DNA from: Chthoniobacteraceae bacterium
GTDB lineage: Bacteria > Verrucomicrobiota > Verrucomicrobiia > Chthoniobacterales > Chthoniobacteraceae
Length of the DNA: 64,000 nt
Direction of reading: 5' to 3'
NCBI GenBank assembly: GCA_028293625.1
Contig: JAQGOL010000025.1
Location: 62,001 to 126,000, forward strand
The notes under the pieces were generated by a model that saw nothing but the letters and a program-made list of their open reading frames with translations, searched no databases and was not told where the DNA came from. A program made the translations under genes and the position numbers. This document shows positions 1-64,000 of this stretch, piece after piece; the first letter of the stretch is position 1, and every line of letters starts with the position of its first letter.

Positions 1-29
1 AGGCGCACCGGGTTAGGGTGCGCCTTTTC
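1..29. terminator. Probable (bidirectional) Rho-independent terminator downstream of ahcY
   Basis: Inverted repeat AGGCGCACC-gggttag-GGTGCGCCTTTT immediately beyond the ahcY stop; T-run on + side; window edge hides the other flank. Confidence 0.65.
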
Positions 30-43
30 TGAACTAATTCAGC

Positions 44-1477
44 TTAGTAGCGGTAATGGTCGGCCTTGTACGGGCCTTCAAGGGGCACTCCGATGTAGTC
101 GGCCTGGCGCTGGGTAAGCTTGGTGAGCTTGACGCCGATCTTATCAAGGTGCAACCGGGCGACTTCTTCATCCAGCTTCTTGGGCAGAACGTAGACGCCG
201 ACCTTGAGGGTCTCGCGGTTGCGCCAGAGATCAAGCTGAGCCAGGGTCTGGTTGGCGAAGCTGTTGCTCATGACAAACGAGGGATGCCCGGTCGCGCAAC
301 CAAGGTTAACCAGACGGCCTTCCGCCAGCAGGAAGATTTCGTGACCGTCAGGGAAGCTATACTTATCAACCTGCGGCTTGATGTTCGTGTGCTTGATGCC
401 GGGGTAGTTCACCAGTTTCTCGACCTGGATCTCATTATCGAAGTGGCCGATATTGGCAACCACGGCCTGGTTCTTCATCTTGGCGATATGCTCGATGGTG
501 ATGACATCGACGTTGCCGGTCGTGGTGATATAGATGTCGCCGCGGCCGAGAGTATCCTCGATCGTAGTAACTTCATAACCTTCCATGGCGGCTTGCAGCG
601 CGTTGATCGGATCAATTTCCGTCACGATCACCCGGGCGCCCTGGCCACGGAGCGATTGTGCACAGCCCTTGCCGACATCGCCGTAACCAATCACAACGGC
701 AACCTTGCCGGAGATCATGACATCAAGCGCCCGATTGAGCCCGTCCACAAGCGAGTGGCGGCATCCGTAGAGGTTGTCGAACTTCGACTTGGTGACCGAA
801 TCGTTCACATTGAAAGCCGGCACAAGCAGCTTGCCAGCTTCATGCAGTTTATAAAGGCGATGGACACCGGTGGTGGTCTCTTCGGAAACGCCGCGCCAGC
901 CCTTCACGATTTCGTGGAAGATGGAAGGCTTCTCGGCATGCACCTTCTTAAGGAGGTTCTTGATTACCTGCTCTTCGTGGGTTTCGCTTGCCGAATTAAC
1001 CCAGTCCGAACCGTCCTCAAGTTCATACCCTTTGTGGAGGAAAAGGGTCACATCGCCACCGTCATCGACAACCAGCTCCGGGCCTTTGCCATCGGCGCCG
1101 ACGATCGCCTGCCAGGTGCAATCCCAGTATTCCTCGAGCGATTCGCCTTTCCATGCAAAGACCGGCACGCCGGCCGCGGCAATGGCAGCAGCGGCATGAT
1201 CCTGGGTTGAGAAGATGTTGCAGCTTGCCCAGCGCACAACGGCGCCGAGATCGACCAGCGTCTCGATAAGGACCGCTGTCTGGATCGTCATGTGCAGCGA
1301 TCCGGTGATGCGGACGCCATCCAGCGGCTTGTCCACCGCATACTTGGCGCGGATGGACATGAGGCCGGGCATTTCCTGCTCGGCAATGTTGATTTCTTTG
1401 CGACCCCAGTCAGCCAGGGTAATGTCGGCAACCTTGTAGTCCAGTGAGGAAGGTGCAGCGGTTGTAGTGGTGCTCAT
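44..1477 (-). CDS. ahcY: Adenosylhomocysteinase
   Basis: 477 aa; SAHH signatures ([24 protein letters not shown]-terminal KADHYRY). Confidence 0.98.
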
Positions 1478-1495
1478 AATTAGATGAATGATTGG

Positions 1496-2668
1496 TTAGC
1501 GAGCGGCTGATTTAAGTTCCTCAGCCTTGTCGGTACGCTCCCAGGTGATCTCGGGATCGTTCTTGCCAAAGTGACCGTAGTTGGTGGTCTTGGAATAGAT
1601 CGGACGAAGCAGATCAAGCTGCTTGACGATATCGGCGGGCCTGAAGCTGAAAACCGCTTTGACCGCGCTCTCGATTTTCTCTTCATCGACACTGTTGGTG
1701 CCGAATGTATCGATGTGGATGCTGACAGGCTGCGGATGGCCGATCGCGTAGGCAAACTGCACTTCGCAGCGCTGCGCCAACCCCGCCGCCACCACGTTCT
1801 TCGCCACGTAACGGCCCATGTAAGCGGCGCTCCGGTCGACTTTCGAAGGATCCTTGCCCGAAAAGGCGCCGCCACCGTGACGGCCCATGCCGCCGTAAGT
1901 ATCGACGATGATCTTGCGTCCGGTCAGACCCGTGTCGCCCTGAGGTCCGCCAATGACAAAGCGGCCCGTTGGATTAATTAAAAATTCAGTGTCGTTGCTT
2001 AGCAATTCAGCCGGAATTTCCTTGCGAATCACTTCGCTGATGAGGAAGTCGCGGATCTCGCTATGCTTGACCTCTTCGGAATGCTGCGTGGAGATGACCA
2101 CGTTAGAAATGCCGACGATCTTCTGGCCCTCGTAAATCACCGAGACCTGGCTCTTCGCATCGGGACGCAGCCACTTAACCGCGCCGCTCTTGCGAATGCG
2201 GGTCAGTTCACGCCCCAAACGATGCGCAAACATGATCGGCGCCGGCATCAGTTCAGGGGTCTCCGTGCAGGCGTACCCGAACATCAATCCCTGGTCGCCC
2301 GCACCTTGCTCGGCGGTCGCTTTTCCCTCGGCGCCCGCTTCATCGACACCCTGCGCGATGTCAGGTGACTGCGCGGTGATGATGTTGGTGACGAAGATTT
2401 TGTCCGCGTGGAAAACGTCGTCGTCGTTGACATACCCGATCTCGCGCACCGCATCACGGACGATTTGCACGTAATCAAGCTTGGCGGTCGTGGTGATTTC
2501 ACCGCCAACGATGACGATGTTGCTCTTGGCGTAGGTCTCGCAGGCTACCCGGCTTTGGGGGTTCTGGGAAAGACAGGCGTCAAGCACGGCATCGGAAATG
2601 GTATCGCAGACTTTGTCTGGATGGCCTTCACCGACGGATTCGGACGAGAAGATATAACGACGAGACAT
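1496..2668 (-). CDS. metK: S-adenosylmethionine synthetase
   Basis: 390 aa; [47 protein letters not shown] motifs; 18 nt upstream of ahcY on same strand. Confidence 0.98.
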
Positions 2669-2711
2669 TTTGGATCAGGGATATTGAGAAGGGCTTCGGG
2701 GAATTGGAGAA

Positions 2712-2723
2712 TCAATGCATTGA
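2712..2723. promoter_or_regulatory. Perfect 12-bp palindrome TCAATGCATTGA in the metK / ArsR-MT divergent intergenic region, candidate operator
   Basis: Perfect self-complement in the 93-bp divergent spacer between metK start (2668) and regulator start (2762); a second weaker inverted pair TGATG...CATCA at 2731-2748. Confidence 0.4.
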
Positions 2724-2761
2724 CCAATCATGATGCGGTGATACATCAACTCACGATTCCC

Positions 2762-3697
2762 ATGGCGTCAATCGTAAAATCCCTCCGACTTCTCGCCGAT
2801 GAAACCCGGCTTCGGCTTTTGATGGTTCTTCAAAAAGAAGAACTCTCCGTCCTTGAGCTGCAGGAAATCCTCGGCATGGGGCAGTCGCGCATTTCAAGTC
2901 ACCTGGGGCAATTGCGCCGCGCGGGGCTCATTCAGGATCGGCGGGCGGGGAAAAACATCTATTATGCGCTCTCTGACGACCCTGTGCATAAGGATCTTGC
3001 GCCGTTGATTGAAGCGAGCGCGCGGGAAATTCCCGAGGCGGAGCGTGATGGGAAGGCGTTGCGGCTTTTGCTTAAAAACCGGCAGGACAAAGCACGCGAG
3101 TATTTCAATCAGCTTGCGGGAAAATTTGGCCGAACCTATTGCCCGGGGCGGACCTGGGAAGGGCTTGCGCACATGCTTTTGTTTCTGGTGCCCGATCTGA
3201 CGATTGCCGATCTGGGCGCCGGGGAAGGAACACTGGCGCAATTACTGGCCAAACGCGCCCGGCAGGTGATCGCCATCGACAGCTCGGAAAAGATGGTTGA
3301 GTTCGGTGGCGAACTTGCCACCAAACACGGTTTTAAGAATCTTGAATACCGGCTGGGCGATATTGAAAAACCGCCCATTGAAGAGAAATCCGTTGACCTG
3401 GCGATTCTCAGCCAGGCACTCCATCATGCCGCCAGCCCGGCTCGCGCGGTGGCGGCAGCTTATAAAATTCTCAAGCCGGGCGGCAGACTTGCGATTCTCG
3501 ACCTGCTCCAGCATCAGTTTGAAAAAGCGCGCGAGCTCTATGCCGATACGTGGCTTGGCTTTACGGAAGCCGATTTGCACCACTTTCTGGAAGACGCCGG
3601 GTTCGAAAAGATCGAAGTCACGGTCGTGGCGCGGGACGAGCAGAATCCGCAGTTCCACACTCTGCTTGCATCGGGTGTGAAACCAGCGGCCGAATAG
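2762..3697 (+). CDS. ArsR-family regulator with C-terminal SAM-dependent methyltransferase domain (SahR-like)
   Basis: Winged-helix N-terminus (SLRLLADETRLRLLMVLQKEELSVLELQEILGMGQSRISSHLGQLRRAGL) plus class I MTase (IADLGAGEGTLAQLLA); start trimmed from ORF 2408 to the ATG at 2762 because the longer form overlaps metK. Confidence 0.9.
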   Translation: MASIVKSLRLLADETRLRLLMVLQKEELSVLELQEILGMGQSRISSHLGQLRRAGLIQDRRAGKNIYYALSDDPVHKDLAPLIEASAREIPEAERDGKALRLLLKNRQDKAREYFNQLAGKFGRTYCPGRTWEGLAHMLLFLVPDLTIADLGAGEGTLAQLLAKRARQVIAIDSSEKMVEFGGELATKHGFKNLEYRLGDIEKPPIEEKSVDLAILSQALHHAASPARAVAAAYKILKPGGRLAILDLLQHQFEKARELYADTWLGFTEADLHHFLEDAGFEKIEVTVVARDEQNPQFHTLLASGVKPAAE

Positions 3698-4045
3698 TTA
3701 CAGATCGAAAAACGCCGTGATGAGGCTCCTTGGCTTGTTATCGACCATGAAAGAAACCACATCGCCGCTGACGCCCTTCCTTTCGAGCCGACGGACATCG
3801 GCACGGGTTAGCGAATAGTAACTTTTAGTTATATAGATGTAATAGATAATTGAGCTATTCGGTAATCCACGCCGCGAAAGCTCAATCACATCGGCTTCCG
3901 AAAGCGGCTTCTGACTTATGACTTTATGGTAAAGCTCGGGGGAAACGCGCCGTTGAAGCAGCGTGACGCGCTCGGAATTGGGCACCGTGGCGCAGGCGCT
4001 TAGAAACAAGGCGGCGGCAAGAGAGAGGGTGGAAACAGTTTTCAT
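3698..4045 (-). CDS. Small putative lipoprotein, hypothetical
   Basis: MKTVSTLSLAAALFLSACATVPNSERV lipobox-like signal; start trimmed from 4159. Confidence 0.7.
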   Translation of the reverse strand: MKTVSTLSLAAALFLSACATVPNSERVTLLQRRVSPELYHKVISQKPLSEADVIELSRRGLPNSSIIYYIYITKSYYSLTRADVRRLERKGVSGDVVSFMVDNKPRSLITAFFDL

Positions 4046-4058
4046 GGAAAGAGCCGTC

Positions 4059-5144
4059 TTAGCCGAGCCAATCGGGATGAGCGACTGTGCTGTCGAAATG
4101 AACGCTCGTTTTATAAAGCTCGAACATGCCTTCCATCGCCACCGGAGAGGTCTTGGCAAGGATGGCCGCCACTTCGGGCTCGCTCAGCGGTTTAAACGTC
4201 CGTGCCGCTTCAAGCGCTTGTGTCAGGATTTTCATCGAATCGCATCCGGTGATCACCACGCTGACAGGCAGATTCATGGCGTAATGGAGGCACTCGATGG
4301 GAGTGACCACCTTGCTATCGAGAATGAACTTGTCGCCCATCGATTTCATGCCGAGCACGCCGATGTTTTGTTTTACCAAAACGGGCAGCACCTTCTGGCC
4401 GAAACTCGCAAAGTGGGCATCCATGACGTTGAGCGGCATCTGCACGGTATCAAACGTGAAACCATGAGCCGCCGCCGTCTCGAGCATTTTAAGATGAATA
4501 TCGGGGCTTTTATGACCGGTGAACCCGATGTAACGCACCTTGCCGGCTTTTTTGGCGGCAATCATCGCTTCCATGGCGCCGCCCGGGGCGAAAATGCGCT
4601 CGGCATCTTCCATGCGGATAATTTCATGGAACTGCAAAAGATCGACGCGATCGGTTTGAAGGCGGGTTAACGATTCGTTGAGCTGCTGATCGAAGCTTTC
4701 CCTGGTGCGTCCATCGATCTTGGTCATCAGGAAGACCTTGTCGCGGTAGCCGTCCTTCAACGCTTTTCCCATCCGCATTTCACTGGCCCCGCCGTTGTAA
4801 TCCCAGCTGTTGTCCATGAAATTAATCCCGCCATCGATCGCCGCGCGGATGATCTCAATGCTCTCCTTGGGATCTTTTTGCTGACCGATATGCGCGCCGC
4901 CCAGCCCAACCATCGAGACGTTTTCCCCGGTTTTGCCCAGTTTCCGGTATGGGACGCCGGCCCGCGTTTCCACCGCCCATGCACCGGGGTTGACACTGAA
5001 ACCGACTCCGGTGGCGATCGCAATTTTCACAAAATCCCGCCTGCGCACGCCCCCGGGAGCGGATTGGAGGGAGGGTGGAAAAAGAGAGGGGTCGGTTTTC
5101 ATAAGGCGCTGGAGCGTGCTGATTGCCTTAAGGGCATCGGGCAT
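4059..5144 (-). CDS. Aldo/keto reductase with Tat-like signal (RRRDFVK)
   Basis: 361 aa; YRKLGKTGENVSMVGLGGAHIG, INFMDNSWDYNGGASEMRMGKAL; start may be 5102. Confidence 0.9.
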   Translation of the reverse strand: MPDALKAISTLQRLMKTDPSLFPPSLQSAPGGVRRRDFVKIAIATGVGFSVNPGAWAVETRAGVPYRKLGKTGENVSMVGLGGAHIGQQKDPKESIEIIRAAIDGGINFMDNSWDYNGGASEMRMGKALKDGYRDKVFLMTKIDGRTRESFDQQLNESLTRLQTDRVDLLQFHEIIRMEDAERIFAPGGAMEAMIAAKKAGKVRYIGFTGHKSPDIHLKMLETAAAHGFTFDTVQMPLNVMDAHFASFGQKVLPVLVKQNIGVLGMKSMGDKFILDSKVVTPIECLHYAMNLPVSVVITGCDSMKILTQALEAARTFKPLSEPEVAAILAKTSPVAMEGMFELYKTSVHFDSTVAHPDWLG

Positions 5145-5195
5145 CGACCCCCATTTGCGCGCAGTGTTTGTTTCACCGCTAAGAACGCCCTCTTT

Positions 5196-6431
5196 TTATT
5201 TTGCCGCCCGATGAGCTGTTTCCAGGTCCGGAAGAAACACGGTAAGCAAACCGATCAACGGCAAGTAGGCGCAAAAATGGAACACGGCAATGATTCCAAT
5301 ATGATCGGCCACTTTGCCGAGCACCGCCGAACCGATCCCCGCGATTCCAAATGCCAGGCCAAAGAAAAGCCCGGCAACCAGTCCCACTTTTCCCGGCATC
5401 AGCTCCTGGGCATAGACAAGGATCGCTGAAAAGGCTGAGGCAAGGATGAGCCCGATAAAGACAGAGAGCACCGCGGTTGTTGCCAGGTTTGCATGCGGCA
5501 GCCAGAGCGAAAATGGCGCGACCCCAAGAATTGAAACCCAGATCACGCGTTTGCGTCCGATCCGATCGCCGACGGGGCCACCGATGATGGTGCCGGCGGC
5601 GACGGCGAACAGGAAAATGAAGAGATAAAGCTGCGAGCTTTGCACCGACACTTTGAAATGCTCCATCAGGTAAAAAGTGTAATAACTCGTGATACTTACC
5701 AAATAAACGTATTTAGAAAATGTGAGGGCAACCAGGACCAGCAGCGACAAGGTCACCGTGCGGCGCGGCAGGGCGGCAGCCTGCGCCGAGGCGCTTTTGA
5801 TTCCACGCCGTTGAATACGATCGAGGTTTTTTAATTGCCAGGAGCCGACATGCCAGAGGACGAACATCCCGAGGCATGCGGCGAGCGAAAACCAGGCAAC
5901 GTGGCCTTGTCCTCGAGGCACAATGATCAGCGCCGCCAGGAGCGGGCCAAGTGAGCTTCCCGCATTGCCGCCGACTTGGAAAAGCGATTGCGCCAGACCG
6001 CGCTGCCTGCCCGCCGCCATGTGGGCAATCCGGGAGGCTTCCGGATGAAAAATCGCCGACCCCATTCCGACCAACGCGGCGGAGATGATCATCATCGGGA
6101 AACTATGCGCTTCCGAGAGCAGGAGCAGTCCGATCAGCGTCAGTCCCATTCCCGCGGAGAGCGAATACGGCATCGGCCGCCGATCGGTGAGGAGCCCAAC
6201 GAGCGGCTGGAGCAGCGATGCGGTGCATTGGAAAGTAAACGTGATGAGTCCGAGCTGGGTAAAGTTGAGCCCAAGCGACGATTTGATGAGCGGATAGAGG
6301 GATGGAATCAGCGCCTGGATGGTGTCGTTGAGCAGGTGCGAAAAGCTGATCGCAAAAAGGACGGCATAAACAGTCTGCCCGCTTTTGCTCACTGGTGGAC
6401 CGGCAACTTCATCGGCACTGATAGATTCCAT
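5196..6431 (-). CDS. MFS transporter, fosmidomycin-resistance (Fsr)-like
   Basis: 411 aa; SHLLNDTIQALIPSLYPLIKSSLGLNFTQLGLITF, multiple TM helices. Confidence 0.88.
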   Translation of the reverse strand: MESISADEVAGPPVSKSGQTVYAVLFAISFSHLLNDTIQALIPSLYPLIKSSLGLNFTQLGLITFTFQCTASLLQPLVGLLTDRRPMPYSLSAGMGLTLIGLLLLSEAHSFPMMIISAALVGMGSAIFHPEASRIAHMAAGRQRGLAQSLFQVGGNAGSSLGPLLAALIIVPRGQGHVAWFSLAACLGMFVLWHVGSWQLKNLDRIQRRGIKSASAQAAALPRRTVTLSLLVLVALTFSKYVYLVSITSYYTFYLMEHFKVSVQSSQLYLFIFLFAVAAGTIIGGPVGDRIGRKRVIWVSILGVAPFSLWLPHANLATTAVLSVFIGLILASAFSAILVYAQELMPGKVGLVAGLFFGLAFGIAGIGSAVLGKVADHIGIIAVFHFCAYLPLIGLLTVFLPDLETAHRAAK

Positions 6432-6579
6432 AGGGGCGCTACTTTGAATCCGGTATGCGCACTGCTCAAGGAACGGAAAGCGTTTTTTTGCAGCTCACAA
6501 GCAGCTTCCCACGAAGGCGAAAGAGAGATCTCCCGCTCTTCAGCCCACCATTGGGCGCCAGTAAAGCGCCGCTCTCCTG

Positions 6580-7521
6580 TTAACTTTGGGAAACCACGTC
6601 TTTGCGCGGAATGACGATCGGTGCGCCGCCATTGCTCAATGGATCGCCGTTTCGCGAGATGCAACCCTGGAGCCGTTCCAAGCGCATCAGGACGTCGCAC
6701 GTCAGGCGGTCGACTTTTTCATGCAGATGCCCGATTTCGAGCTCAGCCTTGAGGTTGACGTCATACTCAATGTCAGCATGCACCCGGTCCTTGGCGGCCT
6801 GCCGGTTTTGGCTTAACAAGACAAACACCGAGAGAAAAATCGCTTCCAACGAAACCGAGAGTGTCAGGAACCCAAATGGATACGGGTCAAATTGGGGGAG
6901 CCCGGGAATGGGGATCCAATTCAGACCAAGCCAGAGGCCAAAGAAGACAACGTGGATCATCAAAAAAGTGATGCTGCCCGCGAACTCCGCGATCCAATCG
7001 GCGCTCTTCTGGACCAAAGTGCGTTTGTCGCTGATCTCCTCGTTGACGTTGCGCGTGGCGGTATGCCGAAGCTGCTCGACGGTAAACCGGTGGCGGCGTC
7101 CCATGGCAGCGAGCAGATCCATCGCCGCTTCGGGATGCAGATGCAGGAATTTCTCCAGGTCCGCGCGACCGAGCCGAAGCGCCTCGGTCTCTTTGATTGC
7201 GACAACCGAGGCACTCCGGGTGCCGTTATCAAGCAGGGAAAGCTCGCCGAAAAAGTTGCCGCGGCTGGCAAGCTCCAAAACGATGCGCTCGCCGGTATCG
7301 TTTTTAAAAAAGACTTCCACCTCGCCTGAGCTGATCACATAGATGGCGTCTCCCGGATCGCCATAATTAAAAATTGTCTCGTCCTTGGCGAACTGCACCA
7401 CGTCGAGTTGCGAGGCAAGTTCCTCTCTCTCATGCTCATCCAGAAATTGGAAGAGCGGCACGGCTTTAAGCAGATCGGCTTCTGGACGCATAAGCCGGCG
7501 AGATAAGCACAAGGCGGGCAC
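6580..7521 (-). CDS. Cyclic-nucleotide-binding domain + DUF1003 membrane protein
   Basis: cNMP-binding N-terminus (PLFQFLDEHEREELASQLDVVQFAKDETIFNYGDPGDAIYVI..GEVEVF) followed by DUF1003-like TM region; start possibly 7488. Confidence 0.85.
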   Translation of the reverse strand: MPALCLSRRLMRPEADLLKAVPLFQFLDEHEREELASQLDVVQFAKDETIFNYGDPGDAIYVISSGEVEVFFKNDTGERIVLELASRGNFFGELSLLDNGTRSASVVAIKETEALRLGRADLEKFLHLHPEAAMDLLAAMGRRHRFTVEQLRHTATRNVNEEISDKRTLVQKSADWIAEFAGSITFLMIHVVFFGLWLGLNWIPIPGLPQFDPYPFGFLTLSVSLEAIFLSVFVLLSQNRQAAKDRVHADIEYDVNLKAELEIGHLHEKVDRLTCDVLMRLERLQGCISRNGDPLSNGGAPIVIPRKDVVSQS

Positions 7522-7577
7522 GAAACTCCACCTTCCTCTTGATCTTTAATTAAAAAACAAACGCCCCTTTGCCTCCT

Positions 7578-8780
7578 TTAGTAAGACGGCTGCTTGTTTC
7601 CCAACTCAAGGGCCGCGCGTGCCGCACGGGTTCCCGTGGCAAAGCAGCCTTGAATCAGATAGCCGCCGGTGGGCGCTTCCCAATCGATCATTTCACCGGC
7701 CACAAACAGACCCGGAACCGCCTTGAGCATCAGATTGCCGTCGATTCCGCGCCATCGCACTCCGCCGGCCGATGAAATCGCCTCCGCGATCGGACGCGGC
7801 GCGCTAAGCTGCAGAACGCATGATTTTACTTCCGCCACAAACGATTCCAAAGCCAGGAACGGGCCCCGGCTTTCAAGAATGGCAAACGCCGTGTCGTTCA
7901 ATCTCCAGCGCTGGCGCGCTTCGGCCAGGAAATTGCGCTGAATCGGCCCCATCTTCGCCAGCAATTGCGCCACGGTGAACGATGGCTTGAAATCGATGGA
8001 TATCTCCGGATGCGGCATCGCGCGCAATACCGATCCGAGTTGGTAAATCGCTCCGCCTTCAAGCCCGTATTTGGTAACAAGCAGCTCACCCTTTACCTCC
8101 ATGGCCCCAGCCCGCACGGCGATACTCTTGAGCGGCGCGCCCTCCGCTTTTTCCAGAACCTGCGCCGGCCAGGGGAATTCCCATCCACAATTGGCCGGCT
8201 CCAGGGGCGCCACCGGGATGCCGATTTTTTCAAGCATGGCCGTCCATGCGCCATCCGAGCCGGTTGTGGGCCACGAGCCACCGCCAAGGGCAAGAACCAC
8301 TGCATCGGCATGCTCATTTCGCATTTCGCCTTCGACCTGAAATTCAAGAGTCAGTGGCCGGCCCGGCACAATGCCTGTCAATCGATGATGCATGGCAAAG
8401 CGCACCTTCAGGGCGCGCAAACGCTCCACCCATCGCCGCAAAAGCGGTGCGGCCTTGAGTTCGCGCGGATAAACCCGGCCCGTCGACGCGGCAAAGGTTT
8501 CCACGCCAAGTTCCGCCGCCCAGTTTCTCAATGCCTCCGAGTCAAACTCCGCGATCAGCGAATCCCAAATCTCCGGCGGCTGATCCGGACCGCTGTAACG
8601 GTTAACAAACCGCGCATGCGCTTCGACTTTGGTTAGATTGAGTCCGCCGCGTCCCGCCACCAGGAACTTGCGTCCCACCGAGGGCTTGGCATCAAAGAGG
8701 GTGACCGAGGCGCCTCCTGAGGCGGCGACCTCGGCGGCGCGCAGCCCTGCGGGCCCCCCTCCAATGATTGCAATGTTCAT
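7578..8780 (-). CDS. BaiN/HI0933-type NAD(P)/FAD-dependent oxidoreductase
   Basis: 400 aa; IIGGGPAGLRAAEVAASGGASVTLFD, VAGRGGLNLT, FVAGEMIDWEAPTGGYLIQGCFATG. Confidence 0.9.
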   Translation of the reverse strand: MNIAIIGGGPAGLRAAEVAASGGASVTLFDAKPSVGRKFLVAGRGGLNLTKVEAHARFVNRYSGPDQPPEIWDSLIAEFDSEALRNWAAELGVETFAASTGRVYPRELKAAPLLRRWVERLRALKVRFAMHHRLTGIVPGRPLTLEFQVEGEMRNEHADAVVLALGGGSWPTTGSDGAWTAMLEKIGIPVAPLEPANCGWEFPWPAQVLEKAEGAPLKSIAVRAGAMEVKGELLVTKYGLEGGAIYQLGSVLRAMPHPEISIDFKPSFTVAQLLAKMGPIQRNFLAEARQRWRLNDTAFAILESRGPFLALESFVAEVKSCVLQLSAPRPIAEAISSAGGVRWRGIDGNLMLKAVPGLFVAGEMIDWEAPTGGYLIQGCFATGTRAARAALELGNKQPSY

Positions 8781-8929
8781 GCGCGATCGAAACAGCGCTT
8801 TGTCTTAAAGCGCAACGCCCTTTTCCTCTTTTGGAATGCGCTTGCTCCAGCTTTGAAGAGCATCCAAACCCATCGGGGTCAAAATAACCGATCCGCCCGC
8901 TGTATGAGGTACGCGCCTTCACGACCATC

Positions 8930-9682
8930 GTGATTCACCAATCAATTCCCTATCGAGTCCTGAGTTTTTTGTCGGCAATCGTGCTTCTTGGCGCGATTGG
9001 CACGGCCGCATTCTGGATGCTCGACTACCATTGGACCTGGGGACCGGTTCTTAAATATTGGCGGCTTTTTCTCGATGGCTGGGTGACCACCCTTGTTATC
9101 GCCTCATTGGCCTTGCCACTTAGCACCGCAATCGGACTGCTCCTGGCGCTCGGCCGAAGATGCCCATGGATGCCGGTGCGCGATGCCGCCCGGATCTGGG
9201 TGGAAATCACACGCGGCACGCCGCTTCTGGTTCAGATCTACTTCTACTTCTATGTCATCGGCCAGGCGCTTGCTTTGAATAACCGATACATCGTCGGTCC
9301 GCTGATCCTTTCAGCCTTTAGCGGCGCATATCTCAGTGAAATCATCCGGGCCGGGATAGAAGGAGTAGGCAAGTCCCAGTTGGAAAGCGCGCGGGCTATT
9401 GGCCTGGGCCGGCTACAGATTTATCGCTATGTAATCTTCCCCCAGGCAATCCGGCAGATCCTGCCGCCAATGGCCGGGCAATTTGTCTCGCTCATTAAAG
9501 ATTCCTCGCTGCTCTCAGTTATCGGACTCAGCGAACTGACACTGGCCTCGCAGGAAGTCAGCTCGGTGACTCTGGCCGCGTTTGAAAGCTATTTGCCCGT
9601 GGCGTTTGGCTATCTTTTACTTACCCTGCCTATCTCGCTTTTCAGCCAATGGCTTGAAAAGAAGCTTCGCTTTGAAACTTAA
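8930..9682 (+). CDS. Polar amino-acid ABC transporter permease
   Basis: 250 aa; HisM/GlnP-type TM permease with EAA-like SARAIGLGRLQIYRYVIFPQAIRQILPP. Confidence 0.92.
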   Translation: MIHQSIPYRVLSFLSAIVLLGAIGTAAFWMLDYHWTWGPVLKYWRLFLDGWVTTLVIASLALPLSTAIGLLLALGRRCPWMPVRDAARIWVEITRGTPLLVQIYFYFYVIGQALALNNRYIVGPLILSAFSGAYLSEIIRAGIEGVGKSQLESARAIGLGRLQIYRYVIFPQAIRQILPPMAGQFVSLIKDSSLLSVIGLSELTLASQEVSSVTLAAFESYLPVAFGYLLLTLPISLFSQWLEKKLRFET

Positions 9683-10406
9683 ACTCACAGGCCTCACCAA
9701 ATCTTTCGAAGGCCATGGCGTGCTGGATAATATCACCGCCGGGTTCGGCCCGGTGCGCAGCCTCGTGTTCATAGGACCTTCGGGCGGTGGAAAATCGACG
9801 CTCCTGCGAATTATCGCAGGATTGGAAGTACCCGAATCCGGCTCGGTGGAACTTGACGGCGAACCAATCGAGTTCGGCAAAGGAGAAAAAGCGCTTCAAA
9901 GCTATCGGCGCCGGCTCGGCGTTGTATTCCAGGCTTTCAATCTATTTCCCCATCTGAGCGCCCTAAAAAACATCACGCTGCCACTTGAAAAAGTACACGG
10001 GCTTTCTCCCGCGGATGCCAGGGAATGCGCCATTCAAACGCTCACCCGCTTTCAGCTGGCCGAGCATGCCCATAAAAAGCCGGGAGCTCTTTCCGGCGGC
10101 CAAAAACAGCGCGTGGCCATTGCGCGTGCCATCACGATCAAGCCGCGGCTGCTCCTTTTTGATGAACCGACTTCCGCCCTCGACCCGGAGATGACGGCGG
10201 AAGTGCTCGACGTCATCGAAGAGTTAAAGGACGACGGCCGCGATTTCATCCTCGTCACGCACGAAATGGGATTTGCCCGGCGCGTGGCCGACGACGTCGC
10301 GTTTCTCGCCAACGGGCACATCCTTGAACATGGCCCCGCCGCCGAGCTCTTCGCCGCGCCACGCACCGCGGCATGCCGGGATTTCCTTGCCCGGGTCATG
10401 CATTAA
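9672..10406 (+). CDS. Polar amino-acid ABC transporter ATP-binding protein (GlnQ-type)
   Basis: Walker A GPSGGGKSTLL, signature LSGGQKQRVAIARAI, Walker B LLFDEPTSALDPE; proposed in-frame TTG start at 9672 overlapping permease stop. Confidence 0.92.
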   Translation: MKLKLTGLTKSFEGHGVLDNITAGFGPVRSLVFIGPSGGGKSTLLRIIAGLEVPESGSVELDGEPIEFGKGEKALQSYRRRLGVVFQAFNLFPHLSALKNITLPLEKVHGLSPADARECAIQTLTRFQLAEHAHKKPGALSGGQKQRVAIARAITIKPRLLLFDEPTSALDPEMTAEVLDVIEELKDDGRDFILVTHEMGFARRVADDVAFLANGHILEHGPAAELFAAPRTAACRDFLARVMH

Positions 10407-10988
10407 TCACTGCTTTACCCGGACTTCGGAAAAAACCAAGGCGCGCTCGTTTTGGTTGAGCTCGCGCCATTGGCTGGCCGGAAGATTGCCGAGTTCAAAA
10501 CCGCCGATTCGGACCCGGCTCAACCGCAGCGTGGGATGGCCGACCGCGGCCGTCATCCGGCGAACCTGATGATTCTTACCTTCAACCAATTCCAGGGCAA
10601 TCCAGACATCGACCACGCTTTTGCGGTAACGCACCGGAGGATCGCGGGGCGCCACCTCGGGTTGCGGATCGAGCAGCCAGGCGCGGCCCGGCAACGTTTT
10701 GTGGCCGCCAATAACCACGCCGCGCTCAAGCTGCCTCAATGCCTCGGCCGTAGGCACCCGCTCCACAAGCGCCCAGTAGGTGCGCCAATGGCCTTGGCTG
10801 GGATGGAGCAGCCGGGCGTTGAGAGCCGTTTCGTCGCTTAAAAGAAGCAACCCTTCGCTCTCGGCATCGAGCCGGCCGATTGGGTAGATGTTTTTGGGAA
10901 ATCCGAAATCGGCCAGGGTCCGATGCGGCGAGCCGTCGGACGTAAATTGCGAGATGACTCCAAACGGTTTGTGAAAGGCAAGAAGCAC
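10407..10988 (-). CDS. RsuA/RluE-type pseudouridine synthase
   Basis: 193 aa; LAFHKPFGVISQF, YPIGRLDAESEGLLLLSDE, GKNHQVRRM. Confidence 0.92.
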   Translation of the reverse strand: MLLAFHKPFGVISQFTSDGSPHRTLADFGFPKNIYPIGRLDAESEGLLLLSDETALNARLLHPSQGHWRTYWALVERVPTAEALRQLERGVVIGGHKTLPGRAWLLDPQPEVAPRDPPVRYRKSVVDVWIALELVEGKNHQVRRMTAAVGHPTLRLSRVRIGGFELGNLPASQWRELNQNERALVFSEVRVKQ

Positions 10989-11061
10989 GGCAAAAGAGTG
11001 GTTGGGTCTAAAGATCGCGTGACGTTCCGTCTATTTGCGAATCGAATAACCTTTTTCCCGA

Positions 11062-13593
11062 ATGATTCGCCGCGAACTCCCCATTTTTGAACTCGAATCG
11101 CAGATTATCGCCTCGCTGAGAGCCCATTCGCGGCTTGTCCTGCAAGCGCCGACCGGCTCGGGCAAGTCGACCCAGGTACCGCAGATTCTGCTCGATCATG
11201 GCTTCGCAGCCGAGGGGGAAATTGTCGTGCTGCAACCGCGCCGGCTCGCCACCCGAATGCTCGCGGCGCGCGTGGCAAGCGAACGCGGCGGACGCCTGGG
11301 TGAGGAAGTCGGTTACCAGATCCGGCTCGATCGGGTGGTATCGGCCCGAACCAAAATCCGGTTCGTCACCGAAGGGATTCTGCTGCGTCAAATGCTGGCT
11401 GATCCCACCCTCAAAGGCGTTGCGGCCATCCTTTTTGACGAATTCCATGAGCGTCATCTTTACGGCGACATCACCCTGGCGCGCTCGCTCGATCTTCAGG
11501 AAACACTCCGGCCGGATCTCAAACTGGTTGTCATGTCGGCAACGCTCGATGCCGGATCGCTTCAAAAATACCTGGCCCCATGCGACCGGCTGACTTCAAG
11601 CGGCCGGACGTTCCCCGTGGAAATCGAGTATCTGGAAAAATCGATCGGCGATTGGCCGGTCTGGGAAGCGGCAGCTGAAGAAGTGGAACGGCTCGCAGGG
11701 CAGACCGAAGGCGACATGCTCGTTTTCATGCCCGGCGCTTTCGAGATCAACCGCACCATCCAGGCGATCCGTGCATCGCGGGCCGGCAGTCAGTTTATGG
11801 TGCTCCCGCTGCATGGCGAACTGCCCGTGTCCGATCAGGATGCCGCCGTCGCCCGGTATGAAAGGCGCAAAGTCATCGTCTCAACCAATGTGGCTGAAAC
11901 CTCGCTGACCATTGACGGAGTGCGTGTCGTCGTCGATGCGGGTCTTGCCAAGATCGCCCGGTTCGATCCCTACCGCGGGATCAATACGCTTTTGGTCGAA
12001 AGAGTCAGCCGCGCATCTGCCGATCAACGTGCCGGACGCGCCGGACGCACTGCCCCGGGCCGATGCATCCGGCTTTGGACCGAACGCGAACATGGCGACC
12101 GGGCGGCCCAGGAGCTTCCCGAGATCCGGCGGCTCGACCTTGCTGAAGTCGTGCTTACTCTCAAGGCAAGCGGCATTCACGACGTTGCCGGATTTCGCTG
12201 GCTGGAACCGCCCGACGCCCGTTCGCTTGAACGCGCTTTGACATTGCTCGAAGATCTCGGCGCACTCGATGCCGCCGGCGTGATCACCCCGCTGGGCCGC
12301 CGGATGCTCGCTTTTCCCGCCCACCCGCGATACGCCCGGATGCTTCTGGCTGCGCACGAATTGGGATGCGTTCGGCCAATTGCCCTTGTCGCCGCGTTGA
12401 CCCAGGGCCGCAACCTGATGCGTCGGGCTGAAGGCAAGCAGATGGAAAAGGATCGCGAAAGTCTGCTTGGGGAGACCGTTGATTCAGATTTTTTCACCCT
12501 GATGCGGGGTCATCGGTTTGCCGAACAAAACCAATTTGATCCGCAACGTTGCCGCACGCTCGGCATCAACGGCCTGGCCGCCCGGGAAGCCGCGGCGTTG
12601 GCCGATCAGTTTCTAAAAATTGCAAGGGAAGAAGGACTCGATATTGAGTCGCACGAAAAACCTTCGGGTGAAGCCATCGCCCGTTGCGTGCTTGCCGGTT
12701 TTCCCGATCAGGTAGCTGTTCGCTGTGATGGCGGCACATTGCGCTGCCAGCTTGTCCATCATCGCAAAGGAGTGCTGGCCCGCGACAGCGTGGTTCATGA
12801 CGCGCCGCTGCTGGTGGTTGGCGAAGTCAGGGAACTTGAGATCCGCGGTGAACTTGAAACCTTGTTAACCCTCGCCACCGCTATCAAGGAAGAATGGCTG
12901 CGCGACCTGTTTCCCGAAGGATTTAAAGACGTTACAGAGGTTGCTTACGACACTACGCAGCGCCGCGTTACGGCCCGGCGGATCACCCGGTTTCGCGATC
13001 TCTTATTGCGCTCGGAATCATCCGATAAAGTGCCCTTGGAACAAGCTGCGGAACTCCTCGCAAAGGAAGTGGCTTCCGGTTCCTGCGTTCTCAAAAACTG
13101 GGATAACGCGGTCGATCAATGGATACTTCGGCTCAACCTGCTTGCGGATTGGTACCCGGAGTTTGAATTACCCAAGCTCGGCGAGTCCGATCGCCATCTG
13201 CTTGTCGAGCAGATCTGTCATGGCGCCACCAGTTACAAAGAAATCAAGGAACGCCAGGTGTGGAGCGTGGTGAAATCGTGGCTCTCCGCGGCGCAACAAA
13301 TAGTAGTGGACGATTATGCGCCGGAACGCATCGAACTGCTAAAAGGGCGCAAGTTTAAAATTACTTACGCCCCCAACTCGGCCCCTACGATCGCCGCGCG
13401 CATTCAGGACCTGTACGGAGTCACAGCCGACCTTCGCATTGCCGGAGGCCGCGTGCCGCTGGTCATTCAAGTGCTCGCACCAAACCATCGTCCAATTCAG
13501 ATTACGCAAAACCTGGGTAACTTCTGGAAAGAATCGTATCCAAAAATCAAACAGGAATTACAGCGCAAGTATCCCAGACATGAATGGCGTTAA
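11062..13593 (+). CDS. hrpB: ATP-dependent helicase HrpB
   Basis: 843 aa DEAH helicase; LQAPTGSGKSTQVPQ, DEFHERHL, QRAGRAGRTAPGRCIRLW, HrpB C-terminal region. Confidence 0.95.
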   Translation: MIRRELPIFELESQIIASLRAHSRLVLQAPTGSGKSTQVPQILLDHGFAAEGEIVVLQPRRLATRMLAARVASERGGRLGEEVGYQIRLDRVVSARTKIRFVTEGILLRQMLADPTLKGVAAILFDEFHERHLYGDITLARSLDLQETLRPDLKLVVMSATLDAGSLQKYLAPCDRLTSSGRTFPVEIEYLEKSIGDWPVWEAAAEEVERLAGQTEGDMLVFMPGAFEINRTIQAIRASRAGSQFMVLPLHGELPVSDQDAAVARYERRKVIVSTNVAETSLTIDGVRVVVDAGLAKIARFDPYRGINTLLVERVSRASADQRAGRAGRTAPGRCIRLWTEREHGDRAAQELPEIRRLDLAEVVLTLKASGIHDVAGFRWLEPPDARSLERALTLLEDLGALDAAGVITPLGRRMLAFPAHPRYARMLLAAHELGCVRPIALVAALTQGRNLMRRAEGKQMEKDRESLLGETVDSDFFTLMRGHRFAEQNQFDPQRCRTLGINGLAAREAAALADQFLKIAREEGLDIESHEKPSGEAIARCVLAGFPDQVAVRCDGGTLRCQLVHHRKGVLARDSVVHDAPLLVVGEVRELEIRGELETLLTLATAIKEEWLRDLFPEGFKDVTEVAYDTTQRRVTARRITRFRDLLLRSESSDKVPLEQAAELLAKEVASGSCVLKNWDNAVDQWILRLNLLADWYPEFELPKLGESDRHLLVEQICHGATSYKEIKERQVWSVVKSWLSAAQQIVVDDYAPERIELLKGRKFKITYAPNSAPTIAARIQDLYGVTADLRIAGGRVPLVIQVLAPNHRPIQITQNLGNFWKESYPKIKQELQRKYPRHEWR

Positions 13594-13636
13594 AGGGTGG
13601 AGAGAGGGGTGGTGATTGCCGCTTTGGGCGAGGTTT

Positions 13637-13789
13637 TTAGATTCTTCCCATCAAAAGGAGAATGATGAGGATGATGACGATCAGCCCGAGTCCGCCGCTT
13701 GGTCCGTAGCCCCATTGACGGCTGTGCCCCCAGGTTGGAAGTGCGCCAACCAGCAGGAGAATAAGGACGATAAGAAGGATTGTACCCAT
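13637..13789 (-). CDS. DUF3309-like small membrane protein (50 aa)
   Basis: Manual translation: MGTILLIVLILLLVGALPTWGHSRQWGYGPSGGLGLIVIILIILLLMGRI*; two hydrophobic segments flanking LPTWGHSxxWGYGPSG; below the ORF track cutoff. Confidence 0.85.
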   Translation of the reverse strand: MGTILLIVLILLLVGALPTWGHSRQWGYGPSGGLGLIVIILIILLLMGRI

Positions 13790-13893
13790 AGTATCTGCTA
13801 AATCGGGATCCGCCCGGCAAACGACTGTGGACTAACGCGTGTTTCTGCCGTGAAAACGCGAAGTAAAAATATTCCTGAACCAGCTACGGCTGG

Positions 13894-14895
13894 CTACATT
13901 TTTTGAACACTGGCGGCGGCCGTCGGCATCGGCGTTTCCATCCACTCGCAATACTGCTTGCGCATGGCACTGGCGGCTTCAACCAGGCGGACCTGAATAT
14001 TGTCCAGATACTGATGAAGCCCCTGTTGGATAATATCCTTGATGGCGGCGTAGTGGAGGTCCGAGAGGAGACGCCCCGAAAGACGTTCGGCGGGATTGGC
14101 AAAATGGGCGCGGTCGCAACCACTGATCCGGTGCAGGGCGCGGTCAAATCCGTCCACACAGAAACGGACCGAGCGCGGGAAGCTTTCGTGCAGAAGGATA
14201 AACTCGGCCACACTCCATGGAGTAACCTGGCCGGTGTGTATTTTTCGATAAGCTTCAAACGCGCTGCACGATTTCAACACCGCCTGCCACTGGACGGTAT
14301 CGACTGTGCCGCCGACTTTTTCGCCTTCCGGCAGGAGGATGTGGTATTTGAGATCAAGAATTCGCGAGGCTGAATCGGCACGTTCAAGGTATTTGCCAAC
14401 CTGTATGAAATTCCAGCCTTCGCCCTGAGTTAATGTGGCATCGGTAGTGCCGTGAAACTGGTGGGAGTAATCGACGACGCTCCGGTAAAGGTCAATGGCG
14501 CTGCTCTTGTAGACCAGGCGCGCTTCCGGCGAGTTCATCCAAAGATAGAGCCCATTGATGCGCTCCCACATCTCACTTGAAATATAGTCACGAACCGTCC
14601 GCGCATTCTCCCGGGCCCGCGCAACGCACGAGAGGATCGAATTGGGATTTTCTGAAGAGAAGGTGACAAAATCGCAGACCATCTCCGCGTTCACCGTGGC
14701 GTGATGCTTATTAAAGAGCGTCTGGTCTTCGAGGGTCGCGAGGATTGGAAGCCAATTGACGCGCTCCTCGGCCGGGCCCGACCGTTCACAATCCAGAGTA
14801 ACCTGAAGGTTGACATCAAGGATGCGGGCATTGTTTTCGGCGCGCTCGATATAGCGCGAGAGCCAGTAGAGAGAGTCAGCGACGCGTGAGAGCAT
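13894..14895 (-). CDS. Alpha-E domain protein
   Basis: 333 aa; MLSRVADSLYWLSRYIERAENNARILDVNLQ typical alpha-E start. Confidence 0.93.
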   Translation of the reverse strand: MLSRVADSLYWLSRYIERAENNARILDVNLQVTLDCERSGPAEERVNWLPILATLEDQTLFNKHHATVNAEMVCDFVTFSSENPNSILSCVARARENARTVRDYISSEMWERINGLYLWMNSPEARLVYKSSAIDLYRSVVDYSHQFHGTTDATLTQGEGWNFIQVGKYLERADSASRILDLKYHILLPEGEKVGGTVDTVQWQAVLKSCSAFEAYRKIHTGQVTPWSVAEFILLHESFPRSVRFCVDGFDRALHRISGCDRAHFANPAERLSGRLLSDLHYAAIKDIIQQGLHQYLDNIQVRLVEAASAMRKQYCEWMETPMPTAAASVQKM

Positions 14896-14933
14896 TCAGA
14901 AAAAAACAGCTAAATGGGTGGTAAATGGACAGG

Positions 14934-16388
14934 TTAATCTTCGTCGACTACCCAGGAATCCTTGCTGCCGCCTCCCTGGGAACTATTGACTACAAGCGAT
15001 CCCTTGCGCAAAGCAACGCGGGTGAGGCCGCCAGGCACGACGGTGATTTTGTCCCCATAAAGAATATAGGGACGCAGATCAATATGGCGGCCTTCAATGG
15101 TGCCGCCTTCGCAGTAGCTCGGGCTGCGTGAAAGCGAGATGACCGGCTGCGCCACATAGTTGCGCGGGTCGGCGATGATCGCCTGGCGGAACTTCTCATG
15201 TTCCTCCGCGGTGGCATGCGGCCCGATCAACATGCCGTAGCCTCCGCTTTCATTGGCGCTTTTGACAACCAGTTGCGCGATGTTCTCGAGGACGTATTTG
15301 CGGTCCTCCTCGAACATGGTCAGATAAGTCGGGACATTGGGAAGGATCGGCTCTTCGCCCATGTAAAAACGGATCATGGCCGGAACGAAGTAATACATCA
15401 CCTTGTCATCGGCAACGCCGGTGCCGATCGCGTTGGCCAGGTTGACGTTCCCCTTTTTGTAGGCTTCAACAATGCCGGGGACGCCAAGCAGCGAGTCTTC
15501 GCGAAAAACGGTCGGGTCAAGGAAATCATCGTCGATGCGCCGGTAGACAACATCCACGCGCTTAAGCCCCTTGGTCGTCTTCATGAAAACGACATCGTCC
15601 TTCACTGTCAGATCCTGGCCGACGACAATCTCAATGCCCATTGAGCGTGCAAGGAACGAATGCTCAAAGTAGGCGGAGTTATAGATGCCGGGCGAAAGTA
15701 AGACGACGGTCGGATCGGCCGGGGTCGGGCAGTTTTTCGGAGCGACAAACCGAAGCAGGTTCAGCAGTTCCTGGCCGTAATGATCGATCGGCTGGACTTT
15801 GTGCTGAGAAAAGAGCGCCGGGAAAACGCGCTTCATCACTTGGCGATTGGTAAGCATGTAACTCACGCCGGACGGGCAGCGGCCGTTGTCTTCAAGAACC
15901 AGATAGTTGCCGTCCCGATCGCGGATCAAGTCGCTGCCGCAAATATGGATGTAGATATCCTTGGGCACATCGACACCCATGAACTCAGGCCGGAAATGCT
16001 TGGCGCTTTGAACTACTTCAAGCGGAATGATTCCTTCTTTCACGATGCGTTGATCGTGATAAATGTCGTGCAGGAAACGGTTCAGCGCGGTGATCCGCTG
16101 CACCAGACCGCGCTCCACATGCTCCCATTCCTGCCGTGGAATGATCCGGGGGATCGGATCAAAAGGAAAAATGCGTTCGGTCCCCTGGTTGTCGCTGTAG
16201 ACCGTGAACGTGATTCCCTGATTAAGGAAATTCTGCGAGGCAAGCCGATGTTTGCGCTCAAGTTCGGAATCGCTGAGTTCACCGAAGCGTTCGAGCAATT
16301 CCCGATAATGGGGCCGCGCCTCGTTTTGGGAGCTGAACATTTCATCGTAGAAATCGCCCACTTCGTAGCTGCGGAATGCGTCGCCCAT
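14934..16388 (-). CDS. Circularly permuted ATP-grasp family protein
   Basis: 484 aa; YDEMF....[79 protein letters not shown]. Confidence 0.94.
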
Positions 16389-16444
16389 TATTTTAAAGAT
16401 GCGTTGTAAAAATCGATTGCTGGCTGGTGATAGTAAAAAAACGC

Positions 16445-17005
16445 TTAGGACCCTGCCATGGAAGGCTCAAACTCATAGTCCTGGCTGGTACTGCCGAATT
16501 TGGGATAGATAAATTTGCAGGCCACCACATTATCCTTGGTGATGCCGTATGCTTGTTTGAGTCCGGCAAGCTGGAGTTGCTTGAGCGAATAATAAAGCAA
16601 AGCGGTCCCCAGCCCCCGGTTGCTGTATTCCATCAGCACACACGGACCCGAAGGAAGATGATTGGTGGTTTCACCCGCAATCGCCAAAGCCGACGCACCG
16701 ATGATCCTCTGGCCATGGCAGATTACCACCGCCGGAACTTCGTCGCGTTCAAAAAGCTGGTCGATTTGCACTTGCAACCGCTGCCGAAAATCAGGAAGCA
16801 CATCGCTCCATGCCGAATCCTGGGCGAAAGCGTTTGAAATCACATTGCTGACGGCCTTCTCCTCGCCACGCTCCGCTGCCCGAACGTGATAACATTCGGC
16901 AAGCGGGCTCTCAATCGGGGGGAGCTTTGATAACTCCCATGTGAAGCGCGTCCAGCGCACCAATTTCATGGGGGCGCAGTCTACTGGCCAAAAGTGGGAA
17001 ATCAA
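16445..17005 (-). CDS. GNAT-like acetyltransferase domain protein
   Basis: 186 aa; acetyltransferase-like core [18 protein letters not shown]...[27 protein letters not shown]. Confidence 0.55.
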
Positions 17006-17049
17006 CGGTTAAGACAACGGGTTTCCAAGCCGTTTTTGAAGGCGAAAGA

Positions 17050-17107
17050 AAAGGCCGGCGTCCCCTGTCAAAACCGTGTCTCACAAGCTTCCCACGCGCC
17101 GGCCTTT
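17050..17107 (-). terminator. Probable terminator hairpin downstream of pilT
   Basis: Perfect 11-bp inverted repeat AAAGGCCGGCG / CGCCGGCCTTT with a long (~36 nt) loop. Confidence 0.5.
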
Positions 17108-17138
17108 GTCAGGCTCTAAAAACCAAAGACGCTCCGCC

Positions 17139-18218
17139 TTAATCTTCCCAGTCGTCCGGCGGATTCTTCAAAAAGACGCGGAACTTCTTCTTGTCGATTG
17201 ATTTTTCGTAGGCTTCCTCCGGGGCGATGCGGGCAGCGCGCAGATGCTCCATAATCGAGTCATCGAGCGGCTGATTGCCTTTCTTTTTACCAACCTGCAT
17301 CATGCCGGGAATCTGATGGGTCTTGGATTCGCGGATCAGATTGGCGATGGGAGTATCAACAACGAGCACTTCAAGAGCGGCCACGCGCCCCGGCTTGTCG
17401 ATGCGCCGGAAAAGGTTCTGCGCAACCACCCCCTTCAACGATTCCGAAAGACCGGCGCGAATCTGGTTTTGCTGGCCGGCAGGAAAAACGTCGATGATAC
17501 GGTCAATGGTTTTTGGCGCGCTTGGCGTATGCAGTGTTCCGAAAACAAGGTGACCCGTGGCCGCGGCGGTGAGCGCCAGTTCGATTGTCTCCAGATCGCG
17601 CATTTCACCCACCAGCAGAATGTCGGGATCTTCACGCAGCGCACCGCGCAAGGCTGAAGCAAAGGATTTGGTGTGGACGCCGACTTCGCGATGATTGATG
17701 AGCGATTGCTGGGAGCGATGCACAAATTCGATCGGATCCTCCACCGTGATGATGTGATCCTTGCGGTGAAGATTGGCGTAATCAACCATTGCCGCCAACG
17801 TGGTTGACTTGCCCGAACCGGTCGGCCCGGTCACCAGAACCAATCCTTTTTTCAGCAGCGCAAACCGTTTAAGAACCGGCGGCAAACCGAGGTCCTCCAT
17901 GGTCAACACTTTGCTTGGAATCAAGCGAAACACAGCGCTGATGCCGCTGCGTTGATTGAAAAAATTGGCCCGGTAACGCGCGAACCCCGGATACTCGTAT
18001 CCGAAATCGACATCGCCGGTTTCCTCAAATGTTTTAATTTTCTGCTCCGGGGCGATCTCATAAACGAGCGCCTTAAGATCGTCGTTTTCGAGAGCGGGCA
18101 TATCGACTCGCACAAGTTCGCCGTGAATGCGAAGCATGGGAGGATTGCCGGTGGAAAGATGAAGGTCAGAAGCACTCTGCTCCTTCATGAATTTAAAGAA
18201 TGAATCGATGCGGGCCAT
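17139..18218 (-). CDS. pilT: PilT/PilU-type twitching motility ATPase
   Basis: 359 aa; SASDLHLSTGNPPMLRIHGELVR, VTGPTGSGKSTTLAAMVDY, ALREDPDILLVGEMRDLETIELALTAAATGHLVFGTLHT. Confidence 0.95.
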   Translation of the reverse strand: MARIDSFFKFMKEQSASDLHLSTGNPPMLRIHGELVRVDMPALENDDLKALVYEIAPEQKIKTFEETGDVDFGYEYPGFARYRANFFNQRSGISAVFRLIPSKVLTMEDLGLPPVLKRFALLKKGLVLVTGPTGSGKSTTLAAMVDYANLHRKDHIITVEDPIEFVHRSQQSLINHREVGVHTKSFASALRGALREDPDILLVGEMRDLETIELALTAAATGHLVFGTLHTPSAPKTIDRIIDVFPAGQQNQIRAGLSESLKGVVAQNLFRRIDKPGRVAALEVLVVDTPIANLIRESKTHQIPGMMQVGKKKGNQPLDDSIMEHLRAARIAPEEAYEKSIDKKKFRVFLKNPPDDWED

Positions 18219-18426
18219 AAATTGTCAGAGAGCTAGTCGAATGCCAGAGCCCCGCCGCGTCGCATCAACTTCCAGGTGCGCCTTAGACTCCCTCATCCCT
18301 GCACGCCCACCATACGCATCCAAAGAAAGCAGCGACGGTGAAAGTGAACATCCCAAGAGTCAGCATAAGTAGGCGCCCGTAGTGCCGCAGCGCGCTTCTT
18401 TGGTCAACTCGATTTGCTCAAAAACG

Positions 18427-18873
18427 TCAGATTCTCACATCAAAGAAGTCGAGCATAACCGCCCGGTAAACCTCGTGTTTCATCGGTGGCAGCCACGCGA
18501 TTTGAAATTCCCAGGGGAAAATCCAGCGGAAATCGCGAAACTCCGCGTGCGGCTGCTCCACATTGATGTGTGTGTCCGGGTCGCGAAAATCGCAGAGGAA
18601 ATAATGCTGCTCTTTGCCGTGAAACCCTTTTTTGTTGCGGCCGCTATTGAAGCCGTACCGGTAAGGCCCTTTTTTGAGCACTATCCGGTAAGCATGCGGG
18701 CTCACTCCAATCTCCTCCTGGAGTTCCCGGCAGAGCGCCTGCTCATGGGATTCCTCCTTGTCGACGCTTCCCTGGGGAAATTGCCACGCTCCAAAATCCC
18801 TGATCCGCTCGCAAATGAGGATTTGGCCTTCCACGTTGCGAAGAATGGCCGCGACATTGGCCCGGTAATTCAT
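18427..18873 (-). CDS. NUDIX hydrolase, RppH-like
   Basis: Nudix box GSVDKEESHEQALCRELQEEIGV; start trimmed from 19038 to MNYRANVAAIL. Confidence 0.88.
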   Translation of the reverse strand: MNYRANVAAILRNVEGQILICERIRDFGAWQFPQGSVDKEESHEQALCRELQEEIGVSPHAYRIVLKKGPYRYGFNSGRNKKGFHGKEQHYFLCDFRDPDTHINVEQPHAEFRDFRWIFPWEFQIAWLPPMKHEVYRAVMLDFFDVRI

Positions 18874-18875
18874 TT

Positions 18876-19370
18876 GTGTTTGGAATGGATAGAAAACATT
18901 TCGGTTTGATTGGCGCCGTTCTTGGGGTTGCCTTGGTGGTGTATCTGGTTCTTCTTTGGCAACCTGAGCGGCAGGTCCGGCTTCATCAGATTCACTTTCT
19001 CCAAGCGGTCGAAAAACGTGACTGGCCGCGTTTCTCAAACTTCATCGCAAATAACTATTCTGATCGCTGGCAGCATGACAAAAATTATTTACTTGCCGAG
19101 TCGCGCAATGTCTTTCAGCACTTTTTTATTCTCTCCATTTCCTCCGAGGAAATTGGGATTGCCGGCTCGAACAGCGCTTTTACCGTCCGCGAACGGCTCC
19201 GGATGGAAGGAAGCGGCTCCCCGGTTGCGCAATTTATCCTCCAGCGCGTCAACGGACTCGCGGATCCCTTTCTATTCCAATGGCAAAAACAAAGCTGGAA
19301 GCCGTGGGCGTGGAAGTTGACGCAGATTGATCAACCCGCTCTCGAACTGCCGGAAACGTCCGATCTTTAA
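18876..19370 (+). CDS. Hypothetical single-TM protein
   Basis: 164 aa; N-terminal TM (FGLIGAVLGVALVVYLVLLW) then soluble domain; divergent from NUDIX gene with 2-nt spacing. Confidence 0.65.
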   Translation: MFGMDRKHFGLIGAVLGVALVVYLVLLWQPERQVRLHQIHFLQAVEKRDWPRFSNFIANNYSDRWQHDKNYLLAESRNVFQHFFILSISSEEIGIAGSNSAFTVRERLRMEGSGSPVAQFILQRVNGLADPFLFQWQKQSWKPWAWKLTQIDQPALELPETSDL

Positions 19371-19414
19371 AGCACTCCAAGCGCAGCAACCCTTTTTCCA
19401 AGCCGCAAGCCGGA

Positions 19415-20272
19415 ATGTTTTCCCAATTTGAAAAACTGCTCCACGGCCTGCACCTCTATGGCGCGGCGGGGATCGCGGCTTTTGGCTGGGGCGTTTGCTG
19501 TCTGCTCGACTGGCCGGCCGATCCATGGCTGCCGCTCTGGTTTTGCGCCGCGCTGCTTATCTACAATGCCGACCGCCTCAGGCACGATCCGGCCGATGAG
19601 TTCAATGTGCCATTGCGCGAAGCGGCCACACGGCGGTTTCGCACGGCAAGCCTCACCCTGCTAGGCTGCGCGGTGGTTTTCCTTCTGGTCTGGCCAATCC
19701 TCCACCGCGACTGGATCACTCTGGCCCTGATCGCCCTTGGCGCCGTGGTCTGCCTCAATTATTCCATCCCGATCCTTGGATTCCGTTTCAAGGATCTCCC
19801 TCTGATCAAGACCCTCTTTGCTCCGAGCGTCGTGGTCATGTCAGTCATGGCATTGCCGTGGCTGCATGAACCGGCCCGGCACGACAACCTGACATTCGCG
19901 CTCAATGCCGGACGCGCATGGATGTTCCTTCTCTTTAATATGACGTTGTGCGATTTGCGCGACATCAACGGAGATCAACGCACCGGGATTCGCAGTTTGC
20001 CCGTGCTCTTTGGAGCCAGGCGCACCCGCCTTTTTCTTTGGGGCCTGTTTGGCGGGATTGAATTGCTCACGCTGGCGAGTTGGGCCGCCGCCGGCAACCG
20101 GCATCGGTTCACCTGGGGAATCATCGCGCTCGTTGGCCCGATTTATTTGGGCGCCCTTCTCATTGCCGTGCGCAGGCCCCAATCCGAACGGTTCTACGAA
20201 TGGTGGGTGGAAGGGATGCTTTTTCTGCCGGCATGCGCGTGCCTCCTCTCCGCCTTTCATTGCCAAGGCTAA
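19415..20272 (+). CDS. UbiA-like prenyltransferase family membrane protein
   Basis: 285 aa polytopic; YNADRLRHDPADEF and DLRDINGDQRTGIRSLPVLFG resemble the two Asp-rich motifs of UbiA proteins. Confidence 0.7.
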   Translation: MFSQFEKLLHGLHLYGAAGIAAFGWGVCCLLDWPADPWLPLWFCAALLIYNADRLRHDPADEFNVPLREAATRRFRTASLTLLGCAVVFLLVWPILHRDWITLALIALGAVVCLNYSIPILGFRFKDLPLIKTLFAPSVVVMSVMALPWLHEPARHDNLTFALNAGRAWMFLLFNMTLCDLRDINGDQRTGIRSLPVLFGARRTRLFLWGLFGGIELLTLASWAAAGNRHRFTWGIIALVGPIYLGALLIAVRRPQSERFYEWWVEGMLFLPACACLLSAFHCQG

Positions 20273-20383
20273 AAATGGAATGCCAGAGAGAAAAAGCATG
20301 AGCGGGGGGTAGGGGTAGGCTCACCTCTCGCCTTTGAGGAATCGAGGTTTTACTACTCCGGGCGAATTCGTGGTATCTCGTTC

Positions 20384-21871
20384 ATGGCTTATTCCTCTTT
20401 CTCTGAATTTATCGCCGCGCTGGAAAGTGCGGGCGAACTCAAACGGATCCGTGTTCCCGTCGCGACGGAGCTGGAAATTACCGAGTTTGCCGATCGCGAG
20501 ATGAAGTCACCGGGAGGCGGGAAAGCGCTTCTTTTTGAGAAACCAACCGTAAACGGCGTTGTCTCCAAGTTTCCATTGGCGATTAACACGATGGGTTCCA
20601 CCAAGCGGATGGCGATGGCCCTCGGGTTAAAATCAATCGACGAGCTCGCCCAGCAAATGCAGCTCATCTTAAAAGCGAAGCCGCCCAGCAATCTCAAGTC
20701 AGCCTGGGAACTTGCCAAACAAGGATTCGATCTGCTTCATGCCCGCCCCAAGCACGTCAAAACAGGGCCGTGCAAGGAAGTCATTCACCGGTTCCCCTCC
20801 CCTGGCGTCACCCCTTCGTCCCTGCCAACTCTGCTCGATCTGCCCATCCTTAAATGCTGGCCGATGGATGGCGGCCGTTTTATCACTTTTCCCTGCGTGC
20901 ATACGCGCGATCCGGACACCGGCGAGCGCAATCTTGGCATGTATCGGATGCAGATCTTTGATGAACAAACCAGCGGCATGCACTGGCAGGTTCACAAAGT
21001 AGGCGCGCGGCATGGAAAACGGTATTACGAACGTGGGGAACGAATGCCGGTGGCGGTCACCATCGGCGGCGATCCCGCCTATACGATGGCGGCCACGGCG
21101 CCGTTGCCGGACGGGCTTGATGAAATCCTATTCGCGGGCTTCGTGCGCAAGAAATCAGTCGAGCTGGTCAAGTGCGAGACTGTTGATCTGGAAGTGCCGG
21201 CCGATGTCGATTTTGTCCTTGAAGGATATGTGCAGCCGGGCGAGATGAGAGCGGAGGGGCCATTTGGGGATCATACCGGTTTTTATACGCCGGTGGACGA
21301 TTATCCGGTTTTCCACTTAACGGCCATTACCCATCGCCGTGATGCTGTTTATCCATGCACGGTGGTCGGGATTCCGCCAATGGAAGACTTCTATATGGGC
21401 GAGGCAAGTGTGCGGATCTTTTTGCCGGTTTTTAAGATGAACTTTCCGGAGATTGTCGACATGGCGCTTCCGGCCGAAGGGGTTTTCCACAACCTGGTTT
21501 TCGTTTCAATTCGTAAACAGTACCCGTGGCAGGCCTACAAGATCATGCACGGGCTCTGGGGCATGGGGCAGATGATGTTTAGTAAGTACATCATAATCGT
21601 GGATGCGGACTGTAATGTGCATAATACAAGCGAGGTTCTTTTTCGGCTTTGTGCCAATACGGATCCCCAGCGGGATAGCACATTTATAAAAAGTCCGTGT
21701 GATGCGCTCGATCACGCTCCTTCGGTTCCGTGCATTGGCAGTCACATGGGAATCGACGCCACGCGGAAACTTGCGGCCGAGGGTTATCCGCGGGAATGGC
21801 CTGAACTCTTAAAAATGGATGAAACAGTTAAAGCAAAGGTGCATGCGCTGGTTTCAGCGCTCGGAGACTAA
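20384..21871 (+). CDS. UbiD family decarboxylase (menaquinone/ubiquinone pathway type)
   Basis: 495 aa; SFSEFIAALESAGELKRI, GRFITFPCVHTRDPDTGERNLGMYRMQ, AEGPFGDHTGFYTP. Confidence 0.95.
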   Translation: MAYSSFSEFIAALESAGELKRIRVPVATELEITEFADREMKSPGGGKALLFEKPTVNGVVSKFPLAINTMGSTKRMAMALGLKSIDELAQQMQLILKAKPPSNLKSAWELAKQGFDLLHARPKHVKTGPCKEVIHRFPSPGVTPSSLPTLLDLPILKCWPMDGGRFITFPCVHTRDPDTGERNLGMYRMQIFDEQTSGMHWQVHKVGARHGKRYYERGERMPVAVTIGGDPAYTMAATAPLPDGLDEILFAGFVRKKSVELVKCETVDLEVPADVDFVLEGYVQPGEMRAEGPFGDHTGFYTPVDDYPVFHLTAITHRRDAVYPCTVVGIPPMEDFYMGEASVRIFLPVFKMNFPEIVDMALPAEGVFHNLVFVSIRKQYPWQAYKIMHGLWGMGQMMFSKYIIIVDADCNVHNTSEVLFRLCANTDPQRDSTFIKSPCDALDHAPSVPCIGSHMGIDATRKLAAEGYPREWPELLKMDETVKAKVHALVSALGD

Positions 21872-21872
21872 T

Positions 21873-23303
21873 ATGAATATCGAAGAGGAAGTCTGCTCAC
21901 TTCGCGATGAGCTTGAGATTCTAAAAAAACAGATTGCGGGTTTGCAGGAATTTCTCGTCCTCAAACCCGCCGATGAACAAGGAGCCGCGGCGCTCACCAT
22001 TCATTGTCAGTCCCTGACCGTGGAGCGCGATGATGACGAAAACAACGGCTGCGCGCAGATTACCTTCAATAACAACGGGCCTGCCTTCTATCTCTGGCAC
22101 GAGGATGAAGAGGGCAACTCGAACTCCGTGGAGCTTGATTTTGATTCCGAGGGGTTCGGCCATATCTGCATCATTGGCGCCGATGAGCAGCCGCGCCTTG
22201 ATCTCGCAGTCGAAAACGGCGGGCACGGCCGTCTGGGCGTCTTTTCACCGGGTGGCATTCCGTGTGCCGTGGTCAAGGCGATGCCGGGTGGCGGCGCCCT
22301 CTCGGTGCTTGCGCCAAGCGGCAAACCACTCGCGTTTCTTACGAGTGCAAGCGAGCACGGCGGCGAACTCGCCTTGATTAATCATGCTCAGCAAGCCGTT
22401 GCCAAAGCTGTTGCCGCCGAACATGGCGGCATTTTTCTTGCCCGGCGTTGCGACGGCGAAGTGGCCGCCTTTCTCGCCGCGGCCGATGACGGTGGCGTGG
22501 TGACTGTCATGAGCGACAACGACTTCAGCATCGCCCTCCATGCCTCGCCTGAAAATGCACTGCTTGGAATCAGCTGCAGCAGCGATGAGCGCTCAGCCAT
22601 TATTTTAACCACCAGTGCCACGCAAAGCTCCATGCAATTGCGTGGCAACGAAGGCAAACTCGCCGTCCGCCTCACCGCCCATTCCACGGGAAACGGAGTC
22701 GACCTCTTCTCCCCCGAGGGCAACAAGTCGATCTCCATTGACGCGCTTCCCACCGGCGGCCTGATCACCCTTTCCAACCCGGAAGGCAATAACTGCGGAT
22801 TCCTCTCGGCGGGCGCCGAAGGCGGAATGTTCGGGCTGCATCCGCCAAAGAAACCGGCTTCCGACGGGATCATCCTGACGGGCCGGCTCGATGAGGCGGC
22901 GGTGCTTGTGGGTCAGGAGGGAAAAGTGCTCGGTTGGTTTGGCCGTAATGAAGGCGGGGGAAAAGTCATCGTGCGCGCTTCGGGTGAAAGTGATGGAAAC
23001 GCGCAGCTTTTTGCCCATCCACACGGCGCAAATCTTCTCCTGCAAGGCGCTGACGGCCTTTTGCAAGCCGGTTTCGGCACAACGCCCGATGGCGGGCAGC
23101 TTGCTATTTATAATGAGCTCGGCATTGAACGCGCCCACCTGGCCGTGGCGCGCGACGGCGGCGCCCTCAAGTTAAACTGGGGCGGCACCATGGCGGTCGC
23201 CGCTCTCGGCACCGATCACGGCGGTGCGATTGTCACCTACGACGAGGACGGCGAGGTGCGCGCTTCGCTTCCAGCCCGCGGCGATTGCCTGGAGGACGAA
23301 TAG
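21873..23303 (+). CDS. Hypothetical repeat protein with about 17 degenerate 20-24 aa 'GG' repeats
   Basis: 476 aa; repeated xLxVxxxxGxxxAxLxxxxxGG units visible across the whole protein; starts 1 nt after the ubiD stop. Confidence 0.85.
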   Translation: MNIEEEVCSLRDELEILKKQIAGLQEFLVLKPADEQGAAALTIHCQSLTVERDDDENNGCAQITFNNNGPAFYLWHEDEEGNSNSVELDFDSEGFGHICIIGADEQPRLDLAVENGGHGRLGVFSPGGIPCAVVKAMPGGGALSVLAPSGKPLAFLTSASEHGGELALINHAQQAVAKAVAAEHGGIFLARRCDGEVAAFLAAADDGGVVTVMSDNDFSIALHASPENALLGISCSSDERSAIILTTSATQSSMQLRGNEGKLAVRLTAHSTGNGVDLFSPEGNKSISIDALPTGGLITLSNPEGNNCGFLSAGAEGGMFGLHPPKKPASDGIILTGRLDEAAVLVGQEGKVLGWFGRNEGGGKVIVRASGESDGNAQLFAHPHGANLLLQGADGLLQAGFGTTPDGGQLAIYNELGIERAHLAVARDGGALKLNWGGTMAVAALGTDHGGAIVTYDEDGEVRASLPARGDCLEDE

Positions 23304-23312
23304 GCGCCGGAC

Positions 23313-26003
23313 TTATTTGATCCGGTCGGATTGGAGGTAGGCGGCGATATCGGCGATCGATTGAGGAGTTAATCCAAGGGTATCAGCCGAGAACATCAGG
23401 GAGCGGGTCATCGGCGTAATGACCTTGATCAATTTCCGTGGCACCGTTTGGGTCTGGCCGCCGATCGACTTGATCAGCACCGGGTCGTCATTGGTCATCA
23501 CGATTCCGTCAATAATAATTCCGTCGTTGGTTTCAAGACGGTTCCATTCAAATCCATGAGAAATTTCCGCCGAGGGATTGAGCATGGAATTGAGGATGAC
23601 TTCGCGTGGTTGCGTTTTTCCAAACGCGGTCAGATCGGGACCAAATTCAGCCCCTTGTTTGCCGATCTTATGGCAGGCATAACAGACGACGATCGCGGCC
23701 TCGCCCGTTTTGACATCGCCTTTTAAGGCAAGAATCTCAGCGGCAGGCGGCAGTTTTGAAACCCCCGCGACCGGCTCGGGCGAGATCACGCTAACCAAGG
23801 CAACCGGAGGTTTGGCCAGGCCGCGTGCGATCATCATTTCAGCCACGCCGTGTTCGCGCCAATCGTTGCCCTTTCGGCTGTTCAACCACCAGACCGCCTC
23901 GGTGTGCAAAGGGAATCCTTTGTCGGCAGCCAGGTCGGCCATCGCCATTGCCGCTTCCGGTGTTTTCACAAACGCGATGGCGTTCATCATCAACGCGCGC
24001 TGGGCTTTGCTGAGATTGGGTGAAAGGGCGCGCGTTTTAAAATCAGCGACCGCCTCGGGAGCGCCCAGCCGCCACGCCATCCAGGCAAACGCTTCACTCC
24101 ATTGCCCGGCCACCGTTCCCGCCGATTTGGAGAGTGCGGCATAAATCTCGTTTTCCTTGCCTTCGCAACCCGTGCCGAAAGCCTCCAGATAAGTCCGATC
24201 AACGCCATCGAAACCACGGGCGATCTTCAGCAAAGTATCGCGGCTCTGCTCCAGTGGCAGATCGCGCATCGTGAGCGCCACTTCCCGGCGGATCGCGGCC
24301 GATTTATCATCAGCCAAACGCGCAGCCATCGCCGCCACGTTTTGATTGGCACGCCGCAATGCCCGGTAAGCGACCAGCCGGACACTGTCGTTTTCGGAAT
24401 CAAGCAACGGGGTCACCTTCGCAACTCCGGAATCGCCCATCTGCGCCAGCAACCATTCGGCACGCGCGACAATGAACGGATTGCCGTCCTCAAGCAGCGC
24501 GGCCACGGCGGGCACCGCTTTCGCCCCCTGCTCCTTGAGAAGGACAAACCCGCTGTTGCGCACATTAACCGCCGGACTTTTTAACGCCTCGATCTGCCCC
24601 TCGATGGTGGCCAGATCAAACTTGGGCACCTGGGATTTGAAATTCTTTGGCGCGATCCGGTAGATCGTGCCCGAGATGGTTTTATCGAGATCGGAGTGGC
24701 CGCCAACGCGCGGGTCGAACCAATCGGCAATGTAAATGGCGCCGTCAGGCCCGACCGTCACATCGGAAGGACGAAACCGGGTCTTGAGTTCGTCATTGGC
24801 TTTGCCGCCCTGGAAATCCGAGCCGGCAAATTCCTTTTCCTTGTTTGACGTCGCGAAATCAAAGCGCTCGAGCTTGAAGCCGGCGCCGTCGGGTTTGGGC
24901 AGATAACCAAACACCACGTTGCGCCCGGCTTCGCACGTCAGAAGCAAGCCTGCCCATTTTTTCCCAAGGGCGCCGTTTTCATAAAAGGCGACGCCGGTAG
25001 GCGAGCCGCCGCCGTAAACATCGCCCGGAGGCATCGTGCCGGGATCTTCCTGGCGCCATTCAGCGGTGGGCACATCCTGGCCCGGGCGTTTATCAGCGCC
25101 CCAGCTCCGTTTTCCGTCACGCGAAGCGAATCCGGCATTGCCATATTCGAGCACGGCCGTCACCCGGCAGGCAGGTGGATCGTCGTTGTCGCTCTGAAAA
25201 ATGTCGCCCAGCGAGTTGACCGCCTGCTCAAAACTGTTGCGGTAATTATGCCCGATAACGGTGACGTTGGAGCCGTCCGGGTTCATTCGAGCGCTGAATC
25301 CGCCGATCCAGACATGCCCGTCGTCGCTCTTCTGGCCCGCGATTTTCGTCGCATCGGCCACCTGCTTTGTCGCATCGCCGTGCTCATACGGGCTCCCGAT
25401 CCGGAACGTTTTGCCGGACTTATCGGTAAAAAGCGCACCCGTGTTGCCTTGATTAAAATACCAAAGTCCATCGGGACCAGCCGTCACGGAGTGCAGGCTG
25501 TGATCGTGATTGCGTCCATTGAACCCTGTCAGCAGCACCTCGCGTTTATCAATGGCGGCATCGAATTTTCCGTCTCCGTTCACATCGGTGTAAACAATGA
25601 GATCCGGCGGTTGTGAAACGATGACCTTGTTGCCAAGCACCGCCACGCCGAGCGGTGCCAGCAGGTTTTCTTCCTGCACAAAGACCGTGCTCTTGTCCGC
25701 TTTGCCATCGTGATCGCTGTCTTCGAGCACCACGACGCGGTCGCCTTCCTTGCGCCGGGTGGCATGGCTGCGGTAGTTGACGCCTTCGGCCACCCAAAGC
25801 CGGCCGTCTTTATCAAAATCGATGTTGGTCGGGTTATAAAAAAGCGGCGTCGTCGCCCAAACAGTTACTTCAAACTCCTCGGGCACGGTAAACATTTCCG
25901 CCGGCACCAGCGTCGGCAACGGAGCGCTCTGAGCAACGGCGGTGGAAATCGACGCTGCCAAAAAAAGAGGGGCAACGGGCAGCCAAAAAGAGAGTTTGTA
26001 CAT
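23313..26003 (-). CDS. PVC-type heme-binding CxxCH protein (secreted propeller + HEAT + cytochrome c)
   Basis: MYKLSFWLPVAPLFLAASISTAVAQ signal; FDKDGRLWVAEGVNYRSH propeller start; heme motif CYACH; HEAT-like repeats; start trimmed from 26213. Confidence 0.92.
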   Translation of the reverse strand: MYKLSFWLPVAPLFLAASISTAVAQSAPLPTLVPAEMFTVPEEFEVTVWATTPLFYNPTNIDFDKDGRLWVAEGVNYRSHATRRKEGDRVVVLEDSDHDGKADKSTVFVQEENLLAPLGVAVLGNKVIVSQPPDLIVYTDVNGDGKFDAAIDKREVLLTGFNGRNHDHSLHSVTAGPDGLWYFNQGNTGALFTDKSGKTFRIGSPYEHGDATKQVADATKIAGQKSDDGHVWIGGFSARMNPDGSNVTVIGHNYRNSFEQAVNSLGDIFQSDNDDPPACRVTAVLEYGNAGFASRDGKRSWGADKRPGQDVPTAEWRQEDPGTMPPGDVYGGGSPTGVAFYENGALGKKWAGLLLTCEAGRNVVFGYLPKPDGAGFKLERFDFATSNKEKEFAGSDFQGGKANDELKTRFRPSDVTVGPDGAIYIADWFDPRVGGHSDLDKTISGTIYRIAPKNFKSQVPKFDLATIEGQIEALKSPAVNVRNSGFVLLKEQGAKAVPAVAALLEDGNPFIVARAEWLLAQMGDSGVAKVTPLLDSENDSVRLVAYRALRRANQNVAAMAARLADDKSAAIRREVALTMRDLPLEQSRDTLLKIARGFDGVDRTYLEAFGTGCEGKENEIYAALSKSAGTVAGQWSEAFAWMAWRLGAPEAVADFKTRALSPNLSKAQRALMMNAIAFVKTPEAAMAMADLAADKGFPLHTEAVWWLNSRKGNDWREHGVAEMMIARGLAKPPVALVSVISPEPVAGVSKLPPAAEILALKGDVKTGEAAIVVCYACHKIGKQGAEFGPDLTAFGKTQPREVILNSMLNPSAEISHGFEWNRLETNDGIIIDGIVMTNDDPVLIKSIGGQTQTVPRKLIKVITPMTRSLMFSADTLGLTPQSIADIAAYLQSDRIK

Positions 26004-26136
26004 GGGAAAAGCAAAGACGGGGGAACCGGCGGGGAAATTGTTTTTCAGAATGGACCGGCCTCGTCGAGCGGCTAAAGCGCCCAAACATCGAGCAATTTTC
26101 TGGCGGCAATGCAGCTTCTCATTCATTGAGGCAGCC

Positions 26137-27387
26137 ATGAAAAGCCCGACTTGGTGCGTTGCCCCCTTCACCCTTGCCTGCCTGCTCGCTTTTACCCTCT
26201 CGAGCCCTGGCAAGTCCGCCGATTATTTCCCGTTGCCGGACAAGGACGGCGGATGGCGGACATTAAAAGAGCCGGCCCAAATCCGCGAACTGGCGGGAAT
26301 GAATGCCGCGCGGCTCGACCAGGCCTTTGAATTCACGCAACGCTGCAGCCAGAACGGAGGACTGCTGGTTGTGCGCCACGGCTACCTGGTTCTTGAAAAG
26401 TATTTCGGCCGGGCGCACCGCAATGCGAATCCGGACATGGCTTCGACGGGAAAAGCTTATACCAGCATCGCGTGCGGGATCATGCTGAACGAATTTCACG
26501 ATAAGATTCCTGACGGGCTCGACCAGAAGGTGTTTACCGAGACATATCTTCCCGAAGCCTTTCCGCTGGACGATCCACGCAAGGCCGGCATTTCGCTTGG
26601 TCAACTGCTCTGCATGTCGGCCGGCTACCATGGCGAAGGCGGCAGCCCCGGAGTTGTAAAGGGTGAAGTGGTGCCGCTCAAACCCATTCCCGGCCAGGAT
26701 CTGCGCGATCTCGATCTCTCCTCCATCCGCACGCCGCTCTGGACCGAGCCCGGTGCCGGTTATTCCTATTCCTCCCCGGCCCCGCACATTGCCTCGATCG
26801 TGCTGCGGCATGTAACCGGCATGAAGCTTCAGGATTACATTAACGAGCGGATGGCAAAACCGATGGGCTGGGGAGAATGGGCTTATTGCCTGCATCGCGG
26901 AGAACTGACCCTGCCCAATGCCAACGGAGCCGGAAGCATCGCGGTCCACGCCACCGACGCCGTGCGCTTTGGTTACTGCCTTCTTCATCATGGCGCGTGG
27001 GGAGATAAACAGGTGGTTCCCGCTGAATACGTCGCCTTGTGCAACCAGCCCTCCCCCTACAATCCGCACACTCCTTTTAGCCTCATGTTTGAAAACAATA
27101 GCGACGGCCATGTTGCAGGCGCGCCCCGCGATGCTTTCTTCAAATCCGGTGCCGGTGGATTCGGCATCTTCGTGGTCCCCTCGCTCGACCTGGTGATTTA
27201 CAAACTCGGCGGCAAAGATTCCCAGTATGCCCCGGAGCTGACCGGCATCCCGCAAACTTTTGCCTACGATGGTTCCCGCGACAAATGGACCCCGATTGCG
27301 CGGACCCCGTTTAATGAAGGAAGCATGGGTGGCGATGACGGCTTGCGGCGGGTCCTTGAAATGGTGGCCGCCGCCGTGTGCGATTAA
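26137..27387 (+). CDS. Secreted beta-lactamase-family serine hydrolase
   Basis: Signal peptide; SxxK (STGKAY), YSYSS, C-terminal beta-lactamase/class C fold features; start trimmed from 25942. Confidence 0.85.
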   Translation: MKSPTWCVAPFTLACLLAFTLSSPGKSADYFPLPDKDGGWRTLKEPAQIRELAGMNAARLDQAFEFTQRCSQNGGLLVVRHGYLVLEKYFGRAHRNANPDMASTGKAYTSIACGIMLNEFHDKIPDGLDQKVFTETYLPEAFPLDDPRKAGISLGQLLCMSAGYHGEGGSPGVVKGEVVPLKPIPGQDLRDLDLSSIRTPLWTEPGAGYSYSSPAPHIASIVLRHVTGMKLQDYINERMAKPMGWGEWAYCLHRGELTLPNANGAGSIAVHATDAVRFGYCLLHHGAWGDKQVVPAEYVALCNQPSPYNPHTPFSLMFENNSDGHVAGAPRDAFFKSGAGGFGIFVVPSLDLVIYKLGGKDSQYAPELTGIPQTFAYDGSRDKWTPIARTPFNEGSMGGDDGLRRVLEMVAAAVCD

Positions 27388-27439
27388 AAAAGCGCACAAG
27401 TGTTGACCCCGCGCGGGTCGCCGGTGGACGCGGGCGGGA

Positions 27440-30400
27440 ATGGCTCTTACTATTCGCGCAACTTTTTGCATGTCGGACCATCCCGCTTCCAGCTCGACCC
27501 CGCCCAGTGCCCGGCTCCCTGATCAACAGGGGTTTAATCGCATCATGCACCGGGCGACCATTGCAGTGATTGCCGTGCTGGGATTGCCGGCGATTGGCTT
27601 GCTGATGATGGTCGTTTTTCTTCTGCATTCGGCGGACCGGGTCGAGTACACGGAAAAGGTCATCGCGGAGGTGCATTTGCTTGAAAAGACCGTGCTCGAC
27701 ATGGAAACCGGTTTGCGCGGATTTGAGCTGACCGGCGATGCACGATTTCTGGAGCCGCTCGCCGCCGGAGAGAAGGGTCTCAATGAACGGCTCAACTCCC
27801 TTTCTTCCCTCGTCGAGGAAAGTTCCACCCAAACCGTTGCGGCCCAAAGACTCCGCCTTGAGATTTTAAGGTGGGAATATTTTAGCCAGGAAGCGCTTGC
27901 CCTGCAGCATGTCCGGGGAGAAACCGCCCGCGACATTAATTTTGAACTTCGCGGGAAGCGGATCATGGATTCGTTCCGCGACGGCGCTGAACGGATGATC
28001 GAGACGGAGACGCAGTTGCTTGGCCGGCAAACGCTTTTCCTGCACCGGGCGCGCATGGCGCTTTTCATCGCGATGGCGCTCTTTGTGGTTCCCGGCATCC
28101 CCCTGGCGCTCAAGTGGCTGCGGCGATTGCTCCGGCGTGCAAGCGACACCTATCGCGCCAGTCTCGTCGCGGCGGAAATTCGCGCCAATGAGCTCCATGT
28201 CGCCCTGCGTTCGATCGGCGACGCGGTGGTGACGACAAATGCGACGGGCGAAGTGATTTTCCTCAACCCGGTCGCCGAGCGGCTAATGGGCTGGCCAAAC
28301 AAAGAGGCGTATGGCAGGCCCTTGGTGGAAGTTTTTAAGATTTTTAATGAATACACCGGCGCGCCTTCGGAAAACCCGGTTGTCCGCGTTTTGCGTGAAA
28401 GAATTGTCGTGGGGCTTGCCAACCATACTGTGCTCCGTTCGCGCAACGGGCAGGAAACGCCTATTGAAGACAGCGCGGCGCCAATCATTGATGACGCCGG
28501 GGAAATGCATGGCGTCATCCTTGTGTTTCACGACGTCGCCAAGAAACGCCAGGTTGAACGCCAGCTGGCCGACGCGGAATGGCGTTCCCGTGTTGCCCTT
28601 GAAATCGGCGACGCCTGCGCATGGGTCTGGGAGATTGAACAGGACTTGGTGACCGGCGATGCGATGCTCTCAAAACTCTTCGGAGTGCCGCTTGAGAAAT
28701 GTCTCGCGGGCGAAAAAATCGCCGTGTTCTTCCACTCAATCCATGAGGGGGACCGAGCCCGGGCCATGGCGGCCATTCAGGAGTCGATTTCCAGCCGCCA
28801 GATGTATGAGGCCGATTACCGGGTCCGTGGCGAGGACGGCATTGTGCGGTGGATCCATGCGCGAGGCCGGATGGAGCTTAATGAAGCGGGAAAACCGGGA
28901 CGCGTGATCAGTTTTCTCACCGACATCACCACCGCCCGCCAAACCGAGCAGACATTAAAAGAAAGCGAGCAGCTCTTCCGTTTTCTCAACGAATTCGGCG
29001 AATGCACGCGCAAGCTTTCCGATCCACGGGAGATCCTGACCACGGCGGCACGCCTGCTTGGCGAACATCTGAGGGTCTCGCGGTGCGCTTACGCCCATGT
29101 TGAGACAGACACCGAACATTTCACCATTCGGGGTGATTACACCAATGGCTGCGCCAGCACGGTTGGCGATTATCGTCTCTCCCTTTTTGGCTCGCGCGCG
29201 GTCGCGGAAATGCGCGGAGGGCGCACGCTGGTCATTCGCGACGTCGACCTGGAATTGACGGCCGACTCCGGCGCGGAAATGTTCAACGCCATCGCAGTCA
29301 AAGCCATCGTCTGTTGTCCGCTCATCAAAGAAGGCGCTCTGCGGGCGATGATGGCGGTCCATCAAATCACGCCGCGCGATTGGACTCCGTATGAGATCAC
29401 GCTCGTTGAAGAAGTCGTTGAGCGCTGCTGGGCCACGATTGAACGGGCACGGGCCGAAGCTGAGATTCGCGAACAAGCGCGGCTTTCCGCTTTGCGGGCC
29501 GATATCGCGGCGCACCTCGCATTTGGCGATAAGATAGAGCGGATTTTACAAAGCTGCTGCCAGCGGCTGGTGGACCGTCTTGACGCCGCCATCGCGCGTG
29601 TTTGGACGCTTAATCCAAGAGAAGCGGTGCTGGAGTTGCGTGCGAGCGCCGGCGTGTTGGCTCACCTTGACGGCCCTCATTCGCGCATCCCGGTCGGCCA
29701 GGCCGTAGCCGGCCGCATCGCTCAGAGCCAGCAGCCTTACACGACCGATGACGTGTCGCTCAATTCCAATTTTAAAGATCCCGAATGGTTGAAGAGCGAG
29801 GGCATCAAAGCTTTTGCCGGGTATCCGCTGATCGTTGAGGGGCGCCTTATTGGTGTATTTGCGATCTTTTCCCGCCAGACGCTCTCCGATGCGGTGCTCG
29901 CGGATCTGACCGCCATTGCCGACGGAATCTCCCAATGCATCGAGCGCAAGCGCGCGGAGAGCGCCTTGCATGCGAGCGAAAATCTTAAGAGCGCAATCCT
30001 TGATACCTCGCTCGACGGATTCGTGCTCATGGACCACGAGGGAATCATCGTCGATTGGAACCCGGCGGCGGAACGCATTTTTAGAATCGCGCGGCCGGCG
30101 GCGGTCGGCCAATCGCTTGGCGACACCATTGTGCCTGTCGCCATGCGCGAACGGCATCGGAGCGGACTCCAACGTTATATTGCCACCCGCGAGGCACGCA
30201 TTCTGGGCCGCCGTTACGAGATGCCTGCGTTGCGTGCCGATGGCGAAGAATTCTCCTGTGAGATTTCGATCACCCACATTCCGGGCACTGAACCGCCGCT
30301 CTTTGCGGGCTACCTGCGCGATATTTCGGAACGCAAACAGGCTGAAGCGGAACTGCACGCCGCCACCGAGCGGGCCGAGGCTGGAGCGCTCGCGGTGGCC

Positions 30401-31942
30401 GAGTCGGCCGAACGTTTCCGATTGCTGGCAGAAGTGGTTTCCCTCCAGGTCTGGACGGCGCGCCTTGATGGAGAACTCGATTTCGCCAATCAGGAGTGCG
30501 TCCAGTATTTTGGCGCCGATTCCGAAGAGGATCTCCTTGGAAATAAATGGGCCGCATATATTCACCATGCCGATCTCCCGGAAGCGCTCTCCCTGTGGCA
30601 GAGTGCGCTTGGCAGCGGCCAACGTTACGAGGTTGAGTTCCGGCTCAGGGGCGCCGATGGGACATTCCGCTGGTTTTTGGTGCGGGCGGCGGCGATGCGC
30701 GACGAGGAATCCCGCATTGCCAAATGGTTTGGCACAAACACGGATATTCACGCGTTGAAAATGGCGCAGGACGATGCCGAACGCGCCAGCCGCGCCAAAG
30801 ACGCGTTTCTTGCCGCGCTCTCCCACGAACTACGCACCCCGCTCACTCCGGTCCTCATGACGGCGGCGTCGCTTCGGGAAGATGAACGGCTCCCGGCTGA
30901 TACCCGCGAACAACTCCGCATGATGGAGCGAAATATCGCGTTGGAAGCGCGGCTTATTGACGATCTGCTTGATCTGACTCGCATCGCACGCGGCAAACTT
31001 TATCTGCGCCCCCAGTCCTGCGACGCGCATTCACTCATTGGATTTGCCGTCGAAATTGTCCGCGATGACGTCCTTGCCAAGCACATCTCGTTTCAGCGCG
31101 AGTTTGGCGCCGTGCGCAGCGGCATCTCCACCGATCCTGCGCGCTTCCAGCAAGTCATCTGGAACCTGCTGCGAAACGCCGTGAAATTTACTCCGCGCGG
31201 CGGCCAGATTTCGATTCACACGCGCGACAAGGTCAGTGAGGAAGGCGATCACTGGCTCTGCATTGAAGTGACTGATTCAGGCATTGGCATCGAACCCGCC
31301 CTGCTCAACGAGATCTTTCTTCCTTTTGAGCAAGGAGGCCTCACCGGGGATCATCGTTTTGGCGGAATGGGGCTGGGCCTCTCCATTGCCCGGGCAATTA
31401 TTGATCTCCACGGGGGCGCCATCACCGCTTACAGCGACGGGCTCAACTGTGGCGCGACGTTTCGTGTGGAGTTGCCCGGAGCGGGCGAACCGCCTCATGG
31501 AGTGGCCGAAACCGCGTTCCCCGATTTTGGAATGCCACCCTCGCTTCCAGCCGCTCCGCATGACCACCAGGAGCGGCGCTCACTCCGGTTGCTTCTGGTG
31601 GAAGATCACGAGCCGACTCTGCAAGTGCTTTCCCGGCTCCTGCTCCGCGCGGGCCATCACGTGGTGACGGCCAGTAGCGTGAAAGATGGACTCCACGCCG
31701 CTTCCGGGCACACTTTTGATCTCGTGATCTCCGACCTCGGTTTACCCGATGGCAGCGGCACCGAACTCATGGAGCAGCTGCGCGACACCCATCGCCTGCG
31801 CGGCATCGCTCTGAGCGGTTATGGAATGGAAGAGGATATTGCCCGCTCGCGCGAAGCCGGTTTTGAACTTCACCTGATCAAGCCCGTCGATTTCAAGCAG
31901 CTCCAAAGCGCCATCTTCGACATGTTCGCCGTCAAACCGTAG
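27440..31942 (+). CDS. Hybrid sensor histidine kinase (CHASE3-like, multiple PAS, GAF, HisKA, HATPase_c, REC)
   Basis: 1500 aa; ETGLRGFELTGD CHASE3-like, FLAALSHELRTPL H-box, GMGLGLSIARAIIDLHGG, LRLLLVEDHEPTLQV...VISDLGLPDGSG receiver. Confidence 0.93.
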   Translation: MALTIRATFCMSDHPASSSTPPSARLPDQQGFNRIMHRATIAVIAVLGLPAIGLLMMVVFLLHSADRVEYTEKVIAEVHLLEKTVLDMETGLRGFELTGDARFLEPLAAGEKGLNERLNSLSSLVEESSTQTVAAQRLRLEILRWEYFSQEALALQHVRGETARDINFELRGKRIMDSFRDGAERMIETETQLLGRQTLFLHRARMALFIAMALFVVPGIPLALKWLRRLLRRASDTYRASLVAAEIRANELHVALRSIGDAVVTTNATGEVIFLNPVAERLMGWPNKEAYGRPLVEVFKIFNEYTGAPSENPVVRVLRERIVVGLANHTVLRSRNGQETPIEDSAAPIIDDAGEMHGVILVFHDVAKKRQVERQLADAEWRSRVALEIGDACAWVWEIEQDLVTGDAMLSKLFGVPLEKCLAGEKIAVFFHSIHEGDRARAMAAIQESISSRQMYEADYRVRGEDGIVRWIHARGRMELNEAGKPGRVISFLTDITTARQTEQTLKESEQLFRFLNEFGECTRKLSDPREILTTAARLLGEHLRVSRCAYAHVETDTEHFTIRGDYTNGCASTVGDYRLSLFGSRAVAEMRGGRTLVIRDVDLELTADSGAEMFNAIAVKAIVCCPLIKEGALRAMMAVHQITPRDWTPYEITLVEEVVERCWATIERARAEAEIREQARLSALRADIAAHLAFGDKIERILQSCCQRLVDRLDAAIARVWTLNPREAVLELRASAGVLAHLDGPHSRIPVGQAVAGRIAQSQQPYTTDDVSLNSNFKDPEWLKSEGIKAFAGYPLIVEGRLIGVFAIFSRQTLSDAVLADLTAIADGISQCIERKRAESALHASENLKSAILDTSLDGFVLMDHEGIIVDWNPAAERIFRIARPAAVGQSLGDTIVPVAMRERHRSGLQRYIATREARILGRRYEMPALRADGEEFSCEISITHIPGTEPPLFAGYLRDISERKQAEAELHAATERAEAGALAVAESAERFRLLAEVVSLQVWTARLDGELDFANQECVQYFGADSEEDLLGNKWAAYIHHADLPEALSLWQSALGSGQRYEVEFRLRGADGTFRWFLVRAAAMRDEESRIAKWFGTNTDIHALKMAQDDAERASRAKDAFLAALSHELRTPLTPVLMTAASLREDERLPADTREQLRMMERNIALEARLIDDLLDLTRIARGKLYLRPQSCDAHSLIGFAVEIVRDDVLAKHISFQREFGAVRSGISTDPARFQQVIWNLLRNAVKFTPRGGQISIHTRDKVSEEGDHWLCIEVTDSGIGIEPALLNEIFLPFEQGGLTGDHRFGGMGLGLSIARAIIDLHGGAITAYSDGLNCGATFRVELPGAGEPPHGVAETAFPDFGMPPSLPAAPHDHQERRSLRLLLVEDHEPTLQVLSRLLLRAGHHVVTASSVKDGLHAASGHTFDLVISDLGLPDGSGTELMEQLRDTHRLRGIALSGYGMEEDIARSREAGFELHLIKPVDFKQLQSAIFDMFAVKP

Positions 31943-31951
31943 AGCCGGCCG

Positions 31952-32536
31952 CTATTTCAAGGCGAGCAACCGCATCCATTCGCGTCCCTCGCGGCCAGGA
32001 TAAGCGCGCTCGGGCAACCATTCATCGACCAATTTAAAACGGGGCGAAAACAGGGCATTCAGCTCGGCTATTGAAACCTCAAAGGGCGGGCCGTCATCGG
32101 GATGATTCCCGCCCGGATCGAGGTAAAAAATGGCGATCAGATGCCCGCCTGGATGAAGCGCGTCAGCAACCGCGTCGACATAAGCGGTTCTTTTTGAAGG
32201 ATCGATGGCGCAAAAACAGGTATGCTCCCAGACCCAGTCAAACCGGCCGCGCAACTCCGCCGGCAAAGCAAATAAGTCGGCAAGCTCGTAGCGTTCGTTA
32301 CCTGTCGCGGCAAACTGGCGCGCCGCGTGGATCGCGGAGGGAGCAATGTCGATTCCCACCACTTCCCGCGCGGCTGAAGCAATGACGCGGACGTCATGCC
32401 CCAAACCGCATCCGGGCACCAGGACATTGCCGTGGAGCGGGTTGAGGGCAAGATAATCGAGCAGGCCGGGGCTTGGGGCCCCTTTGTCCCAAGGCATCTC
32501 ACCCTGCTGATAATGGGCTTCCCAGTCCGTCGGCAT
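31952..32536 (-). CDS. TPMT-like class I SAM methyltransferase
   Basis: WEAHYQQGEMPWDKGAPSPGLLDYL, VLVPGCGLGHDVRVIA; start taken at ATG 32536, overlapping the upstream TGA (TGATG). Confidence 0.87.
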   Translation of the reverse strand: MPTDWEAHYQQGEMPWDKGAPSPGLLDYLALNPLHGNVLVPGCGLGHDVRVIASAAREVVGIDIAPSAIHAARQFAATGNERYELADLFALPAELRGRFDWVWEHTCFCAIDPSKRTAYVDAVADALHPGGHLIAIFYLDPGGNHPDDGPPFEVSIAELNALFSPRFKLVDEWLPERAYPGREGREWMRLLALK

Positions 32537-33291
32537 CAGCGTCGGCTCCAAAAAGTGGCTTGCGCGACGCTCCATTGGAATTTGCGCGAATGCTCCCGAA
32601 TCAGGAATGGCAGATCGGTGGCGCCTTCAAAAATGAAGTTGGGCTCCAGCGAGCGCGTGAGTCCCTGCAAAGTGGTGATCGCGCCCCCTTCAGACTCCTG
32701 GCCGCCAAGCCAGTTTTCCCGCGGAGTGAATTCTTCAAGCCAGGTGTAAGGCGAGGTGATTACCAAGCGGCCGCCCGGTTTGACCAGGGAAGCCAATCTT
32801 TCCAGGCAACGCGACGGCTCACTCAGCCGGTCAATCAGGTTGGCCATGAGCACCACATCAAACTCGCCCAGATCCGGCCGCAGATTCATTGCATCCCCGG
32901 GCTCGAAAGTCACGCGGCTACGGTCAATCTCCGCCGGCACATGGGCAATGAGCTCGGTGCAAAGCGCCCCTTCATCGAGCCGCGAATAACTAAGCTGCCC
33001 GTGATCGCGCAGCCGCTGGGCCGCTTCAATAAAACGGTGTGAAAAATCAATTCCCACAACGGAGCTGCAACGGCGGGCCAGCTCAAAACTCGAGCGGCCC
33101 ACGGCACAGCCAAGATCGAGAGCGCGCGCCCCCGCGGGCAACTTGAATGTCTCCAGGCCCGCGCTCACGCAGCGCACCGCAAAATCGAGCGCCCCGCCGG
33201 GCCCGAATTCATACGGCAGAATTTCATCGGCGCTGCCGTAGTGAAAGAGCAGGTATTCGGCGAGCAGCTTGTCCGTCTCGTAAATGTTCAC
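32536..33291 (-). CDS. Stand-alone OvoA C-terminal-type methyltransferase (putative 4-mercaptohistidine N1-methyltransferase)
   Basis: NIYETDKLLAEYLLFHYGSADEILPY and ALDLGCAVGRSSFELAR; proposed GTG start at 33291 (ORF extends to 33360 over the upstream gene). Confidence 0.82.
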   Translation of the reverse strand: MNIYETDKLLAEYLLFHYGSADEILPYEFGPGGALDFAVRCVSAGLETFKLPAGARALDLGCAVGRSSFELARRCSSVVGIDFSHRFIEAAQRLRDHGQLSYSRLDEGALCTELIAHVPAEIDRSRVTFEPGDAMNLRPDLGEFDVVLMANLIDRLSEPSRCLERLASLVKPGGRLVITSPYTWLEEFTPRENWLGGQESEGGAITTLQGLTRSLEPNFIFEGATDLPFLIREHSRKFQWSVAQATFWSRR

Positions 33292-33310
33292 AGGCAAATC
33301 CCGCGCTTCC

Positions 33311-34480
33311 TTATGCTTCAAGCAAACGGAGGAAGTAGGCGGATGGTTCAAAGTTTTCAATCAGGATTTCAATTTGCCCTCCACGGAACATCCGAACCTG
33401 GGGCACGTTGATTTCAGGCGTTTTACTGGGTGAAAAAAGGATGTCGTCGTGGGTCGCGTTCTTCTTGCTCGCGAACCGGTCCGGCGTAAGCCCGCCTCCC
33501 AGATGATCGCTGCGGCCGGTCGCCACGTGGAGTGTCCCGAGGATTTTCTCGTCCTGGATGTCGCGGCCCGAGACCGGCAACCGCTGCGTGCCAAAGCCGA
33601 GTTCTCCAAGTTCCCCAGTCACAGGATCGCTGGTGAGCTTGTCGTTGTGCTCGGCGACGGTCTGCGCGCGTCCGCTGATCAGCGTAGCCTGGCCAATGCG
33701 GCCGCCGGTCACATGCATGAGGCCGATCGTGCCATCCTCATATTTGAGCGGGAACCGCCCCTCGGCGCCGGTTGGCACAAAATAAACTTCGCCGGCGGGC
33801 AGGTTAGCCACATCGGGGCCACCACGGCAAAGGCCATGGCTTTTCTGGGCATCCTGTCCGGAGAGCTCAAGGCGCAGGGTGCAACGCAGATTTTCCACCA
33901 CGTAATCGATTTCAACCGCATCGGCATTGGTAACGCCGAGCCGAAGCTTTTCAGCCTGCACGCTCACCTCATTGTAATCAACCGAGAGGCCCGAACTCAG
34001 GATCACATCATTCACCCCGTGCAGCGTCGCGCCGCGGAATCCGATCTGTTTGGCATACGCAGTCAAAGGCGCGGTGGCCGAAAAGGTGGAAATGCAGAGA
34101 ACGATATCGTAATTGCGGAGCACATCGTCGACCAGGGAGAGCTCGCGGCCATCGGTCGAATACGCTTTTTCGGGAAGATCGAGATTACTGCCGCCGGTGA
34201 TCTCGTAAGCGAACATCTCGCCGCCTTTGAGATGAAGTTCAAAGAGTCCCTCATTGCGGAGCCCCTGGTAAAAAACATCATGCGCCTTGCGCTGGATGGT
34301 CAGTTCCGGCTGCTCAAGAAACTTAAATCCCTGAATTTCGCGCGGGTCTTTAAGATCAATCAGAATGCAAACGCGTTCGCCGCCCTTCGGTTCAAACACC
34401 GTGCGCAACAGCCTGGTCAGGCTGAATGGCGGAAACTGTAGGGGTGCGGCTTGAGGCGATGAAATCATGTTGGTTGGCAT
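33311..34480 (-). CDS. M29-like (aminopeptidase T/AmpS-type) metallopeptidase or related metalloenzyme
   Basis: NLPAGEVYFVP, GELGFGTQRLP..GRDIQDEKILGTLHVATGRSDHLGG, NATHDDILF resemble M29 C-terminal metal-ligand motifs; start trimmed from 34546. Confidence 0.65.
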   Translation of the reverse strand: MPTNMISSPQAAPLQFPPFSLTRLLRTVFEPKGGERVCILIDLKDPREIQGFKFLEQPELTIQRKAHDVFYQGLRNEGLFELHLKGGEMFAYEITGGSNLDLPEKAYSTDGRELSLVDDVLRNYDIVLCISTFSATAPLTAYAKQIGFRGATLHGVNDVILSSGLSVDYNEVSVQAEKLRLGVTNADAVEIDYVVENLRCTLRLELSGQDAQKSHGLCRGGPDVANLPAGEVYFVPTGAEGRFPLKYEDGTIGLMHVTGGRIGQATLISGRAQTVAEHNDKLTSDPVTGELGELGFGTQRLPVSGRDIQDEKILGTLHVATGRSDHLGGGLTPDRFASKKNATHDDILFSPSKTPEINVPQVRMFRGGQIEILIENFEPSAYFLRLLEA

Positions 34481-35319
34481 ACGCGGAAGTGATGGGATGG
34501 ACGCCCTTTTGTGAGAGAAAGTGATTGTCCACTCACCGATGAACACTGCTTTGACTCGATGATCAAGGGCAACTCGATTTCGCCTGGCAGGCCGCCAATC
34601 GAAAAACGGGTTTCTGTATTATGAGGAAATTAGGCGGAACGAACCGTGTGCGACACCCCGCGGCCAGCATATTTCCAAAGACGGCACTCACGGCGCGGCA
34701 ATCCATATTGAAAATATTCCACGCCCATAAATAGGGTTCGGGAGAGCTCGACGAACGTTTTAAAAAGCGAGCCGGAAATCAACGAGCGCCCTCCCAGTGC
34801 ATCACTAACTTGTTTTCCCGGCCGATTACCGCACCTTGGGTTTGGCCGGTGCCAAAACCGCCTCCTTTCCGCCATGAATACAAACCAGCCAGTTATGATC
34901 GATTATTGCTCTTCGCGGAGCCGCCGCGACTGGGCGATGAGCAATTTGTGCTCTTCGATGAGCACGCGCCGTTTTATCGCGATCGATTTTTGCTCGTCGC
35001 TGGATGGCCGGGGCTCGCCATTGAATGAATTTTGCGCATCGGCAAGCCGCTCGCGCCAGCGAACCGGGCAACGGCTTGAACCCGCAGCGACTCCCGAGCA
35101 GACATCGCTCTTAAAATCCCTCGGTTGCCGGCTCTTTCTGGCCTTTGTCTGTCTCTGGCGGTTTGTGACACGGTTGCGAGCCCGGTGAGAGAGCAGCAGC
35201 GCCCGGGCTCGCATTCGCGACTCTCTTCCACATTCGCTACATTGATTTCGGGCTATGTTGCCAGGAGAACGTGCTCCGCGCTCGCCAGCGGCGGAGGTTA
35301 AGCAAAAGATGCTTTTGCA

Positions 35320-36153
35320 ATGTTCTGGCAAACCAACGTCCGCACTTTCGATCTCAGCCGGGAATCCCTCCTCATGGGGGTGCTCAACGTAACAGTGGAC
35401 TCTTTTTCCGATGGGGGCCGCTATATCGACCATGCGCGCGCGGTTGCCCACGCGATTGAGATGGCCGAGGCCGGTGCGCAGATTATTGATGTGGGCGGAG
35501 AATCGACCCGGCCGGGCGCGCAATCAGTTTCCCAGGAAGAAGAAATGAAACGGGTGCTGCCGGTCATCGAGCAACTCGCCGGCGACCCGCGCTTTGCCAT
35601 CTCAATTGATACGATGAAACCGGCAGTTGCGCGCGCCGCGATGGAACGCGGGGCGCAAATCGTCAATGACGTGACCGGATTGCGGCTGCCGGCCATGCGC
35701 GAAGTGGTGAGGGAAACCGGCGCGGCCGCCATCGTTATGCATATGCAAGGGATGCCCCGCGACATGCAACTCGCGCCGCATTATAACGATGTCACCGGCG
35801 AAATTAGGGAATTTTTTCGACAAATTTTGGATGCTTGCATAAGCTGTGGGATTCCTCCCGTGAGCCTTGCTTTCGATCCTGGAATCGGCTTCGGAAAAAC
35901 GCTCACCCACAATCTCGCTTTGCTTCGCCACCTGGAATTCATGCGCATCGATGATCGTCCCCTCGTGCTTGGTGTGTCGCGCAAGTCGTTTCTCGGCAGC
36001 GCGATTGGATCCCGGACGTTTGAGGACCGGGAGTGGCCGACCGTGGCATTGACCTCCTATGGCCGGACCCGTGGCGCCAATGTGCTGCGAGTCCATGAAG
36101 TAACCCCCAACCTTCAAGCGCTCCGGATGACCGAAGCCATCCTGACGCCATGA
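35320..36153 (+). CDS. folP: Dihydropteroate synthase
   Basis: 277 aa; MGVLNVTVDSFSDGG, DVGGESTRPGA, FDPGIGFGKT. Confidence 0.96.
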   Translation: MFWQTNVRTFDLSRESLLMGVLNVTVDSFSDGGRYIDHARAVAHAIEMAEAGAQIIDVGGESTRPGAQSVSQEEEMKRVLPVIEQLAGDPRFAISIDTMKPAVARAAMERGAQIVNDVTGLRLPAMREVVRETGAAAIVMHMQGMPRDMQLAPHYNDVTGEIREFFRQILDACISCGIPPVSLAFDPGIGFGKTLTHNLALLRHLEFMRIDDRPLVLGVSRKSFLGSAIGSRTFEDREWPTVALTSYGRTRGANVLRVHEVTPNLQALRMTEAILTP

Positions 36154-37028
36154 TGCTCGGGGAACGGCTTTACACTCATTGGCGCGACGTGCTCGAAGTC
36201 GCGATCATCTGGGCCACCATCTACAATGCCTGGCTCTTTTTCCGCGGCACGCGTGGTGCCAAAGTCCTCACCGGCCTTGCCGTTCTCCTTCTGGTGGTGG
36301 CGCTTTGTTCGGAGATTTTTGAGCTCCCGGAAATCAGCTGGCTTTTTCGCAACCTGATTACCTTTCTGGCGTTCGCCCTCGTTGTGATTTTTCAGCCCGA
36401 ATTGCGGCGCGCCCTGGCCGCCCTCGGCAGCCATCATTTTTTTGCCTCCGTGACCCAAAACCGGGAATCGATCGAGGTCCTTTCAGAAGTCACCTTTGAG
36501 CTCGCCAACCGGCAGCTCGGCGCGCTGATGGCAGTCGAACGCGATACCAATATCAGCAGCTTCGCGGAAACCGGTGTCACCATCGAGTGCGAGCTCTCAC
36601 CTGAACTGGCCGTGAGCATCTTTTTCCCAAAGGCGCCCTTGCACGACGGCGGCATCATTCTGCGCGACGAGCGGATCATCTCGGCGGCATGCGTTTTTCC
36701 CATCAGCCAGCGGGTGGACCTGGACCGGACACTTGGCACCCGTCACCGTGCAGCCTTGGGATTGAGTGAAGAGTCCGATGCCGTGGTGATCGTGGTCAGC
36801 GAGGAAACCGGCATCGTTTCCATCTGCCACCGGGGCCAGATTGAACGCAATTTTAACCCGGAGAGCTTTAAACAGCGCCTCGGCCAGCTCCTCCTTCTCG
36901 AAAAAAATGAAGACGTTGATAAAACTGCTGCTGCAGCATTGGGTCGCCAAGATCGTCTCACTGGTGCTGGCAATCACCCTCTGGGGAGTGATCAAAAAAA
37001 GCATACAGACGACCGGCTCGCCTTCTAG
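36150..37028 (+). CDS. cdaA: Diadenylate cyclase CdaA
   Basis: 292 aa; three N-terminal TM helices; LHDGGIIL and GTRHRAALGLSEESDAVVIVVSEETG (DAC domain). Confidence 0.94.
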   Translation: MMLGERLYTHWRDVLEVAIIWATIYNAWLFFRGTRGAKVLTGLAVLLLVVALCSEIFELPEISWLFRNLITFLAFALVVIFQPELRRALAALGSHHFFASVTQNRESIEVLSEVTFELANRQLGALMAVERDTNISSFAETGVTIECELSPELAVSIFFPKAPLHDGGIILRDERIISAACVFPISQRVDLDRTLGTRHRAALGLSEESDAVVIVVSEETGIVSICHRGQIERNFNPESFKQRLGQLLLLEKNEDVDKTAAAALGRQDRLTGAGNHPLGSDQKKHTDDRLAF

Positions 37029-37065
37029 AATCCAGTTCAACTCCGAGCGTCCCTTCCATTTTTAA
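36907..37065 (+). CDS. 52-aa single-TM protein resembling only the N-terminal helix of CdaR/YbbR
   Basis: MKTLIKLLLQHWVAKIVSLVLAITLWGVIKKSIQTTGSPSRIQFNSERPFHF*; +1 frame relative to cdaA, overlaps its last 122 nt, ends 3 nt before glmM. Confidence 0.6.
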   Translation: MKTLIKLLLQHWVAKIVSLVLAITLWGVIKKSIQTTGSPSRIQFNSERPFHF

Positions 37066-37068
37066 TTC

Positions 37069-38517
37069 ATGTCAGAACTTCCAAAAATGCCAGCCGTGGG
37101 GATCGCGCCGCGCATCATCGAACGCTCCCTGGAACAACAACGCAAACTCTTCGGCACCGACGGTGTGCGGGGCACAGCCAATATTGAGCCTGTCACCGCC
37201 GAGACCGCGCTCAAACTAGGCCGGGCGGCCGCGCATATTTTTATGCAGATGAGTGAGAAGGCAGGCCGCGCCCATGGCCGCCCGAGGGTGGTCATCGGCA
37301 AGGATACGCGGCTGAGCGGTTACATGCTTGAAAACGCGCTTGCCGCCGGAGTGATGTCGCTGGGCGTTGACGTCCTGCTCATCGGACCGCTCCCCTCGCC
37401 CGGCATCGCTTACATCACCCGCTCGCTTCGCGCCGACGCCGGCATCGTGCTCAGCGCCTCGCACAATCCGTACGAGGACAATGGCATCAAATTTTTCCGG
37501 CACGATGGCTATAAACTCGACGACGCCATCGAACAGCGCATCGAACAGCTTGTTTTCAGCGGCGAAATCGAGTCGATCCGCCCCACCGCCGGCAATATCG
37601 GCCGTGCCACCCGCATTGATGATGCGCTCGGACGTTATGTCGAGTTTGCCAAGGCCAGTTTTCCCCGCGGCCGGACGCTCGAACAGATGCGGATCGCGCT
37701 CGATACGGCCAATGGCGCCGCCTACAAGTCGTCGCCCTGTATTTTAAGGGAACTCGGCGCGGACCTCATTGTCGCGCACAACACCCCCAATGGCCGCAAT
37801 ATCAACCGGGACTGCGGCAGCACGCACCCGGAGGCGATCCAGAGGCTCGTCAAAGAGACCGGCGCGCAAATCGGCATCAGCCACGACGGCGACGCCGACC
37901 GGGTCATCCTTTGCGATGAATTGGGCGAGCTCGTCGATGGGGATGAAATCATGGCGATCGCGGCACTCGACCTGATCAAGAGCGGGCGCCTGGTCAATAA
38001 CACGCTCGTTACCACCATTATGAGCAATTTCGGGCTGAACGAGACCCTTACCCGCAATGAGGGTTACGTCCTTCGCACCAAGGTCGGCGACCGTTACGTG
38101 ATCGAGGCAATGATGAAAGGCGCCTACAACCTCGGCGGCGAACAGAGCGGCCACATGATCTTCCGCGATTTCTCCACCACCGGAGATGGCATCGTCAGCG
38201 CACTCCAAATCCTTCGCATCATGGTCGAAACAGGCAAGCCGCTCAGCGAGCTCAAAAAATGCCTGATAAAATATCCGCAGGCCCAGCGCAATATGCGGGT
38301 CCGGGAGAAACGGCCGCTTGAGCAAATGCCCGAAGTCACGCGCCTCATTGAAGAAACCGAGCGCAAACTGGGCGGCGCGGGCCGTGTCCTTTTACGTTAT
38401 TCAGGGACTGAACCGAAGATCCGGCTCCTGATCGAGGGCCGCGATAACGACAGCATTAACGAGCAAGCTGATCACATTGCCGGATTGATTATTGAATCGA
38501 TCGGCGAACTTAATTGA
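37069..38517 (+). CDS. glmM: Phosphoglucosamine mutase
   Basis: 482 aa; KLFGTDGVRGTAN, GIVLSASHNPYEDNGIKFF, LLRYSGTEPKIRLLIEG. Confidence 0.96.
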   Translation: MSELPKMPAVGIAPRIIERSLEQQRKLFGTDGVRGTANIEPVTAETALKLGRAAAHIFMQMSEKAGRAHGRPRVVIGKDTRLSGYMLENALAAGVMSLGVDVLLIGPLPSPGIAYITRSLRADAGIVLSASHNPYEDNGIKFFRHDGYKLDDAIEQRIEQLVFSGEIESIRPTAGNIGRATRIDDALGRYVEFAKASFPRGRTLEQMRIALDTANGAAYKSSPCILRELGADLIVAHNTPNGRNINRDCGSTHPEAIQRLVKETGAQIGISHDGDADRVILCDELGELVDGDEIMAIAALDLIKSGRLVNNTLVTTIMSNFGLNETLTRNEGYVLRTKVGDRYVIEAMMKGAYNLGGEQSGHMIFRDFSTTGDGIVSALQILRIMVETGKPLSELKKCLIKYPQAQRNMRVREKRPLEQMPEVTRLIEETERKLGGAGRVLLRYSGTEPKIRLLIEGRDNDSINEQADHIAGLIIESIGELN

Positions 38518-38529
38518 AGCCGCGCTGAA

Positions 38530-39168
38530 GTGGGCACGATGATCGGCAGCCTCTTTCTGACCGGCACGGACACCGACGTGGGGAAAACCTACGTTGCGGC
38601 GCTGCTGATCAAGGCATTGCGGGAACGCGGTGTCGATGCGGTCGGGATGAAACCGATCTGTTGCGGCCTGCGGTTGGACGCCGAGATCCTTCACGAGGCG
38701 TGCGATGCGGCGATTCCGCTCAATGAAGTCAATCCCGTCTGGTTACGGACACCGGCGGCGCCTTACACGGCGGCGCTGATTGAAAATCGTCCGATCGACC
38801 TGGCGTTGATCCGGGAAACTTACAGCCGGCTGAGAAAGAGGCATTCCGCCCTTATTGTCGAGGGCGTTGGCGGCTGGCGTGTCCCGATCACTGAACGCTA
38901 TTTTGTCAGCGATCTGGCGATCGAAATGGGTCTGCCAGTGGCGGTGGTGGTGGCCAATAAGCTGGGGGCTCTGAATCACGCCCTGCTCACCGTGGAATCT
39001 GTCAAAGCGAGCGGCCTGATTTGCGCCGGGATCATTTTAAATGAAAATTCGGCAGTTACTTGCGATTTGGCGGCAAGCACGAACCGCTCGGTACTCGAAT
39101 CTCTTTTAGACGTGCCAGTGCTTTTTGAGATCAAACACGGCGAGAACGGGCTGATAATGGCGGGCTAA
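38530..39168 (+). CDS. bioD: Dethiobiotin synthase
   Basis: 212 aa; FLTGTDTDVGKTYVAALL, GMKPICCG, VEGVGGWRVP; start GTG 38530 or ATG 38539. Confidence 0.92.
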   Translation: MGTMIGSLFLTGTDTDVGKTYVAALLIKALRERGVDAVGMKPICCGLRLDAEILHEACDAAIPLNEVNPVWLRTPAAPYTAALIENRPIDLALIRETYSRLRKRHSALIVEGVGGWRVPITERYFVSDLAIEMGLPVAVVVANKLGALNHALLTVESVKASGLICAGIILNENSAVTCDLAASTNRSVLESLLDVPVLFEIKHGENGLIMAG

Positions 39169-39325
39169 AGAACCCGGAGTTGGGTGGTGGAAGCGATGTT
39201 CGCTTAACGACATTCGTGTCAGGAAAAGCGACAGTTTTTCAGGCCGGTTCGGCGGCGGCTCTCTGTAAGCTGGGGTTGGCACCTCGATTGCTAAAAGCTC
39301 TACACCAACGCCAATTGCCTTCGCC

Positions 39326-39820
39326 ATGTTGATCCAAAAAATCTTTCACGTCTGCCAAAGTCTCGATGAAACCCAGAAACGGCTAGTCGAAATTGGCCAT
39401 CATCTCGGTTCGCTCGATGGGGTCAAACTTTGCGCCGAGGAAAATCAACCCACCCACCTTGAATTAGCCGCCGGCAACGGTTTTCACGCCCATGTTCATC
39501 TCGAGCAACTTCCCTGTGAGGATGCCGATCAGATTCTTTTCCGCTCAGTCGATGGGGATATCGAAGTGACCGGACTGCTGGAGCTTTTCGCGATCCGCGC
39601 CGACCTCACTGAAGTGCAGCTCACCCTCGATTACGCGCTTGGCGAATCGGGGCAGGGTCTCCTTGACGTGGCCACGACTTCGTTCGATCGGTTTGTAAAT
39701 CGGCAACTGCGCACGGTCAAAGCTTGGCTCGCGACCGGTGTTGTGGAATTACGCGCACCTCGGGAGCGGCGGCTCCGTTCGCGAATGGGCGCAAATCGAC
39801 AGTGGCAGTTTGCCCACTAA
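39326..39820 (+). CDS. Hypothetical, possible SRPBCC-like protein
   Basis: 164 aa ORF preceding a strong terminator; family only weakly suggested by its pattern. Confidence 0.6.
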   Translation: MLIQKIFHVCQSLDETQKRLVEIGHHLGSLDGVKLCAEENQPTHLELAAGNGFHAHVHLEQLPCEDADQILFRSVDGDIEVTGLLELFAIRADLTEVQLTLDYALGESGQGLLDVATTSFDRFVNRQLRTVKAWLATGVVELRAPRERRLRSRMGANRQWQFAH

Positions 39821-39860
39821 GCGCGTTGATCTTTTTTCCAGACATCAAGCTGGAGAAAAC

Positions 39861-39899
39861 AGGCGGCTCTCGTTGAGGAGGACGAGAGCCGCCTTTTTT
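39861..39899. terminator. Strong (likely bidirectional) Rho-independent terminator between convergent genes
   Basis: Perfect 13-bp stem AGGCGGCTCTCGT / ACGAGAGCCGCCT followed by TTTTTT. Confidence 0.92.
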
Positions 39900-39911
39900 C
39901 ATGCTCTGATT

Positions 39912-41324
39912 TCACCCGGCCTTCGTGGCGGACTCGGCAGTATTGGAGCGTTTAAGGGTGTGCTTGACGAAATTGGCGCCCAGATCCCACATCGGTCCCG
40001 GAAACTTGCGGCACGCATCGAGCACTGAATCGAGTGCCCCGACAAAGTGGGCGATTTCTTTTTCTCCAATTATCAGCGGTGGCAGGATCTTCACGACGTC
40101 CATCCCGTGACCGGCCAGCTGGCTTAACACGCGGTGCTTGCTAAGAAGACCTGTGACGAGCATTTGACCGAAAAGCTCGGGCTCGACTTTGTGGAGGAAT
40201 TTCCAGCCCATGCGCATCGCCATCTCGCGCGGTTCATGGAATTCAATGGCGATCATCAAGCCAAGTCCGCGGACTTCCTTGATAAGGGAATGCTTTTCTT
40301 TGAGCTTTGAAATGCGCGCCAACAATTCGGCGCCAACGGTGCGGGCGCGTTCCACCAGGTTCTCTTCTTCGATAACCTGCAAAGTGGCGAGCCCGCATGC
40401 CATGGCGAGGTTGTTGCGGCCGAATGTGGAGGAATGCACCACGCAACGGTCGAGCCGGCTGAAAGTTTTTTGGTAAATGGAGCGGCGTGTAATCACCGCC
40501 GCGCATGGCACATAACCGCCGCTAAGCGACTTTGCCACGGTGATGATGTCAGGCTCCAGATCCCAATGCTCAAAGCCCCACCAGCGGCCGGTGCGGCCGA
40601 GGCCGGTCTGCACTTCATCGCAAACCAGCAGGGTTCCATATTGCCTGCAAAGGCGTTGGGCTTGCTGATAAAAATCGCCCGCTGGCAGATTCACCCCCTT
40701 GCCTTGAACAGGCTCGATAATGAATGCGGCGAATTGCCTGGTGGAAAGCCGCTTTTCAAGCGCGGCAAGATCGTTCTTGGGCACCCGTTCGCACGACTGA
40801 AGCAACGGCCCGAATCCCTCGCGGAAATGCTCGTCGCCCATGACCGAAAGCGCCCCGTTGGAGAGCCCATGGAATGAACCATCGAGCGAGAGCAGGCCCG
40901 CGCGTCCCGTGGCGGCGCGCGCAAATTTGATTGCACCTTCCACCGACTCGGCGCCCGAGTTGCAGAAAAAAACGGCATCCAGATGAGGCGGCGTCTTTTT
41001 GAGAAGCGCCTCGGCGAGGAGTCCGCTCAGGAGCGAGCAATCCATCTGCACCATATTGGGCAGATCAAGTTCAAGCACGTCATGAATGGCGCGCTTTACC
41101 GAAGGATGATTGCGGCCCACGTTATAAACGCTGTAACCGCTCAGGAAATCGAGATACGCATTCCCCTCCAGATCATACAGCCACGCACCCTGCGCGTTGG
41201 CGTAAACCCGGTCAAACCCGATGATCCGTTGGACATCGACCAAAGTCCGGTTCAGATGCCGGGCATGGAGGTCGTAATTTTCACCGAGGCGCGAGGCAAT
41301 AAGCCCTTTCAAATCAAACGACAT
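39912..41324 (-). CDS. Class III PLP-dependent aminotransferase (aspartate aminotransferase family)
   Basis: FFCNSGAESVEGAIKFARAATGR, LLVCDEVQTGLGRTGRWWGFEHW, AKSLSGGYVP; start trimmed from 41507. Confidence 0.92.
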   Translation of the reverse strand: MSFDLKGLIASRLGENYDLHARHLNRTLVDVQRIIGFDRVYANAQGAWLYDLEGNAYLDFLSGYSVYNVGRNHPSVKRAIHDVLELDLPNMVQMDCSLLSGLLAEALLKKTPPHLDAVFFCNSGAESVEGAIKFARAATGRAGLLSLDGSFHGLSNGALSVMGDEHFREGFGPLLQSCERVPKNDLAALEKRLSTRQFAAFIIEPVQGKGVNLPAGDFYQQAQRLCRQYGTLLVCDEVQTGLGRTGRWWGFEHWDLEPDIITVAKSLSGGYVPCAAVITRRSIYQKTFSRLDRCVVHSSTFGRNNLAMACGLATLQVIEEENLVERARTVGAELLARISKLKEKHSLIKEVRGLGLMIAIEFHEPREMAMRMGWKFLHKVEPELFGQMLVTGLLSKHRVLSQLAGHGMDVVKILPPLIIGEKEIAHFVGALDSVLDACRKFPGPMWDLGANFVKHTLKRSNTAESATKAG

Positions 41325-41367
41325 GGAAAGAAAAATCTGATGAACGCAAGGCAGGCAAGCCCATCGT

Positions 41368-41414
41368 GCGGGCTCCCTGCATGGAGCCCGCCACCGGAGG
41401 ATCCGCTGGCGGGC
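41368..41414. repeat. Two overlapping, mutually exclusive inverted repeats in the xylA-aminotransferase spacer
   Basis: GCGGGCTCC-ctgcat-GGAGCCCGC (41368-41391) and GCCCGCCA-c-CGGA-gga-TCCG-c-TGGCGGGC (41386-41414) share bases 41386-41391. Confidence 0.7.
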
Positions 41415-41430
41415 AGATGAGCAACGGTTT

Positions 41431-42744
41431 TTAGATAAACTCGTTGATGAGGTTTTCGAGGAATTCCTGACGCCCGCTGCTGTTGGCGGCGGCCTCCCCT
41501 TTTTCAAGCATCAGCGTTTCGAGCGAACGAAAGCTTTCCTTGCCGGCTTCAATTCGCGCTCCAACGCCGCTCTCCCATGAAGCGTAGCGTTGCTTTACAA
41601 AGCCATCGAGGCGGCCATCGGCACGGATCGCGGAGGCGATTTTCAAACCCCGGGCAAAAGCGTCCATCCCGCCGACATGCGCATGAAAGAGATCTTCAGG
41701 GTCGATGCTCTCGCGCCGCACTTTGGAATCGAAATTGACGCCGCCCGTGGTGAGGCCGCCATATTTAAGGATCCCAAGCATGCACTGCGTCGTGAGATAG
41801 ATGTCGGTTGGAAACTGGTCGGTATCCCAGCCAAGAAGCAAGTCGCCGGTATTGGCGTCGATACTGCCAAGTGCTCCCGCAGCCCCGGCCACCTCGATTT
41901 CGTGCTGCATGCTGTGACCGGCAAGCGTGGCGTGATTGGTCTCCAGATTGAGTTTAAAATGCGGCAACAGATCAAATTCGCGCAGGAAATTCAGGCAGGC
42001 CGCGGCATCGCTGTCGTACTGGTGCTTGGTCGGTTCTTTCGGCTTGGGCTCAATGTAAAACTGCCCTTTGAAACCGATCTCCTTTGCGTAATCGACCGCC
42101 AGATGAAGAAACCTGGCCAGATGCTCAAGCTCACGTTTCATATCCGTGTTCCAGAGCGTCGAGTACCCCTCGCGGCCGCCCCAGAACGTGTAACCTTCAC
42201 CGCCGAGTTCGTGGGTCACTTCAATCGCCTTTTTCACCTGAGCCGCTCCAAAAGCGAACACCTCGGCATTTGGGCTCGTCGCCGCGCCGTGCATGTAACG
42301 GGGATGCACAAAGAGCTGCGCTGTGCCCCACAATAATTTAATCCCGGTGCGCTCCTGCTGCGCTTTCAACATCGCCACGATCGTGTCGAGCCATTCATTG
42401 GATTCACGTAAGGTCTGGCCATGCGGCGCCACGTCGCGGTCGTGAAAGGCATAAAACGGCACGCCTAGCTTTTCGCAAAACTCAAAGAAAACCGGGACAC
42501 GCGCCTTGGCGAGATCGAGTCCGCTCCTGCCCGTATCCCAAGGGCGAATCGCGGTCGGGCCGCCAAACATATCCGCACCCTGGCCGCACATGGTATGCCA
42601 ATAGACGCCTGAAAAGCGCAAGTGCTCGCGCATGGGGCGGCCTTCGACAATTTCATCCGGATTATAATGTTTAAACGAGAGAGGGTTCCTGGATTTTGGT
42701 CCCTCGTAGGCAATCTTTGTAACGTTCGGAAAATGCTCGGACAT
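41431..42744 (-). CDS. xylA: Xylose isomerase
   Basis: 437 aa; YYFHDRD-like [51 protein letters not shown]. Confidence 0.97.
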
Positions 42745-42768
42745 GAGTTAAATGGGGTTTGGTTGGGG

Positions 42769-45699
42769 TTATTTCAAAGTTTGGAGGTAGGCCTGAATAT
42801 CTTCGAGCTCTTGCGGCTTTAGGATCAAGCCCATTGGCGGCATCGGCGAGGCGCCAAGCTGAGCAAAGCCTTCAGCAAGCACTTTATTGGGCTCAAGCAG
42901 GCTTTCTTTAATATAAACAGCGTCTTTCCGGGTCGCGATCCCATCAAGGAGCGGTCCAACCGTGCCGCCTGCTCCGCGAAGCGAATGACAAACCACGCAT
43001 GCGGCGGTGGGATGTTTTAAAAACAGCTGTTCGCCGCGTTTGATGTCACCGGCCAGAAGCTTTTCCTCCTCTTCGGGTAGTAGTTCGCAGAGACGGACAT
43101 CGTCAAAATGGCTCTCCCCTTTTGCAACGTGAAGAATGTTGATACTGGCGGTGGGCGCCTCTCCGCTCTCGAATATGGATTCGACCTGCACCCAGCCGCT
43201 CTCAGCGCTGGTGACACGATCGGTTTCGTGCTTTCCAATATGATCATTCAGGCTGGCCCGGCCCCGAAGCGCGTGCGTTTTTACCCAGCCCGAAAGCCTG
43301 TATTGAGTATGCGGCTTAAGCGACACATTCGCGTATAAGCTCGTGTCGCCCTCGCTGTAAGTAATGCAACGAACCGCATGCGCGCCACTGTGAAGCATTT
43401 TCTCCTCACTGGTGCTTTCCCATTTGGCCTTCAGGCTCCCTTCCCGGCTGTTGTAATCGCGCCGCGTCCACCCTTCCGGCAATCCATCGACACCGATCGT
43501 TTCAAAACCCGAGTTGGGTAAAAGATTCGGCCCTTCGCGGAACGGCTGGGCATGGTGCTTTTTGGCAAGCAACCGGCCCGCTTCACGCAACCATTCATCG
43601 CTTTTGACAATCGGCTCCTTGTTGAGCTGCAGGACGAGGGTCTGAAGTTCATTGGTCGTTGGCAATTCCGCCAATTTCACCATGGCGGCGAGCCGGGTAT
43701 GGGCATCGGGATCACTTACCACGCCGCTGCCGTAAAGAAGGCTCTGGCTGCGCTCGTCAATTCCAAGTGCGCGAATGGCGTTGCGCCGAAGTGCTGCATC
43801 CCTGGCCAGGAACGCCGCTTTGTGTGTGGCGTCGTCGAGCAATCCGAGTCCCTGAAGCGTCCATAGCGCATGAATGGCGCCAACAGCTCCGTCATTGGCC
43901 ATAACCAGCCGTCTAAGGGCATCGGCGGCCTCGATTTTTTTCCCGTCCACCAAAAGACGCTGCGCCGTCAGACGCCAGAATTGCGTGTCGCTGCCGAGCG
44001 CTTTGACAAGCTCCGGAATGCTGGCGCCTTGAAGCGATGTAATGGCCGGTTTGGCCGCCTTTTCCCAGACCACCCGGTAAATCCGGCCGTGCTCGTGATC
44101 GCGCAACGCGTTTTCATGGGCGCCACCGGGACCAGTCTTCGCCGCGTAACCACCGCGTTCCACTGAAGGCGTCGGATTATGCTGGATGATGAAGTTTTCC
44201 CAGTCAGCAAACCAGACGGCGCCATCGGGACCGACTTCGGAAAAGACCGGCGACATCCACTCATCGCTGCTGGCCACTAAATTAAATCCATCTTTGGCGA
44301 TGTATCCGGCGCCCTCGGGCTGCACATCCATCAGCGAGATGAGCTTCATGGTCGGCTCGCACACCATCGCCTTGCCTTGAAAACGCGCCGGCAGATTCGA
44401 GGAATAAATAAACGCGCTTCCTGCCGCCGCCGTATAGCCGCCCATCACATCGACCTGCCGAAAATTGGGGGTGATGGCGTGTGCTTTGTCTTCAATGTTA
44501 ATCCGCTTGGCCGTCATCAGGCGCATGCCCGCCGGAGCCAGTCCCGCGGGAATGCCGCCGTAGAAAATCGGCGCATTATTGGCCGTGCCTCCGAACTGAT
44601 CGCCCGCGGCGTTGATGCTTTGCGCCCAGGAATTATTGGAAAACTGATGGAGAAACTCGAGGGTCGAGCCGTCGGCTTTGAACCGGTAGGTGCCCATGCC
44701 GAAGTCGTGCATTTTGCCGCCGACCACTCCCTTGAATCCGGAATAACCCACACACCCATAAAGCCAGTTGTCCAAACCGTAGTGCAGGTTGCTGGCCTGG
44801 GCGTGCGTGTCCTGAACGCCCCAGCTTTGCATGATTATCTCGCGCACATCGGCTTTATCGTCGCCATCGGTGTCTTTTAAGAAAAGAAAACGCGGCGCTT
44901 GCGAGACCATGATTCCCCCATTGGCGAAGACGAGGCTGGTGGGGAGATTTAATTTGTCGGCAAAAATCGTAAATTTGTCCGCACGCCCATCGCCATCGGT
45001 ATCCTCGCAGATCTTAATATCATCGTGCCCGTCGCCGCCCGGGACGACGCCGTGTGGATAATCGCGCGTCTCGGCCACCCAAAGGCGGCCCCGTTCATCC
45101 CACGCAAATGCGATCGGCTTTGTAATATCAGGCTCGCCTGCAAAGAGTTCCAGGCGCATGTCGGGCGGCACCTGCGTCCGTTCAGCACTCCCTTTCGGAT
45201 TAAATGGAAACTGATAGGTGAGCGGCTGCGGACGCTTTTCATAATTGGCCACGTCCGGACTGCTCTCACGCTTTTCAACCTCGCGGCCCGCCAGGAATGC
45301 ACTGTATTCGCTTTGTCGCACTTCTCCCACGGCGGCGAGCAGTTTCTCCCGAATCGGCGCCAGAAAATCGGCATTACCCCAACTCTTTTCGTCTCCGTTG
45401 AATTCCACCGTGACGACCCGCTTTTGATCCCATCCGGCAAGTGCCTTGAATTCCGCGGCCCGGCCATCGAGCAGAACGGCATCAAATTTTCCCAGCCATT
45501 CTTTTGTCACCGCCGCAGTATCGGCCGTGTAATCGAGCCAGATTGCGTCACGTCCTAATTCGCGCATCAACACCGCGCAATGTTTCGCCGTCGGCGATCC
45601 TTCATTTCCAAGATAAAGAACCCGGATCGGTCCCGGTGCGGCATATGCGGCGGAAGAAAGAAATGCGGCCAGCAGCAACGAGGGAATCGGCTTTTTCAT
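42769..45699 (-). CDS. PVC-type heme-binding CxxCH protein with ThuA-like N-terminus and CBM-like insert
   Basis: 976 aa; signal peptide, FAWDERGRLWVAETRDYPHG propeller, NLLPNSGFETIGVDGLPEGW..HSGAHAVRC CBM4/9-like insert, heme motif CVVCH. Confidence 0.9.
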   Translation of the reverse strand: MKKPIPSLLLAAFLSSAAYAAPGPIRVLYLGNEGSPTAKHCAVLMRELGRDAIWLDYTADTAAVTKEWLGKFDAVLLDGRAAEFKALAGWDQKRVVTVEFNGDEKSWGNADFLAPIREKLLAAVGEVRQSEYSAFLAGREVEKRESSPDVANYEKRPQPLTYQFPFNPKGSAERTQVPPDMRLELFAGEPDITKPIAFAWDERGRLWVAETRDYPHGVVPGGDGHDDIKICEDTDGDGRADKFTIFADKLNLPTSLVFANGGIMVSQAPRFLFLKDTDGDDKADVREIIMQSWGVQDTHAQASNLHYGLDNWLYGCVGYSGFKGVVGGKMHDFGMGTYRFKADGSTLEFLHQFSNNSWAQSINAAGDQFGGTANNAPIFYGGIPAGLAPAGMRLMTAKRINIEDKAHAITPNFRQVDVMGGYTAAAGSAFIYSSNLPARFQGKAMVCEPTMKLISLMDVQPEGAGYIAKDGFNLVASSDEWMSPVFSEVGPDGAVWFADWENFIIQHNPTPSVERGGYAAKTGPGGAHENALRDHEHGRIYRVVWEKAAKPAITSLQGASIPELVKALGSDTQFWRLTAQRLLVDGKKIEAADALRRLVMANDGAVGAIHALWTLQGLGLLDDATHKAAFLARDAALRRNAIRALGIDERSQSLLYGSGVVSDPDAHTRLAAMVKLAELPTTNELQTLVLQLNKEPIVKSDEWLREAGRLLAKKHHAQPFREGPNLLPNSGFETIGVDGLPEGWTRRDYNSREGSLKAKWESTSEEKMLHSGAHAVRCITYSEGDTSLYANVSLKPHTQYRLSGWVKTHALRGRASLNDHIGKHETDRVTSAESGWVQVESIFESGEAPTASINILHVAKGESHFDDVRLCELLPEEEEKLLAGDIKRGEQLFLKHPTAACVVCHSLRGAGGTVGPLLDGIATRKDAVYIKESLLEPNKVLAEGFAQLGASPMPPMGLILKPQELEDIQAYLQTLK

Positions 45700-45831
45700 G
45701 GGGGAACGGAAAAGAGAGAGGGGAATTGCACCCTAACCGGAGAGCATTGCGGAGGGCTTGCTTATTTTTTCGTTTCCCGTGGAAAAAAATTTACACAGCG
45801 TCCCGGCGTACCGGATCGCATCGGGGCAAAA

Positions 45832-45929
<98 letters not shown>

Positions 45930-46039
45930 AGAGCGCGGACATTAGGTACTCTTCAGGCCGAGTGCAAGGGGTTCCTCAATTTCTTTTGCATCAATTCAGC
46001 AAACCCCACGAAAGCTCCCACCGGATTCGATTTCACAGT

Positions 46040-46225
46040 ATGAACACGGAACCCAATAAAAAAGGACCCTCAGAAAAAAGCCGTACGACCGAGCCCCAGG
46101 AAGAGTTCATTGGACCGGAAGCCACTCCCTCCCTCCCAATGACGCCGCCCAGCCAGCGGCCAATCCATCCGGGATTTGACCCTTCTGAAAAGCCGCGCGA
46201 TGAGGCCCCGAAGGCTGCGGAATAA
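46040..46225 (+). CDS. Small disordered hypothetical protein
   Basis: MNTEPNKKGPSEKSRTTEPQEEFIGPEATPSLPMTPPSQRPIHPGFDPSEKPRDEAPKAAE; biased composition, no family recognised. Confidence 0.4.
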   Translation: MNTEPNKKGPSEKSRTTEPQEEFIGPEATPSLPMTPPSQRPIHPGFDPSEKPRDEAPKAAE

Positions 46226-46385
46226 AAGCGCGCCGGATCGGCGGTTTTCAGGCTCGTGAGAAAGGCGCCTTTTCGCGATGAAATAAATATTTATATCTTC
46301 GATAATTCACAGACGCGTTTGAGCGATTATTGTCGAACAATACCCGACATGCCCCCTAAATCCATGATGTCATTTAATCGATATT

Positions 46386-46763
46386 GTGAAACACATAAAT
46401 ATACTTCTATCACTTACATCGGCTGCCACGCTCACCGCCATCGGCCTCGCCTGCTCCAAGCCAGCTCGCGCCATCCTGCATCCGCTTCCAGCGGGCTTTG
46501 CGCTCACCAACAAAGCCTTGAAAGTAACTCTCGATACCGGAGGTGTTATCACGGCAAACGGACAACCGCTCTTAATGGATGGGCTGGATCAGGTTTTGGA
46601 CAAGCTCGCCCCGAATAAGGACATGGTTTGGTATTACCGCGACGCAGGAAACGGCGTGCCTCCTCCCAATGCCATGGAAATTCTTCAAAGTGTCGTTAAC
46701 CGCAAACTCGCCATTCGTTTCTCCAGCGAACCCGATTTCTCCGATTTGACAGCCTCCAATTAA
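46386..46763 (+). CDS. Exported hypothetical protein, possibly ExbD-like periplasmic domain
   Basis: 125 aa with signal/lipobox-like N-terminus (AATLTAIGLACS); DMVWYYRDAGNGVPPPNAMEILQSVVNRKLAIRFSSEPDFS. Confidence 0.6.
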   Translation: MKHINILLSLTSAATLTAIGLACSKPARAILHPLPAGFALTNKALKVTLDTGGVITANGQPLLMDGLDQVLDKLAPNKDMVWYYRDAGNGVPPPNAMEILQSVVNRKLAIRFSSEPDFSDLTASN

Positions 46764-46783
46764 GACTCGGGAAGGGTGGCGAT

Positions 46784-47215
46784 CTATTCGAGAACCGGGT
46801 TCGGCTCGATATTGGTCCATAAAACCCCCTTGGTACCCGCGAACCGTTGAAGAGCCGATCGATTGCGATGGATCACCTTGCTGACCATCACCGCGTCATC
46901 GTGGAATTCGGCGCGGGAGTTTGGGAATCGTTCTCCCCCGGTCACCTGAACCATTGCCACGAGAACTTCCGCAGTGGTGAGCATCGGGATTGCTTCGTTC
47001 AACCCACTGGCGGCCGCTTCGAGAACATTCGCCATCAGTTCCAATTGGGCGGGAAGGAAGGGAAACTCCGGTGTGAACATCTCGCGAAAATGATGACGAA
47101 ACCGCGGCAGTTTCGCCACAAATTCACGTAGATTTTTTGGAGTAACTATTAAAACATCCTTTGTCATTAAATCAGCTAATCGTGCATCGGATGACAAAAT
47201 TATTAACTCATTCAT
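46784..47215 (-). CDS. Hypothetical protein
   Basis: 143 aa ORF convergent with 46386-46763; no family recognised. Confidence 0.55.
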   Translation of the reverse strand: MNELIILSSDARLADLMTKDVLIVTPKNLREFVAKLPRFRHHFREMFTPEFPFLPAQLELMANVLEAAASGLNEAIPMLTTAEVLVAMVQVTGGERFPNSRAEFHDDAVMVSKVIHRNRSALQRFAGTKGVLWTNIEPNPVLE

Positions 47216-47382
47216 ATTAAACGTGAGATCGAACTTTCATCATAAAAAGCGCGCCTTACGTTTGCGCATAATCATCAAAATATTGCAATTTCCGGCTATA
47301 AAGGATCAGAGAATGCCCCCATTGATGCATCAGTCTGAGTTCTTTGGGTGCTCTTTATCATCCCCGCTGGTAGCGCTCGTAC

Positions 47383-49029
47383 GTGGAATCAAATAACCCC
47401 GTAGATGCTGGTTTTATTGCCCGGACCGATACCGGGGAGCCTGCCGTCAATTTGCGGGACCGTGAATTGTTAACGGAAGCGTTGATTCGCTGCGCGCGCG
47501 CCGAGAAAGAACTTCGCACCATCCAACGGCGCACCGAACAATCCATTCAGGGGCTGCGCGACTACGCAATTCTCTCGCTTGATCCGGAAGGCAATGTCGT
47601 CACCTGGAATGAAGGCGCGGAGCAGATTTTCGGATATGTCCCCAATGAAGTCATCGGGCGCCATGTCCGCATCCTTTATACCGTAGACGAATGCAAAGCA
47701 AATCAGCCCGAAGAGGAGCTCCATTTGGCCACGGAAAAGAAGCGATTTGAAAGAGAGAGCTGGAAAGTGCGCCGAAACGGTTCCCGGTTCTGGGCCGAAA
47801 AGACCTTGATGGCGCTCCACGGCATTGATGGTGAACTCCTTGGTTTCACGGAAATCGTGCGCGACATCACCGAGCGCAAAGAACGCGAGGATGCTCTGCG
47901 CGCCAGCGAGGAAAGGCATCGGCGCATCGTCGAGGATGTCGAGGAATATGCCTTCTTCATGATCGACAAAGAAGGACGTTTTGCGACTTGGAACCGAGGC
48001 GTGGCCCGAATGCTCGGTTATACCAAAAGTGAGTTCGCCGGCCAGGCCAACGCCATTTTATTCACGCCTGAAGACCGGGCCTCGGGAGCCGGCACCGAGG
48101 AGTTGGTCCGGGCCGCGCGCGATGGGCAGACTTGCGAGGAACGTCTGATTCCGCGCAAAGACGGCAGCCAGTTCTGGGCAATCGTTCGCCTGACTGTGAT
48201 CCGCGACGCGTCCGGAAACGTCTCCGGTTTTTCAAAGCTGATCCGGGATACAACCGAACAACGCCGCACCCAGGAAGCGCTCACCCTGGCTCGGCGCGAA
48301 CTCGAGCAGCGTGTCATTGAGCGCACAATGGAACTTTCCAACGCGATTGACCTTCTTGAACAGCAGGTCATTGAACGCGAACATCTGGAGTCGGCGCTGC
48401 TCGATGCGACCGAAAACGAACGGGAACGGCTCGGCCAGGATCTTCATGATGGCGTTTGCCAGCAGCTCACCGGCACCGCTCTGCTGACGCGGGTCATGTT
48501 CAACAGCCTCTCTCAGCGCGCCGCCCCGGAAGCCCCCCAGGCCAGGAAGATCATTGAACTCATCAGCAGCGCCGTCGACCAGGCGCGCGCCCTGGCCAAA
48601 GGATTGCATCCTGTTTCCATTCACTCCTCCAAAGGGCTCATCGCGGCCCTGGAAGAACTCGCATCGCGCGCCAGCGAAACCGTTGAATGCCAGCTCGTTT
48701 GCCCCGCGCATATCGAGCTGCCCGCCACGGTCGCCCTCCATCTTTACCGGATTGCCCAGGAAGCCGTTCGAAATGCGCTTAAACACGCGCAGGCCAAAAA
48801 AATCGAGATCTCCCTCAAGGTGGAAAATGACGAACTCTTAATTTCCATCAGCGACAACGGACGAGGTTTGAGCAGCCAGGAGGAAAACGGGGGGGGGATG
48901 GGATTGCTTAACCTGCAATACCGAGCCCGGGCCATTGGCGGAAAGATCACCATTGAATCGCAGCCCGGCAAGGGAGCGACAATCCGGTGCGCGGTATCGT
49001 ATGGGCGAATTGCGGGCTCGCAGGGATAA
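47383..49029 (+). CDS. PAS-containing sensor histidine kinase (HisKA_3/NarL-type)
   Basis: 548 aa; two PAS domains, ENERERLGQDLHDGVCQQLTGTALL, HATPase SDNGRGLSSQEENGGGMGLLNLQYRARAIGG. Confidence 0.92.
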   Translation: MESNNPVDAGFIARTDTGEPAVNLRDRELLTEALIRCARAEKELRTIQRRTEQSIQGLRDYAILSLDPEGNVVTWNEGAEQIFGYVPNEVIGRHVRILYTVDECKANQPEEELHLATEKKRFERESWKVRRNGSRFWAEKTLMALHGIDGELLGFTEIVRDITERKEREDALRASEERHRRIVEDVEEYAFFMIDKEGRFATWNRGVARMLGYTKSEFAGQANAILFTPEDRASGAGTEELVRAARDGQTCEERLIPRKDGSQFWAIVRLTVIRDASGNVSGFSKLIRDTTEQRRTQEALTLARRELEQRVIERTMELSNAIDLLEQQVIEREHLESALLDATENERERLGQDLHDGVCQQLTGTALLTRVMFNSLSQRAAPEAPQARKIIELISSAVDQARALAKGLHPVSIHSSKGLIAALEELASRASETVECQLVCPAHIELPATVALHLYRIAQEAVRNALKHAQAKKIEISLKVENDELLISISDNGRGLSSQEENGGGMGLLNLQYRARAIGGKITIESQPGKGATIRCAVSYGRIAGSQG

Positions 49030-49254
49030 ATGTTCGTGAGCGGCAAAGAAACCCTCCCTGGGGTGGGCACCTGAACAGGGCATCGGCCGATAGGCGCTGC
49101 AGCGCTGCCAAAGCGGCTCAAGTGCGAATCATTTTATAAGCACGCCGCATTTTCCGAGGACACTCCATGGAAACCATCACTTTACCCGGCCAACTTCAGG
49201 ACCGCGCCCTTGCCGGGAATTCTATTGCGCGCGAAAAATCAGCCGGTTTGCGCC

Positions 49255-51657
49255 ATGCTTGAAGAGGCCGATCCACACTCTCCTTTTGGCACGAACAGTC
49301 CCACCCTGGTTAAGGATTTTCCATCCCCAGAGTTGCCGGCCCCTTTCATCCTCCACATCGTTCCCGTCTGCGGCCTGGTGCTTTTCCCGGGAATGATCGC
49401 CCCTTTGATGTTGGGAGCGGAAGTAACCAAAGGTCTGCTCATCGAGCCACTGGCCGAAAATCAAACAGTGGGGGTTCTTGCCCAGAGGAACCAAACCGTG
49501 AAAGAGCCGGGCGAAAGCGACCTTTTTTCAATTGGCTGCATGGCGCAAATCGTGCGCCTGGTTCCCCAGCCGGACGGCGGAATGCTGCTCCTTGTGGAAG
49601 GGATGCAACGTTTTGCATTGCGTAAAATGCTCCCCCTTAAATCGGGGTTCGACGCCGAAATCGAAATTTTGACTCCCAGAACGCCTCCCGGCAGCGACAA
49701 ACAATGGGAAACGGCGATCCACACTCTCCGGGCCTCCGCTCTGAAGCTTCTTGAAATGATGCCCGAGGTTCCCGAGGAAGCGCGCGCCACCATCGCATCC
49801 ATTCATGATGGCGAACAACTCACCGACCTGCTTGCCACCAATCTTCCGATCGAGGTGGAGCAAAAACAGGTTCTTCTTGAAGAACTCGATGTGGCGGCGC
49901 GGTTGCGCGGGGTCCAGGGACATATCACGCATCAACTCGGCATTGTGCAGATCCAGCAAAGTTTATTGCAGGAAGTCCAAACCCAGTTCAGCGAGGCGCA
50001 GCGCCGCGCGTACCTCCATGAACAGTTGCGCGCCATCCATCGGCAACTCGGCGATGACGATCCGACTAAACAAACCGTCCAACTCCGCGAACAGCTCATA
50101 AACGCAGGACTCAGCGCCGAAACCATGGATCTTGCCGAGCGCGAACTTCGACGGCTTGCATTCGTGCCGCCCGCAAGCCCTGAATACTGCGTCATTGTCA
50201 GCTATCTTGAAACCCTTGCCGGGCTCCCCTGGCAAAAAGTCAGCACGGACACCCTCGACCTTGATCAGGCACAACGCATCCTCGACCGCGATCACTTCAA
50301 CCTGGTCCAGGTCAAATGCCGGCTTATTGAATACCTGGCAGTCCGTAAACTCAATCCCGGCGCCCGCGGCTCAATCCTCTGTTTTCTTGGACCGCCCGGC
50401 GTGGGAAAAACCAGCCTCGGCCAGTCCGTGGCCGACGCATTGGGACGCAGGTTTGCCCGGGTCAGCCTGGGCGGCATCCGCGATGAGGCCGAGATCCGAG
50501 GCCACCGCCGCAGTTACATCGGCTCGATGCCCGGCCGCATGATCCAGGAGCTGCGCCGGACCGGCACTCGCAACCCGGTTTTCATGCTTGATGAGGTCGA
50601 CAAAATCGGCGCCGATTTTCGGGGCGACCCGGCAAGCGCCCTGCTCGAAGTGCTCGATCCATGGCAAAACCAGGCTTTCGTTGATCGTTATCTTGATGTG
50701 CCATTCGATTTCTCGAAAGTCATTTTCATTGCCACCGCCAACTCGCTCGATCCGATCCCCGCGCCGTTGCGCGATCGCATGGAAATTCTCGAATTGCCCG
50801 GTTACACCGAACGCGAAAAGCTTGCCATTGCTCAACAATTCCTCCTGCCGCGGCAACTGATTGAAAACGGACTGACGCCTGAAACCTGTTTTTGGGAACC
50901 TGGCGTTTTGCAGCGCATCATCAGCGATTACACACACGAGGCCGGCGTCCGGGAACTCGAACGCCAGATCGCAGCCGTCTGCCGGCGGATCGCTTCCCAG
51001 ATCGCGCGAGGCCAATGCCGGCAGGGGCGCATTGCCGAGCCGCTTTTAAGCCAGATTCTTGGTCCCGCGAAGTTTGTGCGTGAACAACGCCTCAAGGCCG
51101 ATATCCCGGGAATCGCCACCGCGCTGGCTTACACACCCATGGGCGGCGAAATCCTGCACGTGGAAGCGACCCGCTATTTTGGCAAAGGCAATATCAAGCT
51201 CACCGGCCAGCTTGGTGCAATCATGCGCGAATCGGTGGAAACCGCCATTAGCCTTTTACGCAGCCGGGCGGCGACGCTGGGAATCAATGCCCAGGCGTTT
51301 ATTCAAAACGACATCCACGTCCATCTCCCCTGCGGCGCCGTCCCCAAGGATGGCCCCTCGGCCGGCATTGCCATGTTTACGGCGCTCGCTTCCCTTTTTA
51401 CCAATACCGCCGTGCATGCCGATCTTGCCATGACCGGAGAAATCACCCTACGCGGATCGGTTCTCCCGGTCAGCGGATTGAAAGAAAAGAGTCTGGCGGC
51501 GATGCGTGCCGGAATCCGGCGCGTCTTGATCCCCAAGCTCAACGAAAAGGATCTGGCCGAAGTGCCCGAGGAAGTGCGCGAATACCTCATCTTCACCCCC
51601 GTGGAATCTGTCGACGAAGTGCTCAGCCTTGCCCTGCATGAGCACTCCGGGTTTTAA
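49255..51657 (+). CDS. lon: ATP-dependent protease Lon
   Basis: LAN domain, Walker A FLGPPGVGKTSLGQSVADALGR, catalytic Ser in PKDGPSAGIAM and Lys in SGLKEKSLAA; ORF extends to 49210. Confidence 0.96.
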   Translation: MLEEADPHSPFGTNSPTLVKDFPSPELPAPFILHIVPVCGLVLFPGMIAPLMLGAEVTKGLLIEPLAENQTVGVLAQRNQTVKEPGESDLFSIGCMAQIVRLVPQPDGGMLLLVEGMQRFALRKMLPLKSGFDAEIEILTPRTPPGSDKQWETAIHTLRASALKLLEMMPEVPEEARATIASIHDGEQLTDLLATNLPIEVEQKQVLLEELDVAARLRGVQGHITHQLGIVQIQQSLLQEVQTQFSEAQRRAYLHEQLRAIHRQLGDDDPTKQTVQLREQLINAGLSAETMDLAERELRRLAFVPPASPEYCVIVSYLETLAGLPWQKVSTDTLDLDQAQRILDRDHFNLVQVKCRLIEYLAVRKLNPGARGSILCFLGPPGVGKTSLGQSVADALGRRFARVSLGGIRDEAEIRGHRRSYIGSMPGRMIQELRRTGTRNPVFMLDEVDKIGADFRGDPASALLEVLDPWQNQAFVDRYLDVPFDFSKVIFIATANSLDPIPAPLRDRMEILELPGYTEREKLAIAQQFLLPRQLIENGLTPETCFWEPGVLQRIISDYTHEAGVRELERQIAAVCRRIASQIARGQCRQGRIAEPLLSQILGPAKFVREQRLKADIPGIATALAYTPMGGEILHVEATRYFGKGNIKLTGQLGAIMRESVETAISLLRSRAATLGINAQAFIQNDIHVHLPCGAVPKDGPSAGIAMFTALASLFTNTAVHADLAMTGEITLRGSVLPVSGLKEKSLAAMRAGIRRVLIPKLNEKDLAEVPEEVREYLIFTPVESVDEVLSLALHEHSGF

Positions 51658-51663
51658 CGGCTT

Positions 51664-52764
51664 TCACACAGCGGCTGTGAGCGGCACCACCCACGACGCC
51701 GGGGTCCATGCGCCTGTTTCCCAACGATCCGCGCTGGCGTACTCGCGCACAACCAATTCGCTTTCGCTGATTTCCACATGGAAAAAAGCCTGCGCATCCA
51801 TTTTGTAATGGCTTGAATTGTCGACGTTAAAGATCGGGATTCCCGACGCCGCCTTCGTCCCGGCTCCATCCCATTTAAAGACATTGCGAGCATGGGTATG
51901 GCCGTAAAAAATCGCCGCGATCTGATAACCGCGGATTGCCTCGTAAAAGCTATGCACGTCGCACGGATCCCATTCCTTGTTCTCAAAAGGCGCGTCCGGA
52001 TCGCATCCCTTGGCGCTGGTATACCGGCCGATATCGACATGATGAAGCAGGACAACCGGCCGCCCGCTTTTGCCCACTTTTTCAGCCAGATCGGCGCGTA
52101 AAAACTCGAGGCTGTCGAGGGCGGCAAAACGCCGTTTCCGCGTCACCTCAGGCGCCGTGCCGACGATAAGCCCCAGGCAGACAAAATGCACGTGCCCCCA
52201 GTCCCAGGAATAATGGAGACCATTTGAAGAAATGTTACCGACTCCGGGACGCTCCTTGTTGCGTGCGATAATGTGATCGAGCACCAATCCTTTGCCGTGC
52301 GGCGCATCATGGTTGCCGTGAATCTCATACACCGGATACTTCAGCTTGCCGTCCGTCCCCGTCAGCCCGAACCCGGCGTTCCATGCCTCCCATTCGGTCT
52401 GTTGCATCCGGGAAAAAACCGGCCCCTCCTTGTCGCCGCTGTCGATCAGATCCCCCACATGGATCAGGCCGCGTGGCGCAGAGACCATTCCGGCCCGGGA
52501 CGCCGCGGGAATGGTCGTCCCGGGCAGCTTGTTCAGAGTTTCAATCAAACGCGAACCGACCTCGGCCGACGCCTCATCGAGCATGCCCGGGTTTTCGCTA
52601 TCGGCGCAAAAATGAGTGTCACCGATCAGAAAAAAACTGACACCATCATTTTGGGCCGCCCCGGCCGGACGCAATGTGAAAATGCCGGCGGCCGCCGCGG
52701 CAGCGGTCGTGCCAATAAATCTGCGTCTCGAAACATTCTGCAGGGAGGAACTGGGAGTATTCAT
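51664..52764 (-). CDS. Tat-exported metallophosphoesterase
   Basis: NVSRRRFIGTTAAAAAAG Tat signal; IGDTHFC, HVGDLIDSGD, EIHGNHDAPHG, FYGHTHARN; start trimmed from 52884. Confidence 0.92.
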   Translation of the reverse strand: MNTPSSSLQNVSRRRFIGTTAAAAAAGIFTLRPAGAAQNDGVSFFLIGDTHFCADSENPGMLDEASAEVGSRLIETLNKLPGTTIPAASRAGMVSAPRGLIHVGDLIDSGDKEGPVFSRMQQTEWEAWNAGFGLTGTDGKLKYPVYEIHGNHDAPHGKGLVLDHIIARNKERPGVGNISSNGLHYSWDWGHVHFVCLGLIVGTAPEVTRKRRFAALDSLEFLRADLAEKVGKSGRPVVLLHHVDIGRYTSAKGCDPDAPFENKEWDPCDVHSFYEAIRGYQIAAIFYGHTHARNVFKWDGAGTKAASGIPIFNVDNSSHYKMDAQAFFHVEISESELVVREYASADRWETGAWTPASWVVPLTAAV

Positions 52765-52820
52765 GCGCGTGAAAACCACACTGTAGCCGCCGTTTTCCAG
52801 GCGCCAATCCTGCAGAAAAT

Positions 52821-54221
52821 TCAGACATCCGAATCTTCTCCCGCATCGGGCAGCCCTTGCACACCGATAGAGAACTGCCGGCATTTTCGGCGTAACGTTA
52901 CCCGGTTCATCCCGGTCTCGCGTGCCAGGATCGTCGGCTTGTTATCAAAACGCGTCAGCAAGTGCCGCAATGCCATTTCCTCCAGCTCCCCGGCCATCGT
53001 GTTATAATTGGCTCCATCTTTCAGACGCGTATCAAGCCAGGCTGCCAACACCGGCTGAAGCGTGTCGGACTCCACGGCCAGGCTTACGCACTCCCGAATA
53101 TCGCGTGGCAGATGATGGGGCAAAATCACCGAGCCGCTTGAAACCGCGATCGCGTGCTCAAGCACATTGCGCAGCTCCCGCACGTTGCCGGGCCAATCAT
53201 GCCGTGCCAGCAGTTCAAGGGAGGCGGGCGCCAGCTGCACCGAACGTTCCGGACAAAGCGAACCGAGAAAAAAATTCGCGAGCGCCGGCAGATCGCCCCC
53301 GCGTTCCCGCAGAGCCGGCATCGCAATCTCCAGCACGTGCAACCGGTAATAGAGGTCCTCACGAAAACGGCCGGCGCGTACTTCCTCCCGCAATGCCTTA
53401 TGCGTGGCGGTGATCAGGCGCAGGTTAACCCTCAGATCCTCACGGCCCCCCACCCTCGTAAATGTGCGCTCCTCGACAAACCGCAAAAGTTTGGCCTGCA
53501 CCGAAAGCGGAATGTCGCCGATCTCATCCAAAAAAAGCGTGCCGCCCTGCGCCCGCTCAATGTGCCCCGGGCGCGCCGCGCCGGCTCCGGTGAACGCGTT
53601 TTTTTCGTGCCCGAAAAGTTCGGCTTCCAGCAACGACTCAGGCAACGCGCTGCAATGCAAAGTAATAAATGGAGCGGCCCGGCGCGCCCCATTTGCGTGA
53701 ATGACTTTGGCCGTGAGCGTTTTACCCGTTCCCGTCGGTCCGGCGATGAGAACCGGCACATCGCTCGCGCAAGCATGGGCAATCTCGACAAAGCTACGCT
53801 GCATGGCGGGTGCCGCGCCGACCAGCATTGCAAACGATTGCGGCACCGCGGCCGGCAGCGTCGCACTAAGCACCTGTCTCATGGTTTCCTGCACCTCGTG
53901 CAACTCCAACGGCTTGAGCAAATACGAGGCTGCACCGAGCCGTTTTGCCGCCACGGCGTTATCCAAAGTCCCGTGCGCTGTAACAATAATCACCGGCAAC
54001 GCGGGCCGGTCCCGGCGAATCCGCTCAAGCACCTCCAGCCCGCTCATGTCGGGCAGTCCGATATCCAGGATCACAAGGGAAAACTCACCCAGAACCAGTT
54101 CGCTGAATGCTTTCGCGCCCGAAGCACAGAGACGCGCATCGTGACCCAGGCGCCGGCAGACTGCCGCGAGTGCGGAGGCGAGGGCGTGTTCGTCTTCGAT
54201 AATTAAAATGGGGTTTGTCAT
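52821..54221 (-). CDS. NtrC-family sigma54-dependent response regulator
   Basis: 466 aa; receiver (LVILDIGLPDMSG), AAA+ (GPTGTGKTLTAK, GGTLFLDEIGDIP), Fis-type HTH; ends GMNRVTLRRKCRQFSIGVQ. Confidence 0.94.
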   Translation of the reverse strand: MTNPILIIEDEHALASALAAVCRRLGHDARLCASGAKAFSELVLGEFSLVILDIGLPDMSGLEVLERIRRDRPALPVIIVTAHGTLDNAVAAKRLGAASYLLKPLELHEVQETMRQVLSATLPAAVPQSFAMLVGAAPAMQRSFVEIAHACASDVPVLIAGPTGTGKTLTAKVIHANGARRAAPFITLHCSALPESLLEAELFGHEKNAFTGAGAARPGHIERAQGGTLFLDEIGDIPLSVQAKLLRFVEERTFTRVGGREDLRVNLRLITATHKALREEVRAGRFREDLYYRLHVLEIAMPALRERGGDLPALANFFLGSLCPERSVQLAPASLELLARHDWPGNVRELRNVLEHAIAVSSGSVILPHHLPRDIRECVSLAVESDTLQPVLAAWLDTRLKDGANYNTMAGELEEMALRHLLTRFDNKPTILARETGMNRVTLRRKCRQFSIGVQGLPDAGEDSDV

Positions 54222-55564
54222 GGGAAAAGAGGTGAAGCCGGCAGCGCAAGGATCACCTCCCCGCCGCCTTCGCTCCGGTTGCCGACCCGGAGCGCGCCGC
54301 CATGGGCTTTGAGAATTTCAGCGCACACATTGAGCCCGATCCCCATGCCACCTTCTTTCTCGGAAAAAAACAGATCGGCATGATGCGCAAGCGCCGCCTC
54401 GGAAAAACCGGGACCCGAATCGCGGAAGGCGAGCTGGACGCCGCTCTCGTCGTTCGTGACGGAGATCGTGAGCAGCCCTCCCATCGGCATTGCCTGGATC
54501 GCGTTGAGGAGCACATTCCCGATGGCCTGTGCCAGCCGACGCGCATCCACGCACACCTGAACCCCGGCCGGCAAATCATTGACCAATTTCACCCCCGCAT
54601 GCGCCGCCGTGCCGCCATGCGCTCTCACCATTTCTTTGACGATCTGGCAGAGATCGCCGACCGCCATCCGTGGCGGCATTGGACGCGCAAGAAACATCCA
54701 TTGATTAACCAACCCCTCGATCCGCATCGTTTCATCGAGCAGCACAGGAATTGAATCCGCGGCGGTCTCCTCAAGATGCCCCGGCAGCGCCGACTCCAGA
54801 AGTTGCGCATGCATCCGGATGGCCGAAAGCGGATTGTGAATCTCGTGGGCCAGTCCGGTGACCATGCGCCCCAGGATCGCAAGCCGCTCCGCCTGTTCCC
54901 GGCGCAACCGTTCTTCGGCAAGCTGCGCGCGCGTCCCCAGGTATGCACGCGCCAGCTGACCGATCTCATCGGCGCGTTCCGCTCCTGGAAGAGTCGCCTC
55001 CATATCCTCCTCAATGTGTGGCAAACGCCGCGCAAGCAGCCGCAACGGGTGTACCACTCCCCGCGCCAGCGTCCACGCCAGCGCCAGCGAGAGACCCCAA
55101 AATGCGCCCAAGACGCCCACCGTTTGTGGCTGAAAAATAAACCGCGCCTCCGAGGCGCGCACCAAAAGCAACTCAATCTCCTCTGAAACGCCCACCGCCA
55201 CGGCCTCAAATCCACCGCGTGCCCACACCTCCCCCGGAACCCGGTGCGCTTCAGTCATTGCGTCCATTTTTCCAGCCGCCGCCGTCCGCACGATCTCGCT
55301 GAACCGCGCATCGCGGCGCGGCCAGAGATAGACCTCCATCCCCAATACCCGGCTCAATGATTCACTGGTCCGTTCACTCGCGGCCAGCCTTGCGCTGCGA
55401 ATAAACTCCGCATTCGTCCGGGCAAGCGCCGCGAACAAACTCCGCGACTCGTGGACTGCGGAGAGATGCAGCCACGCCACCAATGCCAATGATCCAGCCG
55501 CCACAAAAAGCAGGAATGGAATGGCGATTCGCAGCCAAAGGCTTCGAAAATGGCGGGGCGGCAT
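54218..55564 (-). CDS. Sensor histidine kinase
   Basis: 448 aa; TM segments, HAMP-like, GLAHEIHNPLSAIRMHAQLLE, GMGIGLNVCAEILKAHGG; 4-nt overlap with the response regulator. Confidence 0.93.
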   Translation of the reverse strand: MPPRHFRSLWLRIAIPFLLFVAAGSLALVAWLHLSAVHESRSLFAALARTNAEFIRSARLAASERTSESLSRVLGMEVYLWPRRDARFSEIVRTAAAGKMDAMTEAHRVPGEVWARGGFEAVAVGVSEEIELLLVRASEARFIFQPQTVGVLGAFWGLSLALAWTLARGVVHPLRLLARRLPHIEEDMEATLPGAERADEIGQLARAYLGTRAQLAEERLRREQAERLAILGRMVTGLAHEIHNPLSAIRMHAQLLESALPGHLEETAADSIPVLLDETMRIEGLVNQWMFLARPMPPRMAVGDLCQIVKEMVRAHGGTAAHAGVKLVNDLPAGVQVCVDARRLAQAIGNVLLNAIQAMPMGGLLTISVTNDESGVQLAFRDSGPGFSEAALAHHADLFFSEKEGGMGIGLNVCAEILKAHGGALRVGNRSEGGGEVILALPASPLFP

Positions 55565-55692
55565 GGCTGCAATCTATCCATCCAAAAAAATTGGCGAGGT
55601 TATTTTATATCCGGCACAATTTTCCCAAAAAAGAGGAGGGCCGCTCTGTGCAGCGGATTGGTGAATGAAAGAAATCGAAAACAACGATTGCA

Positions 55693-55716
55693 ATACCATA
55701 CTGGGTTAGTATGTAT
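55693..55716. promoter_or_regulatory. Rrf2-like imperfect palindrome upstream of the sulfate operon
   Basis: ATACCATACTGGGTTAGTATGTAT: CATACT-gggtt-AGTATG core, flanked by ATA/TAT. Confidence 0.35.
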
Positions 55717-55827
55717 GAAAACACGCGGTCGGCCATGTTGCGCTTCCAATGCGCCTCTTCCATCCCGCGGCAAGCCGTTCGCAAAACCGGCCTTTACGGC
55801 GCCGGGATCTGCTTCTTAAAACTTTCC

Positions 55828-56841
55828 ATGCACCCGCTCTTAATCATCCCAATAGGCCGGCTCAGGCCGCTTCTCGCCGCGCTCGCTTTTGCCAGCGGCG
55901 CCGCGCATGCCGAGACCACCCTGCTAAACGTTTCCTACGACGTCACCCGCGAACTCTTTAAGGAAGTCAACCCGGCGTTCAGCGCGAAATGGAAAGCGGA
56001 GACAGGCGAAACGGTCAGCATCAACCAATCGCACGGAGGATCGAGCAAACAGGTGCGGGCGGTGCTCGATGGGCTCGAAGCGGACGTGGTTACAATGAAT
56101 CAATCGACCGACATCGATGTGCTCGCAGCCGCCGGTCTTGTGGATAAGCAGTGGGAAAGCCGGTTCCCGGAAAACGCGGCGCCTTTTACCTCCACGATCG
56201 TTTTTGTTGTCCGAAAAGGGAACCCCAAGAAGATCAAGGAATGGGTCGACCTGGTCAGGGAAGGTATGCAGGTGATCATTCCAAATCCGAAAACCTCAGG
56301 CAACGGCCGCTACAGCTATCTGGCGGCATGGGGCGTCGCGCGAAAGGCCGCCGGCGGGAGTGATGCGGTCGCCAAGGATTTTGTCACCAAGCTTTTTAAA
56401 AACGTGCCTGTGCTCGACTCCGGCGGCCGTGGCGCAACGACGACTTTTGCCCAGCGCGGCATTGGCGACGTGCTGCTGACCTTTGAAAATGAGGCCGTTC
56501 TTACCCAGAAAGAACTCGGCGGCGGCGGTCTTCAAATTGTCTATCCGTCTTCCAGTATCCTGGCCGAGGCGCCCATTGCCGTGGTTGACAAGGTGGTGGA
56601 CAAAAGAGGGACCCGCAAACAGGCGGAAGCTTATCTGCGGTTTCTTTACTCGCCGGCCGGGCAGGAGCTCGCCGCCAAACATTCGCTTCGGCCCCGCTCC
56701 CCGGAAGTGCTTGCAAAACACGCCGCCGCGTTTCCCCAGCTCAATCTGCTGAGCATCGCCGATGCCGCCGGTGGATGGAGTCAGGCTCAAAAGACGCATT
56801 TTAACGACGGCGGCATTTTTGATCAGATCTATCTCAAGTAA
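55828..56841 (+). CDS. Sulfate/thiosulfate ABC transporter substrate-binding protein
   Basis: Signal peptide then TTLLNVSYDVTRELFKEVNPAFSAKW, NQSHGGSSKQVRAVLDGLEADVVTMNQSTDID; start trimmed from 55711. Confidence 0.95.
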   Translation: MHPLLIIPIGRLRPLLAALAFASGAAHAETTLLNVSYDVTRELFKEVNPAFSAKWKAETGETVSINQSHGGSSKQVRAVLDGLEADVVTMNQSTDIDVLAAAGLVDKQWESRFPENAAPFTSTIVFVVRKGNPKKIKEWVDLVREGMQVIIPNPKTSGNGRYSYLAAWGVARKAAGGSDAVAKDFVTKLFKNVPVLDSGGRGATTTFAQRGIGDVLLTFENEAVLTQKELGGGGLQIVYPSSSILAEAPIAVVDKVVDKRGTRKQAEAYLRFLYSPAGQELAAKHSLRPRSPEVLAKHAAAFPQLNLLSIADAAGGWSQAQKTHFNDGGIFDQIYLK

Positions 56842-56850
56842 CCCATTTCT

Positions 56851-57864
56851 ATGAGCTCCCTCCCTGCGTATCCACTCCCTGAAATTGCTGTTTCCGACTC
56901 CACGCGGATCCAGCCGAGCATCCTCTCGACGATTGGCCGCACGCCGTTGATCCGGCTCAACCGGATCACGCAAGGAGTGCAAGCCACCGTGCTACTGAAA
57001 GGGGAGTTTTTTAATCCGCTTGGCAGTGTAAAGGATCGTATCGGCGCGGCGATGATTGAGGCGGCTGAACGCGATGGCCGGCTGACTCCGGATACCCTGA
57101 TCATTGAACCGACTTCGGGCAATACCGGTATCGCGCTGGCTTTTGTCGCCGCGGCCAAAGGTTACCGGCTCCTGTTGACGATGCCTGAGACGATGAGCCT
57201 TGAGCGGCGCACATTGCTGGCGATGCTCGGCGCGAAACTTGTGCTGACTCCAGCCAGTGAAGGAATGCGCGGTGCCATCCAGCGCGCCCAGGAGCTCCAC
57301 GCTGAGACACCCTCCTCGTGGATCCCGATGCAGTTCAGCAATCCCGCCAACCCGGAGGTGCACCGGCGCACCACGGCCGAGGAAATCTGGCACGATACCA
57401 ATGGGCTGATCGATATTTTTGTCTCAGCGGTGGGAACCGGCGGGACCATCACCGGTGTGGCCGAAGTGATCAAACCGCGCAGACCCGGCTTTCATGCCAT
57501 CGCCGTGGAACCAGCCGGTTCGCCGGTCATCGCACAAACCCTGCGCGGGGAACCGGTCCGGCCCGGGCCGCATAAAATCCAGGGGACCGGCGCGGGATTT
57601 ATTCCCGAGAACCTGAACCTGGAAATCGTCGATCAGGTCGTCGCCGTCAGCAACGAAGATGCGATTGAAATGACCCGGCAACTGGCGCTTCAGGAGGGAA
57701 TCCTGGCGGGCATTTCCACCGGGGCGAACGTTTTTGCGGCACTAAACGCGGCACGGCTTCCTGAAAACAAAGGCAAACTCATCGTTACGGTTGGATGCAG
57801 CACAGGCGAACGTTATTTGAGCACGGACCTGGCCATGGCCGCTCGCAAGGAGGTTGGATCATGA
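56851..57864 (+). CDS. cysK: Cysteine synthase A
   Basis: 337 aa; GRTPLIRLNRIT, GEFFNPLGSVKDRIG, EPTSGNTGIALAFVAAAKGY, GTGGTITGV. Confidence 0.95.
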   Translation: MSSLPAYPLPEIAVSDSTRIQPSILSTIGRTPLIRLNRITQGVQATVLLKGEFFNPLGSVKDRIGAAMIEAAERDGRLTPDTLIIEPTSGNTGIALAFVAAAKGYRLLLTMPETMSLERRTLLAMLGAKLVLTPASEGMRGAIQRAQELHAETPSSWIPMQFSNPANPEVHRRTTAEEIWHDTNGLIDIFVSAVGTGGTITGVAEVIKPRRPGFHAIAVEPAGSPVIAQTLRGEPVRPGPHKIQGTGAGFIPENLNLEIVDQVVAVSNEDAIEMTRQLALQEGILAGISTGANVFAALNAARLPENKGKLIVTVGCSTGERYLSTDLAMAARKEVGS

Positions 57865-58706
57865 CAGCATTGGAGTATACCAACACAATGGCTCCTGATC
57901 CACCCCATGGCCGTGTCACCGAGAAATCACGGCGCTCCATTAAAGAACTGCTGTTGCCCTTGTTTGTCCACGTAGGCGCGAGCGGGCAAAATCTTCGCGC
58001 CGATTCGGTCGGTTTCTGGCGGGTCAACGCAGATCGCTACTGGATGCCGCGGCTCATTTTCCGCGGCACGCAGAGCGAAGAGCCGCCGATCAAGCTGGCC
58101 ATCTTTGCCGGCATCCATGGCGACGAGCCCGCGGGCGTGCTGGCCGTGATCGATTTCCTGCGGTTTATTGAAGAAAACCCGATCCTGGGACGGGCGTATC
58201 ATCTCTACATCTATCCGCTCTGCAATCCGACCGGGTATGAGGATGGGACACGGGAATCGCGCAGTGGCAAGGATCTCAATCGCGAGTTCTGGCATGGATC
58301 CTCCGAGCCGGAAGTCGCTTTGATTGAGCAGGAGCTGATCCGGCACAATTTTAATGGCATCATCGCGCTTCATTCCGATGACACCAGCGACGGGCTTTAC
58401 GGCTTTGTGCGCGGTTCGACCCTCACTGAACTTCTGCTCAAGCCGGCCCTTGCCGCCGCCGAAGCCGCCCTCCCCGTCAACCAAGCCGCTGTGATTGACG
58501 GATTCCATGCAGTCAACGGAATCATTCACACCGCTTACGACGGCATCCTCACCGCGCCACCCGGGACGCGGCCGGCGCCAATGGAAATCATCCTCGAATC
58601 CCCGCATCACGCCCCACTGCATCTCCAGCGAAAAGCTTTCGTGCTTGCCGTGACCGAAATCATCCGCGAATACCGCCGCATGATCTCCTACAGCGCGGAT
58701 CTTTAA
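57861..58706 (+). CDS. M14 / succinylglutamate desuccinylase-aspartoacylase-type zinc hydrolase
   Basis: FAGIHGDEPAGVLAVIDFL (HxxE), LYIYPLCNPTGYEDGTRESRSGKDLNREF, IIALHSDD; ATGA overlap with cysK stop; start trimmed from 57795. Confidence 0.85.
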   Translation: MTALEYTNTMAPDPPHGRVTEKSRRSIKELLLPLFVHVGASGQNLRADSVGFWRVNADRYWMPRLIFRGTQSEEPPIKLAIFAGIHGDEPAGVLAVIDFLRFIEENPILGRAYHLYIYPLCNPTGYEDGTRESRSGKDLNREFWHGSSEPEVALIEQELIRHNFNGIIALHSDDTSDGLYGFVRGSTLTELLLKPALAAAEAALPVNQAAVIDGFHAVNGIIHTAYDGILTAPPGTRPAPMEIILESPHHAPLHLQRKAFVLAVTEIIREYRRMISYSADL

Positions 58707-58709
58707 ATC

Positions 58710-59537
58710 ATGGCGAAATTCCGCGTCCTGCCCGGCTTTGGCCTGTCGCTGGGATACACACTGCTCTATCTGGGGCTGATCGTGCTGATCCCGCTTTCGG
58801 CCACGTTTTTGAAAACAGCCGGGATGAGCTGGGCGGATTTTTTGGCCGCGGTCGCTTCCCCCCGCGTGATGGCATCCTACCGGTTGAGTTTTGGCGCGTC
58901 GTTTATTGCCGCCGCGATCAACACGGCGGCCGGGTTGCTCGTGGCATGGGTGCTGGTGCGTTACTCGTTTCCTGGAAAGAAGGTCGTCGATTCCCTGGTT
59001 GATCTTCCCTTTGCGTTGCCAACAGCCGTGGCGGGTATCGCGCTCACCGCCATTTACGCCCCGAACGGCTGGATCGGTTCCCTGCTGATGCCACTTGGGA
59101 TCAAAAGCGCATTTTCACCATTTGGCGTGATCATCGCGATGACCTTTATCGGTCTTCCTTTCGTTGTGCGCACCGTTCAACCGGTTCTGGAGGATCTCGA
59201 TCCTGAAGTCGAACAAGCCGCCGCCACGCTGGGCGCCAACCGCCTGACCACATTCATTTATGTGATCTTTCCGGAGATCTGGCCGGCGCTTTTAACCGGT
59301 TTTGCCATGGCATTTGCCCGCGCCATTGGCGAATACGGCTCGGTGGTTTTCATCGCCGGGAATATGCCGATGAAAACCGAGATCACGCCGCTGCTGATCA
59401 TCACCAAGCTTGAGCAATACGATTTTCGCGGCGCGACCGCCATTGCCGTCGTGATGCTTGTCGTTTCGTTTATACTCCTGCTCGGCATCAACCTGCTTCA
59501 ACGTTTCACCACCCGGCGCCGCAATGCGTTTGCCTGA
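58710..59537 (+). CDS. cysT: Sulfate ABC transporter permease CysT/CysU
   Basis: 275 aa; [64 protein letters not shown]. Confidence 0.94.
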
Positions 59538-59540
59538 CCG

Positions 59541-60410
59541 ATGCCCCGGCAACTTCAAAACCCGGTCCGGCCCGCCGTCGCGCGGGGCGCCGCCTCGCCC
59601 CTGGCCGAGCCGGCGTGGGTGCGCTGGTTGCTGATCGCGGCCGCGCTCGGCTTTCTCGCGCTGTTTCTCGGACTGCCCCTTGCCGCCGTTTTCATCGAGG
59701 CATTCCGCAAAGGCGTTTCCACCTATCTGGCGGCATTTGAAGATCCGGATGCCTGGGCTGCCATCAAGCTCACCCTGCTCACCGCTGGCATCGCCGTGCC
59801 ACTCAACCTGGTCTTTGGACTGGCCGCCGCGTGGTGCATCACCAAGTTCGATTTCCGCGGCAAAAGCCTGCTGATCACTTTTATTGACCTGCCATTTGCG
59901 GTTTCGCCGGTCATCTCGGGATTGATTTATGTCCTGCTTTTTGGCGCGCAAGGCTGGTTTGGGCCATGGCTTGCCGCCCATGACATCAAAATTATCTTCG
60001 CCGTTCCCGGCATCGTGCTGGCGAGCATCTTCGTCACTTTTCCCTTCGTGGCGCGCGAACTTATTCCCCTGATGCAATCCCAGGGAAGCGACGAGGAAGA
60101 GGCAGCGGTGAGCCTGGGCGCCACCGGCTGGCAAACCTTCTGGCATGTCACTTTGCCCAATGTGCGATGGGCGCTCCTTTACGGAGTCATCCTTTGCAAC
60201 GCGCGCGCCATGGGCGAGTTTGGCGCGGTTTCAGTCGTCAGCGGCCATATCCGGGGCAAAACCAACACGCTGCCGCTTCACGTCGAGATTCTCTATAATG
60301 AGTATAATTTCGTCGCGGCTTTTGCATGCGCGTCGCTGCTGGCTTTCCTGGCCATCGTCACCCTTGTGCTCAAATCGATCATAGAAGGCCGCCATCTTTC
60401 CAAGCCATGA
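59541..60410 (+). CDS. cysW: Sulfate ABC transporter permease CysW
   Basis: 289 aa; [74 protein letters not shown]. Confidence 0.95.
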
Positions 60411-61456
60411 GCATTGAAGCCCGCAATATCAGCCGTCATTTCGGCGCCTTCACGGCCCTCGATGACATCAATCTCAAGATCGGCACCGGCGAACTTGTCT
60501 CGCTCCTCGGCCCGTCCGGTTCGGGCAAAACCACGCTGCTGCGGATCATTGCCGGGCTTGAACGCTCCGATACCGGGAGCGTGCTTTTTAATGGAGAGGA
60601 CGCCACGCTTTTACCCGTCCGCGAACGGCAGGTCGGATTTGTTTTCCAACATTACGCGCTCTTCCGGCACATGAGCGTTTTTAAGAACATCGCTTTCGGG
60701 CTGAACGTACGCAGCGAACGCCCCTCCAAAGCCGCTATCCGCGATAAAGTGCGCAGCCTCCTTTCACTCGTGCAATTGGAAGGCCTGGAAGAGCGGTATC
60801 CCAACCAGCTCAGCGGTGGACAGCGCCAACGGGTCGCCCTGGCCCGGGCCCTTGCGATTGATCCCAAGGTCCTTCTGCTTGATGAGCCATTCGGCGCCCT
60901 TGACGCCCGGGTTCGCCACGAACTGCGGCGCTGGTTGCGGCAAATCCACCAGTCACTTCACATCACCACTCTTTTTGTCACGCACGACCAGGACGAAGCG
61001 CTTGAAGTGGCCGATCGCGTCGTCGTCATGAACCAGGCGCGCATCGAGCAAATCGGCTCGCCGGAGGAGATCTATGATCATCCCCGGACGCCATTTGTTC
61101 ATGAGTTCCTGGGGAAATCGAACACATTGAGCGTGAAGGTCGACAGCGGCGGCGCCTCGGTCGGCGCAATTGCTTTGCCACCCCCTGCCGCCGGCGGTGT
61201 CCATTCACTGACGGCCTATGTCAGGCCGCATCAGATTGGACTCTCGCGCGTGCCCAACGGAACTCCCGTGCTGCCTGTCAAAGTCACCCATATCCATGCC
61301 GCTGGTTCGAGTGCCCGGGTCGATTTGATCCGGATCGACAATGGCGAGGAACTTGCCGCGGAAATCTCGCGGGAAGACTTTGAGCAGCTCGCCCTGACGG
61401 TCGGGGAGGAAGCATTCGCCCGCTTTAAAAAGATCCAGGTTTACCCGGGCGGCTAG
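60407..61456 (+). CDS. cysA: Sulfate ABC transporter ATP-binding protein CysA
   Basis: [59 protein letters not shown]-like C-terminus; ATGA overlap with cysW; start trimmed from 60326. Confidence 0.95.
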
Positions 61457-61489
61457 CCACGGCTCAGGAATGTCTGATCGCAAAAAATT

Positions 61490-63268
61490 ATGACAATCCC
61501 CACAAAGCCAGGAAACGACGAGGGAACCGTGGTTATCGTGGCCAACCGCGGCCCGCACGATTTTGTTTGGGAAGCGGGGCACTGGGTGGCCAAGCCTTCC
61601 ACGGGCGGACTCGTCAGCATGATCGAACCGCTGGCGCGCCAGCCCAACGTTGCCTGGTTTTGCTGCGTCTCGGAACCCCCAGGGAGCGAGGCCGACCGCG
61701 ACGCGCTTTATACTACCGCCAAGGATCAAATCGACCCGGACCTCAATGTCGTGCCGGTACCACTGCCGTCCGGTGTTTACAGAGATTATTACGGTGTCAT
61801 CAGCAACGAGATCCTCTGGATGCTTCATCACCATCTCGTGGGCCAGTTTGGATACGCCACGCTCGATGAAGAATCGCATCGCGCCTGGGACGCCTATCTT
61901 GAAGCCAACCGGCGCATGGCCGACGCCATTCTCGCCACGGAAATCCCGGTCCGGGCATTCCTCATCCAGGATTACCACCTCTACCCATTGGCCGCGATGT
62001 TGCGGCTGCATTTTCCGGAAACGCCAATCCTCCACTTTATCCACATCCCCTTTCCGGAACCTTCCACGCTCAAGCTTCTTCCCAAATCGTGGCGCAAGGC
62101 CCTTCTGGAAGGGCTGCTTGGCTCCGACGTCATTGGACTTCAAACCGCCGACGATGTGCGCTCGTTTCTCGCCTGCTGCGAGGAAATCCTTCGCATCCCG
62201 GTCGATGTGCATCTCGCCACGGTCACTCTCAGTTCGGGACGCAATGTCCGGGTCCGCGCGTTTCCGGCAAGCACCGACCCCGAGGCAATCCGTGCGTTGC
62301 AAGCCGGGGTTGAAGTCGACCTGGCCCGGAAACGGCTCGCCCCGCAGATGGAGGATCACACCATTATTCGTGTCGACCGCCTCGACCCGAGCAAAAACCA
62401 GATCATCGGTTTCAGCGCATTTGGCCGGTTGCTTGAACTCCATCCCGAATTCATTGGGCGGGTCCGTTTCCTTGCATTCCTGATTCCTTCGCGCACCGAT
62501 CTGACTGTCTATCGCGAATATCACGACGCCGTTTATCGTGAAATCGAGCGCATCAATTCCCGCTTTGTCCAGGCGTGTGGATTCAACCCCATCGAGGTTT
62601 TTTACACGAACGAACGCACCCAGGCTCTGGCCGCCATGGAATCGTGCGATGTGCTCCTGGTCAATTCCCGGCAAGATGGCATGAATCTCGTGGTCAAGGA
62701 ATGGGCATTGGTTTCCCGAAAACCGGGCGTCCTTGTGGTATCGGAAACCGCGGGCGTCGCATCGGCCACCGAGGAGGTTTCCCTCCAGATTTCCCCGCTC
62801 GACGTCGAAGGCACCGCCAAAGCTCTTGCCGAGGCGCTCCTCATGCCGCCGGACGCCCGCACGACCTGGCTTGAACAACTTCGCTCAGGGATTAAAAAAT
62901 GGACCGCGCGCGATTGGCTCGTGGCGCAGCTCCAGGAACTTGGCATCACCCTGCCTGAGCAAATAGCACGCGGCCCCCTTGATTTGGCGGATTCAAAAGG
63001 CGCCGTTGAATGGGAGCTCCAGGTCCTCAACAAGCGTGGTATTCATGCCCGGCCTGCGGCGACATTTGTGCAATGCGCCCGCGGTTTCCAGTGTGAGATC
63101 GAAATTGTCAGGGAGGGCGTCAGTTATTCAGCCAAGAGCATCCTCTCCGTGCTGACCGCCAATCTCGATTACGGCGCCGCCTTCACCCTGCGCGCTTCGG
63201 GTCCCGACGCCACGGCCGCCGCCGAACAGCTTCGCCAAGTCCTCGAAAGCTTCAAAAGCGAGGAGTAG
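61490..63268 (+). CDS. GT20 trehalose-6-phosphate-synthase-like glycosyltransferase fused to C-terminal HPr domain
   Basis: GT20 motifs (STGGLVSMIEPL, LIQDYHLYPLAAML, RVDRLDPSKN, NSRQDGMNLVVKEW) then HPr (LQVLNKRGIHARPAATFVQCARGF...SAKSILSVLTA) from about nt 62999. Confidence 0.93.
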   Translation: MTIPTKPGNDEGTVVIVANRGPHDFVWEAGHWVAKPSTGGLVSMIEPLARQPNVAWFCCVSEPPGSEADRDALYTTAKDQIDPDLNVVPVPLPSGVYRDYYGVISNEILWMLHHHLVGQFGYATLDEESHRAWDAYLEANRRMADAILATEIPVRAFLIQDYHLYPLAAMLRLHFPETPILHFIHIPFPEPSTLKLLPKSWRKALLEGLLGSDVIGLQTADDVRSFLACCEEILRIPVDVHLATVTLSSGRNVRVRAFPASTDPEAIRALQAGVEVDLARKRLAPQMEDHTIIRVDRLDPSKNQIIGFSAFGRLLELHPEFIGRVRFLAFLIPSRTDLTVYREYHDAVYREIERINSRFVQACGFNPIEVFYTNERTQALAAMESCDVLLVNSRQDGMNLVVKEWALVSRKPGVLVVSETAGVASATEEVSLQISPLDVEGTAKALAEALLMPPDARTTWLEQLRSGIKKWTARDWLVAQLQELGITLPEQIARGPLDLADSKGAVEWELQVLNKRGIHARPAATFVQCARGFQCEIEIVREGVSYSAKSILSVLTANLDYGAAFTLRASGPDATAAAEQLRQVLESFKSEE

Positions 63269-63420
63269 GAAGCCGTGTATAAAACGGTTTCATCCACGCC
63301 TGATGGCTTGGAACATGGCGGTCAATCTTTGGAGGAACGCGTCAAAGCCATCGAACAGCTTGCCGCACGCGCCAAAGAGTTGCCCGCACCGCTCCTCGAG
63401 GATTGGCTCCGTCCAACCGG

Positions 63421-64000
63421 TCATTCGCGTGAACGGCGCCGGGTTAAAAGGCCCAGCGTGCCTGCAACCAGCAGAATGGCGGCGGAAGGTTCGGGGACTG
63501 ATGAAAGGAGAACGGGTGTCCCGATGGCAGTCACGCCGGTTTTTGAACTCCCGATTTGTTTGGTGGCTCCATCCTCCTGCCACAATGCGGAGATTCGGCT
63601 TACACCAACGGTAAAGGTTGGCAGGTAGAAGTTGGCGCTGATAGCTCCGGAGTCCGCGACGCTCGTGATCGTGAAGGTGGTAATTCCCAGGAAAAACTCG
63701 GTCCCATCCAGAATTGGAGTGCCGGTGGTGGTCACGGTGGAAGAACGCGCGGCGACATAACTCGTGCCGGGGAACGAGTTTGCCGGAGAGGCTGTCGTGG
63801 CCGAGGCGGAAGTACTGCCCAGGTCGAGGTCGCCATCGCCATCGAGGTCATGGGCTTGACCGGGCTGGGCGCCATTGCTGAAGACCGGATTTAAGCTGAC
63901 ATTATTGGCGAAATCGCCAAGCAACCCTCCGCTGGAAGTAAACAGGGAGAAGTAGAGAAGCTGGATCCCCTCGGCGGCCGTATTGCCCGAGGCGCCCGTC
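63421..64000 (-). CDS. PEP-CTERM sorting-domain protein (5' end beyond window)
   Basis: C-terminus SSVPEPSAAILLVAGTLGLLTRRRSRE; frame remains open to base 64000 (reads TGASGNTAAEGIQLLYFSLFTSSGG upstream of 63924). Confidence 0.88.
   Translation of the reverse strand, partial: TGASGNTAAEGIQLLYFSLFTSSGGLLGDFANNVSLNPVFSNGAQPGQAHDLDGDGDLDLGSTSASATTASPANSFPGTSYVAARSSTVTTTGTPILDGTEFFLGITTFTITSVADSGAISANFYLPTFTVGVSRISALWQEDGATKQIGSSKTGVTAIGTPVLLSSVPEPSAAILLVAGTLGLLTRRRSRE

Follow-up and report, generated by a model that had tools for sequence, protein, structure and literature searches.

The window analysed here is a 64,000-nucleotide stretch of contig JAQGOL010000025.1 from a Chthoniobacteraceae bacterium (genome G000), a soil organism of the Chthoniobacter group. 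It contains a gene for a single protein in which a GT20 domain, resembling trehalose-6-phosphate synthases, is followed by a PTS-HPr domain (Table 1); HPr is a small phosphocarrier protein that signals sugar availability. The gene is the last same-strand gene of a sulfate-type ABC operon and starts 33 bp after the stop codon of the CysA-like ATPase gene. Given this short gap, the two genes are probably co-transcribed. The gene order is similar in Chthoniobacter sp. RYN_611 (locus L037, the same sequence as in genome G019), where the CysK/CysM-like gene of the window run has no counterpart between the corresponding genes. A gene for a PEP-CTERM-type protein (63421-63924, minus strand; C-terminal VPEPSAAILLVAGTLGLLTRRRSRE) is convergent with the fusion gene.

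Table 1. Genes of the sulfate-type run and features of the fusion gene (window coordinates)
Feature	Position	Strand	Basis or remark
Extracellular solute-binding protein, start of sulfate-type ABC gene run	55711..56841	+	PF13531/PF01547; sulfate by sequence inspection
Cysteine synthase-like (CysK/CysM)	56851..57864	+	Sequence inspection of translation
AstE/AspA-like zinc deacylase, HGDE and later His present	57861..58706	+	PF24827 E 2e-11, alignment; listed ORF begins 57795
ABC permease, CysT-like	58710-59537	+	ORF; sequence inspection
ABC permease, CysW-like	59541-60410	+	ORF; sequence inspection
CysA-like ABC ATPase	60326..61456	+	ORF; sequence inspection
GT20-HPr fusion gene	61490..63268	+	ATG to TAG, 592 aa
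GT20 (trehalose-6-phosphate synthase-like) domain, residues 14-484	61529..62941	+	Pfam PF00982, active-site map, best PDB matches
Linker, residues 485-507, variable and partly disordered	62942..63010	+	Identity between copies; pLDDT
PTS-HPr domain, residues 508-586	63011..63247	+	PF00381, TIGR01003, element order in model
His519 codon (CAT), expected EI phosphorylation site, GIHARP	63044..63046	+	Invariant in four fused copies
Ser550 codon (AGC), AKSI; position that HprK phosphorylates in Gram-positive HPr	63137..63139	+	Invariant in four fused copies

The open reading frame has no internal stops, and its ATG is the first available in a stop-to-stop frame of only 596 codons. An earlier, sequence-only reading of this DNA had proposed a GT20 and an HPr domain in one frame. 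This is borne out, each domain lying far above its curated cut-offs, and the coordinates and residues given there (His519 at 63044-63046 and Ser550 in KSI) are correct. The Glyco_transf_20 profile (PF00982) matched with E 2.1e-94 and 317.4 bits against a cut-off of 32.5, covering positions 3-471 of 473, and PTS-HPr (PF00381) with E 5.8e-22 and 78 bits against a cut-off of 23. The HPr family model TIGR01003 scored 69.8 against a cut-off of 47.9. Only GT20 and HPr were matched in the chain by Pfam and NCBIfam, with no other PTS domain (EIIA or EI). An AlphaFold model built with 11 sequences (mean pLDDT 83.9, pTM 0.83) predicts the HPr fold order beta-alpha-beta-beta-alpha-beta-alpha at residues 505-587 and a disordered stretch of the linker at residues 492-502 (pLDDT below 50). 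The model was read domain by domain.

Searching 40 genomes of the family, we found four fusion genes in three genomes (G000, G002, and G019). The genome of the window carries a second copy on contig C14 (76% identical to the window gene), the Chthoniobacter sp. RYN_611 copy is 68-69% identical, and the copy in G002 (L009/L084) is 57-58% identical. The C14 copy lies at 8507-10297 of L083 (G000 C14:52000-71000), followed by an AstE-like gene at 10527-11321. Overlapping samples of 214 genomes of the order, 385 of the class, and 390 of the phylum added no further GT20-HPr fusions. A GTDB-wide scan with peptide patterns, which miss divergent copies, returned the L037 fusion and unfused relatives only. 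The architecture search that had been proposed earlier thus shows a fusion that recurs and is conserved but rare. The same reading had named a sequencing artefact joining two genes as what could undo it. The fusion occurs on two contigs here and in both other genomes (57-76% identity), which makes such an artefact exceedingly improbable; we take these three further fused genes to rule out a joining error in sequencing or assembly, and chance as well.

In trees, the four fused HPr domains form one clade (support 100/99); hence, there was probably one fusion event, which is the simplest reading of the origin of all four copies. The four fused GT20 domains likewise group together, though less strongly supported (81/62). 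The fused state was kept in all four divergent copies, and a split version was not seen. Text searches of open-access literature returned no description of a GT20-HPr architecture. The parts are of known kinds and their combination may be new, absence from a partial library not being proof.

Pairwise comparison of the four copies gave dN values of 0.13-0.36 for GT20 and similar values of 0.16-0.39 for HPr. For the 23-residue linker, which is 13-48% identical between copies, dN was 0.45-1.15. Values of dS were about 1-2.2 and partly saturated, so that dN/dS ratios are approximate. By these estimates, the HPr and GT20 domains are under similar purifying selection and the linker drifts, a pattern that fits two domains held under constraint and joined by a free tether. 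None of His519, Arg521, Pro522, or Ser550 varies among the four copies.

In the GT20 half, every tested glucose-6-phosphate-binding residue is kept: R20, Y101, D161, and R335 correspond to R9, Y76, D130, and R300 of Escherichia coli OtsA and to the contacts Arg18, Tyr90, Asp144, and Arg324 of mycobacterial OtsA (PMC6879718). W110, equivalent to E. coli W85 near the glucose-6-phosphate site, is conserved as well, and so are the NDP-glucose residues R297, K302, D396, N399, E404, and H185 (E. coli R262, K267, D361, N364, E369, and H154). With its catalytic-site residues kept where tested, the GT20 half looks functional, as does the HPr half. Over the aligned part, identity to E. coli OtsA is about 31%, and that enzyme belongs to a separate branch of the GT20 tree. 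The best solved match, for the GT20 half only, is OtsA of Streptomyces venezuelae (SvOtsA; 5LQD), a proven trehalose-6-phosphate synthase (PMC5247666), both by sequence (E 4e-67) and in the fold comparison (35% identity, TM 0.89 on the target); other trehalose-6-phosphate synthases, from fungi and bacteria, rank next. The tested donor and acceptor residues match those of both E. coli OtsA and SvOtsA, except at C58, which is Gly in E. coli OtsA and Cys in SvOtsA, and at base-pocket positions that vary among OtsA enzymes.

The motif LIQDYHL had been read as a sign of a non-standard acceptor or donor. The wording of the motif is correct, with Q right before the catalytic DYH. The interpretation does not hold up: the corresponding motif of SvOtsA is LVQDYHL, and the tested residues for binding glucose-6-phosphate are kept. 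The base pocket combines features of different enzymes, Asn374 agreeing with VldE and Arg376 with E. coli, followed by Ala379. The guanine-binding trio in VldE and SvOtsA is Asn/Asp, Val/Phe, and Thr/Ser (PMC5247666), and the GDP-glucose-dependent SvOtsA has Asp339, Phe341, and Ser344 at these positions. Because of this mixture, the nucleotide preference is not predictable.

The fusion protein missed the NCBIfam equivalog cut-off for OtsA (TIGR02400; 294.6 vs 564.85), and we therefore keep the family claim at GT20, OtsA-like, rather than certified OtsA. It also missed the cut-off for glucosylglycerol-phosphate synthase (TIGR02398; 158.7 vs 569). In line with the earlier remark that no OtsB is visible in the window, full-length OtsB was not found in any of the three fusion genomes, although two of these assemblies are only partly complete (G002 86%, G019 79%), which makes the absence there weak; no OtsB match of any length was seen in these two. 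The genome of the window holds only a short OtsB-like frame on contig C9 (L086 3460-4164), which covers positions 2-69 of the PF02358 profile, apparently lacks the cap region, and reads DFDAMV vs DxDGT. In E. coli, otsB adjoins otsA, whereas the fusion gene of the window has no such neighbor.

The missed OtsA cut-off and the lack of full-length OtsB would fit an enzyme that makes a different glycoside, perhaps a sulfur-linked one, instead of trehalose-6-phosphate, with HPr controlling that product. VldE is an example of a GT20 relative with altered chemistry, a sulfate-transport operon ends with the fusion gene in two of the four cases, and an AstE/AspA-like gene accompanies every copy. However, the tested glucose-6-phosphate-binding residues are all conserved, the nearest solved structures are trehalose-6-phosphate synthases, and the glucosylglycerol-phosphate synthase model scores far below the OtsA model. 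The link to sulfate is also loose: the C14 and G002 copies are outside such operons, and in G016, from the same family, there is a 70% identical CysA relative without a fusion gene, which rules out the sulfate operon as an obligate partner. We regard a different product as unlikely.

Unfused members of the same GT20 subfamily (about 52-63% identity) are found in Verrucomicrobiota, Phycisphaerae, and Chloroflexota. By sequence inspection, two of them (L040 8001-9527 and L042 7998-9572) lie in or beside kdp operons for potassium transport, either preceding a KdpD-like gene or following a KdpE-like one, a setting hinting at a role in osmotic stress. Other members carry different additions. In a 992-residue Verrucomicrobia protein (L039 6537-9515), a GT20 domain of this subfamily is fused with an FAD-NAD(P)-binding domain (PF13454), and a Chloroflexota member (L045 4317-6152) has an N-terminal extension of about 118 residues that is receiver-like by eye and has no Pfam match.

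The stand-alone HPr proteins of the family divide into two types. The first is the ptsH product, encoded between hprK and ptsI in the window genome, and the second is encoded beside a glycosyltransferase gene and kdsD (arabinose-5-phosphate isomerase, by sequence inspection) in many genomes of the family, including that of the window (L087 5730-6011; G000 C31). The tree rules out an origin of the fused HPr from the hprK-linked ptsH; the domain groups inside the kdsD-linked type, from which, on this phylogenetic evidence, it descends. The kdsD-linked proteins of Chthoniobacteraceae relatives are stand-alone, about 90 residues long, and up to 45-57% identical to the fused domain, with which they share SILxVLSANLxxG. 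They differ at the regulatory site, where all fused copies read AKSI and the residue before Ser in the kdsD-linked proteins is mostly A, S, G, or T instead of Lys. In Gram-positive HPr, the regulatory Ser is phosphorylated by HprK. A further stand-alone HPr, encoded about 18 kb past the end of the window (L085 18395-18799; G000 C26), reads LHLRPAA and TRSIFG, is divergent, and has a very long branch.

A check for ptsI and hprK, suggested together with the original observation, found HprK, ptsH, and EI all encoded in the genome. There is one HprK (E 3.9e-61), and there are two EI domains, one beside ptsH and one in an EIIA-HPr-EI chain. Because these phosphorylating partners exist, control by phosphorylation is plausible. 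The genome encodes six HPr domains, among them stand-alone HPr proteins of both types, and this bears on whether the fused domain is a passive tether, that is, an ordinary second phosphocarrier or an anchor that holds the synthase near PTS or HprK complexes for channelling, with no phosphorylation-dependent control. The flexible, fast-evolving linker would suit such a role, and this HPr type normally stands alone beside kdsD. Still, a spare carrier in fused form is unnecessary where stand-alone carriers of both types are present, and retention of the fusion in every divergent copy also argues against passivity, which we consider improbable.

The copies on C14 and in G002 show a different pattern. 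They lie outside sulfate operons, yet an AstE-like gene follows each, and the encoded AstE-like proteins have lost the HGDE motif (the HxxE zinc-ligand positions) and the later His. Donor residues are altered in the GT20 domain of G002 (Asp396 to Glu, Met398 to Ile, and Asn399 to Ser; SSQEGISLL vs NSRQDGMNLV), and in the C14 copy, one Gly of the GG donor loop is replaced by Asn. Given the AstE-like partners without the motif and the donor-site changes in G002, these copies may represent a non-catalytic offshoot of the fusion family, and the G002 fusion and its zinc-ligand-less AstE-like partner are a possible pseudoenzyme pair. These changes could mean that HPr is mainly a phosphocarrier or signal output, with GT20 sensing glucose-6-phosphate or NDP-glucose and tuning phosphate uptake by HPr or its transfer to EIIA or other targets. 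The HPr domain of G002 is intact beside the lost donor consensus, the context of the phosphorylation site is invariant, and the AstE-like partners look as if the pairs had turned into sensors. Against this, the window, C14, and L037 copies retain donor and acceptor residues apart from the one C14 glycine, GT20 is under purifying selection, and a dedicated EIIA gene was not seen beside the copies inspected. A role mainly as output is, in our view, improbable too.

PTS multiphosphoryl transfer proteins such as FruB/FPr, DhaM, and EIIA-HPr-EI likewise carry HPr within a longer, multidomain chain. The partners of HPr there are PTS domains, namely EIIA and EI, as in the HPr fusions that we found described in an evolutionary survey (PMC2405797), whereas the partner here is a biosynthetic glycosyltransferase. 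A functional precedent comes from E. coli, where free HPr directly regulates glycogen phosphorylase, a glucose-storage enzyme with a GT-B fold (PMC5320558, PMC4635465, PMC11046441), although the two are separate proteins acting in trans and the phosphorylase belongs to GT35, not GT20.

We give an about even chance to the reading that the fused HPr is a cis-acting regulatory domain that reports the phosphorylation state of the PTS to a trehalose-6-phosphate synthase. A more specific version, put forward more tentatively and at slightly less than an even chance, is that PEP and EI (through His519), and possibly HprK (through Ser550), set the synthase in cis with no separate regulator, which would make the protein a PTS-controlled glycosyltransferase that arose by a single fusion in Chthoniobacter relatives. 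The GT20 half would convert NDP-glucose and glucose-6-phosphate to trehalose-6-phosphate. With ample PEP and little uptake of PTS sugars, EI should phosphorylate His519; at high levels of glycolytic intermediates, HprK could act on Ser550. The phosphorylation state could then shift the packing of HPr on the GT-B enzyme, or on an oligomer, by way of the flexible linker and so turn synthesis on or off. In E. coli, free HPr acts on MtlR (PMC5320558), and dephospho-NPr is an inhibitor of LpxD, a biosynthetic enzyme (PMC4635465); by analogy, our guess is that dephospho HPr would be the interacting form.

Of the earlier proposal that phosphorylation of the tethered HPr gates the enzyme, the groundwork has stood up: the fusion is conserved, key residues are intact in both halves, the two sites are invariant, and the genome has EI and HprK genes. 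The gating itself, that is, the actual phosphorylation, the coupling between the domains and its sign, we infer, as we do the product. Several observations count against this main reading. The donor site of G002 is altered, so catalysis need not be the sole selected function. The fusion is rare, its linker is disordered in the model, the fate of trehalose-6-phosphate is unexplained without full-length OtsB, and carbon signalling does not explain the sulfate-operon setting.

With HPr and a biosynthetic glycosyltransferase in one chain, the protein would offer a ready-made test of cis gating of a metabolic enzyme, and because this single chain has two defined phosphorylation sites, simple in vitro mutants can settle the question. 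If the main reading is true, control by HPr, known for the free protein acting on glycogen phosphorylase, would reach trehalose synthesis as well, and the sugar-signalling chain would act directly on osmolyte or carbon storage. For the kdsD-linked HPr type of these bacteria, which has been little studied, the fusion likewise hints at a function.
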